From the NCBI RefSeq assembly GCF_000621805.1, contig NZ_JHXH01000015.1, positions 1 through 53,039 on the forward strand: a stretch of DNA of 53,039 nt. The letters run 5' to 3'. The notes beneath the pieces are model-generated. The model worked only from the letters and a program-made list of their open reading frames with translations, was not told the DNA's origin and made no database searches. The position numbers and the translations under genes were made by a program. This document shows, piece by piece, positions 1 to 53,039 of the stretch. Every line of letters begins with the position of its first letter. Within the stretch, counting starts at the first letter, position 1. This stretch comes from Ruminococcus sp. FC2018. GTDB taxonomy: Bacteria; Bacillota; Clostridia; Oscillospirales; Ruminococcaceae.

Positions 1-86
1 GTGAAGTGTTATACTTAAATAGCAGTCGACAAACACCCAAAAATCTGGTAGAATAAAATTGATAAAATCGGAAAGGGAAAACGATT

Positions 87-362
87 ATGAAGTACAGTAA
101 AGAATTCAAAGAAGAAGCGTTAAAGCTCTCTGATGAGATCGGACTGAAAAAGGCTGCTCAGCAATTAGGCATCCAGTATTACACACTGTCTGACTGGCGC
201 TCAAAACGAAATGCCGCTGCCAAGGCTAAGAAATATCAGATGTCAGATGAAGAACTTAAACAGCGTAATCTTGAGCTTGAACGAGAAAATGCCGAGCTTC
301 GCAAAGCAAATGATATTCTCAAGGATGCACTCGGTTTTTTCGCAAAAGACCGGAAGAAGTAA
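87..362 (+). CDS. IS3-family transposase OrfA
   Basis: This 91-residue protein is the DNA-binding half of the transposase. Residues about 1-45 form a helix-turn-helix (KEEALKLSDEIGLKKAAQQL, then YYTLSDWRSK), and residues 53-80 form a leucine-zipper-like coiled coil (ELKQRNLELERENAELRK). The length is normal for IS3 OrfA. The start at 87 follows a GGAAAGGGAAAACG stretch that serves as ribosome site. Its last codons overlap the orfB frame, and the slippery run at 335-341 lies inside them, so most translation should stop at 360-362 while a fraction continues into OrfAB. Confidence 0.9.
   Translation: MKYSKEFKEEALKLSDEIGLKKAAQQLGIQYYTLSDWRSKRNAAAKAKKYQMSDEELKQRNLELERENAELRKANDILKDALGFFAKDRKK
335..341 (+). 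other. Programmed -1 frameshift heptamer T TTT TTC
   Basis: In the orfA frame the bases read GGT TTT TTC, so the heptamer TTTTTTC fits the X XXY YYZ rule for -1 slippage. After slipping, the frame is open from here to 1252 and joins OrfA to OrfB. A short A-run at 344-347 follows. IS3-family elements are known to make OrfAB by -1 frameshifting. Confidence 0.7.
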
Positions 363-1252
363 AGACAAGCGAACGTCACCTGTTCGTTAATGAGTTCCGC
401 AGCAAGTATGGAGCGAAAGCAATATGCAGATTTCTGAAAATCAGCGAATCAGGCTATTATCGCTGGCTCAGGAATCAGGGCAAGCCTGGTGCAAGGCAGC
501 TTCTTCTGGTCAAAATACAAGGAATACTATCAGAGCATCCTGACAACAAGAATTACGGTGTCAGAAGGATGCAGGCAGCTCTTGCCCAGAAAGGCACTCA
601 CGTCAGCCTCAGAACAGTATACCGTACTATGAGCGAAGCCGAGCTTATTCACAAGAACCGCAGACCTCACGGTATCACAAAGACTGATTCCGAAACTCAG
701 GACAGAGAAAACCTGATCAAGAGAGATTTCACTGCAAACGCACCGCTGAAAAAGCTGCTGACTGATATCACCGAGGCCCAGTGCGCTGACGGAAAGCTCT
801 ATGTTTCGCCGATTTTTGATTGTTATAACGGCGAGATCGTCGCTCTTGAAATGCGTGATAACATGAAGAAAGAACTCTGTATTGACACTGTAAAACAGCT
901 TCGTGAGAAGTACGGCAGGCTCGATGGAACTGTCCTTCACAGTGACCGTGGCTGCCAGTATACAAGCTATGCCTTCCGCAGGGAACTTGTAACAAATGGG
1001 CTAATCCAGAGCCTCAGCGGTACCGCTCATTGCTTCGACAACGCTCGCATGGAGAGTTTCTTCGCCACGCTGAAAAAAGAAAAGCTGTATCAGATCCCGA
1101 CCTACAGAATGAAGCGTGAAGAGGTCAAGACTGTCATCTTCAGATACATCTTCGGTTATTACAACACACAAAGGATCAACAGCTTCAATGAAGGTGGTCT
1201 CCCACCTGTGGCGTTAAGAACTTCAAAGCAGCTCTCTCATCACGCCGCCTGA
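335..1252 (+). CDS. IS3-family transposase OrfB, DDE integrase domain (translated as OrfAB)
   Basis: This is the catalytic half of the IS3 transposase, cutting and joining DNA with an RNase-H-fold DDE core. The frame is open from the frameshift site, although the first ATG is only at 569. An HTH_21-type region (SKYGAKAICRFLKISESGYY, then YGVRRMQAAL) precedes the rve core. Catalytic candidates are D in LLTDITEAQ, D in VLHSDRGCQY and E in NARMESFFATLKKE, followed by the usual YYNTQRINS tail. No independent ribosome site is seen ahead of 569, which supports production only as a fusion with OrfA. Confidence 0.88.
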   Translation, partial: FFRKRPEEVKTSERHLFVNEFRSKYGAKAICRFLKISESGYYRWLRNQGKPGARQLLLVKIQGILSEHPDNKNYGVRRMQAALAQKGTHVSLRTVYRTMSEAELIHKNRRPHGITKTDSETQDRENLIKRDFTANAPLKKLLTDITEAQCADGKLYVSPIFDCYNGEIVALEMRDNMKKELCIDTVKQLREKYGRLDGTVLHSDRGCQYTSYAFRRELVTNGLIQSLSGTAHCFDNARMESFFATLKKEKLYQIPTYRMKREEVKTVIFRYIFGYYNTQRINSFNEGGLPPVALRTSKQLSHHAA

Positions 1253-1431
1253 TATCTGCCTATCCAAGATTTTGGGTATTTTATGACTGCACATTTCTTG
1301 ACAAGTCCAGATTTAGTATCTGATTATGTTATTATACTGAATGGTGGGTCTACATTTGGCTGTTTTAATAATATTTAGCGAGGCAGCACTAGAAAATAGC
1401 GTAGATACGGCTTTTTATATTTTCACTGTCG

Positions 1432-1493
1432 TGTCGCTACCCTCAGGTGCTAGTGTTCGCAAGGACGTGTGGGTTCAAGTCCCACCATCTGCA
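1432..1493 (+). pseudogene. tRNA-Leu(CAG) 3' fragment
   Basis: The sequence carries an anticodon loop CTCAGGT (anticodon CAG), a long variable arm (GTGTTCGCAAGGAC), a perfect T-arm (GTGGG TTCAAGT CCCAC) and the 3' acceptor strand ATCTGCA. A matching 5' acceptor strand and D-arm are not found upstream, the anticodon stem has a mismatch, and CTA replaces CCA. It is therefore a truncated tRNA gene. tRNA 3' ends are common integration scars. Confidence 0.6.
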
Positions 1494-1498
1494 CTAAC

Positions 1499-1545
1499 TA
1501 AAACCGTGATGCTCCGAGGAAATCGAGGAGTGTTGCGGTTTTTGT
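1499..1545 (+). terminator. Rho-independent terminator behind the tRNA fragment
   Basis: AAACCGTGATGCTCC pairs imperfectly with GGAGTGTTGCGGTTT across a short loop and is followed by TTTTGTT. It probably terminated the original tRNA transcript. Confidence 0.6.
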
Positions 1546-1694
1546 TATAGTGAATAAGTGCGGACTTGAACCGTAGCGACCAAAGACATTTATGGCGTTG
1601 GTCGGTTTGTCAACCTTGGCCCACCACCTGCCAATCAGTTTCATATCTTCTGAAAGAAAAACAGACGTGAGGTTAAATACCCCACGCCTGGTTT

Positions 1695-1847
1695 TTACTC
1701 AGATATTTCAGTTCCCTTTCTCGCTATCGTTGTCACCCCATATCCCTCAAGAAACATCTCAAACACATCCAAAACGATCGCATTCGCTTCAGCATGTGGC
1801 TGTTGCAAACAAGCAGCACTCCCTTTTGAGATCAGTGAAAAAACTGT
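1695..1847 (-). pseudogene. Serine-recombinase-like fragment
   Basis: Read on the minus strand, the segment encodes AEANAIVLDVFEMF, LEGYGVTTIARK and a stop. This resembles the Recombinase domain of large serine recombinases (a pattern like V-x-x-I-F-x-x-Y-x-x-G-x-G-x-x-x-I-A). No start, catalytic domain or zinc ribbon is present. The match is short, so the call is tentative. It would fit an old integrated element beside the tRNA scar. Confidence 0.3.
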
Positions 1848-1885
1848 AAATTCAAAAAATGATATATGGCGCGAAAGATCAGCTG

Positions 1886-2155
1886 TCAGAAACCGTTGTA
1901 AAGGAAATCTGCCCAGTAATACTGGTTCATATATTCACACTCGTAAGCATTTACAGCTCCGGCATCAAGCTCTTTGAAACGGCTGCGCTCAAATCGCAGC
2001 GGCGTGCCGTCTGGTGTTCTCCATTCCGATATGTGAGTGTCCGTCGTCCTTGACCTCGCTTGGTCAAAGCCTACACCATCATCCGCAATGATGATCTCGT
2101 ATGCACTGTCATTTTCACGGGTCGAGATAGTCACCGTGCCGCCGCCTTTAGCCAT
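1886..2155 (-). pseudogene. LytS-type histidine kinase remnant (HATPase part only)
   Basis: The minus strand encodes GGGTVTISTREND and IIIADDGVGFD, the G1-box region of a HATPase domain. It closely matches the intact kinase at 34262-35476 (GGTVTIASRETDD, VSDDGVGFD). Shortly after, the frame breaks: the expected G-M-E-N-T motif appears in another frame (IGMENTRR). Membrane segments and the phospho-accepting His are gone. The upstream side runs directly into the repeat at 2142-2336, so an internal deletion probably fused leader and HATPase. It lies divergent to a decayed GFSRG hydrolase gene. Confidence 0.65.
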
Positions 2156-2336
2156 ATTGAACAAGCCAAAGTCCAAACATTTGTTGAATATGCTGATGCG
2201 AAATAGGTTTATCTTGTTGTTACTTTTGTTGTAGTGTGTGTGATATACTGTAGTCAAAGAAAAGGGAAAAACAAAAAACAAACTTCCCCAAAAAAAAGAA
2301 TCTGTTGTACTTCTGTTGTAGTCGGTGTGCTACACT
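2142..2336. repeat. Dispersed ~190-bp promoter-bearing repeat, copy 1
   Basis: From CCGCCTTTAGCCATATTGAA onward this stretch is nearly identical to 35463-35642, differing by scattered substitutions and small gaps. It spans the divergent region between a kinase (left, minus) and a secreted or peptide gene (right, plus) in both places. It contains two promoter-like units, each with a TGTTGTAG box followed by TGATATACT or TGCTACACT. Confidence 0.85.
2223..2336 (+). promoter_or_regulatory. Tandem extended -10 promoters with TTGTAG boxes
   Basis: Unit 1 has TGTAG at 2230-2234 and an extended -10 TGATATACT ending at 2249. Unit 2 has TGTAC (2306-2310) and TGTAG (2317-2321), 11 bp apart, and an extended -10 TGCTACACT ending at 2336. 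Neither has a good -35 box at 17 bp, which suggests activator-dependent promoters with the TGTTGTA repeats as the site. They point toward the hydrolase pseudogene at 2382. Confidence 0.5.
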
Positions 2337-2381
2337 TAAGTCAAAGAAGAACAACCGAAGTGAAAAAAATGGAGGTATAAT

Positions 2382-4423
2382 ATGAAAAACCGTAAAAAAT
2401 GCTTCGTTTCACAGCGATGTTAACTGCGCTGGCAATAACTGTTTCCATGCTTACTTCCTGCGGCTCGTCCTCGCAGTCCAAGTCGGATTCGGAAAACGCA
2501 CAAAGCTCCGAGTTAAGGCTGGGCGGCGTAAGAAATGCCGAGGCTCCAAAAGAGATCTACTACGAGTCTGAGAAGGATTATCTCTATTATTCGGATGACT
2601 ATTTCAAAAAACCATCTACAAACTATAATGAGCATCTGTCTTCGTTATCCATAATGATGGCCAATTACTCCATGAACCCAGGCAATCCGAAGAGCCTTGA
2701 TGATACCGACTGGTATAAAAATCAGTCGAGCCGTGTTCGCGGATTCTATGATCTCATCGGATTCAAGTAGGCTGAAGTCAATAAGGATTACGAAAGCAGA
2801 ACAGCGTTTGACACGATCGGCATCATCGCAGCAAATCGAAAGGTCGATGATTATACAGTGATCGCCTGCACCGTCAGATCAGGCGGATACTTCCTTGAGT
2901 GGGAAAACAACGTATTCCTTGGCGACGGAACAAAATCCGACTATATGCACGAAGGCTGGTACAATGCCGCAAATAAGGTGATCGACTTCCTTGGCAGCTA
3001 TATCAAGGAGAAAGGGATCACCGGAAAGATCAAGTTGTGGGTATCCGGTTTCTCCCGTGGCGGCGCAACCATGAACCTGACCGCAGGTCTTGTGGATAAC
3101 AAGATCGCTAAGGGCAGCGACAGCGTATTCCCCAACGTTACTCTCGAGCATAATGACCTGTATGCCTATACGTTTGAAGCTCCGCAGGGTGCAAATGTCA
3201 ATTCCAAAACAGTAGCAGCCCCGACGGATGCAATTTACAACAATATTTTCAACATTATCAATCCAAACGATCTTGTCACCAAGGTTGCAATGGCAGATTA
3301 CGGATTCAGAAGATTCGGAATCGATAAGTACATCACCACACAGTTCTTTGATCCGGATAATTTCGCCTCGAACCGTGAGTCCGTCAAAGAGATCTATGAG
3401 GCAAAGTATCCCGATTATAAATGGATATCCGATGATTTCACAATGTATACGATCAATACGGCAGATCTTATAAGTCTGACGAATATGGGCGTTTTGGTAC
3501 GTGATATCGTTAATGTCGTAGATTCTATTGAAGAAGGAAAGCTCCCTGACATTATCCATGTCAACGACAAGAAAGTGCATTACGATGCCAATACGGCAGT
3601 GACATTGCTGATCGACCGTGCAATGGGGAAGATCGGAAACCGCAGTGATTACTGTAACAAGATCCAGCCTTTTGCCAGAAAACTGATGAAGGTGCTGTTC
3701 ACCGATGTGAAAGATCCGAATACCCCATCTATCGGAGAGATCGGTATAAAATTAGTGTTCCAGGCGATAGCTTACGGCGTATTTGGAGATTCTTCCTTCA
3801 TTTCTGATTTTTCCAAGATCACCGGCGCTACCGACGAGGAAATAAAAAGTATGTTAGAGATTCTTTGGTATACGTTTGAAGAATATCCGAATGAAATGAT
3901 CTCAGTGGGCATCTGCATCAAAAATGTTTTTGAAAACCACAGCACCAGCATAAATATGGCACATATCCAGGCACAGGACTCTTATTATGTAGACCATTAC
4001 AGAAAAAACAACGACAAGGTCCATCTGGTGCCTCTGCGCAACAATGCAGATTTCTTCCGTATCGAACTGGTCGATTTAAATAAGGCTTGGCTCAAGAATA
4101 CTGATAAAGATCAGGTAGTGATCGATATTGCAGGACATGACACAGGAGCGAGTGATATCAATACCTGCAAAGACGGATATATAGCCGGGTATTATAACTA
4201 TGCAACTTATGAACGTCTTGAACTGTTCATGCCCGGTCGGTACAACTATTATATCGATGCTTACGAGCACTCTTTGGATCTTTCTCATCATGTAAAAGGG
4301 CTGATATGGCATTATTTCTCAAATGGAGAAATGTATCGTAAGTCAAAAGTATTTGTTGATGAAGACGTTACTATGGACGGAGGCCCGTATAAAACCAATA
4401 TCGAAAAAGTAGTAAACGAATAA
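2382..4423 (+). pseudogene. Secreted GFSRG-type alpha/beta-hydrolase lipoprotein, disrupted
   Basis: The gene resembles the intact hydrolase at 32620-34407: both have a lipase-like box (LWVSGFSRGGATMN here), then Y-A-Y-T-x-E-A-P-Q-G and a late NHST motif. The ATG at 2382 has a TGGAGG ribosome site, but one A is missing from an A-run near 2398, so the lipoprotein signal (MLTALAITVSMLTSC) lies in the next frame. An in-frame TAG at 2768-2770 splits the rest, after which the frame is open to 4423. Two lesions make it a likely pseudogene, although the long conserved remainder suggests recent decay. The predicted product was a surface lipoprotein with a Ser hydrolase fold; its substrate is unknown. 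Confidence 0.75.
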
Positions 4424-4482
4424 TAAGTCGGCTGTCTGAGCTTCAGGGCTTCTGCCTGATACATCTAAGCCTAAACATCAAC

Positions 4483-4521
4483 GAGCTGCTGCACGAACAA
4501 AATCGTGCGGCAGCTCCTTTT
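4483..4521 (+). terminator. Rho-independent terminator of the hydrolase pseudogene
   Basis: GAGCTGCTGCACGA pairs almost perfectly with TCGTGCGGCAGCTC and is followed by CTTTT. A second short hairpin (AGCCAAGC / GCTTGGCT) lies at 4551-4573. Between 4575 and 4784 I see nothing else recognisable. Confidence 0.8.
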
Positions 4522-4784
4522 CATTGTATGCTTTAGCAAAAAATGAAATAAGCCAAGCTAGTTTTGCTTGGCTCAAGGAAACAATATTAAGCGAATGACT
4601 GCTTTGAAAAATCATTCATTGCAGCCTTTTTGTCGTGCCTTTTTCTCGAGCTGTTAAAAATCTGTAAATCATTCATTTTCAGACTTGACTTTTGTTTGCA
4701 GGTCTCACATACTCATATCATTTTTTTCATCTTAGGTTTTGTCATGCTCATCAGCTATTATCGTATTTGAGTTATTCTCGATTC

Positions 4785-4860
4785 ATATCCTTATTTTACA
4801 GTTTTTACGATCATTGTTGCTTAGACTACATCTGCCCCGCAAAGTGTAGTTTAAGCTACA
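4785..4860 (+). promoter_or_regulatory. 30-bp-phased dyad array, locus A
   Basis: Two clear 16-bp dyads, TGTTGCTTAGACTACA (4815-4830) and TGTAGTTTAAGCTACA (4845-4860), start exactly 30 bp apart. A weak third copy ending TTACA sits one period upstream at 4785-4800. The last dyad ends 20 bp before the -35 box, the same spacing as at loci B and C. This looks like an activator-binding array. Confidence 0.7.
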
Positions 4861-4880
4861 ATCCCCCTTGATTTTATCTA

Positions 4881-4909
4881 TTGAAAAAACCGTAAAAGCG
4901 TGGTATTAT
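4881..4909 (+). promoter_or_regulatory. Sigma-A promoter of locus A
   Basis: TTGAAA (4881-4886), a 17-bp spacer, and TATTAT (4904-4909) with a TG extension. It drives an A-rich leader that contains the peptide gene at 4989. Confidence 0.75.
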
Positions 4910-4988
4910 ACATACAGAACAAGAGAACAGGACAAATAAAAAACACACAAACAACAAAACAATCACACAACGAAAGGAGTAATACAAC

Positions 4989-5048
4989 ATGGAATTCTTC
5001 ATTAATATCTGGGAAGGCTTTCAAAAATTCTTCAGAGGCAAGTGCTGA
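4989..5048 (+). CDS. 19-residue amphipathic peptide
   Basis: The complete product is MEFFINIWEGFQKFFRGKC. An AAAGGAG ribosome site lies 9 bases before the ATG, behind a strong promoter, and a terminator closes the unit about 100 bases later. The sequence is rich in Phe/Ile/Trp on one helical face with Lys/Arg near the C-terminus, and it ends in Cys. I do not recognise the family. Options are a signalling peptide, a membrane-active peptide of the modulin or type I toxin kind, or a leader peptide of a regulatory RNA. No export or processing gene is adjacent. The gene is supported by expression signals rather than homology. Confidence 0.6.
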   Translation: MEFFINIWEGFQKFFRGKC

Positions 5049-5148
5049 TCTTGTAAATCTTCCCCATAAAACCAAATCCCCAGACCATAACAATTCCCAC
5101 CCAAAATACACGATTCCCCAAAAATCATACACATTATCCACGATTACA

Positions 5149-5185
5149 AGCGGACGCTGACTAAATCAGCGAACGCTTTTTTCTT
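5149..5185 (+). terminator. Terminator of locus A
   Basis: AGCGGACGCTGA pairs with TCAGCGAACGCT around a CTAAA loop, followed by TTTTTCTTTTT. The stretch 5049-5148 before it is nearly free of G and carries several CCCC runs, as in loci B and C. Confidence 0.85.
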
Positions 5186-5260
5186 TTTATGCACCTTTCC
5201 AAGTACGAATCCTGCCCGCATCGGATGTTGCTTATGCAAAACAAACAAATCCTCTGGATT

Positions 5261-5572
5261 TTAGGTCTCGGATATCTCCTTAGTTAATCTCTTGCATACG
5301 ACCGTCGAGCGTTTGACAGGCGTTGACAAAACATAAGCCATAGAGCCGCGGTCAATCTGACCTGCAATGAGCTTGTTTGCCGTAACAAGAACATATATGG
5401 CGGGCAGGATAGTCGTCATCATGCCGTAGAAAATTACGAAAAGCAAAGGCTGTGTCATTTTAAGAGCTGAAAACTGTGCGCACAGAACAGACATAACACC
5501 GGTGATGGCAGTCCACATCACCCAGTTTGATTTTACCGACTGCTTGAATAAAGGTAAGCTGAACTTATACAT
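5261..5572 (-). pseudogene. ABC-2 permease N-terminal fragment
   Basis: The 103-residue frame starts like an ABC-2 permease (MYKFSLPLFKQSVKSNW), with two hydrophobic segments and the conserved GSMAYVLSTPVKRSTVV stretch. It stops where a third transmembrane segment should follow, so about two thirds of the protein is missing. It overlaps the preceding ATPase fragment by 8 bp, the usual coupling of ATPase and permease in exporter operons. It is truncated and almost certainly non-functional. Confidence 0.6.
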
Positions 5573-6125
5573 TTCCTCCCGTCTCGATATTGTTCTTATA
5601 AAAGTGCATAAAGTATTCCTCCAAACTTACGGAATGTTCGTCAATGCCGGTGATACTGCACTTTGAAAGAGCCGTCAAAAAGCTATTTGTAAGTTCATCG
5701 GGAACAGATATCACACATTTTTTTGCTGTTCTATCGCCCCTTTCGGGAGTCAGCCCCGAATGAACGAATCTGTTATAATCATCAGTACTTTCAAACTCTA
5801 TTGTGAACTCATTTTTCAGCCCGTGCTTGACATCGGCGGCAGCTACGGTGGAGATCAGCCTGCCGTCCTTGATGATCGCAATGCGGTCACAGAGAGCTTC
5901 GACCTCACTGAAGATATGACTTGAAAGCAGTATCGTTTTGCCGCACTTCTTCTCATTGCGGATAAAGTCGATAAAGACCTCCTGCATCACAGGATCAAGA
6001 CCGCCGGCTCCTGCATTGCCGAGATCAAAGCTGAGACCCGATATTCCTCCTACCACAGCCCCGATGAAAAATGCTACAAGCATAGCCGCACCTGCGATAA
6101 ACCCGACTAGAGTTTTCGACAGCAC
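5565..6125 (-). pseudogene. Chimeric ABC remnant: permease tail joined to ATPase C-half
   Basis: Residues 1-39 are hydrophobic and look like the last segment of an ABC-2 permease (FIAGAAMLVAFFIGAVVGG). Directly after comes the second half of an ABC ATPase: the D-loop GLDPVMQEVF, the switch region TILLSSHIFSEVEALCDR and the IIKDGRL strand, then a C-terminal accessory domain. The Walker A, signature and Walker B motifs are absent, so it cannot hydrolyse ATP. The simplest explanation is a deletion between two adjacent permease/ATPase modules. Confidence 0.65.
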
Positions 6126-6497
6126 ATAGTCAAACGGATCAAGGAGCTTATCAAAGGCGACGAGCTGGCACTTGTCAGGGGCATCAAAAGCCTGATGCGT
6201 AAAAACAAATACACCAGACGTTATTTAGAGAGCAAGGATTTCCACGCAGAAGCATCACTATATACAGGGTTTGCGATAAACCTGTTCTTTGCCTGTTCCA
6301 AAGGTGCGACGGGCGCAGCTGTCGCTTCGGTCGGTGCTTATGCTGTGCATATGTGTCCACAGGACACCCGCACCCTTAGAGCCGGGGACACAGTAAAGCC
6401 CTATTCCGAGAGCTATACGACCTGCATTGAGGAGGCAAAACAGACGCTCACAAATCGGCTCACAGCGCACAGGTTACCGTCACCCGTGACGCTTTGA
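6126..6497 (+). pseudogene. Membrane-protein fragment
   Basis: A plus-strand frame reads IKSLMRKNKYTRRYLESKDF followed by EASLYTGFAINLFFACSKGA. This is reminiscent of a Clostridia integral-membrane family with a basic N-terminus and a first hydrophobic segment. After about 6315 the resemblance stops. There is no ribosome site and the frame begins inside the ABC chimera. I regard it as a remnant of uncertain family. Confidence 0.25.
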
Positions 6498-6572
6498 AAA
6501 GTTTTTAAAAGCCGCCATGGCAGCTAAATTCAGGTTTAGCTTAGGAACACTTTTGCGAAGAGAGTTATTATT

Positions 6573-7934
6573 TTATGCGTGGCGGTGACGAATGAAGGTA
6601 TGCTTTTTCGCATCTGAAAAATGAACTCCTTTTCTGCAAAGCAGCACAGACATCACCATTGCGACAGTCCAGCCTATCGGCCACGCTGCCCAGATACCTG
6701 TTGTGCCAAAGTATGAGGAAAGCAGCTTTGCAAGCACGACACGCAATATCAGGTCGGTAAAGGTCGCTGACATAAACTGCTTCATCAGCTGTGCACCCCT
6801 TAACACGCCGTCTGACACAAGCTTTAGGGCTGCGATGAAATAAAACGGCGAGACTATCTGCAAAAATCTTACTCCCACGTTCAGAGCGGTTTCGGTCGGC
6901 TCGTCGAGGAAGAAATACACAAGGTATCTGCCTGCGAAAAGATACAGCGCAACTATCGGCACACATATCACCCAGACAAGCTTTATGCCTGCCTTAAAGC
7001 CCTCGTGGACTCTTTGCGGCTTGCCTGCGCCAAGATTCTGTGCGGTGAAGTTGGACACGCCGTTGCCAAGCGTTGTGAACGAGGTTATCACAAGATTGTT
7101 GAGCTTGACAGATGCGGCATAGCCTGCGGTAACGCTTGAACCGAAGCTGTTTATGACTCCTTGTATGATGATATTGCCCACCGAGATAAAGCTTTGCTGG
7201 AGTATGCTCGGTACGGCAACAGATGCTATTTTTCCAAGCAGCTTCCACGAAAAAGCATCAGCTTTGTGCTCGGTCTTAATTTTTGAAAATCTTTTAAAAA
7301 CGACTGTTACTGCAAGCACGCAGCTCACGCCCTGGCAGATGAGCGTTGCCCACGCAACTCCCGCAACACCCATATTAAATGCTGTTACGAACAATATATC
7401 CACAGCGATGTTTGAAACTGACGATGTCGCAAGGAAAATGAACGGCGTGCGTGAATCGCCAAGTGCGGAGAAAATGCCAGTTGCGATGTTGTAAAAGAAC
7501 ACGAACGGCAGGCTCCAGATATATATATCAAGGTACTGCTTTGACGCTGCCATGATATTATCGGGGGTGTTTATCAGTTCAAGCAGCTGCCGGGAGAAGA
7601 TCAGCCCTGCGAGCATAAGCACCAGACAAAGCACTCCGCCTGCGATAAGTGTGGTATAAACTGCGGTTTTCATATCCTTCAATCGCCTTGCGCCGAATAG
7701 CTGTGACACAATGACAGAGCAGCCAATGTTGCAGCCAAACGCAAATGCTATGAACACAAGCGTTATCTCGTAGCTGTTGCCGACTGCCGCAAGCGCATCC
7801 TCTCCGATGAATTTGCCCGCAACAAAGCTATCAGCGATATTGTACAGCTGCTGAAAGATTATGCTGCCAAACAACGGCAGACAGAATTTCCACAGAACTC
7901 TGTCTGAACGTCCTACCGTCAGATCCTTAGTCAT
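6573..7934 (-). CDS. MATE-family multidrug/Na+ antiporter
   Basis: The 453-residue product has the usual MATE length and about 12 hydrophobic segments. It opens with LPLFGSIIFQQLYNIADSFV, then GEDALAAVGNSYEI, the typical MATE start, and FGARRLKDMK lies in the first cytoplasmic loop. Such proteins export drugs or metabolites using H+ or Na+ gradients; the substrate here is unknown. GGGAGAGG precedes the ATG. It is divergent from a LysR regulator across 126 bp that contains a dyad, so control by that regulator is likely. Confidence 0.9.
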   Translation of the reverse strand: MTKDLTVGRSDRVLWKFCLPLFGSIIFQQLYNIADSFVAGKFIGEDALAAVGNSYEITLVFIAFAFGCNIGCSVIVSQLFGARRLKDMKTAVYTTLIAGGVLCLVLMLAGLIFSRQLLELINTPDNIMAASKQYLDIYIWSLPFVFFYNIATGIFSALGDSRTPFIFLATSSVSNIAVDILFVTAFNMGVAGVAWATLICQGVSCVLAVTVVFKRFSKIKTEHKADAFSWKLLGKIASVAVPSILQQSFISVGNIIIQGVINSFGSSVTAGYAASVKLNNLVITSFTTLGNGVSNFTAQNLGAGKPQRVHEGFKAGIKLVWVICVPIVALYLFAGRYLVYFFLDEPTETALNVGVRFLQIVSPFYFIAALKLVSDGVLRGAQLMKQFMSATFTDLILRVVLAKLLSSYFGTTGIWAAWPIGWTVAMVMSVLLCRKGVHFSDAKKHTFIRHRHA

Positions 7935-7962
7935 TCAAACCTCTCCCTACTCTTGCACACTA

Positions 7963-8031
7963 TTGACTTTATTATCAATTTATAGTATAATTCATTTTCA
8001 GAGATATGTAAAATATATATTCAACATATCT
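7963..8031 (+). promoter_or_regulatory. lysR promoter and probable LysR-type operator
   Basis: TTGACT (7963-7968), a 17-bp spacer and TATAAT (7986-7991) point to the LysR gene. Just downstream, AGATATGT (8002-8009) and ACATATCT (8024-8031) form perfect 8-bp inverted arms. The position, between divergent regulator and MATE exporter, is typical of an autoregulatory LysR site. Confidence 0.6.
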
Positions 8032-8060
8032 GATATATATTTTTTATATGGAGAATTTAT

Positions 8061-8942
8061 ATGAATATCAGCTACGACCACTACAGGATATTTTACTATG
8101 TTGTCAGATACGGCAGCTTTACCAAAGCGGCAAATGCCCTTACGAGCAATCAGCCGAACATTACAAGGGCTATAGGGATACTTGAATCAGAGCTTGGCTG
8201 CACGCTTTTTATCCGCACAAACAGAGGCGTTAAGCTGACGGCGGAAGGTCAGAAGCTGTACGAGCACATCAAGCCTGCTGTTGAGCAGATACAGACGGGA
8301 GAGGAGGAGCTTGCGCTGCGCAAGACGCTGCAATCGGGCATCATCTCGATAGGTGCCAGCGAGATAGCGCTGCGCTGCTTTTTGCTGCCCGTACTTGCAC
8401 AGTTTCACAAAAAATACAGCGGTGTCAAGCTGAGGATATCGAATTATTCAACGCCGCAGGCAATCACCGCTTTGCACAAGGGAGTTGTGGACATTGCGTT
8501 CGTTACCACACCCACAAGCGATATGAAGGGGCTGAAAGCGGTCAACATACAAAAAGTACGTGAGCTGCCCGTATGCTCGGCGGAGCTTGGACATCTGGCA
8601 AAAAAGTCACTGGGATATGACGAGATAGCACGCTATCCGCTTATCTCACTGAGCGAGGGAACGAAAAGCTATGATATGTACAGAGATATCTTTGTGCAAA
8701 ACGGCGTTGCTTTCGATCCCGATATTGAAGTTGCGACCGCAGATATGATACTGCCTATGGTCAGAAGCGGACTTGGCATAGGATTTGTTCCTGAGCCTTT
8801 TCTTAACGGTGTACAGGGAGTTATAAGGCTGAAGCTGAAAGGCAAGCCGCCCGAAAGACATATATGCTGTATCAAGACCGCACAGCATTCGCTCGGCAGC
8901 GCTGCAAGAGAGCTTGAAAGAATAGTGACAGCGGATCTTTGA
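8061..8942 (+). CDS. LysR-family transcriptional regulator
   Basis: The 293-residue protein has an N-terminal winged HTH (residues 6-65: FYYVVRYGSFTKAANALTSN, then TRAIGILESELGCTLF) and a periplasmic-binding-like effector domain (about 90-290). The length is standard. The neighbouring divergent MATE gene is the probable target. The small-molecule effector cannot be read from sequence. The start at 8061 is favoured by a GGAG at 8050-8053. Confidence 0.92.
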   Translation: MNISYDHYRIFYYVVRYGSFTKAANALTSNQPNITRAIGILESELGCTLFIRTNRGVKLTAEGQKLYEHIKPAVEQIQTGEEELALRKTLQSGIISIGASEIALRCFLLPVLAQFHKKYSGVKLRISNYSTPQAITALHKGVVDIAFVTTPTSDMKGLKAVNIQKVRELPVCSAELGHLAKKSLGYDEIARYPLISLSEGTKSYDMYRDIFVQNGVAFDPDIEVATADMILPMVRSGLGIGFVPEPFLNGVQGVIRLKLKGKPPERHICCIKTAQHSLGSAARELERIVTADL

Positions 8943-9067
8943 TACACACGTGGATCAGTATACAAAAAAAGAGCCGGTAAAACCGGTGATCTGCACTGCC
9001 ACGGAAAGCGGATACTACAGACTTATCCACTAAAATTGACGCTGAAGTCTTAACACCATATTACAAT

Positions 9068-9105
9068 AAAGGAGCTTTTGCACATCGCAGAAGCTCCTTT
9101 TGCTT
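9068..9105. terminator. Bidirectional terminator between lysR and the NSS gene
   Basis: AAAGGAGCTT (9068-9077) pairs with AAGCTCCTTT (9091-9100), with T-rich sequence on both sides. It sits between two convergent genes and can serve both. Confidence 0.8.
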
Positions 9106-9117
9106 TCTTTATATTCG

Positions 9118-10473
9118 TTACAGTATCCCTTTTACAAACACAGCCACTATGAGGACAGGAAGGACGTAATTGAAATAATACCTGAAAAACTTTGGGAACT
9201 TTACTCCCTTACCTGTGTTGCACTCTTCAAGGTATTTTTCAAATCCCCAGCCCCATTTCAATGTACAGAAAAGCAGGAAGACAAGTGAGCCAAGCGGCAG
9301 CAGCCAACTGCTGACGATATAGTCCTCACTGTCGAGAACTCCCATGTCGCCAATTATATGCAAATTCTTGAATACATTGAATCCGAGCACACATGGGATA
9401 CTTCCCACAAGCACGATAATGCAGTTGATTATTGACGACTTAACTCTGCTCATTTTCAAGTTGTCCATAAAGAACGCTACGAGTGACTCGAACACGGCAA
9501 TGACCGTTGAAAAGCTGGCAAAGGTCATGAACATGAAAAACAGCGAGCCCCAGATACGTCCGCCTTTCATATTTACAAAAACATTCGGCAGTGTTTCAAA
9601 TATCAGCGATGGACCGGCATCCGGCTCGATCCCGAATGAAAAGCAGGCAGGGAAAATGATAAGTCCTGCCATTATGGCAACGAATGTATCAAGCATTGAA
9701 ACTCGCAGTGCTTCGGATGGAAGGGTGTTGTCACGGCTCATGTAGCTTCCGAATATCTCCATTGAAGCTATGCCCACGCTGAGTGTGAAAAATGCCTGGT
9801 TCATAGCATTTACAATGACTTTGCCAAGCCCTATCTCCCTGACCTTAGCCAGATCGGGAACAAGGTAAAAGCTGAGTCCCTTCGAGCTGCCTTTGAGCAT
9901 TATACTGTTCACGGCAAGAACGACAATGAGAAGCAGCAATGCGCCCATCATTATCTTGCTGAGCCTTTCTATTCCGCCTTTCAAGCCTTTGGAGCAGATG
10001 AAAAATCCTGCAATGACCACTATCGCCATCCATATACCAAGCTCAAGGGGTGAATCGAGCATCGAGTTGAACACGCCCTTTATCTCCTCGGTGGACATTG
10101 ACGGTTTGAATTCACCAGCGGCGAACTTTACAAAGTAATCCGACATCCAGCCCGAAACGGTAGTGTAATACATCATCAGCAGGTAACAGCCGATTATGCA
10201 CACCCAACCGTGAATATGCCATTTTCCGTGTTCTCCCTCAAGCGTGTGAAACGCCTGCACGGCACTCTTGCGGCTGGCTCTGCCGACGGCATATTCCATA
10301 GTCAGCACGGGAACACCAAGTATCAGCAGGAACACAAGGTATATCAAAACAAACAGACCGCCGCCGTTCTGCCCGACGATGTACGGAAACCGCCATACGT
10401 TGCCTATACCTATTGCACAGCCCGCACTTACGAGCAAAAATCCAATTCTTGAACCGAAACGTTCTCTTTTCAT
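9118..10473 (-). CDS. Neurotransmitter:sodium symporter (NSS/SNF family)
   Basis: The 451-residue protein has the bacterial NSS signature: GFLLVSAGCAIGIGNVWRFP then YIVGQNGGGLFVLIYL, where the unwound TM1 binds Na+ and substrate, followed by about ten more hydrophobic segments. Bacterial members of 11 TM segments import amino acids with Na+. I place the start at 10473 (MKRERFGSR) because a GGGAAGTG site precedes it. The upstream frame extension is not conserved in style. No partner genes are adjacent. Confidence 0.92.
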   Translation of the reverse strand: MKRERFGSRIGFLLVSAGCAIGIGNVWRFPYIVGQNGGGLFVLIYLVFLLILGVPVLTMEYAVGRASRKSAVQAFHTLEGEHGKWHIHGWVCIIGCYLLMMYYTTVSGWMSDYFVKFAAGEFKPSMSTEEIKGVFNSMLDSPLELGIWMAIVVIAGFFICSKGLKGGIERLSKIMMGALLLLIVVLAVNSIMLKGSSKGLSFYLVPDLAKVREIGLGKVIVNAMNQAFFTLSVGIASMEIFGSYMSRDNTLPSEALRVSMLDTFVAIMAGLIIFPACFSFGIEPDAGPSLIFETLPNVFVNMKGGRIWGSLFFMFMTFASFSTVIAVFESLVAFFMDNLKMSRVKSSIINCIIVLVGSIPCVLGFNVFKNLHIIGDMGVLDSEDYIVSSWLLPLGSLVFLLFCTLKWGWGFEKYLEECNTGKGVKFPKFFRYYFNYVLPVLIVAVFVKGIL

Positions 10474-10827
10474 AATACACTTCCCGATCCGCAGGCACGG
10501 CAATAATTCTGTAATGCACCTGCATATCCTTATTTTTTCCTATTATATCAATGATGTGTGAACATTTCTACACATTGCAAAAAAAGAACCGTTTATTCGT
10601 TCTCATTGCGTTGGATAAACGGTCAAATAAACGTTTGAAGTGTTTATGAAAAGGTCATCCGGATCGGCACAGATAGCGGTGATAAACAAGGGAATTTTGA
10701 AAAACCGGGTTTTTTCAAAGATATACTATCCTCGGTTTTTCACTTTTCTGCTAACTTATGCGATCTCCTTTGCGTTATCTATTATTCAGTCTTTTTCTTT
10801 TTTAAATACTCATTGCGTAGGTCACAG
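10474..10827. other. Intergenic region with hairpins and NSS promoter
   Basis: An extended -10 (TGATATAAT on minus, 10542-10549) lies upstream of the NSS gene. A hairpin ACCGTTTAT / ATAAACGGT occurs near 10591-10621, and an inverted repeat TTTGAAAAA / TTTTTTCAAA near 10695-10719. A 68-codon plus frame here has no ribosome site. I see no gene. Confidence 0.5.
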
Positions 10828-11164
10828 TCACGTACGCAAGATTTGACTCAAAGATCCCGCCATGCTGTTCCCCTGTGAACACTCTCTTCCTGTGACGTCT
10901 TTTGCAGTGAACGGATGACAGTTCTGCGTACAGACCGATCCCACGGTCGCAAAGCGGATATGTCCAAGCAGTGACGTCTGTGGAGTTATCTGCTCCAATA
11001 TCTCTTTAAGGCGCTCACTGTCGCTTGCTTTGACACCTTCTCTGTATGTACCGCCGCTGTATCTTATTCCCCAGCCATGGAGATTCTTATCACAATGCGA
11101 GAAAAACTCCCGCAGCTGTGTGCGAATATCGGTAGGCTCTTTTGCGGAAAGCCCGAGAAGATCG
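10828..11164 (-). pseudogene. Class II glutamine amidotransferase fragment
   Basis: The minus strand reads REFFSHCDKNLHGWGIRY, then LLGHIRFATVGSV and QNCHPFTAKDVTGRE, a recognisable part of class II amidotransferase-like (YafJ-type) proteins. The N-terminal catalytic Cys (MCGL) is missing, and the C-terminal half is replaced by unrelated sequence ending at 10828. It is joined out of frame to a cysteine desulfurase fragment, so it is non-functional. Confidence 0.6.
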
Positions 11165-11390
11165 CCTGATTGTCCGCTTCGCTGCCGCCGGAGGTAAAGT
11201 AGATCTCTCTCGCCTTACAGCCCAGACAGTCAGCGATCGTATGCCTTGCCTCAAACAGCGCCTCAGCAGCTATCTGTCCGACAGAGTGAAGGCTCGACGG
11301 ATTTCCGTAGACTTCGTTCATATACCTTGTGACAGTATTTATCACCGACTCACTCATCCGCGTAGTTGCGGCGTTATCCATGTATATCAT
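11064..11390 (-). pseudogene. Cysteine desulfurase (NifS/IscS-like) N-terminal fragment
   Basis: The frame starts MIYMDNAATTRMSESVI, then YGNPSSLHSVG, and reaches FTSGGSEADNQAI. These are the N-terminal landmarks of PLP-dependent class V aminotransferases of the NifS type. After about residue 78 the homology ends and the frame runs over an amidotransferase fragment in another frame. The PLP lysine and catalytic Cys regions are missing. A deletion between two genes explains the junction near 11164. Confidence 0.75.
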
Positions 11391-11787
11391 TATATTTCAC
11401 CTATTTTATATTTCCTATCAATTAAGTAGGTAAGCAGTGTTATAGCACTTACTGAACAGTTTGTCAAGAGAAAAAACAAACATGAAGCAAGTCAAGCTTG
11501 ATGAGCAACTGCATTTGCTCGCAAACCATGACCAAGCCGCTAATACAAATATTATGGGCAATAATCTCATCTCACATAGCTTGAAAAACAAGCTATCAGA
11601 AATCTAAGCTGAATTTATGATAATTACAAACAACTTATAGATGCCGGCAGTTTTGCTTGTCGTTTATAATTTGTTTACGAAGTATTCTTGCTTAACGCTT
11701 ATTTTTATACTATAATCATAAGCAGCCTGATAGGTGTTAAAACATATTTATATAGAACCAAAAAGACGGTTCATGGAGGTCGAACAT
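11391..11787 (+). promoter_or_regulatory. Intergenic region with the SGNH-lipoprotein promoter
   Basis: TTGCTT (11688-11693), a 17-bp spacer and TATAAT (11711-11716) form a good promoter for the gene at 11788. A perfect hairpin ATAGCTTG / CAAGCTAT lies at 11576-11596 without a strong T-run. Nothing else is recognisable in this 400-bp stretch. Confidence 0.65.
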
Positions 11788-12747
11788 ATGAAAAAGTTAG
11801 CAGCAATTTGTCTTTGCGTTATTCTGGCGGTTTCCATGGTGTCCTGCGGAAGCTCATCCGGCAATACAGACAGTAAGGATCCAAGCAGCGGTTCTGCATC
11901 AAGCCGGGCGGAAAGCAGCACTCCGGATTCAAGCAAGGTTGAAAGCAGCAATTCGGATTCAAACAATGCAGAAAGCAGCAATTCAGATTCAAGTAATGCG
12001 GAAATCAAAAGCTTCACTGAACTAGACGATTATCAAAATTGGGCTAAGGAAACCGGATACACTAATAACTATCTTTGTGCCCGTGGAATTGAAGGGATCA
12101 ACATGGACTATTTCCACACACTGCCCGGCGAAAAGGCATATACTTCCGGTAAGATAGTGATAGGCGACAGCAGATGCTGTCAGATGGGCATTTTACAGCA
12201 TAGAAACGGAAAGGCTGACTTTGCGGATTTTGCGATCTGGGGCGGTCATTTTACACATGGTGTTGATCCGGCGGCTATGAATGATGAACTTATCTCAGAG
12301 GTCACCAACTGCTTCAAGGCGCAGATCGAGGCTTGCGGCGAATGTAAGATCTATTTCTTTGCCACTGTCAATGACTACGATTTCCAGAAGAACAACAATG
12401 CGGACAATATAAAGGGCGCAGTTTCTGCTGCTGAAAAACTTGCCGCTTTGAGCTATGATTACAACGGCAAAACATATCACCCACACATCAGCATAATCGG
12501 TTTTGAAGGCAGCTCAAAAACAGAGAAAGTTTACGGTATCGAACCCGCAGATTTCAACCGTTATGTTGAGGATTACAACAAAAAGCTGCTTGATGCCATA
12601 AAGGCAAGCGGTACTATAAAGGGCTGTGCAGATACTTTCACCACCGTTGCTAAAATAAACGACGATAAGGTAAGCTTTATCACTGACCAGCTGCATTACA
12701 GTGACGAAACTCTCGGAAAGCTTATTGAATACGTCAAGGCTCACTGA
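11788..12747 (+). CDS. SGNH-hydrolase-like lipoprotein
   Basis: The 319-residue product has a lipoprotein signal (MKKLAAICLCVILAVSMVSC), then a Ser/Asn/Asp-rich linker (about residues 22-75) encoded by three 30-bp tandem repeats (11911-12000), then a globular domain. Landmarks of an SGNH/GDSL fold are IVIGDSRCCQMG (block I Ser), FFATVNDYDF (Asn block) and TDQLHYSDET (Asp-x-x-His block). The likely role is esterase or acyl-modifying work at the outer face of the membrane. The start at 11788 has a GGAGGT site; an upstream in-frame ATG lacks one. A terminator follows. Confidence 0.7.
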   Translation: MKKLAAICLCVILAVSMVSCGSSSGNTDSKDPSSGSASSRAESSTPDSSKVESSNSDSNNAESSNSDSSNAEIKSFTELDDYQNWAKETGYTNNYLCARGIEGINMDYFHTLPGEKAYTSGKIVIGDSRCCQMGILQHRNGKADFADFAIWGGHFTHGVDPAAMNDELISEVTNCFKAQIEACGECKIYFFATVNDYDFQKNNNADNIKGAVSAAEKLAALSYDYNGKTYHPHISIIGFEGSSKTEKVYGIEPADFNRYVEDYNKKLLDAIKASGTIKGCADTFTTVAKINDDKVSFITDQLHYSDETLGKLIEYVKAH

Positions 12748-12781
12748 GTTTTCTGTCCGAAGAGAACGGGATACATAAAAC

Positions 12782-12816
12782 AAAGCAGGACTACCCGGGG
12801 GCAGTCCTGCTTTTTC
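12782..12816 (+). terminator. Rho-independent terminator
   Basis: AAAGCAGGACT pairs with AGTCCTGCTTT followed by TTC. It ends the SGNH lipoprotein transcript and could also act for the convergent gene. Confidence 0.85.
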
Positions 12817-12871
12817 ATTTGTCAAGTATTATCGGATATCGTTTACGATAGTTCAAGAGCTGCCGGATCCG

Positions 12872-13696
12872 TCAGTCTTTAGTCTCAACCTTTTTGATGT
12901 CATCCGACTGGTCTTTTGTCAGATCAAGCGACGGAAACTTCTCTGTATTCGGAAGCTGCATATTAAAGCCCTGTGTGCAGTCTATTTTCAGCTCTGCACT
13001 GTCGATGTCCAGATCAAGCACGTGTCCGCCGTACTTTTTGTCCTTTGAAACAAAGTGCAGATGCCAGCCGGCAGCATTTAGGTCTTTCATGTACTGCGGG
13101 CAGTACAGCGCAACAACAGTGCCCTCTATATTATCCCAGCTGAATTCTCTCTGGTCGGTTTTAAGTGCCTCTGCAAGCGGCTTGTATGGCTGCTCCTGTT
13201 TCAGCTCGCTGCGTGCGTGCATCTTTTTAAAAGTGCCGTCTATCCTTACCATATAAAACTGGTTTTTGCCCAGCTTTTCTACCTTTTCATCAAGCAGCTT
13301 TTTTATGTCCGCAATATTTGCTATGCCGCTTATATCCTGCTTTTCATCTGTATCAAAGAATGTGACGTTGGCAAAAGGGATAGTCTCGTCATCAGGTGCC
13401 GCTTCTATTGAGCCGTCCGATTTTGCTCTGTAAACTGTTCCGTCCACCATGATAAGTTCGCCGTTAACGCCCTCGAATGTTCCTATGCCCGTATCCCCTT
13501 TTTGTTTCAACTCCTTGACGCTGACGCTACCGTAATAGTCGCCGAGTGTCAGACCCTGCAAAAGCGATACCTGATAGATAGTTTCTCTGTCAGCCTTCGG
13601 AGTTTCGTCCTTCTTGATTTCGCTTGATGATGAGCTGTCACCGCATGAAGTAAGCATTGCAAGTGCAAGTGCGCACATCAGCATTTTCTTCTTCAT
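12872..13696 (-). CDS. alsD: Alpha-acetolactate decarboxylase, lipoprotein form
   Basis: The body matches AlsD/BudA closely: IYQVSLLQGLTLGDYYG, GDTGIGTFEGVNGELI then DGTVYRAKSDG, FYMVRIDGTFKKMHARS, GWHLHFVSKDKKYGGHVLD and LPNTEKF. The HxH and GGH histidines are the known Zn ligands and are intact. The enzyme converts acetolactate to acetoin. Unusually, it starts with a lipoprotein signal (MKKKMLMCALALAMLTSC) and a short polar linker, so it should sit outside the membrane. Length (274) is the enzyme plus about 35 residues. It has its own perfect-spacing promoter. No acetolactate synthase gene is nearby. Confidence 0.88.
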   Translation of the reverse strand: MKKKMLMCALALAMLTSCGDSSSSSEIKKDETPKADRETIYQVSLLQGLTLGDYYGSVSVKELKQKGDTGIGTFEGVNGELIMVDGTVYRAKSDGSIEAAPDDETIPFANVTFFDTDEKQDISGIANIADIKKLLDEKVEKLGKNQFYMVRIDGTFKKMHARSELKQEQPYKPLAEALKTDQREFSWDNIEGTVVALYCPQYMKDLNAAGWHLHFVSKDKKYGGHVLDLDIDSAELKIDCTQGFNMQLPNTEKFPSLDLTKDQSDDIKKVETKD

Positions 13697-13733
13697 ATAT
13701 ATGACCCGCCTTCCTTAAAATGATTATACCGGT

Positions 13734-13762
13734 ATTATACATCACCACAAGTCCGCTGTCAA
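13734..13762 (-). promoter_or_regulatory. Consensus promoter of the acetolactate decarboxylase gene
   Basis: On the minus strand TTGACA, a 17-bp spacer and TATAAT; this is a perfect sigma-A consensus. Confidence 0.85.
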
Positions 13763-13801
13763 TTATTATACAATTTGTTTCACAATAATCCGTTTCCATG
13801 A

Positions 13802-13830
13802 TTGACACGGGCTTGGTAAAATGTTATAAT
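13802..13830 (+). promoter_or_regulatory. Consensus promoter of the GGDEF gene
   Basis: TTGACA (13802-13807), a 17-bp spacer and TATAAT (13825-13830), 31 bp before the start codon. Confidence 0.85.
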
Positions 13831-13861
13831 CAGTTCAGATAAAATCTTCACGGAGGTCTGT

Positions 13862-15070
13862 ATGATCTATTCGAGTATAGGCATTGTGGCGATGCTTGTG
13901 CAGCTCATAATAAACTACGATGTGTTTATGAATAAAACAAGCTCCAGCATCGGGCAAAAGCACAAGTCATACCGCCACTTTCTCATTGGCTCTGTTTTAT
14001 ATTATATTACCGATATCATTTGGGGCTTTCTGGATGAACACAAGCTGAACAAGCTGCTTTACGCCGATACTGTACTGTATTTTCTGGCGATGTGTCTTAT
14101 GGTAATGCTGTGGACATCCTACACCACCGACTACCTTGACGAAAAGACCCGTTTCGGCAAGGCTTTAAGATCAGTGGGAAAGGCGTTCTTTGCCATGTCA
14201 GTTCCTGCTGTGATCATCAATTTCTTTTACCCGATCCTATTTGATGTCACAGACGAATGCGAATATAAGGCGGGAAGTATCCGTTATATCATTCTGATGA
14301 TCCAGATATTCCTGTTTCTGCTCTCATCGCTGCACACACTGGTGCTGAGCACAAAAACTTCAGCGGAAAAAAAGGTACGCTACCGTGCTATCGGTGCTTT
14401 CGGTATTGTTATGACGGCATTGATAGCTGTGCAGATATACAATCCTCTGTTGCCGGTATATTCGGTTGGATGTATGCTGGGAACATGTATGCTGCACACC
14501 TTTATCTACGAGGACGAAAAGGCTGAATACCGCATCAAGCTGGAAAAGCTATTGCAGCAGGAAAAAGAGTCAACAGAGGCACTGCGTACCGCAAGGACAG
14601 CTGCCAACACCGACCCTCTTACCGGAGTGAAAAGCCGTCATGCTTACATTGAGATCACAGCACGGATAGACAGAAGCATAGAGGCAGGGAAAAATGACGA
14701 GTTCGGAGTCATCGTGTGCGATATCAACGACCTGAAAAAGATCAACGACACCGTCGGTCACGAGGAAGGTGACAGATACATACGTGACGGTTGTATGATG
14801 GTGTGCAAAAAGTTCGCACACAGTCCTGTTTTCCGAATAGGCGGCGACGAGTTTGCGGTTATTCTGGAAAGAAGCGATTACGACAACCGGGAGCAGCTTT
14901 TATCTGAGTTTAATGAGCAGGTGGAGCAAAACCAGCGGCAAAAGCTTGTTGAGGTCTCGGCGGGTATGGCTGTTTTTGAAGCCGGGAACGACTCGTCATT
15001 CTCCGATGTCTTTGAACGTGCGGATAAAAAAATGTACGAAAGGAAAAAAATACTCAAAGCAATACAATAG
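13862..15070 (+). CDS. Membrane-bound diguanylate cyclase (GGDEF)
   Basis: The 402-residue protein has about six or seven hydrophobic segments (residues 1-215), a coiled-coil linker (RIKLEKLLQQEKESTEALRT) and a C-terminal GGDEF domain (about 240-400). Its active site FRIGGDEFAVIL and the upstream NTDPLTGVKSRHAY motif are intact, so it should make cyclic di-GMP from GTP. No RxxD inhibitory site is visible upstream of GGDEF. A GGAGG site precedes the ATG, and a terminator follows directly. The sensory input of the membrane part is unknown. Confidence 0.9.
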   Translation: MIYSSIGIVAMLVQLIINYDVFMNKTSSSIGQKHKSYRHFLIGSVLYYITDIIWGFLDEHKLNKLLYADTVLYFLAMCLMVMLWTSYTTDYLDEKTRFGKALRSVGKAFFAMSVPAVIINFFYPILFDVTDECEYKAGSIRYIILMIQIFLFLLSSLHTLVLSTKTSAEKKVRYRAIGAFGIVMTALIAVQIYNPLLPVYSVGCMLGTCMLHTFIYEDEKAEYRIKLEKLLQQEKESTEALRTARTAANTDPLTGVKSRHAYIEITARIDRSIEAGKNDEFGVIVCDINDLKKINDTVGHEEGDRYIRDGCMMVCKKFAHSPVFRIGGDEFAVILERSDYDNREQLLSEFNEQVEQNQRQKLVEVSAGMAVFEAGNDSSFSDVFERADKKMYERKKILKAIQ

Positions 15071-15088
15071 TTTGGATGTTACACTATG

Positions 15089-15127
15089 ACCCGGACGAGT
15101 TTTATCTCTTCCGGGTTTTCTTTTTTA
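15089..15127 (+). terminator. Rho-independent terminator after the GGDEF gene
   Basis: ACCCGGA pairs with TCCGGGT, followed by TTTCTTTTTT. Confidence 0.85.
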
Positions 15128-15240
15128 TGCTTAAAGCTATGGCTGATACCGGGTCTTAACTTAACATAAATGCACGTAAGCATTGTATACAAGCCACATT
15201 ATCACACATACTAATCTCAAAAACACTTACGGAGGCAGAT

Positions 15241-15948
15241 ATGGGACTTTTAACCACTGTGTGGACATCTGTGCTGAGCATCATCGTGCTCTTTATCCTT
15301 ACAAAACTTATGGGCAACAAACAGCTCTCGCAGCTGAGTATGTTTGACTATATCATCGGCATTTCGATAGGCTCTATCGCAGCGGAGTGTTCCTTTGAAA
15401 ACCAGCACCCCGAGCGAATGGTTGTTGCAATGCTGATCTATGCACTGAGTGCGTACGCTGTTTCAAAGATCACCGAGAAGTCCACCCATATGCGTAAGCT
15501 GCTTATAGGCAGACCTCTGATACTTTTCCACAATGGCAAGCTGTATCGTGAAAATCTCAAAAAAGCCCGTATCGACATCAGCGATTTTCTCACCCATTGC
15601 CGAAATCAAGGGTACTTTGACCTCTCAAAGCTGAGAACAGCCGTATTTGAGTACAACGGCTCTCTGAGCCTGCTGCCTGTTGACAGCGACAGACCTCTCA
15701 CGCCGTCAGACGTTCAGCTTGAGCCTGTGCAGGAGGAGATAATGGTCAACGTTATCCTCGACGGACACATCAACGACGCAAATCTCAAAAAGGCTGGATT
15801 TGAACGCATCTGGCTGGAAAAACAGCTGAACAAGCAAGGCTACAAAAGCGCAAAGGAGATATTTCTCGGCATAGCAGATACCGTCAAAAAAACGCTCCAG
15901 CTTTATCCTATGGACGTTAAAAACCAAACAATGGACCCCTTTGAATAA
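15241..15948 (+). CDS. DUF421 membrane protein (YetF/YrbG-like)
   Basis: The 235-residue product has three N-terminal hydrophobic segments with the family landmarks LTKLMGNKQLSQLSMFDYII and GISIGSIAAE, then a cytoplasmic domain (LIGRPLILFHNGKLYRENL, LRTAVFEYNGSLSLLPV). It fits the DUF421 family; members are sporulation or envelope-associated membrane proteins of unclear activity. A GGAGG site sits before the ATG. It is the first of a three-gene plus-strand run with the SOD and amidase genes, separated by 48 bp. Confidence 0.85.
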   Translation: MGLLTTVWTSVLSIIVLFILTKLMGNKQLSQLSMFDYIIGISIGSIAAECSFENQHPERMVVAMLIYALSAYAVSKITEKSTHMRKLLIGRPLILFHNGKLYRENLKKARIDISDFLTHCRNQGYFDLSKLRTAVFEYNGSLSLLPVDSDRPLTPSDVQLEPVQEEIMVNVILDGHINDANLKKAGFERIWLEKQLNKQGYKSAKEIFLGIADTVKKTLQLYPMDVKNQTMDPFE

Positions 15949-15996
15949 CCGATTTAAGCCTACGGGCATATTATCATAACAGGAGGATAATATGCT

Positions 15997-16488
15997 ATGA
16001 ACAGACCGGATCATGATCGTAACGCACTTATTCAAAGGCAGCCTCAGGCAGCAGCGATACTCACCCCGCGCAAAGAATATCCCGATATACGGGGCACTGT
16101 CAGGTTCTATTCCGCAAATGACGGTACGGTGGTATATGCCCACGTCAGCGGGCTGCCCCACTCATCTGACAAATGCAGTCAGGAGTTTTTCGGATTTCAC
16201 ATACACGGTGGAAAATCATGTACAGGCAATTCAGACGACCCGTTTTCCGATGCAGGAAAGCATTTTGACAAAAATAACTGTCCCCACCCGTTACATTCCG
16301 GAGACCTTCCGCCCCTTCTGGGAAACAACGGAAAAGCAATATCCGTATTTCTGAGCAACAGGTTTTCGGTTGAAGACATTATAGGAAAGACAATAGTGAT
16401 CCACAGCAAGCCCGATGATTTTACCACCCAGCCCGGCGGAAATGCAGGCAAGAAAATAGCCTGCGGCGTTATAAGAGCTGTGAGGTAA
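15997..16488 (+). CDS. sodC: Cu/Zn superoxide dismutase family protein
   Basis: The 163-residue protein contains the SodC metal site: FGFHIHGG (two Cu ligands), GKHFDKNNCPHPLHSGDLPP (bridging and Zn His plus Asp) and TIVIHSKPDDF (last Cu His), with paired Cys before and after and a GGNAGKKIACGVI tail. It should dismutate superoxide. No signal peptide is visible (it starts MNRPDHDRN), so it appears cytoplasmic, unlike most bacterial SodC. The AGGAGG site fits the ATG at 15997; an ATG at 15992 is followed at once by a stop. The next gene starts 6 bp downstream. Confidence 0.88.
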   Translation: MNRPDHDRNALIQRQPQAAAILTPRKEYPDIRGTVRFYSANDGTVVYAHVSGLPHSSDKCSQEFFGFHIHGGKSCTGNSDDPFSDAGKHFDKNNCPHPLHSGDLPPLLGNNGKAISVFLSNRFSVEDIIGKTIVIHSKPDDFTTQPGGNAGKKIACGVIRAVR

Positions 16489-16494
16489 AAAGGT

Positions 16495-16983
16495 ATGGGA
16501 GAATATCCGCTCAACGTAAAGGCAGAGATCGAGTATGCCCGCAGGTGGGCTTTTTCCCACAATCCTGCCTACTATAATTTTGAAAACATCGGCGGCGACT
16601 GCACAAATTTCATTTCCCAGTGCCTTTACGCAGGGGGTGCGGTCATGAATTATACCAAAGACACAGGCTGGTATTACAATTCTCCCTCTGACCGTGCGGC
16701 AGCCTGGACAGGGGTGGAGCAGTTCTATCGCTTTATTGTGACAAACACAGGCACAGGACCTTTCGGCAGCGTCGTTGCCCTTGAACAAGCAGCAGCGGGA
16801 GATGTGATACAGCTGAGCACCAACGGCAGGTTTCATCACAGCTTGCTTGTAATAGATGTACGACAGGGCGTCCCCTACGTTGCCGCACACACCTTTGCTG
16901 CATTTGACCGTGCGCTGACCACATACCAATATGACGGTATCCGCTGTGTGAGAATAATAGGCGCAAGGAAAAATCGGTACTGA
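16495..16983 (+). CDS. Putative amidase domain protein (Amidase_6)
   Basis: The 162-residue product matches the small Cys-peptidase-like amidase family: IGGDCTNFISQCLYAGG carries the nucleophile Cys, GRFHHSLLVIDV and AAHTFAAFDRAL the catalytic His region. Family members are often found in spore or envelope settings and probably cut peptide or amide bonds. Here no signal peptide is present. It starts 6 bp after the SOD stop behind a GAGGT site, so the two are co-translated. A bidirectional terminator follows. Confidence 0.85.
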   Translation: MGEYPLNVKAEIEYARRWAFSHNPAYYNFENIGGDCTNFISQCLYAGGAVMNYTKDTGWYYNSPSDRAAAWTGVEQFYRFIVTNTGTGPFGSVVALEQAAAGDVIQLSTNGRFHHSLLVIDVRQGVPYVAAHTFAAFDRALTTYQYDGIRCVRIIGARKNRY

Positions 16984-17003
16984 GCTGTAAAACGAGCAAA
17001 AAA

Positions 17004-17048
17004 CAGCGCCTGCATTATCATGCGGACGCTGTGTGATGCCATTATTAT
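17004..17048. terminator. Bidirectional terminator between convergent genes
   Basis: CAGCGCCTGCAT pairs with ATGCGGACGCTG around TATC, with A-rich and T-rich flanks on either side. Confidence 0.7.
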
Positions 17049-17710
17049 TTTTCAAGCTGTTTTTTCACATAATCTCTGACACTGCTCTCGTTATCATTTA
17101 CAGAGCCTCCCCTTATGGACAATGCTTCAACAACATTTGCCTTTGGCTCAAGCTCTTTGATAGATTTTATCGTTGATGAAAAGCCGCTTCCCTCGTGAGT
17201 AACAAAAACATATATGTTTTTCCCGGAAAAGTCGTATTTATCAAAGAACGAATATACAGGCATTGGCAGGTCAGCCCACCAGTTGGGAAAAACCAGCCAG
17301 ATGGTATCATAATCATCTATGTTATCAAAGCTGCTTTTCAGCGAAGGTCTTTCCTTTGCGCTTTTCTCGTCCTTTGCCAGATCCACGGTCTTATCATAAT
17401 CTTCCGGATAACTCTTGTCTGTTACTATTTCAAACGAGTCGCAGCCTGCTTCGTCAGCAGCCCACTGTGCTATCATCTGGGCGTTGCCTTTCAGCTCACC
17501 ACCCACACGGTTAAGGCTGGCACTTGAAATTGCGTCCACATCATCGGCAAACTCCGTGTTCCCTACTCTGCTGAAATAAACTGCCGCAGATTTTTTTATA
17601 GGTACTGTCTTAACATTTTCATTATTTCCGGATGATGAGCTTGCACAGGATGACAAAAGCAATGCGCTCATAGTAACAATAGCAAAAATAGTTTTCTTTA
17701 TAGCTCTCAT
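17045..17710 (-). CDS. Flavodoxin-like lipoprotein
   Basis: After a lipoprotein signal (FAIVTMSALLLSSC) and Ser/Asn linker comes a flavodoxin fold: AVYFSRVGNTEFADDVDAIS binds FMN phosphate, YDTIWLVFPNWWADLPMPVY and VTHEGSGFSSTI form the other flavin loops. Such flavodoxins serve as external electron carriers or quinone-type reductases. The start could be ATG 17710 or GTG 17716; GGGAG lies just upstream. It follows the cyclophilin-like gene within 12 bp and shares its promoter. Confidence 0.85.
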   Translation of the reverse strand: MRAIKKTIFAIVTMSALLLSSCASSSSGNNENVKTVPIKKSAAVYFSRVGNTEFADDVDAISSASLNRVGGELKGNAQMIAQWAADEAGCDSFEIVTDKSYPEDYDKTVDLAKDEKSAKERPSLKSSFDNIDDYDTIWLVFPNWWADLPMPVYSFFDKYDFSGKNIYVFVTHEGSGFSSTIKSIKELEPKANVVEALSIRGGSVNDNESSVRDYVKKQLEK

Positions 17711-17722
17711 AATCACACTCCC

Positions 17723-18271
17723 TTACTGAGCAAGTTCGATCCTTACTTCAAAATCCCCCTCAAGGCTGCTTATGTCTTTCAAAGGGCAGGTGATAACTCC
17801 GATATTTACCTGGTTTCCGTATTTTTCGGAAACATCTTCGTCCTCAAACAGGATAGTAAAGTAGGGTGCATCTGTTGCATAATCAATATCTCCGTTGAGC
17901 CAGCCATAGTGCTCCTCATCTTTACTATATGGCAGATCCTCGGTAACTCCGCAGAAATCATGAGAGTATCTGTGCACTTTCTGTGTATACGGCAGCTTGG
18001 CGATGAGTGCCTTGGCTGTCTGGGAATCATTGAGCACTCCAGGAATAACCTTGTCTCCGAAGTACATATTTATTTTTGTTCCGCCCTCCATTGGTTTTCT
18101 TGTAGGCATTGTCTTATCTTCTGTCTGCATATCTGCACCATCCTTTGCTACTGAATGTCCGCTTACGGCTGAAGAACTGCTGCTTTCTGACGACGAGCCT
18201 GATGAACCGCAGCCTGCAAGCAGCATTGCTGCACTTATCAGAAACACGCTTAATACTCTGATCCTTTTCAT
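17723..18271 (-). CDS. Cyclophilin-like-fold lipoprotein
   Basis: The 182-residue protein has a lipoprotein signal (VFLISAAMLLAGC), a Ser-rich linker and a domain of about 110 residues (KINMYFGDKVIPGVLND, ALIAKLPYTQKVHRYSHDFCG, HYGWLNGDIDYATDAPYFTI). This is the bacterial cyclophilin-like fold family, often encoded beside flavodoxins as here. The exact activity is unknown; the classical prolyl isomerase residues are not evident. It heads a two-gene operon with the flavodoxin and uses the promoter at 18383-18411. Confidence 0.8.
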   Translation of the reverse strand: MKRIRVLSVFLISAAMLLAGCGSSGSSSESSSSSAVSGHSVAKDGADMQTEDKTMPTRKPMEGGTKINMYFGDKVIPGVLNDSQTAKALIAKLPYTQKVHRYSHDFCGVTEDLPYSKDEEHYGWLNGDIDYATDAPYFTILFEDEDVSEKYGNQVNIGVITCPLKDISSLEGDFEVRIELAQ

Positions 18272-18382
18272 ATAGATCCTCCTTGGTTCTCAAAAACTGA
18301 AACTTCCACATTCCACGGCAGCGATAATGGCAGATCGTCTATGGTCATACTCTTTTGATCGCCTTATCTTCCGTCTGATATA

Positions 18383-18411
18383 ATTATACACCGGATCTCT
18401 TGATATTACAA
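18383..18411 (-). promoter_or_regulatory. Promoter with GTATTTGTAAT box (cyclophilin/flavodoxin operon)
   Basis: On minus: TTGTAA, a 17-bp spacer, TATAAT. The -35 lies in AAGTATTTGTAAT, the same sequence as in the adh and phosphoesterase promoters. A second AAGTATTTG copy lies 13 bp upstream. Confidence 0.7.
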
Positions 18412-18455
18412 ATACTTATATCAAATACTTGCATATTTGTTTTTGTAATATCAAG
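18399..18455. repeat. 14-bp perfect inverted repeat around the -35 region
   Basis: CTTGATATTACAAA (18399-18412) and TTTGTAATATCAAG (18442-18455) are exact reverse complements 29 bp apart. The left arm covers the -35 box, which suggests an operator or DNA-looping site rather than a terminator. Confidence 0.7.
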
Positions 18456-18486
18456 CCACTGTGCAGAGGTGGCAGGATCTGCAAAG

Positions 18487-18525
18487 CAAAACGCCACACC
18501 GCTTGACCGGGCATGGCGTTTTTTA
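18487..18525 (-). terminator. Terminator of the alcohol dehydrogenase gene
   Basis: AAACGCCA pairs with TGGCGTTT; read on minus it is followed by TTTTGCTTTG. Confidence 0.75.
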
Positions 18526-19692
18526 TCACATACTTGCTTTCAGTATCTTAACGACCTCATCACGGTCAAGGACCTTGTATCCGCCTTTGAGTATTATTGT
18601 TGCATCAGCTATGCCATCGATCATTTCCTCGACAGCTCCAAGCTCAGATATCTTCATCACCAGACCCAGCTCTTTCATCCAGCTTTCCATTGCACTAAGT
18701 CCCTGCTCTGCCAGCTGCTCATCTGTCTTGCCCTGTGCGGGAATATCCCACACCTGAGTTGCAAATCTTGCAAACTTTTTCAGACCGTAGGGCATGATAT
18801 AACGGTAGTACGGAAGGGACACAGCCGCAAGTGTCATACCGTGTGTGGCATCGGTATATGCGCCGACTGCCTGCCCCAGCATATGCACCATCCAGTCGGT
18901 GGACTTGCCCCTGGAAACCAGGGTATTCAGTGCCCATGTAGCTGTCCACATAATATTGGAGCGTGCCTCATAATCCTGCGGATCCTTAACGGCGATACGG
19001 CTTGCATGGATAAGACCTTTCATAAGCCCCTCGCTGATATAATCCGAAGTGTTATCGTCCTCGCCGGAGAAATACTGCTCACAGATATGATTCATAATAT
19101 CGTAGATACCCGCCACCATCTGATATACAGGCAGTGTCATTGTGTACCTAGGATTGAGGATAGAGAATTTAGGCATAACATCATCGCCGAATACATGACC
19201 AATCTTGAGATGCTGCTCATGGTTTGTGATAACTGCACCGCCGTTCATTTCCGAGCCGGTACCTGCCATTGTCAGCACACAGCCCACAGGAACGATATCA
19301 CAATCCGGCTCTTCATAGCGGATATAGTACTTATCCCACGGGTCATCATTGCAATGAACGGATACAGAGACTGCCTTTGAATAATCGCAGACAGAACCGC
19401 CTCCTACCGCAAGAATAAAATCGGAATTGTTTTCACGGGCGATCTTTACGCCCTCCCTTAGCTTTTCTGCTGTTGGATTTGGCATAACGCCTGCAACTTG
19501 CGCAACATTCTTGCCGCATTCTTGCAGTATCCCCATTATCTCATCGTACAGACCGCTTTTCTTTATGGATCCGCCTCCGTATACCAGCAGCACGTTCTTA
19601 CCGTAGTTTGCAAGCTCCTGCTTCAGATAACCAAGCGAGTCCTCTCCGAAATAAAGCTTTGTTGGGTTGTGATAACTAAAATTACCAAGCAT
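18526..19692 (-). CDS. Iron-containing alcohol dehydrogenase (butanol dehydrogenase-like)
   Basis: The 388-residue group III alcohol dehydrogenase has the Rossmann region NVLLVYGGGSIKKSGLYDEI, the dinucleotide loop FILAVGGGSVCDYSKAV, TMAGTGSEMNGGAVI, and metal ligands in GIYDIMNHICEQYFSG (Asp, His), MVHMLGQAVG and ATHGMTLA. It probably reduces aldehydes to alcohols with NAD(P)H, for example butanal or acetaldehyde in fermentation. Length matches BdhA/BdhB. It has its own promoter with the GTATTTGTAAT box and its own terminator. Confidence 0.92.
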   Translation of the reverse strand: MLGNFSYHNPTKLYFGEDSLGYLKQELANYGKNVLLVYGGGSIKKSGLYDEIMGILQECGKNVAQVAGVMPNPTAEKLREGVKIARENNSDFILAVGGGSVCDYSKAVSVSVHCNDDPWDKYYIRYEEPDCDIVPVGCVLTMAGTGSEMNGGAVITNHEQHLKIGHVFGDDVMPKFSILNPRYTMTLPVYQMVAGIYDIMNHICEQYFSGEDDNTSDYISEGLMKGLIHASRIAVKDPQDYEARSNIMWTATWALNTLVSRGKSTDWMVHMLGQAVGAYTDATHGMTLAAVSLPYYRYIMPYGLKKFARFATQVWDIPAQGKTDEQLAEQGLSAMESWMKELGLVMKISELGAVEEMIDGIADATIILKGGYKVLDRDEVVKILKASM

Positions 19693-19827
19693 GACAATTC
19701 CTCCTTGATCGCAAATATTTTTTATGACTCATCCCGAGATCACCAACAGCCACCATGTCGGCGGGTATATCCTTTGTTACTACCCAGCCTGACCGATAAT
19801 GGCGTTATCTCTTATGGTGTTGATCTT

Positions 19828-19856
19828 ATTATATCACGGATAAATACAAATTACAA
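19828..19856 (-). promoter_or_regulatory. Promoter with GTATTTGTAAT box (alcohol dehydrogenase)
   Basis: On minus: TTGTAA, 17 bp, then an extended -10 TGATATAAT. The -35 is embedded in GGTATTTGTAATTTG. Confidence 0.7.
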
Positions 19857-19986
19857 ATACCTATTTTGAATGTGTTGCTATTTGTTTTGCGAATAGCGCC
19901 CGCTGTGGCATTGTCCATACAGCATATGCCCTCTTTTTTTGACATGCAAAGAGCTCCGGTGAGGGAAACGCAATACTAAAAGGCAG

Positions 19987-20015
19987 TTGATTTTTCCTGT
20001 ATGATATGATATAAT
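19987..20015 (+). promoter_or_regulatory. Promoter of the YidC fusion gene
   Basis: TTGATT (19987-19992), 17 bp, then an extended -10 TGATATAAT ending at 20015. AGGCA and TGCCT arms flank the promoter. The rest of 19857-20124 shows nothing else. Confidence 0.65.
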
Positions 20016-20124
20016 TGCCTGTGGAAAAGGTTTCTTTTGTTGTTGGTCCAACAGCTAAAAAAATCGTTAACGCCCCGGTAATCTTTGCATAGACCCGGGC
20101 AAAAACAAGAAAGAGCAAAACATT

Positions 20125-22152
20125 ATGTCATATATAATCGATTTTCTTACAGGAATACTTGGATATGTGATGCGGGGATGCTACTGGCTTATAGGAAGCT
20201 ACGGCTTTGCGATAATACTGTTTACGCTGCTGACTAAGGTGCTGCTTTTCCCCCTTAGTATCCTCACACAGAAAAATTCCATCAAAATGGTAAATCTGCA
20301 GCCAAAGCTTGATGAGCTGAAGATCAAGTACATTGACGACAAGGATAAATATACCGACGAACAGGTAGCTCTTTATAAAAAGTATAAGTACAACCCGTTT
20401 CTGGATATTCTTCCCTTGCTGCTTCAGATCCCGATAGTGCTGGGGCTGGTGGGGGTCGTATACAAGCCGCTGAGCTACGTGCTGTCCATCGGCAGCGACA
20501 CGGTGGATAAGCTCAACAGCTGGCTGGTCAACACCCTGGGTGTTACCGATGCCGGGAGCACCTTTCAGATAACCATTGCCGAAAAGCTTAAAGCAGGGAT
20601 AGCTGCTCCTGCAAACGTGAGCAGCGCAGACATAAGCAGGATCACCGACTTTGATATGACCTTTTTCGGAATTGATCTTGGCAAGACTCCTTCGTTTAAA
20701 GGTGATTACATACTCTTGCTTATACCTCTGCTGGCAGGACTGAGCGCATGGCTTTTATGCTTTGCACAGAACAAGCTGAATGTACTTCAGCTGGCTCAGA
20801 ACAGGCTTAACAAGATAATAACCACCGTTTTCATGGTAGCATTTTCCACCTATTTTGCTTTTATAGTTCCCTGCGGAGTGGGACTTTACTGGATATTCGG
20901 AAATCTTTTTGCCATACCCCTTATGGTTGTGACTAACCTTGTGATACCGCCAAAAAAATATGTGGACTATGACAGATTGCTCCGGGTAAGGGAGCAAAAG
21001 AAGCAGAAACAGGAGGAATACAGAAAGTACCGCAAAAAAGAGAAGTCCGATTACAAGCGATTCTTCTCACAAAAGGATATGAAGCTTGTCTTTTATTCCG
21101 AGTCAAAGGGGTTTTACAAGTATTTCAAGGATATAATAGATTATGTGTGCAAAAACTCCGACCTTGTTATACATTATGTCACAAGCGATCCAAATGACGA
21201 TATCCTCAATGACCCCAGGGAGCAAATAAAGGGCTACTATGTTGCCTCGGACAGATATCTGATACCCCTTTTCATGAAGCTTGACTGCGATATGTGCGTG
21301 ATGACAATGCCCGATCTTGAAAAGTACCATATCAAAAGGTCACGTGTGAGAAAGGATATTGAGTACGTTTTTGCCTGCCACGGCATCGGAAGCATATCCC
21401 TTTACCGAAAAGGAGCTCTGGACTGGTTTGATACGATTTTCTGTCCGGACAAAGATCAGTTCGATGAGATACGAGCCTCCGAGAAGCTTTACGGCACACC
21501 TGAAAAGCTGGTAGTGCAGACAGGATACCCTCTTATAGATTCTATGATAAAGGACTATGAATCCATCAAGCACATCAAGAACGAAACACCTCAGATAATA
21601 ATAGCTCCCTCGTGGCAGCCGGAAAACATTATAGAGCTTTGCGCTGAAAAACTGCTTGATGAGCTTTCCAAGTGTGACTACAAGGTCATACTGCGCCCCC
21701 ACCCTCAACAGGTAAGGCATGAACCGGAGAGGTTTGAGGCTTTGAAAGAAAAATATGAAGGCGTAGGCAATATAGAGATACAGACAGACTTTTCCGTTAC
21801 CAATCCCGTTATGGAGTCGGATCTGCTGATAACAGACTGGTCGGATATAGCCTGGGAATTTGCCTTTGTGACCAAGCGGCCCGTTTTGTATATCGACACC
21901 CCTATGAAGATAATGAACCCGGAATATGAAAAGATCGGTATTGAGCCTATAAATAAAATCCTCAGAACATCATTGGGCGCTGTGGTCGGTCTTGATGAGC
22001 TGGACAGCATCTGCGAAACAGTGAAAAAAATGCTTGACCGAAGACAGACTTACAGCCAACAGATAGAAAGCACTTTCAGGGAACACATCTATAATATCGG
22101 CAGAAGTGCTGAACTATGCGGAAGATATATAATCAAAAGGCTGGCAAAGTGA
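20125..22152 (+). CDS. YidC/Oxa1 insertase fused to CDP-glycerol glycerophosphotransferase
   Basis: Residues about 1-285 are a Gram-positive YidC insertase: membrane segments, then FTLLTKVLLFPLSILTQKNS, PLLLQIPIVLGLVGV and FAIPLMVVTNLVIPP, with an unusually long extracytoplasmic loop. A charged linker (REQKKQKQEEYRKYRKK) leads to residues about 320-675, a TagB/TagF-like domain: FACHGIGSISLYRKGAL, IIIAPSWQPENI, VILRPHPQQVRHE and LLITDWSDIAWEFAFVTKRP. The second half should transfer glycerol phosphate or a similar polyol phosphate from a CDP carrier to a glycolipid. The frame is continuous over 675 codons. The ribosome site is weak (AAGAAAGAG). A terminator follows, so it is monocistronic. Confidence 0.88.
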   Translation: MSYIIDFLTGILGYVMRGCYWLIGSYGFAIILFTLLTKVLLFPLSILTQKNSIKMVNLQPKLDELKIKYIDDKDKYTDEQVALYKKYKYNPFLDILPLLLQIPIVLGLVGVVYKPLSYVLSIGSDTVDKLNSWLVNTLGVTDAGSTFQITIAEKLKAGIAAPANVSSADISRITDFDMTFFGIDLGKTPSFKGDYILLLIPLLAGLSAWLLCFAQNKLNVLQLAQNRLNKIITTVFMVAFSTYFAFIVPCGVGLYWIFGNLFAIPLMVVTNLVIPPKKYVDYDRLLRVREQKKQKQEEYRKYRKKEKSDYKRFFSQKDMKLVFYSESKGFYKYFKDIIDYVCKNSDLVIHYVTSDPNDDILNDPREQIKGYYVASDRYLIPLFMKLDCDMCVMTMPDLEKYHIKRSRVRKDIEYVFACHGIGSISLYRKGALDWFDTIFCPDKDQFDEIRASEKLYGTPEKLVVQTGYPLIDSMIKDYESIKHIKNETPQIIIAPSWQPENIIELCAEKLLDELSKCDYKVILRPHPQQVRHEPERFEALKEKYEGVGNIEIQTDFSVTNPVMESDLLITDWSDIAWEFAFVTKRPVLYIDTPMKIMNPEYEKIGIEPINKILRTSLGAVVGLDELDSICETVKKMLDRRQTYSQQIESTFREHIYNIGRSAELCGRYIIKRLAK

Positions 22153-22205
22153 CCGCTTTGTAATGCCTGAAAGCGGATGCGGCTCAGTTCGCAATGAAAA
22201 AAGCT

Positions 22206-22250
22206 ATGCCTCTATGGTTTATCCGGGACCGTAGAGGCATATTTGTTTTT
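22206..22250 (+). terminator. Terminator of the YidC fusion gene
   Basis: ATGCCTCTA pairs with TAGAGGCAT, then ATTTGTTTTT. Confidence 0.8.
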
Positions 22251-22336
22251 ATTGCCCCGCAGCATTTACTTTTACACATGGATATGCTATAATGAGTGAC
22301 AGATGAATGATAAACGCTCACAACGGAGGGATCACT

Positions 22337-23467
22337 GTGAACAAGGTTTTGAAGCTGCTTAAACACGAGCCTATGCTCACAGTTTCGGCGGCAGCTGCCA
22401 TAGCGGCTATGTTTATTACTCCCCCAAGCACCCGTCTGCTTGGAGATATTGACTGGCATACGCTGGGCACGCTCCTGATGATGCTGTGCGTGCTGGAGGG
22501 GTTCAAGCAGGAAAACGTACTTGACCCGCTGGTGCGTCTGTCGCTTAAAACAAAAAGCATGGTGGGACTTTCCCTGTTTTACATATTCGGCGTATTCTTC
22601 TGCTCAATGTTTGTGACAAACGATGTATCCCTTATGATCTTTGTGCCGCTGACTATTTTTACATTCAGAGGCGGCGGCAAGGAACAGTATATCCTGCCGG
22701 TGATAACAATGGAGAATATTGCTGCAATACGAGGCTCTCTGCTCACGCCCTTCGGCAGCCCGCAAAACTTGTTTTTATTCAGCCGTTTCGGAATAAAGGC
22801 AGGCAGATTCATGCTTCATATGCTTCCGCTGTGTGCAGGATCTGCGGTGCTGCTTGTGATTTTCGTGCTGGTGCTTTACCGCCGCAGGCTTCACGAACAG
22901 ATCGACTTTGACCGTTCACAGCTCAGTTTGCAAGCCGGCAGCAAGCGTCCGCTTTACCTGGGTCTTTTTGTTTTGGTGATCTTTACTATCGTGAGCAGGA
23001 CTCAGCTGTGGTGGGCAGCTGTTATTATAGTTGTGACTGTCATTGCAGCGGCTGACAGGCGGCTGTTTATGAAAGTGGATTATGTGCTGCTTTTTACATT
23101 TTTGTTTTTCTTTGTGTTCTCCTCATCTGTTGCAGCCAATCAGGGCATAGCAGATTTTCTGAGAAAAGCAGTTGCAGGACGTGAATACTGGTGGGCGATC
23201 GGTCTGAGCCAGATCATTTCAAATGTGCCCGCTTCAATCGTTCTGTATCCCTTTTCACAAAGCAACTCAGCACTTATATACGGAGCGGACACAGCAGGTC
23301 TGTGCTCACTTATAGGTTCACTTGCATCGGTGATAAACTACCGCATTTATGTGCGTGAATACCCGGGTCAGGGAAAAAAGTTCATTAAGGTGTTTACACT
23401 TATCAGCTGGGCTTTTTTTGCCATAGTGGTCATTCCCGGTCTGCTGCTGTCGTCATGGGAAATGTAA
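22337..23467 (+). CDS. SLC13/ArsB-type anion permease
   Basis: The product is 376 residues from GTG 22337, which sits 6 bp after GGAGGG; an upstream in-frame ATG at 22307 lacks such a site. About ten hydrophobic segments are visible, with TLGTLLMMLCVLEGFKQENV, CSMFVTNDVSLMIFVPLTIF and LTPFGSPQNLFLF. These match the CitMHS/ArsB/NhaD (ion-transporter) superfamily, in which the T-N-D and G-x-P-Q-N segments line the transport site. Substrate could be a dicarboxylate, arsenite-like anion or Na+. No arsenic genes are near. Confidence 0.8.
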   Translation: MNKVLKLLKHEPMLTVSAAAAIAAMFITPPSTRLLGDIDWHTLGTLLMMLCVLEGFKQENVLDPLVRLSLKTKSMVGLSLFYIFGVFFCSMFVTNDVSLMIFVPLTIFTFRGGGKEQYILPVITMENIAAIRGSLLTPFGSPQNLFLFSRFGIKAGRFMLHMLPLCAGSAVLLVIFVLVLYRRRLHEQIDFDRSQLSLQAGSKRPLYLGLFVLVIFTIVSRTQLWWAAVIIVVTVIAAADRRLFMKVDYVLLFTFLFFFVFSSSVAANQGIADFLRKAVAGREYWWAIGLSQIISNVPASIVLYPFSQSNSALIYGADTAGLCSLIGSLASVINYRIYVREYPGQGKKFIKVFTLISWAFFAIVVIPGLLLSSWEM

Positions 23468-23527
23468 CGCACAGCAGTATCCGGTATTTTATCAGACCGG
23501 CTGCTGCCGGATGGACCGTCTGCGGCA

Positions 23528-23561
23528 CAAAAAAACACCCGAGCATTCGATACTCAGGTGC
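23528..23561 (-). terminator. Terminator of locus B small transcript
   Basis: On minus, CACCTGAG pairs with CTCGGGTG around TATCGAATG, followed by seven T residues. Confidence 0.75.
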
Positions 23562-23738
23562 GTGTGGGGGGAAATAATAGGTTTTTTGAAGAAGTTACTA
23601 TCGCTTTTAAAAGCGGTATTAAAAGGGTTTTGTATTTCAGCACCGGTAAAAACCTGCGCTGTGATTATTACCTCCTTTATGTGTTTATTTTAACTTTTTT
23701 CTCTCTTGGTTTTGGATTTATCTCTCTTTCTTTGTTCT
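23528..23738 (-). ncRNA. Candidate small transcript, locus B
   Basis: A promoter (23745-23773) and terminator define a transcript of about 210 nt. Its leader is A-rich and carries AAAGGAGGT (plus 23671-23678 complement), but no ATG, GTG or TTG lies within a usable distance. An ATAATC follows where a start codon would be. The tail carries a TTTCCCCCC run. It shares ATACAAAACCCTT with locus C. It may be a regulatory RNA or a peptide gene that lost its start codon. Confidence 0.5.
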
Positions 23739-23744
23739 GTAATC

Positions 23745-23773
23745 ATAATAGCATATATACACAGTAAAATCAA
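23745..23773 (-). promoter_or_regulatory. Sigma-A promoter of locus B
   Basis: On minus: TTGATT, 17 bp, TATTAT with TG extension; the same layout as loci A and C. Confidence 0.75.
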
Positions 23774-23793
23774 CAGACAATATCACCGTGATA

Positions 23794-23869
23794 TGTAGCT
23801 AAAACTACATTTGATGAAAAAGCTGTAGCTTTATTTACACATCACGGTGAAATTGTAGTCTTATATGTC
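23794..23869 (-). promoter_or_regulatory. 30-bp-phased dyad array, locus B
   Basis: TGTAG occurs at 23794, 23824 and 23854, exactly 30 bp apart. The copies are TGTAGCTAAAACTACA, TGTAGCTTTATTTACA and TGTAGTCTTATATGTC. The promoter-proximal copy is the best dyad and lies exactly 20 bp from the -35 box. The distal copy overlaps the end of the phosphoesterase gene. Confidence 0.75.
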
Positions 23870-24967
23870 TTTGCCGTTCACGTTTACAATAACATACTCA
23901 GACTTGGTGCCCGTCTTGAATTTGATCTCCCAGTCGGAGATCCCCGAGGTAACAATAAAGTCTGTGGACTCACGCTTTTCATATCCGTAGGTCTTGTCGT
24001 TCATGCTCATAAGAATTCCCAGGTGGGTTATGGGGAAAAGCTGTCCGCCGTGGGTGTGTCCCGACAGTACCAGATCGGCGGCAGAATCAGCTTCTGCTTT
24101 GTAATCATTAGGCTCGTGGTCAAGTACGATAATATACTTGCTCGTGTCTGCCCCCTTGAGCAGCTCGTCCATATCCTTGCGCTCTCCTCTTGACTTGTCC
24201 TTTCTGCCTGCAACATAAAACCTGTTGTCAACAAGCTCATAGCTGTCTGCAAGCACATGGACCCCGTTGTCCTTCAGCGCATTTTCCAGCTGCTGGGGAG
24301 TATAATCTTTATTTTTATAGTATCCCTCATCGTGGTTGCCGTAGCAATACCACACGCCGTATTTCAGATCAAGCTTACCCAGTGCATCGCAGGCATCTAT
24401 AAGGTCCTTGCTGCTTGTTCCGTCATCCACAAAGTCCCCTGCTATAACCAGCATATCGGGGGACTGCTTTTCTATGGTCTTTAAGTGCTCCTCAAAGCCC
24501 TTTCCGTCAAAAGTGGTTCCCATGTGGCTGTCCGCTATCAGAGCGATCTTCAGCGTGCCGACATTTTTATCCGTGGTGATCTCATAGTCCGTCTGCCATA
24601 CATTATGGCAAAGATACCAGCCCACGGAGAGATATACCACAGAAGTTATCAGCGCAAGCCAGCCCTGATAGTTTATCTTGAATTTCTTTCCACGAACCTT
24701 GTCTATTATCTTAATAACAAGTCCGTACAGCAGCAAGAAGATGACCACGTGCAGCAGTATAATAACTGCGTTCACCACGGATATGGCAAGAGCCGCCACG
24801 ACAAGACCTGCCGCCACGATCCCAAGGGAAACTATCCTGCGCCGCCATTTATTTTCGCCCGATAGTTTTCTGATCCCTGCAAACCTGCCCACACAAAGGG
24901 TAAGATACCCTACGCCCAGGCACGCCGCCACGATCACCGAACCGAATATAAGTGCCCACATTCCCAT
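23861..24967 (-). CDS. Membrane-anchored metallophosphoesterase (YkuE/YaeI-like)
   Basis: The 368-residue protein has about four N-terminal hydrophobic segments (residues 1-130) and then a calcineurin-type phosphoesterase domain with all metal motifs: KIALIADSHMGT (D-x-H), MLVIAGDFVDDG (GD), WYCYGNHDEGY (GNHD) and LVLSGHTHGGQLFP (GHTHGGQ). YkuE and YaeI act on lipid-linked phosphates such as UDP-diacylglucosamine-type compounds; the substrate here is unknown. It has a promoter carrying the GTATTTGTAAT box. Its stop codon overlaps the distal locus B dyad. Confidence 0.88.
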   Translation of the reverse strand: MGMWALIFGSVIVAACLGVGYLTLCVGRFAGIRKLSGENKWRRRIVSLGIVAAGLVVAALAISVVNAVIILLHVVIFLLLYGLVIKIIDKVRGKKFKINYQGWLALITSVVYLSVGWYLCHNVWQTDYEITTDKNVGTLKIALIADSHMGTTFDGKGFEEHLKTIEKQSPDMLVIAGDFVDDGTSSKDLIDACDALGKLDLKYGVWYCYGNHDEGYYKNKDYTPQQLENALKDNGVHVLADSYELVDNRFYVAGRKDKSRGERKDMDELLKGADTSKYIIVLDHEPNDYKAEADSAADLVLSGHTHGGQLFPITHLGILMSMNDKTYGYEKRESTDFIVTSGISDWEIKFKTGTKSEYVIVNVNGKDI

Positions 24968-25019
24968 AATCTTCCCCTCCTGTGCTGTATGGCTTTTGAT
25001 TTTTGTTGTCTATGACAAT

Positions 25020-25048
25020 ATTATATCACAAGCCGGTCAAAATTACAA
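25020..25048 (-). promoter_or_regulatory. Promoter with GTATTTGTAAT box (phosphoesterase)
   Basis: On minus: TTGTAA, 17 bp, extended -10 TGATATAAT. The -35 is embedded in AGTATTTGTAATTTT. Confidence 0.7.
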
Positions 25049-25107
25049 ATACTAATTGTTTATATCCAACTATTCCTTCAGGGCATACCCATTTCAACAA
25101 ACAGCAA

Positions 25108-25138
25108 ACAAAAAGCCCGGCATTATTACCGGGCTTTG
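25108..25138 (-). terminator. Terminator of the GAF-GGDEF gene
   Basis: AAAGCCCGG pairs with CCGGGCTTT; on minus it is followed by TTGTTTG. Confidence 0.8.
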
Positions 25139-25154
25139 CATATCATCAAAGCTT

Positions 25155-26570
25155 TTATCTATGTCTTAGTTCGGGGTGGAGCTCATAGAAACTGTGCTTG
25201 TTTTTGAACATATCCTCATCGGCATCGTGCATTGCTTTGCGGATATCGTATCCCTTTGGGGCAAAGCAGCTGCCCACGGCAAAACAAACGCCGCCCGGAT
25301 CGTTGGTAAGATCCTTGAACATATTCAGCTTGGATGTGAATTCTTCCTCTGTGTCATCTGCCAGAATAATAAGGAATTCATCTCCCCCTGCACGGTAGAC
25401 AGCATCACCCACAAATATCTCCTGAAGAAGAATTGCAGCTTTCTTCAAAAGGATATCTCCTGCGGAGTGACCGCCGAAATCATTTACACGTTTGAGCCCG
25501 TTAAGGTCAGCAAAGATGATGCCGTAATCCCCCTTCAGCTCCTCATTGCCTGCGACAATATCGCTGACTCTGTTGTTCATGGCATTGCGGTTCTGTACGC
25601 CCGTGAGCATATCCGTGTAACTTACGTGCTCAAGCCGTCTGAGCATTTTATAGCTTGCCACCTCCGATGCAAGGAAGAACGTGGTAAGTTCCAGCGTCTC
25701 CTTTATCCGCATGGTGTTTTTGGTGTCAAAATTCGTTGCCCAGATATATCCAAGCACCTCGTTGTTGTATCTCAGCGGGAACATTACAACACTTTCAACT
25801 CCCGCTTCTTCCAGCGTGACATACCATGGGTTGTTTACACGGCTTATATGCTCCATGTCCTGCTGGCTTTTTATAATAAGGCAATCGCTCTCCCCTATGG
25901 TGTCCAGCCACGAAGCGGCAATGTCATAGAAATTGATGTTTGTAAACTGAGTCACTCTTTTAAGTGTGCTGCCGGCTCTGACATTTGTAGCCAGCACAGT
26001 GCAGGTCGCTTCCACAAAATCCATCATCATTATGGTGCAAACCTCTGCATCGCAGATGATACGGATATCCTTGATTATCTCATCCATGGTCTTTTTGAAA
26101 TCATTGGTATCGTGGAGCTTGATGCAGGTCTTGAGCACATCGGAGGCTGTCTCCACAAAATTATCAGACACAAGGTCTATATCCGTAAGCTCTTTCAGCT
26201 CGATAGAATATGTACAGTAGCAAACGTCGCCGTCCTCATAGTCCATAGGCATCGCAAAGATGCTCACCCAATCGGTGAATTGCTTCGGGTGGACATAGGT
26301 GTGCAAAGGCTGTTTAAGTACGGCACTGCGGTAACAAAAATCCTCAAAGCTCAGGTCCTTTGCAAAATATCTCTCATATGAAGAATCCGGCACAAAAGTA
26401 TTTACCAGCATAGCAGGCATATTGTACTTCTGCGGATCCCGGATAGAATCTATATACTTTTCATTGCCTGCAACAATACGGATATCGCCGTATCTGTCAT
26501 TCCCCATACGTTTAACGGAGATGATACTGGTCATGGTGTGAAACTGGTCTACAAATTTCTGAAAGTCCAT
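25155..26570 (-). CDS. GAF-GGDEF diguanylate cyclase
   Basis: The 471-residue soluble protein starts at 26570 (MDFQKFVDQF), where AAAGGAGG fits; the frame extends further upstream but without a ribosome site. Residues about 170-320 look like a GAF sensor (ICDAEVCTIMMMDF, VMFPLRYNNEVLGYIWATN). Residues about 330-470 form a GGDEF domain (YTDMLTGVQNRNAM, YRAGGDEFLIIL), so it should make cyclic di-GMP. The N-terminal 160 residues are not recognised. It is divergent from fruK and has its own TTGAAA-17-TATAAT promoter. Confidence 0.85.
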   Translation of the reverse strand: MDFQKFVDQFHTMTSIISVKRMGNDRYGDIRIVAGNEKYIDSIRDPQKYNMPAMLVNTFVPDSSYERYFAKDLSFEDFCYRSAVLKQPLHTYVHPKQFTDWVSIFAMPMDYEDGDVCYCTYSIELKELTDIDLVSDNFVETASDVLKTCIKLHDTNDFKKTMDEIIKDIRIICDAEVCTIMMMDFVEATCTVLATNVRAGSTLKRVTQFTNINFYDIAASWLDTIGESDCLIIKSQQDMEHISRVNNPWYVTLEEAGVESVVMFPLRYNNEVLGYIWATNFDTKNTMRIKETLELTTFFLASEVASYKMLRRLEHVSYTDMLTGVQNRNAMNNRVSDIVAGNEELKGDYGIIFADLNGLKRVNDFGGHSAGDILLKKAAILLQEIFVGDAVYRAGGDEFLIILADDTEEEFTSKLNMFKDLTNDPGGVCFAVGSCFAPKGYDIRKAMHDADEDMFKNKHSFYELHPELRHR

Positions 26571-26613
26571 GATGCCTCCTTTCTGCAGTTTACACTGTCC
26601 GGTCAATATAATA

Positions 26614-26642
26614 ATTATACCACACTGATTTTCGATTTTCAA
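26614..26642 (-). promoter_or_regulatory. Promoter of the GAF-GGDEF gene
   Basis: On minus: TTGAAA, 17 bp, TATAAT with TG extension. Confidence 0.75.
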
Positions 26643-26718
26643 TACAAAAGAATAAAAAAGTATTTTTTTGTAAAATGCAGCTCTGTCCTGCACCCTATGG
26701 GAGTGTTTGAGAAAAACC

Positions 26719-26747
26719 TTGCTTTTCAGCTTTTTTTGCTGTATAAT
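26719..26747 (+). promoter_or_regulatory. Promoter of the phosphofructokinase gene
   Basis: TTGCTT, 17 bp, TATAAT, 30 bp before the start codon. Confidence 0.75.
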
Positions 26748-26777
26748 ATACAACAGTAAGCTTTAGGAGATGATAAA

Positions 26778-27680
26778 ATGGTCTATACAGTGACCTTCAA
26801 CCCTGCCATAGATTATGTTGTGCGCACAGGAGAAATAATCCCCGGTGCAGTCAACCGCACCCTGTCCGAGGAGATCTGCTTCGGAGGAAAAGGCATAAAT
26901 GTTTCCCTTGTGCTCAAAGAGCTTGGGGTGGAGTCAGTGGCTCTGGGATTTGTTGCCGGTTTTACCGGTAAAGCCATTGAACATGGCGTTTCACGTGCAG
27001 GTATAAAGACTGATTTTATCACCCTTGAACAGGGCATCTCACGGATAAATGTGAAAATAAGGTCCTCGCAGGAGACAGAAATAAACGGTCAGGGACCCTG
27101 CATAGGTAAAAAAGAGCTGGATATGCTTTTTGACAAGCTGGATAAGCTGCAAAGCGGCGATATACTTGTCCTTGCAGGCAGTATTCCCGGCAGTGTGCCC
27201 ACCGATATTTACGAGAGGATACTTGAAAGGCTTTCGGGCAGAAATATAAGGGCGGTGGTAGACGCAACAAATGACCTGCTGCTGAACGTTCTGAAATACA
27301 AGCCATTTCTGGTAAAGCCCAACGACCACGAGCTGGGAGAAATGCTGGGAGAAGACCTGCGCTCCATTGAAGACGTGGAAAAGGGAGCAAGGAAGCTCCG
27401 CAGCATGGGTGCTCAGAACGTGCTTGTATCAATGGCTGAAAAAGGCGCATTGCTTATAGACGACACAGGAAATCTCCACCAATGCCCTGCCTGCAAAGGC
27501 ACACTTGTCAACTCCGTGGGTGCGGGGGATTCCATGGTGGCAGGCTTTGTGGCAGGCTCATTAAAGGGCGACAACGAATACGCTCTGAAGCTTGGCACGG
27601 CGGCAGGGGGCGCAACAGCATTTTCTAATGCACTTGCCACTGCCGACGAAATATCTCAGCTTTTAAAGCAGCTGATCTGA
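26778..27680 (+). CDS. fruK: 1-phosphofructokinase (PfkB family)
   Basis: The 300-residue protein matches FruK/LacC hexose-phosphate kinases: MVYTVTFNPAIDYVV start, FGGKGINVSLVLKELG substrate loop, PFLVKPNDHELGEMLG and the PfkB signature LVNSVGAGDSMVAGFVAGS with catalytic Asp. It should phosphorylate fructose 1-phosphate (or tagatose 6-phosphate) to the bisphosphate. No PTS transporter or DeoR regulator lies beside it, so the precise sugar is inferred. A GGAGAT site precedes the ATG, and a clear terminator follows. Confidence 0.88.
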   Translation: MVYTVTFNPAIDYVVRTGEIIPGAVNRTLSEEICFGGKGINVSLVLKELGVESVALGFVAGFTGKAIEHGVSRAGIKTDFITLEQGISRINVKIRSSQETEINGQGPCIGKKELDMLFDKLDKLQSGDILVLAGSIPGSVPTDIYERILERLSGRNIRAVVDATNDLLLNVLKYKPFLVKPNDHELGEMLGEDLRSIEDVEKGARKLRSMGAQNVLVSMAEKGALLIDDTGNLHQCPACKGTLVNSVGAGDSMVAGFVAGSLKGDNEYALKLGTAAGGATAFSNALATADEISQLLKQLI

Positions 27681-27695
27681 CATCGACCATAATAA

Positions 27696-27734
27696 AACAG
27701 CTCCTGTCCAAATAGACAAGAGCTGTTATTTTTG
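27696..27734 (+). terminator. Terminator of fruK
   Basis: AACAGCTCCTGTC pairs with GACAAGAGCTGTT, then ATTTTTG. Confidence 0.85.
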
Positions 27735-27747
27735 TGCCCGTAAAGCA

Positions 27748-27906
27748 CTAAATATCCTGATACATCAGACCGTGCTTTGTGCAGTACCGCACCAGCTTTC
27801 CGAAGCGGTAAAGAGGCATCGTGAACTGCATATCCCATTCAGGATACTGCCTGAAGATCATTACGCTGCTGTCACCAACATACGCAGCAAAGCCATACAA
27901 TTTCAT
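27748..27906 (-). CDS. Small hypothetical protein (52 residues)
   Basis: A minus-strand frame starts MKLYGFAAYVGDSSVMIF and ends with a GKLVRYCTKHGLMYQDI tail. The composition (Tyr, Phe, Met, Gly) looks protein-like, but I recognise no family. No convincing ribosome site precedes the ATG, and the start overlaps the distal locus C dyad (27903-27918). It could be the C-terminal remnant of a larger protein. Confidence 0.35.
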   Translation of the reverse strand: MKLYGFAAYVGDSSVMIFRQYPEWDMQFTMPLYRFGKLVRYCTKHGLMYQDI

Positions 27907-27978
27907 GAATATACTACAATTCGCACCCCGGCTGTTGCTTAAACTACTGATTTTTGAAGAAGTGTTGTATATGCTACA
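27903..27978 (+). promoter_or_regulatory. 30-bp-phased dyad array, locus C
   Basis: CTAC occurs at 27914, 27944 and 27974, exactly 30 bp apart, closing the 16-mers TCATGAATATACTACA, TGTTGCTTAAACTACT and TGTTGTATATGCTACA. The last one ends exactly 20 bp before the -35 box, as at loci A and B. Confidence 0.75.
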
Positions 27979-27998
27979 ATCAAAGGCAAAATTGAATA

Positions 27999-28027
27999 TT
28001 GAAATTTTTGCCGACAGGTGTTATTAT
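27999..28027 (+). promoter_or_regulatory. Sigma-A promoter of locus C
   Basis: TTGAAA (27999-28004), 17 bp, TATTAT (28022-28027); -35 and -10 identical to locus A. Confidence 0.75.
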
Positions 28028-28033
28028 ATAGAC

Positions 28034-28200
28034 ACAGAAAGAAAAACAGACATAAGAAAGGAGCCAAAGACAAAACCAAAAAATACAAAACCCTTCTACA
28101 ACAAATCTCATTTATAATAATTTCCCCTTCCTTACACCCCCCTTAAATTTACAGCAAAAATCAAGCGAAGCGCCCGTGCAGTAGTGCGGACGCTTTTTTT
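28034..28200 (+). ncRNA. Candidate small transcript, locus C
   Basis: A transcript of about 165 nt is bounded by the locus C promoter and a T-tailed hairpin. It has AAAGGAG at 28057-28063, but no start codon follows at usable distance. The remainder is A/C-rich with TTTCCCC and a CCCCCC run and very few G residues. The pattern suits a regulatory RNA with C-rich single-stranded loops, or a peptide gene that has lost its start. Confidence 0.5.
28163..28200 (+). terminator. Terminator of locus C
   Basis: An imperfect stem starting AAGCG and closing with CGCTT is followed by a run of T residues to 28200. Confidence 0.65.
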
Positions 28201-28308
28201 GTTTTGATATTGGGTTTATGCTGTAAAGGATGTACGGCTTTTATCTTCCTGAGGGAGATAAAGCAGCCGATCAGTGCGCCAATTCCGGCGACAATGGCTG
28301 CATATGTG

Positions 28309-28337
28309 TTGACAGGGCACTTTGTGTCTGATATAAT
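28309..28337 (+). promoter_or_regulatory. Consensus promoter of the alpha/beta hydrolase gene
   Basis: TTGACA (28309-28314), 17 bp, TATAAT (28332-28337): perfect sigma-A consensus. On the minus strand 28200-28300 can be read as a short membrane-like fragment (AAIVAGIGALIGCFISL), without a start. Confidence 0.85.
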
Positions 28338-28371
28338 TAAAAAAACAGCTCACCTGACAGGAGGAACAAGT

Positions 28372-29136
28372 ATGGACAGCACCGGCACACAAACTACAAA
28401 GGAGTTTTACATTGACAGCGACGGGATAAAGCTTCATGCCAAGCTGGACTGCCCTGCCGGTGTGGAAAAAGCTCCTTTGTGCATTATAATACACGGCTTT
28501 ACCGGGAACATGGAGGAGGAGCACCTGATCGCAGTTCAGAAAACTCTGAACCGCATGGGGATGTATGCGCTGCGTGTGGAAATGTACGGCCACGGCAAAA
28601 GCGGTGGACAGTTCAAAGATCATACCCTTTATAAATGGGTGACTAACGCCCTTTCTGTGGTCGCTTACGCAAGATCCCTTGACTTTGTGACAGATCTGTA
28701 CCTTTGCGGACATTCCCAGGGCGGACTTCTCACAATGCTGGTGGGCGGAATGTGTGCAGACGACTTCAAAGCTATCCTGCCACTGTCCCCTGCCTGGATG
28801 ATACCACAGTGGGCAAGAACAGGCACAGTGCTTGGTCGTGAGTTTGACCCTGAGCATATCCCGGACACTGTCTCCTGTGACAGCTGGGAGCTTTCGGGCG
28901 ACTATATCCGTGTGGCTCAGACTATCCACCCCGAGGAATCTATTGAAAAATACAAGGGCAAAGTCCTTATCGTACACGGCGATAAGGATGAGACTATTCC
29001 CCTTTCTCATGCCCAGAAAGCCGCTGAGCTTTATGCAGACGCAGAGCTTGTCACTATCCACGGTGCAGACCACTGCTTCAACGGATATGCCCAACAGCTC
29101 GCCTCGGCAGTAAAGGATTTTTTCAGCAAACTATAA
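28372..29136 (+). CDS. Alpha/beta-hydrolase, cinnamoyl-esterase-like
   Basis: The 254-residue product starts at 28372 behind AGGAGG. It has the oxyanion-hole motif IIIHGFTGNMEEEHL, the nucleophile elbow LCGHSQGGLLTML, the Asp region VLIVHGDKDETIPL and the catalytic His in HGADHCFNGYA. This layout is that of small esterases acting on short acyl or hydroxycinnamoyl esters, as in plant-polymer degraders. No signal peptide is seen, so it is cytoplasmic. A flavin reductase gene follows after 13 bp, suggesting an operon. Confidence 0.87.
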   Translation: MDSTGTQTTKEFYIDSDGIKLHAKLDCPAGVEKAPLCIIIHGFTGNMEEEHLIAVQKTLNRMGMYALRVEMYGHGKSGGQFKDHTLYKWVTNALSVVAYARSLDFVTDLYLCGHSQGGLLTMLVGGMCADDFKAILPLSPAWMIPQWARTGTVLGREFDPEHIPDTVSCDSWELSGDYIRVAQTIHPEESIEKYKGKVLIVHGDKDETIPLSHAQKAAELYADAELVTIHGADHCFNGYAQQLASAVKDFFSKL

Positions 29137-29149
29137 ACGGAGGTATATT

Positions 29150-29662
29150 ATGAAAATACTTGTACTCAACGCAAGCCCCAGACCTGACGGCAATACAGCA
29201 AAAATGACTGCCGCTTTTTGTGAAGAGGCACAAAAGCACGGTCACAATGCGGTTTGCTTAAACGTGTGCAGAATGAATATAAAGGGCTGCCTTGCCTGCG
29301 AATACTGCCACGGAAAAGGACAGGGAGCATGCGTGCAGAAGGACGATATGCAGACTGTGTATAGCCAGCTGAAGGACACCGAAATGCTGGTGCTTGCATC
29401 GCCTATCTATTATCACGGCATCACGGGACAGCTCAAATGTGTTATCGACCGCTTTTACAGTGCCCTGTACCCCACAGCACCAAAGTGCCTGAAGAAGATC
29501 GCTATGTTCCTCAGCTCCGGAGATGATGATATGTATACCGGAGCAAAGTTTTCATACGACGGTGACTTTGTGGGTTACCTGGGACTTGAAGGCTGCGGTA
29601 TTTTCACAAACCACGACAAAGATGTTCTGGAAAAAATAAGAGAAATGGCAGCATCCCTGTGA
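29150..29662 (+). CDS. NAD(P)H-dependent FMN reductase / flavodoxin-fold oxidoreductase
   Basis: The 170-residue protein starts MKILVLNASPRPDGNTAKM, the FMN phosphate loop of the NADPH-dependent FMN reductase family. It carries a GCLACEYCHGKGQGAC cysteine cluster typical of iron-sulfur flavoprotein relatives, and MLVLASPIYYHGITGQLKCV for flavin contact. It could reduce flavins, quinones or aromatic compounds. GGAGG precedes the ATG, and the esterase stop is 13 bp upstream, so the two are probably co-transcribed. Confidence 0.88.
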   Translation: MKILVLNASPRPDGNTAKMTAAFCEEAQKHGHNAVCLNVCRMNIKGCLACEYCHGKGQGACVQKDDMQTVYSQLKDTEMLVLASPIYYHGITGQLKCVIDRFYSALYPTAPKCLKKIAMFLSSGDDDMYTGAKFSYDGDFVGYLGLEGCGIFTNHDKDVLEKIREMAASL

Positions 29663-29689
29663 TGACTGCCTTTTTTATTGCTAACTCAG

Positions 29690-29729
29690 CACAAAAAAAG
29701 AGTTCAGAGTAAAATACCCCGAACTCTTT
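29690..29729 (-). terminator. Terminator of cstA
   Basis: AAAGAGTTC pairs with GAACTCTTT; on minus it ends in a T-run. Confidence 0.8.
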
Positions 29730-29741
29730 ACATGATATAGA

Positions 29742-31178
29742 TTATACTGATTTTGCCTTGACACGTTCTGTTAAATACTTGCGTGCATACAGAATGTAGA
29801 AAAAGATATGGGATAGAGCAAAGATAATTCCAACAGGATATGCAATACCCGGAGAAAGCGAAAAGCCTTCCCTTGCCATAAGAATATATGTAAGGCTGAC
29901 CGCCGACATAAACGCTGCGGGAATCGCCGTCATAAGCGTATAGTATATCTTTTTGGCATTTTTCAGCAGATACAGGGAAGCTACCCAAAGGGAGATCATC
30001 GCAAGTGTCTGATTGCTCCAGGAAAAGTATCTCCACAGAATGTTGAAATCCAGCTGCGTAAGTATTGCGCCCACTCCAAGCATAGGTATGGTCAGTATAA
30101 GTCTGTTTTTAAAAGACTTCTGCTTGAGCCCTGTCCACTCGGCAAGGATAAGCCTTGCGCTTCTGAACGCCGTATCCCCCGATGTGATGGGACAGATCAC
30201 AACGCCGATTATTGCCAGAACTCCACCGATGCTTCCAAGCATATTTTTGCAGATATCGTACACCGTTGCCGACTGACCGTTTGAACTTAGCGCATCGTTG
30301 AGCAGCTGTGTTCCGCCGTAAAAAGCAACGCCTGCCGCAGCCCACACAAGTGCTATTACAGACTCGATTATCATAGCACCGTAAAAGACCTTTCTGCCCT
30401 CTTTTTCGCTGGTGATGCACTTTGCCATCATCGGTGACTGAGTGGCGTGGAAGCCAGAGATCGCACCGCAGGCAACAGTCACAAACATAAACGGCCACAC
30501 GGGAAGGTTATCCGGGTGCAGATTTTCAAGGCTGACCTCCGGTATAGAGTAATCGGGCAGAAAGATCAGCCCGCCTGCAATGCTCACAGCCATTACGATA
30601 AGCACAACTCCGAACACCGGGTAGAATCTGCCGATTATCTTGTCAATAGGCATAAGCGTTGCAAGCAGATAGTAAACCAGTATGGCCACTATCCAAAAGC
30701 CCTTTGACAGAAAACTAGGCGTGAGATTGGCAATAAGCTCCGCAGGGCTTGTTACAAACACAGTACCCGTCAGAAGCAAAAGCAGGATCGAAAACACACG
30801 CATCAAATACAGTGCCTTTTTCCCTATGTATTTACCCGACAGCTCAGCTATGGATGCGCCCTTATTTCTTTCCGAGATCATACCGCCCATATAATCGTGG
30901 ACTGCACCGCCGAGAATTGCTCCGAAGACTATCCACAAAAATACGACCGGTCCGAAGCACGCTCCCATAAGAGCACCGAATATTGGTCCTGTTCCTGCGA
31001 TGTTCAGAAGCTGTATCAGCACAGCTTTCCAGGTCTTTACCGGCACAAAATCAACGCCATCATTTTCAGATACCGCCGGCGTTGGTCGGTCGTCCGGTCC
31101 AAACACTTTTTCAGTAAGTTTTCCGTAAAATAAGAAACCCAGCACAAGAACAACAAGTGCCGTAATAAATGAAACCAT
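29742..31178 (-). CDS. cstA: CstA-family carbon starvation / peptide transporter
   Basis: The 478-residue polytopic protein has the CstA core: LNIAGTGPIFGALMGACFGP, ILGGAVHDYMGGMISERNKG, GFHATQSPMMAKCI and ITSGDTAFRSARLILAEW. CstA and BtsT import peptides or pyruvate. The start is set at 31178 (MVSFITALVV) with AGAGG upstream; the frame extends further but without protein-like sequence. Length matches the shorter Gram-positive CstA form. It is divergent from the BASS transporter gene. Confidence 0.9.
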   Translation of the reverse strand: MVSFITALVVLVLGFLFYGKLTEKVFGPDDRPTPAVSENDGVDFVPVKTWKAVLIQLLNIAGTGPIFGALMGACFGPVVFLWIVFGAILGGAVHDYMGGMISERNKGASIAELSGKYIGKKALYLMRVFSILLLLLTGTVFVTSPAELIANLTPSFLSKGFWIVAILVYYLLATLMPIDKIIGRFYPVFGVVLIVMAVSIAGGLIFLPDYSIPEVSLENLHPDNLPVWPFMFVTVACGAISGFHATQSPMMAKCITSEKEGRKVFYGAMIIESVIALVWAAAGVAFYGGTQLLNDALSSNGQSATVYDICKNMLGSIGGVLAIIGVVICPITSGDTAFRSARLILAEWTGLKQKSFKNRLILTIPMLGVGAILTQLDFNILWRYFSWSNQTLAMISLWVASLYLLKNAKKIYYTLMTAIPAAFMSAVSLTYILMAREGFSLSPGIAYPVGIIFALSHIFFYILYARKYLTERVKAKSV

Positions 31179-31211
31179 ATCAAAACCTCTGATCCATATA
31201 ATTCTTATCAC

Positions 31212-31240
31212 AATATAACACAGACAGCTGCTTTTTTCAA
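31212..31240 (-). promoter_or_regulatory. Promoter of cstA
   Basis: On minus: TTGAAA, 17 bp, TATATT. The intergenic region 31179-31496 otherwise holds only the BASS promoter. Confidence 0.65.
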
Positions 31241-31412
31241 GCCCGTTATGAAGCAAATGATAAGAATATGATAAGACAAACTGTGCTGGATATGGTACTG
31301 CCGGAAAGGAGCGCAGCGACCGCAGTTTTTTGTATTTACAGCCGAAGGGATCACGCAAAAGCATTTATGCACACACGGTCATATAAAACAACTGCCTTGC
31401 ATTGTGATGCTA

Positions 31413-31441
31413 TTGACTTAGCTGCGCCGATGTGATAAAAT
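31413..31441 (+). promoter_or_regulatory. Promoter of the BASS transporter gene
   Basis: TTGACT, 17 bp, TAAAAT with TG extension. Confidence 0.7.
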
Positions 31442-31496
31442 TCAAGTAAGCGAAGAAAATGGATATAAAATCTATTGCAAGGCAGGTGGCACGCTG

Positions 31497-32459
31497 ATGA
31501 AAGCGGTCAGCAAATTCATATCAAGGTTTATGGCAGTAATAGTTCTCGCTGTGGCAGCGCTTGCACTGTTTGTGCCCAAAAGCTGTCTGTGGATACCCGG
31601 CGGCTCTGTGAACTATCTGCTTATGGTCGTGATGTTCGGCATGGGACTTACAATGAAGCCTGCCGATTTTGCGGTGGTATTCTCACGCCCGAAGGACATA
31701 ATCATCGGCTGTGCGGCGCAGTTCCTGATAATGCCGCTGCTCGCATTCGGGCTTGGCAAACTGTTCGGGCTTGAAAACGAGCTGCTTGTCGGAGTGGTGC
31801 TCGTCGGTACTTGTCCCGGCGGAACGAGCAGCAATGTCATAACCTATCTTTCGGGCGGCGACGTTGCGCTTTCTGTCGGAATGACAAGCGTTAACACCCT
31901 GCTTGCACCGCTGCTCACGCCTGCTCTGACATATCTTTTTCTGCAGACCTCTGTCGATGTCAATGTGTGGTCGATGTTCATTTCGATAGTCCAGGTCGTT
32001 CTCGTGCCGATAGGCTTGGGTCTGCTGATAAACAGGCTTTTGGGCAGATACACCGAAAAAGCCAAAGACGTGCTCCCCGTGGTTTCCGTGGCAGCTATCT
32101 GCATCATCGTTGCGATAGTCGTTTCCAACAACTCGGGAAAGATACTGTCAACAGGTGCGGTCATCTTTGCCGTGGTGATACTGCATAATCTGCTCGGTTA
32201 CCTTTTTGGCTATCTCATCGGTCTGCTTTTCAGGTTTGATCCTAAAAGAAAAAAAGCCATTTCTGTGGAGATTGGTATGCAAAACTCGGGACTTGCCGCT
32301 TCCCTTGCGGGCAGTGCATTTCCCGATATGTCAATGGCTGCCGTCCCCGGTGCAATTTTCTCCGTGTGGCATAATATCTCGGGTGCGATACTTGCCGCTG
32401 TTTTCAGAAAAACAGGCGACAGCAAAGACAGATCTGAAGCAGTTTCCCAAAAGCAATGA
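31497..32459 (+). CDS. BASS-family transporter (bile acid:Na+ symporter type)
   Basis: The 320-residue protein has about ten hydrophobic segments and BASS signatures: MVVMFGMGLTMKPADF, VLVGTCPGGTSSNVITYLSG, GDVALSVGMTSVNTLLAPLL and EIGMQNSGLAASLAG. The G-x-x-x-x-N and E-x-x-x-Q/N crossover motifs bind Na+. Bacterial members carry keto acids, pantoate or bile-acid-like anions; the substrate is not clear here. A strong terminator follows. Confidence 0.9.
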   Translation: MKAVSKFISRFMAVIVLAVAALALFVPKSCLWIPGGSVNYLLMVVMFGMGLTMKPADFAVVFSRPKDIIIGCAAQFLIMPLLAFGLGKLFGLENELLVGVVLVGTCPGGTSSNVITYLSGGDVALSVGMTSVNTLLAPLLTPALTYLFLQTSVDVNVWSMFISIVQVVLVPIGLGLLINRLLGRYTEKAKDVLPVVSVAAICIIVAIVVSNNSGKILSTGAVIFAVVILHNLLGYLFGYLIGLLFRFDPKRKKAISVEIGMQNSGLAASLAGSAFPDMSMAAVPGAIFSVWHNISGAILAAVFRKTGDSKDRSEAVSQKQ

Positions 32460-32488
32460 ACTGCCACGTGCAAAATGCAGTACAAATT

Positions 32489-32528
32489 AAAAGATCCTCA
32501 CAGCAAAAACCGTGAGGATCTTTTTTTT
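32489..32528. terminator. Terminator of the BASS gene (possibly bidirectional)
   Basis: AAAGATCCTCAC pairs perfectly with GTGAGGATCTTT followed by TTTTT. It lies between convergent genes. Confidence 0.85.
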
Positions 32529-32619
32529 GCGCTCCGAACATTCAGGACAATATCTTTTCTTAGTGCAGAGTCCTTTTGAAGGGATGTTATTTTCTGCCCT
32601 TTCGGGTCAAGTTCTCATA

Positions 32620-34407
32620 TCACTTCTGAGTTGCTGCTGTGTACCAGTTATCATAAGTCCTGAGCCAGCAAACAGACTGCAGTGTCGAGTGGTTCTTGTA
32701 GATATCATTTATAGCGAATGCAAAGGTGAGGATATCATCTATGCTGTCAAAGCCTTTGATTCCGTGAAAAGCGACGTTCAGAAGATCGTCGACTGCTTTG
32801 TCTACACCGCCCTCGTAGTTGTTGAATATATCATGGATTTTCTGGTTATCGTTCAGTGATTCTTTGAGGGCAGTGATCAGATCATTAACGTTAGGAATAG
32901 GAGGATTCCATACAGGCCAAGCAAATGGATTATACCAATTATCTATGATCTGGTTCCAGAAATTTTCAATATAATCCGTGAACATATTTTTAGCTACACC
33001 GATCAATGTATCTTTAAGGTCAATAGCGTTTATGATATTGTCGATGTGTACGCCCTGTGTATTAAGGAATGTCATCATGCGTCTTGCTGCAGATTGGATA
33101 CCGCTGTCAACATATTCCTCTCTGGAGATGTCAGTACCCAGGTTCATTACAAAATGATTGATAACGTCCTTCGGAGGGGTTTTGCCGTCATTTACTATAT
33201 CCAGCGACCAATCCCATTCCCAGATATACCACGAAGTCTTGATCGAAAGATCCAGCTTTTTCTTATCCAGTGATGTTACAGGATAATAATCCTTCGCTCT
33301 GTCGCCTGTGATCTTATCGATCTGCTGTTTTAACAGATCCAGTCTTTCATCTGAAACGCCTACTGTACCGTCGTTGTCAGCAACATTGTTGACGAAAACG
33401 CTCTTCTGGAGATGGTCGCTGTCCCAATTCTCGTTGTATATGAAGTGGTCAACGCCGTATCTCTTGAATCCCCAGTCTGTAGGTGCAACGAAAGGAACGG
33501 GATCGTCTTTGCATACAACATTGTGGATGCAGGTGTAGTCACGGTCGCTTCTTTCTTCTGATGCCATACCGCCCTGAGGTGCTTCGATAGTGTATGCGTA
33601 AACCTTGTCGTTCTTATCCTGATACTGGTCGATAAGTCTCTTTGCTGTGAGGTTTGCTGTTGCACCGCCTCTTGAGAAGCCTGACAGCCAGAATACTACG
33701 TTTCCGTTTGCTGCATCTTCGGTCATATTGTTATCCTCAAGATACTTGTTTACCTCTGATGTTACCTGATTTGCAGCATTAGCAAATCCTTCTGCCTCGC
33801 CCTGCTTTCCGAGAGAAACGTTTGAAGCCCATTCCTTCTCATAGTTTGCACTTCTTACGGTTATGGAAACGACCTTTTTTGTGCCGTCCTTAGTTTTAAC
33901 AGTCTTGCTGCCGATAGCACAAGCAACAGAATCCGGTGTAGGCTCCTGTGTGTAAGCCGGGCTTGCATACAGATCTTCAAAACCCATATGGGAAAGAAGA
34001 TCCTTTATTGTCTTAGGTCCCTGTGAATAATCGCTGCCTTTTTCTACTGTTGTTGATGAATATGCCAGATTGCATGACATTGTAGCGATATGGGGATCAT
34101 ACTGCTTAGGCTCTGTCTCAAAGAAGCCATCTGAATATTTGAAATCGACCTTGAAGCCGTCTTTTTCATACACGCCGGTCATTATGTCATGACCATTGTA
34201 CTGATCTGCTTTGATCCTTGTTTCAGCAGCAGTCGTATTCATAGTTGTAACAGAATTTACATCAACTGCATCTGCTATGATGAATGATGATGATGATGTA
34301 AGGCCTGCTGCTGTCGTTGCCATCATAACGCCTGCTATCAGTACGGTGATTGACTTCTTTACCTTGCTCATGGATGATACCTTGTTTGTTGCCTTTGTTG
34401 TTTTCAT
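32620..34407 (-). CDS. Secreted GFSRG-type alpha/beta-hydrolase
   Basis: The 595-residue protein has an N-terminal export signal (SITVLIAGVMMATTAAGLTS) and a lipase-like nucleophile motif VVFWLSGFSRGGATANLTAK at about residues 230-250, then KVYAYTIEAPQGGM and VPFVAPTDWGFKRYG. The C-terminal NHSTLQSVCWLRTY may hold the catalytic His. Relatives are lipase-like hydrolases of unknown substrate in gut Clostridia. It resembles the decayed gene at 2382-4423. The first 146 bp overlap the end of the histidine kinase gene, and an AAGGAGG site precedes its ATG, so both are probably one transcript. Confidence 0.75.
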   Translation of the reverse strand: MKTTKATNKVSSMSKVKKSITVLIAGVMMATTAAGLTSSSSFIIADAVDVNSVTTMNTTAAETRIKADQYNGHDIMTGVYEKDGFKVDFKYSDGFFETEPKQYDPHIATMSCNLAYSSTTVEKGSDYSQGPKTIKDLLSHMGFEDLYASPAYTQEPTPDSVACAIGSKTVKTKDGTKKVVSITVRSANYEKEWASNVSLGKQGEAEGFANAANQVTSEVNKYLEDNNMTEDAANGNVVFWLSGFSRGGATANLTAKRLIDQYQDKNDKVYAYTIEAPQGGMASEERSDRDYTCIHNVVCKDDPVPFVAPTDWGFKRYGVDHFIYNENWDSDHLQKSVFVNNVADNDGTVGVSDERLDLLKQQIDKITGDRAKDYYPVTSLDKKKLDLSIKTSWYIWEWDWSLDIVNDGKTPPKDVINHFVMNLGTDISREEYVDSGIQSAARRMMTFLNTQGVHIDNIINAIDLKDTLIGVAKNMFTDYIENFWNQIIDNWYNPFAWPVWNPPIPNVNDLITALKESLNDNQKIHDIFNNYEGGVDKAVDDLLNVAFHGIKGFDSIDDILTFAFAINDIYKNHSTLQSVCWLRTYDNWYTAATQK

Positions 34408-35476
34408 TTTTTGTTTCCTCCTTAACTTTGGGAATGATAATTTTTGCAGTAGTTCCCTCGCCGACGGTGCTTGTTATCACGACCTCGGCATTGCACATAT
34501 CTTTAAGTCTGCGCTTGGTGTTCTCCATTCCGACATGTGAACGCCCGTCATCCTTGACTTCATTCACGTCAAATCCCACACCGTCATCAGATACGATGAC
34601 TTCAAAGCTGTCATCTGTTTCACGGCTGGCGATAGTCACCGTTCCGCCGTCATCCTTCATCCCGACGCCGTGCTTGACAGCGTTCTCAACAAGCGGCTGA
34701 ACGGACAGAAGCGGTATCTCGAAATTATCCTCCTGAATATCGTACTCAATGCTGAGCTTTTTGCCGAAACGCAGCTTTTCGATGTACAGATATTTTTCAA
34801 GATGTTCAAGCTCCTTTTTAAAAGGTACGGGTGCTGTCTGTTTGAGAGAGTCCATATTGCCCCGCAGATAGTCTGAGAACTTTATCGTAGCCTCATAGGC
34901 GGTCTCAGGTTTTATCTTGCACAGCATCGCAATAGACGAAAGAGCGTTGTACATAAAGTGCGGTCTGATCTGGCTGACCATTACCTGCACCTTTGCCTCG
35001 TAAAGCTCTTTCTGCATCTGCTGATAGTGTATCGATTCAAGATATTTCCTGCACAGGTCGAATACGGTGCGCACTATCTGTGCGATCATCGTCACCGCAA
35101 GACCGTATGTGAAAAAGTGCAGGCTCGAAAAGCTGATGAACTGATTGAATATATCGAGAATCAGTGCCATTATCATGGGTGTCCACATTATCATCGAAAG
35201 CAGTGCCTGGCGTGAGCTTCTGATCTCGCGGGAAAGCAGAACGATGAACACGACAGCAGTTATTCCCATAAAGATATTGACATATGCGCCCGTCACGACA
35301 AGATCGCTGACTGCGAAAATGTGCAGCGCCGCACAGACGATGACCGATATCGTTACGCATATCGTCAGCACAGCACTGACGGCTCTTGATTTGGCTTTGG
35401 AATAGTATAGCAAAAAGAAAAGGTTTTCTTTACTATTTTCAATGTTCCGCTTTGACACACCACCGCCTTTAGCCAT
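34262..35476 (-). CDS. LytS-type sensor histidine kinase
   Basis: From 35476 (MAKGGGVSKRN) the product is about 404 residues: four hydrophobic segments, a coiled coil, a His_kinase domain with the phospho-acceptor His (VSQIRPHFMYNALSSIAMLC), and a HATPase domain (PLVENAVKHGVGMKDDGGTV, VSDDGVGFD, GMENTKRRL, GEGTTAKIIIP). The start is uncertain: the first residues come from the duplicated repeat, and GTG 35458 is an alternative. The membrane part looks shorter than in seven-helix relatives and may be truncated. LytS-type kinases usually partner a LytTR response regulator, but none is in this window. The C-terminus runs 146 bp into the hydrolase gene. Confidence 0.75.
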   Translation of the reverse strand: MAKGGGVSKRNIENSKENLFFLLYYSKAKSRAVSAVLTICVTISVIVCAALHIFAVSDLVVTGAYVNIFMGITAVVFIVLLSREIRSSRQALLSMIMWTPMIMALILDIFNQFISFSSLHFFTYGLAVTMIAQIVRTVFDLCRKYLESIHYQQMQKELYEAKVQVMVSQIRPHFMYNALSSIAMLCKIKPETAYEATIKFSDYLRGNMDSLKQTAPVPFKKELEHLEKYLYIEKLRFGKKLSIEYDIQEDNFEIPLLSVQPLVENAVKHGVGMKDDGGTVTIASRETDDSFEVIVSDDGVGFDVNEVKDDGRSHVGMENTKRRLKDMCNAEVVITSTVGEGTTAKIIIPKVKEETKNENNKGNKQGIIHEQGKEVNHRTDSRRYDGNDSSRPYIIIIIHHSRCS

Positions 35477-35642
35477 ATTGAACAAGCCAAAGTCCAAACA
35501 TTTGCTGAATATGCTGATGCAAAAAAGGTTTATCTTGTTGTACTTTTGTTGTAGTGTGTGTGATATACTGTAGTCAAAGAAAAGGGAAAAACAAAAAACA
35601 ACTTCCCCAAAAAAAGATCTGTTGTAGTCGGTATGATATACT
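35463..35642. repeat. Dispersed promoter-bearing repeat, copy 2
   Basis: Nearly identical to 2142-2336, from CCGCCTTTAGCC through TGTTGTAGTGTGTGTGATAT to the second TGATATACT. Here it separates the LytS kinase (minus) from the peptide genes (plus). Confidence 0.85.
35540..35642 (+). promoter_or_regulatory. Tandem extended -10 promoters of the peptide genes
   Basis: Two units are seen: TGTAG at 35550-35554 with TGATATACT ending at 35569, and TGTAG at 35623-35627 with TGATATACT ending at 35642. They are 73 bp apart. No good -35 box exists, so an activator binding the TTGTAG boxes is likely. The leader is A-rich with one CCCC run. Confidence 0.55.
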
Positions 35643-35720
35643 AAAAACAACAAAAGGACAAACAGAGAATTACAAACACAAAACAAAGTAAAATCGAAAC
35701 ACTGAGAAAGGAGAATTAAT

Positions 35721-35810
35721 ATGAACTTTACAACAGGACCGCTCACAACAGGACCTCTCGGAACCGGACCGCTCGATGAAACAGGGCCTCTCACAGTATT
35801 CTTCCTGTAA
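35721..35810 (+). CDS. TGPL-repeat peptide (29 residues)
   Basis: A clear AAAGGAG site lies upstream of the ATG. The product starts MNF, has four TGPL units (residues 5-8, 10-13, 15-18, 21-24) spaced by 1-2 residues, and ends TVFFL. There is no Cys and no signal peptide. Repeated short units in a tiny protein suggest a multi-core precursor or a binding motif array; I recognise no family. No radical SAM, ATP-grasp, cyclase, peptidase or ABC exporter gene is adjacent. The neighbours are a second repeat peptide gene downstream and a divergent histidine kinase. Confidence 0.65.
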   Translation: MNFTTGPLTTGPLGTGPLDETGPLTVFFL

Positions 35811-35854
35811 TGAACGAACAAGAATAACAAATCTCAAAGAAAGGAGGAAAAAAT

Positions 35855-35929
35855 ATGATGGACTTTGGTTATCCTTACTTCGATCATACCGCAGTTGGTT
35901 ATCCATACTTCGGAATCAGAGTAAAGTAA
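35855..35929 (+). CDS. GYPYF-repeat peptide (24 residues)
   Basis: AAGGAGG lies 7 bases before the ATG at 35855; a second ATG follows directly. The product begins MMDF, has GYPYF at residues 5-9 and 15-19 separated by DHTAV, and ends GIRVK. It lies 44 bp after the TGPL peptide stop and shares its promoters. Two different repeat peptides in tandem argue that repetition itself matters, for example as two cores cut from one precursor. The family is not recognised. Confidence 0.6.
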   Translation: MMDFGYPYFDHTAVGYPYFGIRVK

Positions 35930-36012
35930 TACATTGATCGAACGCACAAACAGCTTACAATACAACAAATCTAATACCGAAATGAACTAACAAGAATAAC
36001 AAAAACAGCAAT

Positions 36013-36045
36013 AACCGCAGGACCGAGAGTCTTGCGGTTTACTTG
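36013..36045 (+). terminator. Weak terminator after the peptide genes
   Basis: AACCGCAGGAC pairs with GTCTTGCGGTT, followed by TACTT. Confidence 0.5.
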
Positions 36046-36239
36046 CGTGTTATGAAACTATCTGACCGAAAATCGTACCCGACCGATAACATACCATCCA
36101 TGAAGCAGCTGACCACGAGCTGCAATACATCTGTTTCTATAAAATCCAAATTTTCATCGGGCAAAGAAACAGACATACGCAAGACAGCGAACATCTGTAA
36201 AATATCCTGCACTTTATTGATTTCAATACTGCTACAAAT
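36039..36239 (-). pseudogene. Possible protein remnant
   Basis: A 66-codon minus-strand frame has protein-like composition (VQDILQMFAVLRMSVSLPDE, then DVLQLVVSCFMDGM) but no start codon at its upper end, where an in-frame TGA lies. I do not recognise it. From 36240 to 36514 only the kinase promoter is apparent (TATGATATACT ending at 36434). Confidence 0.2.
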
Positions 36240-36514
36240 TCAACCGCCGCAAGCTCGGAAACAGCGCCTATTTAAACCTTTTGGCAGCATTGATCGGATG
36301 AGGCTTGGGGTGGTGTGGTAAAGGGATAACCATAAAATGAAATTATTTTTGTATCTCTTACATTCTGGCTCGGCAGAATAAGCTCAAAATATGTCGCTCT
36401 GAGGGTTGAAAACTCGACTTTTGTATGATATACTATTATACAAGAAATGATAAAATAAGGGGAACTGCTAAGAAACCGTCTATAGTGTTTCTTTTACTAC
36501 AAAAGGTGGTAATA

Positions 36515-39055
36515 ATGAAAAAAGCATGGATAATCATAATAAACGTTCTGATAATGGTCGCGATCATTGCATTTGTTTCTTTTTATATTTCAGTGAATAA
36601 CAAAAGTACACTTCAAAGGCAGACCGAGCATTTTGAAAACACGACCGTCACAATGGAGCGTGTCACCGAAAACTATCTCAAAGGCGAACAGCGTATCTGT
36701 GACGTATGGGCTCATTATATCAACAGCCGGGAAATGACCATTGAAGAAGCGGCAGGCTTTATCCGTATTTCTCATGTGCTGCCGAATGCATCAGCTCATC
36801 TGATATATCTTGACAGCAGAAAAGGCATATCGACACGTCCTCATCTGGGTACAGCCGAGGATTACGAAGTATCTTATGATAAAACGGATTTTCTCACCGA
36901 TACATCGTGGATATCAGATATCGGCACATCCGTCAATATCTCCCGTGCATATACTAACCCGATGAACGGTGAACAGTCGCTTGCTTTCTGCAATAAGATA
37001 CAGCTGTATGACTCCGACTACACAGCTGCAAAAGAGGCTGTTCTGCTGCGTGTACTGCCAATATCAGAGCTGGAGCAAAAATGGATAATCCCGCAGGAGG
37101 GCTTTAAAAACGCCGAGCTCACGCTGATAGATTCGGAAGGCAACTATATAATAAAAAGCAAATCATTCAAGAATTCAAATTTCTTTGAGTTTTACAAATC
37201 ATATAACTCATCAAATCCGACTCTTCTTGAAAATCTTCACGATGATATAACATCCTGTACGGGTTCCGTTACGATACTTAACTCCAGAAAAGAAGAAATG
37301 CTGCTTGCTTATACTCCTGTCCTTGAAACATCTGGCTGGATACTGCTTAGCCTTATCCCCAAGTCGGATCTGATCGTAAACACGGAAAACTGGCTTCTGA
37401 TCGGAGTGATCTCCGCAGGACTGCTTGTGTTGTTCATTATAGATCTGATTTTCATTCAGAGCATCAATAAAAAGCTGCGTATCGCCGCAACGGAGGCAGA
37501 TTCTGCCAACAAAGCAAAAACCGATTTTCTTTCCACCATGTCCCACGATATCCGCACCCCGATGAATGCGATAATCGGACTGACAACGATCGCACAAAAA
37601 AATCCCGGCGATGTCGAGGCGACAAAAGAAAGCCTTCGCAAGATAGGTCTTGCAGGCAACCATCTGCTGACACTTATAAACGACATCCTGGACATCTCTA
37701 AGGTCGAAAGCGGAAAATTGAGTTTATCACCTGTAACATTTTCCATAGTTGAAACGGTCGAAAACCTTGTCAATCTGTCTCAGCCTATGGTAAAAGAGAA
37801 GAATATAGATTTCAATTTTCGTGTTGACCGAATGGAAAAGGAATACCTTTATGCCGATCAGCTCAGGCTGAATCAGATATATATAAATATACTTTCAAAT
37901 GCAATCAAGTATACTGAGCCGGGCGGAAGCGTCAGTGTGGATATGCAGGAGGAGGAAAGCTCTGTCGAAGGGTGTGTGAGACTGATCTATAAGGTATCCG
38001 ACACCGGAATAGGTATGAGCCCTGAATTTATGGAAAAGATGTTTCAGCCGTTTTCACGTCAGACAGACAGCCGCATCAACAGCATACAAGGAACGGGGCT
38101 CGGTCTTGCGATCACCAAAAAGATGGTCGATCTTATGAACGGAACGATAGACTGTCAGAGCGAGCAGAACAAGGGCACGACATTTACTGTCGTTATAGAT
38201 ATTCCCGTATCTGACAGACAAAGAGACGATATACGGTTTGATCCGATTGACATTCTGGTCGTTGATGATGATGATGTGCTAATTCAGACTGCTGAGGATA
38301 CGCTGAGTTCTCTGGGCGCTGCAGTAGAATGTGCAAACAGCGGTGCACAGGCGATAGAAATGATGCTGAACCGCCGTCAGCAGGAAAAGAATTACGATAT
38401 TGTGATAATCGACTGGAAAATGCCTGATATGAACGGTATCGAAACTGTCAGCAAGATCAGATCTGATATAGATGAGAAGATACCGATACTGCTGATCTCC
38501 GCATATGATACATCGGAGATAGAAGAAGATGCCAGAAAAGCAGGGGCAAACGGGTTTATCAGCAAGCCCCTCTTCCGTTCTGCTCTTTATGATAAGATCA
38601 GTCAGCTTCTCGGAAAAGAAGTAAGCTCCGTCGAGCCGGAGGACGATCATTCAGATCTTGAAGGAATAAATATCCTCGTAGCAGAGGATAACGATATAAA
38701 CTGGGAGATCCTACAGGCAACTCTCAGAATGTTCGGCATGACCTCGGAGCGTGCAGAAAACGGCCGCATCTGCGTGGATATGATGAAAAACGCAGAGGAA
38801 GGGCGTTACACTCTGATCTTTATGGACGTGCAGATGCCTGAAATGAACGGTCTGGACGCTACAAGAACGATCAGAAAAATGGAAGATCCGTGGGCAGCAT
38901 CAATACCGATCATAGCGATGACAGCCGATGCTTTTTCCGAAAACATCACCGAGTGTATGAATGCAGGCATGGACGGACATATCGCCAAGCCTTTCGATAT
39001 TAAACTCGTAATCAAAGAAATCCGCAAGATAAATGAAAGGAGATCAAAAAAATGA
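36515..39055 (+). CDS. Hybrid sensor histidine kinase with two receiver domains
   Basis: The 846-residue protein begins at 36515 behind AAGGTGG. One membrane segment (residues 4-26), a Cache-like extracellular sensor (about 30-295) and a second membrane segment (about 300-320) lead to HisKA (STMSHDIRTPMNAIIGL), HATPase (NILSNAIKYTEPGGSV, DTGIGM, GTGLGLAITKKMVDLM) and two receivers (VVDDDD with IIDWKMPDMNG; VAEDND with FMDVQMPEMNG). No output DNA-binding domain is present, so phosphate probably passes to another protein. Its stop overlaps the start of a solute-binding lipoprotein gene by 4 bp. Confidence 0.93.
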   Translation: MKKAWIIIINVLIMVAIIAFVSFYISVNNKSTLQRQTEHFENTTVTMERVTENYLKGEQRICDVWAHYINSREMTIEEAAGFIRISHVLPNASAHLIYLDSRKGISTRPHLGTAEDYEVSYDKTDFLTDTSWISDIGTSVNISRAYTNPMNGEQSLAFCNKIQLYDSDYTAAKEAVLLRVLPISELEQKWIIPQEGFKNAELTLIDSEGNYIIKSKSFKNSNFFEFYKSYNSSNPTLLENLHDDITSCTGSVTILNSRKEEMLLAYTPVLETSGWILLSLIPKSDLIVNTENWLLIGVISAGLLVLFIIDLIFIQSINKKLRIAATEADSANKAKTDFLSTMSHDIRTPMNAIIGLTTIAQKNPGDVEATKESLRKIGLAGNHLLTLINDILDISKVESGKLSLSPVTFSIVETVENLVNLSQPMVKEKNIDFNFRVDRMEKEYLYADQLRLNQIYINILSNAIKYTEPGGSVSVDMQEEESSVEGCVRLIYKVSDTGIGMSPEFMEKMFQPFSRQTDSRINSIQGTGLGLAITKKMVDLMNGTIDCQSEQNKGTTFTVVIDIPVSDRQRDDIRFDPIDILVVDDDDVLIQTAEDTLSSLGAAVECANSGAQAIEMMLNRRQQEKNYDIVIIDWKMPDMNGIETVSKIRSDIDEKIPILLISAYDTSEIEEDARKAGANGFISKPLFRSALYDKISQLLGKEVSSVEPEDDHSDLEGINILVAEDNDINWEILQATLRMFGMTSERAENGRICVDMMKNAEEGRYTLIFMDVQMPEMNGLDATRTIRKMEDPWAASIPIIAMTADAFSENITECMNAGMDGHIAKPFDIKLVIKEIRKINERRSKK

Positions 39056-40341
39056 AAAAGATTCTAAGTATCATTCTGTCGGCGTTCATGCTGCTTGGTT
39101 TAGCTTCCTGCGGTTCCGAAGAGCACAAGGAAAGCAAAAAAGGGTTTGAACCAAAGCTGGATACGGATAGTGCCTGTAAAATAAACGTTGCAGGCAGTTA
39201 CAGCAATTTTGAGGCTCTTGAAGCGGAATTTGAACGCTTCAACGAATATTATCCGAACGTTGAGATGTGCTACACCAAAATCGACGACTACAACAATTCT
39301 ATCGCCACAGTTCTCAGCGGCAACGATGCACCCAACATTTTCTTTTCGTTCAGCTGGATGATGGGCAACCCGGCCTATGATAAGGTTTTTGATCACATGG
39401 AAAACCTTGCCGACAACTCTCTTGGGCTGGATCTTGACTGTATCCGCCCCGGACTTCTCAGCCGTGACTCACAGGGAAAAGTGCTGATGGTGCCTGTATT
39501 CTCCACCTCTTACGGAATGCTTATCAATAACGATCTGTTTGAAAAAGAGGGGCTGAAGGTTCCTCAGACCATTCAGGAGCTTTTTGATGTCTGTGCCTCG
39601 TTCAGGGGAAAAGGATATGAAAGCCCGATGATGGGATACAGTGCAGATTCATCAGGCTGTCTGATGAATACGGTCGCTTATCCGATATTTGCTGCAAAGC
39701 TGGCAGAAAATCCCGAAATGGTCGCAAAAGCCAACCAATGCGATCCCGAAGCAGGAAAATATATGCGTCCTGCCCTTGAGACACTCTCTCAGCTGATAGA
39801 TAAAAAATGTATTGATCTGAAAAAGTGCGCTGAGATAAGCGATAATTATGGCGCTGTCATCATGCGTTTCTTTAAAGGCGACGTTCCTATGATGATCTGT
39901 ACAGGCGATACGGTCTCAGGAACAAGCAAGCGTGAAAGTCAGTCGGCAGAATTTACAGCGCACCCCTTCACCTATACATTTGCACCCATACCGACAACAG
40001 ACAAGGGAGGATATTTTCTTGACAGCCCTTCCGTTCAGTTTTCAGTCAACAATTCCTGCAAAGACAAGGATATGACCAATGAATTTATGCGTTTTCTCAT
40101 TTCAAAACAGGAGCTCAGCCAGATGGCGTCAGTAAAACGTCTGATAACGCCGTCGGATGATCTGTCATTAGATAAAGTATATGCTCCTGTCGGCAAAACC
40201 CCGCCGGAACTTGTTATCTCCCCTACCTCACTTGGTATCAAGGATAAGCTCGCCGTTCAGATACGTCTTGCCTCTTATCTGGTCGCAACCGGAGATCTTA
40301 CCATTGATCAGGCCGTTGCAAAGTACGGGACACTTGAATAA
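39052..40341 (+). CDS. Extracellular solute-binding lipoprotein (sugar ABC type)
   Basis: The 429-residue product has a lipoprotein signal (ILSAFMLLGLASC) and the fold landmarks of ABC sugar-binding proteins: EAEFERFNEYYPNVEM, IATVLSGNDAPNIFFSFSWM, PVFSTSYGMLINNDLFEKEG and the hinge-region QTIQELFDVCASFRGKGYES. Its ATG overlaps the kinase stop (ATGA), so translation is coupled. No permease or ATPase genes follow. It may therefore deliver a ligand signal to the kinase's extracellular domain instead of feeding a transporter. Confidence 0.88.
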   Translation: MKKILSIILSAFMLLGLASCGSEEHKESKKGFEPKLDTDSACKINVAGSYSNFEALEAEFERFNEYYPNVEMCYTKIDDYNNSIATVLSGNDAPNIFFSFSWMMGNPAYDKVFDHMENLADNSLGLDLDCIRPGLLSRDSQGKVLMVPVFSTSYGMLINNDLFEKEGLKVPQTIQELFDVCASFRGKGYESPMMGYSADSSGCLMNTVAYPIFAAKLAENPEMVAKANQCDPEAGKYMRPALETLSQLIDKKCIDLKKCAEISDNYGAVIMRFFKGDVPMMICTGDTVSGTSKRESQSAEFTAHPFTYTFAPIPTTDKGGYFLDSPSVQFSVNNSCKDKDMTNEFMRFLISKQELSQMASVKRLITPSDDLSLDKVYAPVGKTPPELVISPTSLGIKDKLAVQIRLASYLVATGDLTIDQAVAKYGTLE

Positions 40342-40381
40342 TTTGCAAGCATACTCATCATCACAGGAACTGTTATTGAAG

Positions 40382-40633
40382 TCACTGTGATACTAAGGCA
40401 ATACCATAAAAGCTATGCCTGTTTTTATTTCTAATTATACCGCCAAAGCTCAGAAACTGTTCAAGAAGCGGCAGATAGTGAGCAAGGTCATAAAGGCTCT
40501 GCTCTCTTTTGTAACACCTCTGATGAGTTGTTATCACATCACCGCCAAACCATAGCTCTATGATTTCCGGGAGTGCCTTCAGCGTTACGGGCTTTCCTAC
40601 AAACTTTACGGGAACAGAACAAGTTTCCAACAT
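40382..40633 (-). pseudogene. IS21-family transposase (IstA) C-terminal remnant
   Basis: The frame reads CSVPVKFVGKPVTLKALPEI, IELWFGGDVITTHQRCY and LYDLAHYLPLLEQFL. This corresponds to the C-terminal beta-rich part of IstA-type transposases. The catalytic core, the partner ATPase IstB and the ends are missing. Upstream on the same strand a short KMLEIA-like motif suggests more eroded IstA sequence. Confidence 0.6.
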
Positions 40634-40745
40634 CTTACTGTTCTCCGGTAATTTGCGAAAATGACCGATTTTACGGAATTTGTGAAGTCATCACTTTGAG
40701 CAATTTCAAGCGATCTCAAGCATTTTTCCACACAAACAAGTGGTT

Positions 40746-40832
40746 AACAAGTGGTTAACCCGGGCACACTTCCGCAGAATATCAACAGCAGCCCCGGACG
40801 ATCGGTCAACGTTCGGAGCTGCTTTCGTTATG
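40746..40832. repeat. ~87-bp flanking repeat, copy 1
   Basis: AACAAGTGGTTAACCCGGGC through ATCAACAGCAGCCCCGGACG and ATCGGTCAACGTTCGGAGCT matches 43222-43309 with few changes. It contains a hairpin like a terminator (GCAGCCCCGGAC / GTTCGGAGCTGC). Confidence 0.8.
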
Positions 40833-40852
40833 TTCACTTTTATTGGATATGG

Positions 40853-41420
40853 TTAAATAAACATCACCATATAATGAGAAATTGTCAGCATTTCGCTGCT
40901 TTGACCAACGTTGCTTCCGGCTATCTTATATGCCTCTGTCGGCTTGAATTTTTCGATAAATCGGTCAAGTGAAACTGTCGCCGTGTTGCCTTCTTTGACT
41001 TCGAACGGCTCGATCTCAACATTCTTTTCTATGATGAATTCAAGCTCGGAGTTATCATCGGGCTTGTAATAATGAAGGTCATACCCTTTCTGTTTCAAAG
41101 CACAGGCAACGAAATTCTCATAGATACTGCCATATGCAAGTCCAAGCAGCGAGCCCGACGCTATTACATCAAAACGGCTGTCCTGAGCCATAAATTTCAG
41201 TGCTGTTCTTGCGTCAGCACATTTTTGTATCTCATCAAAGAAGATAAGAGTCTTACCCGGAACAAGTTCAACATTCGGTATATTGGCAGTTATCTTCTTA
41301 GAGATAGTTTCAGAAGAACGGTCACCCGCAAATATGATCTTAAGGTCAGCAGCTATTTTTATGCCAAACGTAGAATTTCCAGTTCTATTAGTATCTTTCC
41401 AGATTTGGCTGAAGTTTTGC
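40853..41420 (-). pseudogene. AAA/DUF4143 ATPase, internally deleted
   Basis: The minus strand reads VELVPGKTLIFFDEIQKCAD (Walker B) and DVIASGSLLGLA, then jumps directly to YGSIYENFVACALKQKGYD and the nuclease-like C-terminus (SELEFIIEKN, EPFEVKEGNT). About 200 residues between these motifs are missing, and no Walker A is found upstream. An intact but different member of this family lies at 48673-49896. Confidence 0.7.
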
Positions 41421-41608
41421 TGGACATTTTGTGATAAAATGATGTATAATTTAATTAGTTATATACAACGTCTGCCAGGCGAATGCTTCATACGTTTTTT
41501 GCAAAGCTTTTCTGTCACAGTTCACTGTTTCTTGAAAGCAGGCTTTTAACGGACAAATACAGATCATTTCTGCGTAATGCAGTTAATTTTTTTTAAAGAA
41601 GTGTTAAT

Positions 41609-43127
41609 ATGTTGATAAAAAGGATCGTCGCAGCACTTTCGGCTGTGCTGGTTATTGCCACAGCTGCACCTATGAGCGCCTTTGCAGCTGCGCAGGACGC
41701 AAGTTCCTGGAACATTAAGGAATTGAGTGAATCACTGATAAACACCAATATCAGTTCCGCAACCTTTGACTACACGGTTGATAAGCCATCGTCAGTACCT
41801 GCTGCGGTGGATGTAACGAAGTTCGATCTGCGCAATGTTGACGGCAAAAACTATGTCACAAGTGTAAAAAGCCAGGAGGTTTTTTCAGCCTGCTGGGCGT
41901 TTGCTGCAACAGCTGCCGCCGAAACAAGCATTCAAAGAAAAAGCAAAAGCGATAGTTCCGCACTTCTATGACCTGATGCCGTCTTCACTGATAGTCAATA
42001 AAGAATTTAAAAATGCATCTATGGCAAATGTGTTCCACTGTGATAATAATGTCAGGGTATATGCCGTAGGATTTGTCAATCCTTCCTGCAACGAAAGCGT
42101 TACATACGATATATATCTGCTCAACAAGAACTACAAAAGCCCCGTTGACGGCAAGAAGATCAGCTCTGTCACACAGAAGTATCCCTATGCAGGTTATCAC
42201 CGTGTGTATCTTGACGATCCAGTGTATATCCCCAAGGGTGCAGACTATTCGGTAGTTGCCACTGTTACCGAGGAAAACGGCAGTAATTGCGTGACTTTCA
42301 AGGCGGGTACGAACAGAGCCTATGCCGAGATGCTGGCACAGCAGCAGAAACAAGCTTATATTGCAGCCCATGGCAGCGATGAAGGCTTTGAGCCTACAAA
42401 AATAACCTATAACAAGGGCGTTGTGAATAAAGGCGAGAGCTTTGTCACTGCGGGAGGCGAATGGTATGACTGGAAGGATGTCATTGATTGTAACCAGACG
42501 GCTGCCCAATACTTTGAGGTGGACAACTTCAGTATCCAGTCCTACACCGACTGCGAGGTGGCAACAGTAGTCAACAGTCTCGGTGAAAAGGATAAGCAGC
42601 CTTATAAGGTCGGAGATAAGGTCTGTGGCACAGTATCGCTCACATGCAATGTTGACGGAGGTCACAGCTTTGATGTTTATATCAACGGCAAGCTTATAGG
42701 CAAAACTGATGTGCTCCAGCTCGGCAAGACAGCACAGCTGAAGTATGAACTCACAGCCTCTGAGCAGGACGCTGAGAACGGCTTTATCAAGAGCGTTGTC
42801 ACCGTATTCTTTGAACAAGACAGCATAAAACGAGAGCTTGAGCTTTTTGACCGCTCCAGTATCACGACCGCCACAGCTAAGGTCGCAGCGACTAATGACA
42901 GTTCAAAACCGGTTGACAGCTCCACGCCGACAAACTCAGATACGGACAGCGCAAGTGCTTCTTCAGATAACGGTAACGAAACCATTAAGAATCCTGATAC
43001 CGGAGCAAAGCACAATACAGCAGCAACGCTTGTAATAATCGGCTTTGTGGTACTGATCGCAGCAGCGTCGGTGATCACGAGCAAAAAGGATAAGACTGCT
43101 GAGAAGTCAAATCTCCTGACTAAATGA
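41609..43127 (+). pseudogene. Papain-like (C1) surface protease with lectin-like domain, internally deleted
   Basis: The first part (41609-41971) has a signal peptide (LVIATAAPMSAFAA) and the start of a C1 protease domain up to the catalytic Cys region (VTSVKSQEVFSACWAFAATA). The frame then shifts and enters a C-terminal part with a lectin-like domain (VRVYAVGFVNPSCNESV, YPYAGYHRVYLDD), a Ser/Thr linker and an NPDTG motif, hydrophobic segment and Lys tail, as in sortase-anchored proteins. The protease middle with His and Asn is gone. The second part is an open frame of about 400 codons. Confidence 0.7.
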
Positions 43128-43221
43128 CCCGGTGCAAAACAGTAAATCATTACATGAACAAGTTTTCAGATCTTTACTGCCAGTGACAACTTGCTAAAAT
43201 AATAGATTTACGCAAGCGGTA

Positions 43222-43309
43222 AACAAATGGTTGACCCGGGCACATTTGTGCAAAATATCAACAGCAGCCCCGGACGATCGGTCAACGTCCGGGGCTGCGT
43301 TTTGTTGTG
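43222..43309. repeat. ~87-bp flanking repeat, copy 2
   Basis: Same sequence as 40746-40832. Here the hairpin is perfect: GCAGCCCCGGACG and CGTCCGGGGCTGC, followed by GTTTTGTTG, so it can terminate plus-strand transcription behind the protease remnant. The rest of 43128-43556 shows nothing recognisable. Confidence 0.8.
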
Positions 43310-43556
43310 CATATCATGTCAAATGAGAGTGCATCCTTTATACCGAAAAAGTATTATAAATTAAAAGGTTTTTTCGATATAGAAGTAAAAAGTATCTGAA
43401 ATATGATAGTTTTTCAAGCTGCAATTCCATAAAGCACTTTTATCGGGTCGGTCCGTCATAAACCTACATTTCCGCAAAAATAGAAATAAGGACCCGTTAA
43501 GGTCCTCGATCCTTGATAGTCGTATTAGATCGTATTTCGATATTATGTTCCGGCGT

Positions 43557-44192
43557 TCATACCGACAAATGCCTTTGCAGCACTGCTCTGCGGATCTCAT
43601 CGATCTCTGCCTGAGCATTCAGCATATGAACCCTGCAAAGCGGGAATGACATACTGCCATTCTCATCCTTAACTTTAACGCTCAAAAACACACCCGTTGG
43701 GACTGCACGGTAATGACTTACTATCCTTACTATATCGGTAATGCTGTCAAGCCTGACCACAGCACCGTTTCTGATAAATAAAAAATATCTGCCAAGCCTG
43801 AACTGATCGTCCGCAAAGGGCTGAGCCCAGCCAAAGTCGATGAACATACTCTGCCCGCCGTCTGCAGCAAGGTAGGCGTTGAGCCTTTTGGCTGCTCCTG
43901 ATCGAAATCTGTAAATGAGACAGCAAAGAAGAGCAAACACAACACTTACGGGGGCGCCTATAAGCGCTGCCGTCCCGAGACTCTCCCCGAGAGCTGCAAG
44001 GATAAGAGTTATCATCACACCCACAAGAACAGTGACCACAACGGGGACTGCTCCAACCCTGGGCACACGCATCACTTTGCAGTAGCTATATAAGGCGTTA
44101 CTAAGCTGATTAAGCTGCTGCTCGTTCATTATCCCGTTGGCATAGAATTGCTGGTCAAATTGTGACATCAGCGCTGACACCTCCTGTAACAA
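43557..44192 (-). CDS. Hypothetical membrane protein with two helices
   Basis: The 211-residue protein has a polar N-terminal 40 residues (QQFYANGIMNEQQLNQLSNA), two adjacent hydrophobic segments (PVVVTVLVGVMITLILAAL; TAALIGAPVSVVFALLCCLI), and a C-terminal domain of about 115 residues resembling a PH-like or YcxB-like fold (FRLGRYFLFIRNGAVVRLDS). I do not recognise a named family. An AGGAGGTGTC site precedes the ATG. Neighbours are remnants, so context gives no function. Confidence 0.6.
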   Translation of the reverse strand: MLQEVSALMSQFDQQFYANGIMNEQQLNQLSNALYSYCKVMRVPRVGAVPVVVTVLVGVMITLILAALGESLGTAALIGAPVSVVFALLCCLIYRFRSGAAKRLNAYLAADGGQSMFIDFGWAQPFADDQFRLGRYFLFIRNGAVVRLDSITDIVRIVSHYRAVPTGVFLSVKVKDENGSMSFPLCRVHMLNAQAEIDEIRRAVLQRHLSV

Positions 44193-44281
44193 CTATTCCT
44201 TTACGATAAGCCAATCTATATAATACCACAAATCGACCATTCTTTCAAATCGGCGGCCACAGTTCTATGTAAACTTTCTGT

Positions 44282-44392
44282 TACCGCAGCATCACCGAGC
44301 TGTTAAGCTCTGCACTGACCGACATCATCAACGACCGTGAGATCATTATGAAAGGCATCGACTACTCTTATTATTACGAATCCGAAGAATAA
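44282..44392 (+). pseudogene. C-terminal fragment of an unrecognised protein
   Basis: The plus strand reads SITELLSSALTDIINDREII, then KGIDYSYYYESEE and a stop, with codon use typical of the region. No start is visible. It is followed by a strong terminator, which supports it as the end of a former gene, perhaps of a mobile element. Confidence 0.35.
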
Positions 44393-44395
44393 AGC

Positions 44396-44429
44396 AGAGG
44401 CTCTCTCGACCACGAGGGAGCCTCTTTTT
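44396..44429 (+). terminator. Rho-independent terminator
   Basis: AGAGGCTCTCTCG pairs with CGAGGGAGCCTCT, then TTTT. Confidence 0.85.
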
Positions 44430-44489
44430 GCTGTCTTTGTTTGAAATGAGTTACAGATCACAGCCGCCACAACTTTTATCGTCTTCATA

Positions 44490-45003
44490 TCATCCCACCG
44501 TCAACTGATTAGTTTTCCTAAGATACTTCGCAGGGATAGGTTTTTTCAGCTTCCACACCACGTTCATCGGCTTTGAGCCTTCCGACTTCACATAGTCCGC
44601 AAGGCCTAAAAAAGTATATGGTGCAGCACCCAGCTTATTGCTCTTGTACTCGCGAACGAATATCATCACGCTTGTTCCCATATCACGATGATGTATGTAA
44701 CGCTGACCTGTCTTGCTTTCGGGAGTTATAGTGCTTTGGCTCTGCCAGTGGAACAGCTCGCTGTTGATAGAATAGTCATTGTACATTGTGGTGGGCGAAT
44801 AGTCATTGTCCGACTTGTTGAGCGTTACAAACAGCAAGTCGGTCTTTTTATCCTCCAGATACTTCACACCCTCACGGACAGTATCAGGCTTCATGAAGTC
44901 CAGCGCCACAAGAATCTGATCTCTCGTGTAACTGCAATGCACATCCAGTGGACAGTCATAGTCCACCTGCACAGGCTCGTCGACAAAAGACAGACCTTGA
45001 GCT
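44490..45003 (-). pseudogene. DEAD/DEAH helicase C-terminal fragment (DUF3427)
   Basis: The frame reads DCPLDVHCSYTRDQILVALD, DLLFVTLNKSDNDYSPTTMY, FHWQSQSTITPESKTGQRYI and VVWKLKKPIPAKYLRK. This is the DUF3427 C-terminal domain of a large helicase/PLD-type protein. The helicase core is missing. The matching N-terminus lies at 46789-47280 on the same strand, with a different gene in between. Confidence 0.75.
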
Positions 45004-45110
45004 GGATATCAGCATTATTTCATTTTGGAGGAGTCTTTAATCCATGTTTGTAATAATCTGATTGCGCTTTTTCCAGAACGATTGATTTAATCAGAAACAA
45101 GTAATATAAA

Positions 45111-46784
45111 CTATATGTTTTTTCTCGCTTCTTCAATCTTATTCTTTATTAATTCGGGAGTAATATCTTCCCAATAATTCACATACACTAGTTTTACGCC
45201 ATTCTCTCGGCTTCTCTCAGATTTCATTTGATCTCTTTGCCGTTGCGTTTGAAAACTTTCCTCACCTCCAAAATAATCAACAGGTTCAAAATGTTGCTTT
45301 CCTTGGTATTCTATTGCTATTTTCAAGCCGCAAATATAAATATCATATGACATATGTCCTTTATCAGTACTTAGATAAAATGGCTTATACTGGTATATTA
45401 CTTGATACTCTTTATAGAGCTTTTTTGTAATGTTGTAAACCAACTCTTCACTTTTCCACCTGTTCAGCGGCTTAGAATACGAACCAAATTCGCATTTATC
45501 ATATTTCCCACTATAGGCATCACCAACAATTTGTCTGGGTATTTTGAATAGATCAGCATCGTTTTTTACTTGTCTATCTTCAATATAATATGAAAACTTG
45601 TTTTCTAATCTCCATCGTTTCTTTTCACCTTTCCATGATAAAAATGCACTAATAAAATCTTGATTATCTACAAAAGGAAGACAACTAGCTCCATTCAACT
45701 CTAAAGAACGAGAATTCTTTTCCTCAAGTTCCTTACAAAGTTTCAATATAAAATCACGTGTTTTTCGTTTAGTATCTCCAACCCCATAAATAATTCTGCC
45801 GTCCACTCTTTCCATGCGTAGTATAATAAAATGATGTGTTTCTCCTGGATAATCATAATACCGTTTTTCTAGTCTTAATTCTGGTAATGCATGATTTACT
45901 GTTTCAAAACAATCGATAGGTTTTACATAGTAGTCTAGTCCATGGAATGAAAAAAACTCCAATCCTATATAATCACATTCAAAACATCTTTTAAACCCCG
46001 CAAAATTAAATCTGAACAGGTCATTATGTGTCAGTTCTTGAATATAAATATACGGAAAATCCCATTTTCTTACATTTTCATCATTTAAAGCTCTCCAATA
46101 AACTGGAACAAGTCTAAATGCAATTATCAAACTGTTTTCAATCATGATTACTATATCTGTCTTTGAAATCTCATATCGTTTTACTTCCTTATTATCACCG
46201 TATAATTCAACGTATTTTCCAACAACATCTTTTAGTGAGTCAAACATTTTTTCTCTTGAAATTTTAATTGTAACTAAGTCTACATTTCGTTCCTTTGATA
46301 TGCTTCTTTTTCCCTTAAAACTATATTTTAATTGCTCTAAAGTACAACCATACGATCCTCTAATTACACGATTTTTCTCATAGACATAATTTAGAAGAAA
46401 CCTAAATTCTGTTGTCAATCCTATGCCAACATCATTTACAAACAACTCAACAGAACTCCATGTTTTGATTATTGTCAATAGACTGGAAACCATACCACCG
46501 TATTCTAACAATTCCTTCTCAGAATCCAATCTAATTGTTATCGTGTTCTTGCTAATATAATACAATTCTTGCGGAAATGATTCCAAAACAAAAAATACTA
46601 AAGGTGCATTCTTAGCAGTGTTGCCTATTGAGAATGTGAGCTTAACCTCTTTTATAACAAAGTCCTTGCAATTATTAAACTTGTTCTTTAAAAATGCATT
46701 CCTAGCCTCTATAAAGGGATCAACATCAGAGTTTAAAGATACATCAAAAGAATCCATGACACTTTCGTAATCTGTGTATTTCAT
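45111..46784 (-). CDS. AT-rich gene with C-terminal PD-(D/E)XK-like nuclease domain
   Basis: The 557-residue product is not recognised over its first ~450 residues. The C-terminal ~100 residues read MSYDIYICGLKIAIEYQGKQ, HFEPVDYFGGEESFQTQRQR and ENGVKLVYVNYWEDI. This matches the D...E-x-Q/D-G-x-x-H pattern of Vsr-like or phage-type PD-(D/E)XK nucleases. The gene is visibly much richer in A+T than its neighbours, a sign of transfer. It starts 4 bases after the stop of a helicase N-terminal fragment, with AAAGGGTG as ribosome site, so it is expressed from that promoter. A defence or selfish nuclease role is a guess. Confidence 0.6.
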   Translation of the reverse strand: MKYTDYESVMDSFDVSLNSDVDPFIEARNAFLKNKFNNCKDFVIKEVKLTFSIGNTAKNAPLVFFVLESFPQELYYISKNTITIRLDSEKELLEYGGMVSSLLTIIKTWSSVELFVNDVGIGLTTEFRFLLNYVYEKNRVIRGSYGCTLEQLKYSFKGKRSISKERNVDLVTIKISREKMFDSLKDVVGKYVELYGDNKEVKRYEISKTDIVIMIENSLIIAFRLVPVYWRALNDENVRKWDFPYIYIQELTHNDLFRFNFAGFKRCFECDYIGLEFFSFHGLDYYVKPIDCFETVNHALPELRLEKRYYDYPGETHHFIILRMERVDGRIIYGVGDTKRKTRDFILKLCKELEEKNSRSLELNGASCLPFVDNQDFISAFLSWKGEKKRWRLENKFSYYIEDRQVKNDADLFKIPRQIVGDAYSGKYDKCEFGSYSKPLNRWKSEELVYNITKKLYKEYQVIYQYKPFYLSTDKGHMSYDIYICGLKIAIEYQGKQHFEPVDYFGGEESFQTQRQRDQMKSERSRENGVKLVYVNYWEDITPELIKNKIEEARKNI

Positions 46785-46788
46785 TTTA

Positions 46789-47280
46789 TCACACCCTTTT
46801 TATTAATGACACAAGCATATCTATCCTGTCAGCAGAGACTATCTCCTTTTTCAGCTCGGTCATCATCTGCGGCTCGTGACCTGCTCCCGTGAACAGCGAG
46901 CTTGATGCAAGCGAAGTCTCAGGACGTGTCATGGTGATACGGCGCTTCATAGTGTCCGCATTGTTCTGCATGTTGGCAACTGCAAGAAGCTGCTGTGCAC
47001 GCTCGTCAACACTCATGCCGTCGAATTCATCATCGCCCGTCAGCTCTGTCACCGCCGAAACTATCCTGTTCGCAAGTCCCAGCTGACCCTCAATATCATC
47101 GCTGGAAAGGCAAGAAAGCCCCTTCTCGATTATCTCGGAGAGGTATCCCGAAAGGATCTGCGGAGCTTCGGCTTTGTCAATATTGCGCTTGTCAATGAGC
47201 TGCTGACTTTCGTCGAGCTCATCAGACAGCTCTTTGTTAATGACCTGTTCGTACAGTCCGGGTCTGAGCATAAGGAACAC
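46789..47280 (-). pseudogene. DEAD/DEAH helicase N-terminal fragment (or stand-alone small protein)
   Basis: The 163-residue frame reads MLRPGLYEQVINKELSDEL, APQILSGYLSEIIEKGLSCL, RPETSLASSSLFTGAGHEPQ and MMTELKKEIVSADRIDMLVS. This is the N-terminus of the same helicase/DUF3427 family as 44490-45003. It stops at the point where the PLD-like core should begin. It has an intact promoter, so it may still be made and could act with the nuclease gene that follows. Confidence 0.7.
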
Positions 47281-47319
47281 CTCCGAATGTTTGATAACTG
47301 GGCATCGATTGTTTGTAAT

Positions 47320-47348
47320 ATCATAGCATAATCCGCAGTAGTTTTCAA
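47320..47348 (-). promoter_or_regulatory. Promoter of the helicase fragment/nuclease unit
   Basis: On minus: TTGAAA, 17 bp, TATGAT with TG extension. Confidence 0.65.
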
Positions 47349-47455
47349 TATCTTTTGCTTTTTTGGGGTATACATCATCAGCAAAAGAATAAAACTGCCC
47401 AAACCCCGCTGTTCAAACAGTCACTTCTGTAGAACTTTCCTGAAAAGTCTGGATA

Positions 47456-48067
47456 TTGCCGATCGGTTGTGGTATCCTCCTTGGTGGTGATACTATGCGC
47501 AAAGCATCTATTATCGCAGTTGCGGTCGCCAAAGGAGAAAAGCTGTTTGAGCGTGAAACTGCAAACGGCACAGCTCTGTATTTCTGTCTTGAGGACGGAT
47601 ACCAACGGATCCAGAAAAGGCTGTACAAGCTAACAGACGAGCCGTCGGACAAGCTGTTCTTTTCAATAATGGCAGACTCTATCGGCTGCGGATTGGAACA
47701 AGAGATTGAAAAGTTCAAGTCTGTTCGCGAGGACTTGCGTCTGGTCGTTATCTACACTCTGCAAATGGTTCGCAGCGATACCGAGTCCACCTACGGCAGC
47801 GACTACGCAGAGCTTCTGCCACTAAAAGCTCTCGCACAGCAGCTCGGTATCAGCATCGTGCTTGTACATCACCTTCGCAAAGCCGCCGACAAGGACCCGT
47901 TCAATATGGTCTCCGACAGCACGGGACTCAACGGCTGCGTCGACGGTCTGCTGGTGCTGATGAAAGCAAAGCGGAGTATCGGCATCTTTCTCGGAACGGT
48001 TGTAATGTGCGTTGTTGCAATGATATTTGCAAGAAAAAAGGATGAAAAGAATGAGAAAGCTGACTAA
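47456..48067 (+). pseudogene. RepA-like AAA_25 ATPase fragment fused to a foreign tail
   Basis: The frame resembles plasmid/ICE RepA-type ATPases: YFCLEDGYQRIQKRLYKLTD, RSDTESTYGSDYAELLPLKA, ISIVLVHHLRKAADKDPF and STGLNGCVDGLLVLMKAK. The Walker A loop has decayed (GGDTMRKASI instead of G-x-x-x-x-G-K-S). After LMKAKR the sequence switches to a hydrophobic tail (GIFLGTVVMCVVAMIFARKK) that belongs to another protein. It is part of conjugative or mobile-element debris. Confidence 0.65.
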
Positions 48068-48176
48068 GATACTTCTTATAGTACTTGGAAGCTTGCTGCT
48101 CATTACAGCAATAATGATCGTGTTAGATACCACAGGCGTTGGTCGGGATTTCGACTGGCGCCTGTTATCTATTTGA
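48051..48176 (+). CDS. Small membrane protein (41 residues)
   Basis: The product starts MRKLTKILLIVLGSLLLITA and continues IMIVLDTTGVGRD, giving one membrane helix and a short exposed tail. Its ATG overlaps the end of the preceding frame, and a pilin-like gene with AAAGGAGG follows 16 bp later. Small one-helix proteins of this kind occur beside VirB2-like genes in Firmicutes conjugative elements. No family name is assigned. Confidence 0.5.
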   Translation: MRKLTKILLIVLGSLLLITAIMIVLDTTGVGRDFDWRLLSI

Positions 48177-48192
48177 AAGGAGGAAGATAACA

Positions 48193-48522
48193 ATGAGAAA
48201 GACTAAGAAACTGATAGCTTCGGCAGCGGCTGTTATGATGTCTGCAATGTTCATGACAATTACGGCATATGCAGATGTGGCAGGTGCAGTAACCTCCACT
48301 TGGTCAACGGCTAAGGCTCAGATCAAAAATGTCGTAAACAATGTGGTGTTCCCGTGTATCGACCTTATCCTTGCGGTTTTACTGTTCGTAAAGATAGGTC
48401 TTGCCTACATGGATTACCGCAAACATGGACAGCTTGAGTGGACACCGATAGCGATCATCTTCGGCTGTCTTTTGTTCACGCTGACAGCACCGCTGTATGT
48501 ATGGACGATGCTGCCGAACTAA
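48193..48522 (+). CDS. VirB2/TrbC-like conjugation protein (DUF3852 type)
   Basis: The 109-residue protein has a signal-like first segment ending AYADVAG (MMSAMFMTITAYA) and two more hydrophobic segments (NVVFPCIDLILAVLLFVKIG; TPIAIIFGCLLFTLTAPLYV) with the short WTMLP tail. The layout is that of the DUF3852/TrbC-like proteins found in Firmicutes integrative conjugative elements, probably the pilin-like channel subunit. AAAGGAGG precedes the ATG. The other transfer genes are missing, so it is an orphan of a lost element. Confidence 0.65.
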   Translation: MRKTKKLIASAAAVMMSAMFMTITAYADVAGAVTSTWSTAKAQIKNVVNNVVFPCIDLILAVLLFVKIGLAYMDYRKHGQLEWTPIAIIFGCLLFTLTAPLYVWTMLPN

Positions 48523-48605
48523 ATCAACGGACAGGCTCGCTCTTGCGGGCTTGTTCCGCTAACCGCAGTATATTTCGGGAAAAATAAAAAAATATATGTA
48601 AGCAC

Positions 48606-48660
48606 TTGATTTTTATGAATTTTTCGGCTATAATAATATTAGACGTTATATTAGCCGAAA
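48606..48660 (+). promoter_or_regulatory. Promoter and dyad ahead of the AAA/DUF4143 gene
   Basis: TTGATT (48606-48611), 17 bp, TATAAT (48629-48634). TTTCGGCTA (48622-48630) and TAGCCGAAA (48652-48660) form perfect inverted arms that cover the -10 box and the start of transcription, a likely operator. Confidence 0.65.
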
Positions 48661-48672
48661 AGGAGGACGCTT

Positions 48673-49896
48673 ATGTATATAACAAGGCACGCAGAAGAAA
48701 CCGTCAAAGAGCTCGCTTCAATGTTTGGTGCGGTTCTCGTTGCAGGACCGAGACAGGTCGGAAAAACAACTATGCTTGAAAAGCTCACCGATGGGATAAA
48801 TCACGCAACGCTTGACGATCCTATAGTGCGGGAGTCAGCATCTTTGCAGTCCGGAACTTTTTTCAAAGATAACCCTCCGCCTGTATTTGTCGATGAGATA
48901 CAAAAAGCCCCTGAACTGTTTGAACAGATAAAGCTACTGCTTGACCGCAGCAGAAAAAAAGGACAGTTCTATATGTGCGGTTCTCAACAGTTCAAAATGA
49001 TGAAGGGTGTTAGCGAATCACTTGCAGGAAGGATCGGTCTGGTAACGCTTCTCGGATTGTCTCTTAGGGAAATTAACAGAGTGGATTTTGACCAGCCTTT
49101 CATTCCAACTGATGAGTATTTCACCAAGCGTAAGAGTACTGTTAAGAATACTGAATACTCCGACATCTGGAACACTATCCACAGAGGCAGTATGCCTGAA
49201 CTGGTCGAAAACTCTCAGTTCAACTGGCAGATCTTTTATTCCTCATATGTACGCACATATATCGAAAGAGATGTTCGGGAACTATCCGAGATCAGTGATA
49301 CTGTAAAATTTACAAGTTTTATGACTGCTGCAGCTGCGGCAACAGGACAGCTTCTTAATTTTGCTTCTCTGGCAAGAGATGTAGGTATCAGTCTACCGAC
49401 TGCAGAAAGATGGCTTTCAATACTTGTTGCCTCTAATATAGTTTACCTGCTCAGACCATACTCAAACAATATGACAAAGCGTGCTGTAAAAACACCGAAG
49501 TTATACTTCCTTGACACAGGTCTTGCTGCATATCTGACAAGATGGACAACACCGGAAGTGTTAAAGAACGGTGCTATGGCCGGTGCTTTCTTTGAAAGCT
49601 TCGTTGTATCTGAGATCATCAAGAGCTATTACAACAAAGGATTGCTTGATCCTTCAATATATTTTTACAGAGATAAGGATATGAAGGAGATAGATATAAT
49701 CATCGAAGAAAGCGGTACACTTTATCCTCTGGAGATCAAAAAGCACGCTGATCCATCAAAAAAAGATATAGAAGCTTTTAAGGTTCTGGATAAGTTCACT
49801 GACCTGAAAAGAGGAAAAGGCGGAGTGATATGCACTTACGATAAAGTGGTATCAATAACATCACAGGATATAACTATTCCTATAGACTATTTATAA
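48673..49896 (+). CDS. AAA-family ATPase with DUF4143 domain
   Basis: The 407-residue protein has Walker A (LVAGPRQVGKTTMLEKL), Walker B (PPPVFVDEIQKAPELF), sensor-1-like FYMCGSQQFKMM, a middle winged-helix region (LLNFASLARDVGISLPTAER) and a C-terminal DUF4143 restriction-fold domain (FFESFVVSEIIKSYYNKG, KEIDIIIEESGTLYPLEIKK). Members are widespread in anaerobes; the function is uncertain and may involve mobile-element or phage interaction. A dyad over its promoter suggests autoregulation. The gene is complete. Confidence 0.88.
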   Translation: MYITRHAEETVKELASMFGAVLVAGPRQVGKTTMLEKLTDGINHATLDDPIVRESASLQSGTFFKDNPPPVFVDEIQKAPELFEQIKLLLDRSRKKGQFYMCGSQQFKMMKGVSESLAGRIGLVTLLGLSLREINRVDFDQPFIPTDEYFTKRKSTVKNTEYSDIWNTIHRGSMPELVENSQFNWQIFYSSYVRTYIERDVRELSEISDTVKFTSFMTAAAAATGQLLNFASLARDVGISLPTAERWLSILVASNIVYLLRPYSNNMTKRAVKTPKLYFLDTGLAAYLTRWTTPEVLKNGAMAGAFFESFVVSEIIKSYYNKGLLDPSIYFYRDKDMKEIDIIIEESGTLYPLEIKKHADPSKKDIEAFKVLDKFTDLKRGKGGVICTYDKVVSITSQDITIPIDYL

Positions 49897-49966
49897 CCAG
49901 CGAAAAACAGCATCGGCTGATGAAACAACAGATGTTATATCAGCCAAAAAACCAAATAATGAACAA

Positions 49967-50006
49967 AAGCTCTCGCTTATGTGAAAACATAGGCGGGAGT
50001 TTTTTG
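49967..50006 (+). terminator. Terminator of the ATPase gene
   Basis: CTCTCGCTTATGT pairs with ACATAGGCGGGAG around GAAA, followed by TTTTTTG. A smaller hairpin GGCTGAT / ATCAGCC lies at 49915-49943. Confidence 0.8.
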
Positions 50007-50019
50007 ATTGGAGGAAAAG

Positions 50020-50529
50020 ATGAAAAAGACAATACTTGCGGCACTTGCCGCACTAATACTGATCTTTGGCGCATCATGCGGATATATTGGGCAGGATACC
50101 CAGGCAACAACCACAACGACCACAGAACTGACAATACCCACAATGCCTACGGATCAAGGCTCGTTAACCATGCCCGTGATGACTTCAGAGACCGTGACCA
50201 CTACAACTAAAAGTGAGGCTGAACTCAAAAAAGAGGCTATGGATACTTTCCTTGCAGAGTTTTACTCGTCAAAGATATCCTTTGTGGATATAGGCAAGAT
50301 AGTTGCGGAGGTGGTAAAGACTTCGCCGCTTGACCACAAGGAAGAATCAAAATCGGGACAGTAGATAGTGACTGTCAAGGGCAAAAGCGGCAGTGGAAAC
50401 ATCGATGTTATGCGGATAGATCTTACCAAAAGCGGACTTGACTATGAGGCCGAGTATCTGCTCACCACAATGGGCGATGTATTTACAAGTTTCATACAAG
50501 GAATATCCGTATCACTATCACCTATATAA
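50020..50529 (+). pseudogene. Lipoprotein gene with in-frame TAG
   Basis: From ATG 50020 (GGAGG site) the product has a lipoprotein signal (ALAALILIFGASC), a Thr-rich linker, and a small domain starting EAELKKEAMDTFLAEFYSS. A TAG at 50362-50364 interrupts it, but the same frame continues with protein-like sequence (IVTVKGKSGSGNIDVMRI, DYEAEYLLTTMGDVF) to 50529. The last residues run into a foreign fragment read on the other strand. It is probably a pseudogene; the family is not recognised. Confidence 0.6.
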
Positions 50530-50631
50530 ACAATATTTCTGAACGGAACTCTGATGTCTTCAGGAGCAAAATACTCATTTACCCCATAGTCATTTATGTC
50601 TAAAACTCCTTTTTCTATTCTGAGAGCCTCT
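50487..50631 (-). pseudogene. HAD-superfamily hydrolase fragment
   Basis: The minus strand reads NIVYIGDSDTDIPCMKLVN, the motif IV region of HAD phosphatases (G-D-x-x-x-D), preceded by EYFAPEDIRVPFR. Only about 48 residues remain. The N-terminal side is cut by the IS256-type element and the C-terminal side by the lipoprotein gene junction. Confidence 0.6.
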
Positions 50632-50639
50632 GAAAAAAA

Positions 50640-51833
50640 GTCTGTAAAAAATCAGCTAACTGTGATAAAATAGAATTAATATCACAGGAGGCTGATTTTT
50701 TATGGCAAGAAGAAAAAGAGAACCGATGAGTGAAGGAAAGAAGAACATCATAGGAATGCTGCTTGAGGAATACGACATCAAGTCTGCAAAGGATATTGAG
50801 GATGCTCTCAAAGACCTTCTCGGAGGGACGATCCAGGAAATGCTCGAATCCGAAATGGACGAGCATCTGGGATATCAGGAATATGAGCGTTCCGACAATC
50901 CTGACTCTCGCAACGGCAAGAAAACCAAGAAGATTCGCGGAAACTTCGGAGAAACCGAAATAGAAGTGCCGCAGGATCGTGACGGCAGTTTTGAGCCAAA
51001 GGTCGTAAAGAAACGTCAGAAGGACATCTCAGGCATTGAGCAGAAGATAATATCGCTGTATGCCAAAGGCATGACCACTCGCCAGATAAGCGAAACTATC
51101 GAAGATATCTACGGCTTTGAAGTCAGCGATGGCATGGTTTCAGACATCACAGACAGATTACTTCCGCAGATAGAGGACTGGCAGAAGCGTCCTCTCGATG
51201 AAGTATATCCGATAGTATTTGTAGATGCAGTACACTTCTCAGTTCGTGAGAACGGGCAGATACGAAAGCTTGCTGCGTATGTGATTCTGGCTGTCAGCAT
51301 GACAGGTCACAAGGAAGTCCTTTCAATACATATCGGTGAAAACGAGAGTGCCAAGTACTGGCTCGGCGTTCTGAACGACCTGAAAACGATATATCATGCG
51401 CCTTCCGAGGACGCTGCTCTGGAAGCTCTCGACCGTGTTACTGAAAAATGGGAAGGCGATTATCCCAACGCTATGAAGAGCTGGTACAAGAATTGGGACG
51501 TAATATCGCCGATTTTTAAGTTCTCATCCGACGTCAGAAAGGTCATTTACACCACCAACGCTATTGAGAGCCTGAACAGCGGCTATCGCCGTCTGAACAA
51601 GCAGAGAAGCGTATTCCCAAGCGATACAGCGCTGCTGAAGGTTCTGTATCTGGCAACGCATGAGATAGCTAAGAAATGGACCATGCCGCTGCGAAACTGG
51701 GGCAAAGTCCTTGGCGAGCTTGAGATCATGTACCCCGACAGGCTCGGCTGAGCAGCCGGCTATCAGCCTGATCCCATTCCGCTGCGCTCCATTCCAACAG
51801 GCTGATATCACAAGTATCTTGACAAATTACAGT
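50640..51833 (+). mobile_element. IS256-family insertion sequence, internally deleted
   Basis: One transposase gene is flanked by imperfect inverted ends: 50642-50667 (CTGTAAAAAATCAGC, then AACTGTGATA) against the reverse complement of 51805-51831 (CTGTAATTTGTCAAG, then ACTTGTGATA). The exact ends are uncertain. It interrupts a HAD-hydrolase fragment on its left side. Because the transposase lacks a catalytic segment, the copy should be immobile on its own. Confidence 0.75.
50702..51751 (+). CDS. IS256-family transposase with ~60-residue internal deletion
   Basis: The 349-residue protein keeps the IS256 start (EALKDLLGGTIQEMLESEMD), the conserved DRDGSFEPKVVKKRQKDISG region, the first catalytic Asp (IVFVDAVHFSVR) and the Glu (TTNAIESLNSGYRRL). 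Family members are about 400 residues. Here GVLNDLK runs straight into TIYHAPSEDAAL, so the stretch with the second catalytic Asp (C-x-D-G-L) and the C-x-V-H-x-x-R-N motif is missing. The frame is preserved. An N-D-L-K/D-L-K repeat at both ends of the lost part suggests deletion between short repeats. AGGAGG lies upstream of the ATG. Confidence 0.85.
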   Translation: MARRKREPMSEGKKNIIGMLLEEYDIKSAKDIEDALKDLLGGTIQEMLESEMDEHLGYQEYERSDNPDSRNGKKTKKIRGNFGETEIEVPQDRDGSFEPKVVKKRQKDISGIEQKIISLYAKGMTTRQISETIEDIYGFEVSDGMVSDITDRLLPQIEDWQKRPLDEVYPIVFVDAVHFSVRENGQIRKLAAYVILAVSMTGHKEVLSIHIGENESAKYWLGVLNDLKTIYHAPSEDAALEALDRVTEKWEGDYPNAMKSWYKNWDVISPIFKFSSDVRKVIYTTNAIESLNSGYRRLNKQRSVFPSDTALLKVLYLATHEIAKKWTMPLRNWGKVLGELEIMYPDRLG

Positions 51834-51856
51834 ATCCAATTTATACTGTAAAAAAC

Positions 51857-51879
51857 GGAGCGGCTTTTTAAGCCGCTCC
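51857..51879. terminator. Perfect short hairpin
   Basis: GGAGCGGCTT and AAGCCGCTCC pair around TTT. The flank on the left is A-rich, so it could stop minus-strand transcripts. Confidence 0.55.
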
Positions 51880-51951
51880 AGCAATAACGTTTTTTATCAC
51901 AGTTTTTGATTTTACAGAGTTTTTTTCGCAGAGCCGGTGATTGAAGATTAG

Positions 51952-52146
51952 TCAACGCTCTGCCGGAATAAATCCGACAGAGCGTTGTTCGTTATATCTG
52001 CTGCGGATTATTTGACGGTTACGTTTTATTGCAGATTTGCTTATCTTGTATCTTTCTGAGATTGTTTGATAGCTCCCTTTTCCATAAAATTATTCTTGAA
52101 CCGCTTGCATTCTTTCTTCGTCTGCCAACTTTTGATTTCTTGACAT
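51952..52146 (-). pseudogene. IS3-type OrfA / HTH fragment with in-frame stop
   Basis: The minus strand reads MSRNQKLADEERMQAVQE, a TAA, then FYGKGSYQTISERYKISKSA and IKRNRQIIRSRY. This is like the N-terminal helix-turn-helix of an IS3-type OrfA, where the interrupted codon is usually an aromatic residue. A hairpin (AACGCTCTG / CAGAGCGTT) lies at its 3' end. The rest of the element is missing. Confidence 0.5.
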
Positions 52147-52153
52147 AAAAATA

Positions 52154-52207
52154 ACCCCCTAGAGTTTCACACGATTTTTGTTTTTTCGTGTGTCTACTCT
52201 AAGGGGA
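52154..52207. repeat. Long imperfect inverted repeat
   Basis: CCCCCTAGAGTTTCACACGA (52155-52174) pairs with TCGTGTG, then ACTCTAAGGGG (ending 52205) around a T-rich loop. It lies directly upstream of the OrfA fragment and may be an element end or attenuator. From 52208 to 52344 I see nothing else. Confidence 0.6.
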
Positions 52208-52344
52208 TTATATCAAACTCGATTCGGGCAGGGTGGTTTGTTATTATGCGACGATTCCTATTTGGTATGTAATCGCTGATTCTGCGGAGAAAATACTTAC
52301 AACGATCAGCATAGAACATCCGAAACTCAACTGCGGTCTGTAAA

Positions 52345-53039
52345 TCATCCGTCAGTTACTGAAGCTGCTTTTTCTCCCTGAGATTTGGCAAAGCGTATCA
52401 TATTACGGTTATAGCCCGTAGTAACGAGATACGCTTTTTCTTTGTGCGCTTGCATCAGACCGCTTAACACAAATCCGCTCAGTCCGTTGATCCGCGCATC
52501 AGGATCGGTCAGATCGAAAAGCTCTCCCGAGTCACGTTCTACGATAAGAACGCTATCGTCTTCAAAGAAAAGCGAAAGCTCGACCAATATCGGCTTCTTT
52601 GACCGCTTGTTGATGTCCAGAACGGTGAGCCCTATCTCCTCCGCAAACAACCCAGTACGGTTTGCCGTCTCTTTAGGGTACTGATGTGAAAGCAGCAAGT
52701 CTGCGACCTGTACGGAGAGTGCGGTTGCGGACTGAGGACTAAGTGTATCGTCAAGAACAACGATCTCGGTATCCATATCGCCCAGCAAAAACGGGAAGTC
52801 GTTTTTGCCGAACCTCAGATACACAAAAAGCATAGCGCAAACAAGCGTCAGTATCGGAGCAGCGACAAATCCCGCCCACAGACCGTTTATGCCGAAAACG
52901 GCAGATCCGAGTATCGGCAGGAGAATATATAACAAACCGTTCTGAAAGCACGCTATGCAGGTCGCCATACCTATGCGGTCGATCAGCATATAGTAAGAAG
53001 TGGTGAGCGACACCATACTGCAGAACACAAATCCGAGAC
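52345..53039 (-). CDS. MATE-like transporter fused to an ATP-binding domain (C-terminal part, gene runs off the window)
   Basis: The visible 231 residues begin inside a polytopic protein (TTSYYMLIDRIGMATCIACF, then LLPILGSAVFGINGLWAGFV), matching the last helices of a MATE-type transporter. A linker and about 130 residues follow that look like a small HATPase domain of the anti-sigma kind (ANRTGLFAEEIGLTVLDINK, LFFEDDSVLIVERDSGELFD, GLSGFVLSGLM). The frame is open to the window edge with no convincing start inside, so the N-terminus lies beyond 53039. What the ATP-binding part does for the transporter is unknown. Confidence 0.6.
   Translation of the reverse strand, partial: LGFVFCSMVSLTTSYYMLIDRIGMATCIACFQNGLLYILLPILGSAVFGINGLWAGFVAAPILTLVCAMLFVYLRFGKNDFPFLLGDMDTEIVVLDDTLSPQSATALSVQVADLLLSHQYPKETANRTGLFAEEIGLTVLDINKRSKKPILVELSLFFEDDSVLIVERDSGELFDLTDPDARINGLSGFVLSGLMQAHKEKAYLVTTGYNRNMIRFAKSQGEKAASVTDG

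Follow-up and report, generated by a model that had tools for sequence, protein, structure and literature searches.

The staphylococcal agr system, a two-component system, controls leaderless tiny peptides, the phenol-soluble modulins, as well as secreted enzymes. The Ruminococcus locus described here resembles agr in that a two-component system is associated with leaderless tiny peptides and secreted enzymes, but its regulator is OmpR-like rather than LytTR-type, and no AgrB was found in the three genomes that encode the peptides, a search whose control was weak (one of 14, and below cut-off). As judged by eye, the peptides, which carry TGPL or YPYF repeats, are not amphipathic helices, unlike phenol-soluble modulins; the likeness of hydrophobic peptides in sister systems to the modulins was also judged by eye only. 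The kinases involved resemble LytS-type kinases in having His_kinase and HATPase_c domains, with weak, below-cut-off matches to 7TMR-DISM in full-length relatives; they differ in having an OmpR/SARP-like rather than a LytTR-like partner, and the copy studied here is truncated. A third parallel lies in Streptomyces, where the binding sites of SARP regulators are described as heptameric direct repeats with 4-15-nt spacers that overlap the -35 region, classically at 11 bp (PMC10972967). In the promoters of the present system, too, the -35 region has direct repeats of a heptamer, separated by 4 nt (11-bp period), and the regulator has a predicted OmpR-like winged-helix domain like that of the SARPs. 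Unlike in Streptomyces, the protein with this domain is a response regulator, encoded in Clostridia next to a LytS-type kinase, and the targets are micropeptides and secreted proteins instead of antibiotic clusters. A literature search found no paper describing this system, and five peptide strings gave no match.

The window, by which we mean the whole stretch of DNA that was analysed (53,039 nt from Ruminococcus sp. FC2018), contains two tiny neighboring genes on the forward strand. Gene 1 (35721..35810) encodes a 29-amino acid peptide with four TGPL units (MNFTTGPLTTGPLGTGPLDETGPLTVFFL), and gene 2 (35855..35929) a 24-amino acid peptide with two GYPYF units (MMDFGYPYFDHTAVGYPYFGIRVK); a strong ribosome-binding site lies ahead of each ORF (AGAAAGGAG and AAAGAAAGGAGG). 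Repeats and positions agree with an earlier note on this DNA, which was made from the sequence alone. The terminator scan found no canonical terminator behind the ORFs; a stable predicted hairpin (36004..36052, forward strand, z -5.7) lies 3' of them and lacks the T-run of such a terminator. We think it fairly probable that both ORFs are true micropeptide genes, make up a small operon and are an output of a two-component regulon. Tandem short cores whose copy number varies are also a feature of multi-core RiPP precursors, and the peptides might be modified by enzymes encoded elsewhere. However, they have no leader region, the repeats beginning almost at the N-terminus, and none of the 26 window proteins tested with Pfam is a modification or export protein, as the earlier note had also remarked of the neighborhood. 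We therefore regard a RiPP origin as very improbable.

The micropeptides are present in three of the 29 genomes of the genus, namely the window genome (G000), G028 and G027, with varying repeat numbers. G028 has five consecutive ORFs in the order TGPL-YPYF-TGPL-YPYF-TGPL, the first with a TTG start, and its homologue of gene 2 (MGFDYPYFFYPYLEVRVK) occurs in two copies. The TGPL/YPYF ORFs of G027 are MFTTGPLTTGPLGSCDPALNVLDYPYFMIRV and MFTTGPLCTGPLVETGPLGWWD; one ORF of this genome fuses TGPL and YPYF parts and ends in DYPYF...IRV, homologous to gene 2. Comparison of 18 TGPL units from six ORFs gave 14 departures from the majority base; every one falls in the 72 third-position cells and none in the 144 first- and second-position cells. 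Some units are copies of each other, and the 14 departures are not independent events. The four units of the window gene also differ from one another at silent sites only. This silent, third-position-only variation argues that the peptides are selected as peptides. Frames unconserved or scrambled in relatives had been named beforehand as the observation that would speak against them; when the comparison was run, the frames proved to be conserved, with variation confined to third positions. Outside the repeats, the TGPL ORFs of the window and G028 differ by about 3.5 silent and about 4.5 other changes over 19 codons, and thus the termini are less constrained than the repeats.

Searches for further copies were made at several levels. 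Within the 29 genomes of the genus, TGPL repeats occur in four, G000, G028, G027 and G009; the G009 match (L094) was rejected as a micropeptide, because the region has large ORFs only. A draw of 396 genomes from the family, in which this genus was thinly represented and G027 and G028 were absent, gave TGPL in G000 and one chance match in G241, where only large ORFs are called and the match is antisense to the end of a 238-amino acid ORF. Among the best 80 of 262 related kinase loci, TGPL/YPYF ORFs with an ATG start were found in the fetched flanks of L099 alone, which is G028. The records of these kinase loci are mostly from uncultured Ruminococcus and other Clostridia, many of them from the rumen. 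Viral carriage of the peptides was set aside after one MNFTTGPL pattern gave no match in IMG/VR.

Upstream of the peptide genes is a promoter that we designate type A (35536..35569, forward strand), with TGTTGTA heptamers at 35536-35542 and 35547-35553, an 11-bp period, and a TATACT -10 element at 35564-35569. A second promoter-like site read from the sequence (35620..35642, forward strand) has a single TGTTGTA heptamer and TATACT; its counterpart in G028 has two heptamers. Alignment revealed a shared promoter, in which two heptamers with an 11-bp period stand just upstream of a TGATATACT-like -10 element. With a general box pattern designed after this alignment had been viewed, a scan of 31 loci gave 64 sites versus two in the reversed control; of the 64, the window and the loci selected for kinase homology account for 46, and loci selected partly for promoter DNA similarity for 18, five of these being L050 duplicates. 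An ORF of at least 15 codons with a ribosome-binding site starts within 260 nt downstream of 61 of the 64 sites; ten of the 31 loci have no box site. In an independent set of 77 loci chosen by kinase only, and with at most one mismatch allowed between heptamers, 66 box sites were found, versus two in the reversed control. A strict search for the TGTTGTA box, allowing up to two mismatches, found two sites in G000, both in the window, eight in G028 and none in the reversed control. These strict type-A boxes of G000 and G028 lie at peptide, hydrolase, leucine-rich-repeat and 27-amino acid micropeptide genes. The same search found none in five other genomes, including G027, which is 70% complete and in which the contig breaks off short of the TGPL array's promoter; the TGPL ORFs and type-A regulator of this genome are present.

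In relatives, the LytS-type kinase is paired with an OmpR/SARP-like regulator, the SARP label resting on the box and a sequence pattern. Pfam recognizes only the Response_reg receiver, and the DNA-binding domain has no Pfam match. The structural model, of modest quality, has a mean pLDDT of 66.7 and a pTM of 0.48, with a better scored core of two strands, three helices and two strands. Compared with the PDB, it finds OmpR/PhoB-class proteins, BaeR (E 6e-8), PhoP, PrrA, RegX3 and KdpE; the TM-scores stay near 0.3, owing to the uncertain arrangement of the domains. The regulator is thus predicted to comprise a receiver and an OmpR/PhoB-class winged helix; on the strength of this OmpR-like predicted structure we rejected our first guess, a LytTR-type regulator.

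The recognition helix follows the box type across the 53 loci that have both, several of which have one weak site only and whose related regulators are not independent. The TGCAAAG box occurs with an LQNLLQTY helix in 18 of 19 loci (L111 is the exception), TGTTGT loci have QQSY helices (8/8), and all 11 loci with a QSY or RSY helix have TGTT-type boxes. Similarly, TGTAAAG/TGTCAAG boxes occur with a QQNYVQQLIHAM helix (5/5), and the TGTAAG pairs of the window's genus with QQNYMQQLT (5/5). Two loci fit this rule poorly: L112, with TGTAAGA/TGTCAGA, and L119, which is TGTT-type without SY. We infer that the regulator would bind the box.

Divergent from the peptide genes, as the earlier note had it, lies a LytS-type histidine kinase gene (34262..35476, reverse strand), and the conserved repeat peptides are linked to this kinase family. 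The kinase ORF is counted here from an ATG; the longest open frame extends to 35830 with a TTG. Pfam finds His_kinase and HATPase_c, but the protein is N-terminally truncated: it aligns from residue 289 of a 642-amino acid G028 homologue, about 290 N-terminal residues are missing, and thus it lacks the extracellular domain and first membrane helices. The two closest G028 kinases (642 and 636 amino acids) have the weak 7TMR-DISM match below cut-off. The 3' end of the kinase gene runs into the gene of a secreted Lipase_3-type hydrolase with a GFSRG motif (32620..34407, reverse strand; 39.1 bits, cut-off 22), which is full length relative to a 64% identical homologue in L039. The overlap, 146 nt, is real. 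It is probably not ancestral, and a deletion is its likely origin, because gene maps of relatives show the kinase ending near the overlap point, usually with a response regulator behind it. The regulator is present in 76 of 80 related loci. The window locus has no intact pair, its kinase being truncated and its regulator a 31-residue remnant elsewhere in the window; the G028 kinase that adjoins the peptides also has no neighboring regulator, and an intact pair is found at L038.

The regulator remnant (1889..1981, reverse strand) is identical to the C-terminus of the type-A response regulator over its 31 residues and belongs to a second, decayed copy of the module at 1.9-4.4 kb. Kinase remnants (2007-2155) adjoin it, followed by a type-A promoter (2303..2336, forward strand) with one mismatch to the strict pattern and a Lipase_3-like ORF (2858..4423, forward strand) that shares 24% identity with the first in the aligned part. 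Over 127 bases, the promoter region of this copy shares 94% identity with the one ahead of the peptide operon. The type-A regulator itself is present in G028 (100%) and G027 (98% over residues 48-260) and was not found in four other genomes searched, where the best matches are 69-78%. Because it is missing from the window genome, the peptide operon could be silent there. The truncated kinase, the missing regulator, the decayed copy and the second promoter reduced to one heptamer could all mean that the locus is decaying in this species, the peptide ORFs having survived intact from a system now lost. The silent-only differences among the TGPL units of the window and the full-length hydrolase argue against such a relic, which we consider distinctly unlikely.

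The box targets comprise micropeptides, secreted proteins of about 170 and of 525-600 amino acids, the hydrolase and a leucine-rich-repeat protein. Two related 396-amino acid targets fall in a PI-PLC-X-like cluster, the one scanned being just above cut-off. For the family of about 525-600 amino acids, no Pfam match exceeds the cut-off, and no fold matches its model significantly (Vip3Aa comes closest, E 0.2). Among ten box-controlled proteins of rumen relatives, six have no Pfam family at E 0.001, two have Chlam_PMP repeats, one of these also a beta-helix, and two have below-cut-off matches only, one to a toxin profile. The idea that all box-controlled secreted proteins are lipases was rejected, because matches are confined to the type-A protein, its L039, L194 and partial L037 relatives and the decayed window copy. 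PADLOC gave a single match, weak and unconvincing. In a TGTAAG-type sister system, up to eight hydrophobic ORFs of 20-28 amino acids lie beside a kinase-regulator pair (L040). Pooled pN/pS for such peptides is about 0.31-0.32 in three families of four or five sequences. None was seen beside the kinase loci of rumen relatives, where some boxes precede small membrane proteins of 46-47 amino acids.

The earlier note had taken the arrangement for peptide signalling. Its real, conserved repeat peptides and their link to the kinase family stand; we find no support for the idea that the neighboring kinase senses them as its signal, its sensor half being gone, or that the hydrolase processes them. In a signalling scheme, the TGPL/GYPYF multi-core peptides would be exported, cut and sensed by the LytS-type kinase, autoinducing their own operon. 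The peptides do adjoin the kinase gene in G000 and G028; the sensors are hypervariable, diverging faster than the kinases (G000 C5 vs G022 C41, 41% identity in the sensor and 98% in the kinase); and the operon carries the system's box, which would be expected of an autoinducer gene. On the other hand, the peptide ORFs of the window are intact while the kinase has lost its sensor half, the peptides have no evident export signal, and sister-system hydrophobic peptides stay similar where their linked sensors are only 46-52% identical. A search of the three TGPL genomes, of which one is 70% complete, found no Peptidase_C39 exporter (controls positive in 8 of 14), nor, with the weak control given above, AgrB. 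We hold signalling to be unlikely, although the gene for an autoinducer may itself be an output of the system that it serves. Comparably doubtful is a scheme in which a new class of leaderless multi-core micropeptides (xTGPL, xYPYF), under SARP-like two-component control, is cut to pentapeptides that leave the cell as signals or effectors by a route needing neither AgrB nor C39 exporters nor RiPP enzymes.

We instead read the peptides as regulon outputs, because their operon carries the promoter box of the system. They would be counterparts of the hydrophobic 20-28-amino acid micropeptide arrays under the sister systems. In the mechanism we propose, a LytS-type sensor with an extracellular domain, membrane helices and a kinase, adjoining its response regulator in relatives, would act through this OmpR/SARP-like protein, which would bind a pair of heptamers spaced by one turn of the helix and lying directly ahead of the -10 element. 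The bound regulator would switch on secreted proteins, in type A the Lipase_3 hydrolase, and micropeptide operons. In parallel paralogous systems, the box sequence differs and corresponds to the recognition helix of the respective regulator. In the window genome, the type-A system is cut down: the sensor half of the kinase is lost, the regulator survives as a remnant, and the hydrolase gene directly follows that of the kinase. The peptide operon has been retained, as has its box. We infer that the peptides would serve the regulon as effectors, at the membrane or beyond it, and would not be the ligand for the adjacent kinase. This would tie tiny, easily missed genes to parallel two-component regulons in Clostridia of the gut and rumen, each regulon having a promoter box, peptides and secreted proteins of its own. 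With the box as a handle, micropeptide genes could be found and switched on, and the natural pairs of regulator helix and DNA box would allow specificity to be studied.

The LytS-type kinases encoded at locus L032 of the Ruminococcus sp. FC2018 genome (G000:C5) and at L051 of a related genome (G022:C41) are 98% identical in the kinase part and 41% identical in the sensor, and their genes lie in similar neighbourhoods. The pair looks like the product of a sensor-domain swap. The window encodes a hybrid histidine kinase with two receivers, whose gene overlaps that of an extracellular solute-binding protein (36515-40341, + strand).

Downstream of the decayed module copy lies a possible further micropeptide, MEFFINIWEGFQKFFRGKC (window 4989-5048, + strand), which looks amphipathic by eye. 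Its ORF is preceded by ACGAAAGGAG, and no heptamer box was seen ahead of it.

Several box-controlled secreted proteins (L106, L111, L121, and others) have an apparent additional N-terminal stretch rich in Thr and Asn. Because the codons of this stretch seem to contain an inner ribosome-binding site, a second ATG may be the true start. At four loci of rumen relatives (L105, L111, L132, and L150), TGCAAAG boxes are followed by a conserved 46-47-aa protein (MKNTLKSIRNGI...), the L150 copy being incomplete at the contig end.

In another related genome, a 63-aa ORF with SACGAADPAP repeats lies near box-controlled micropeptides (L088, G028:C212, region 2395-3731). By eye, the adjoining protein looks like a radical-SAM enzyme, and the region is possibly a cluster for a modified peptide.
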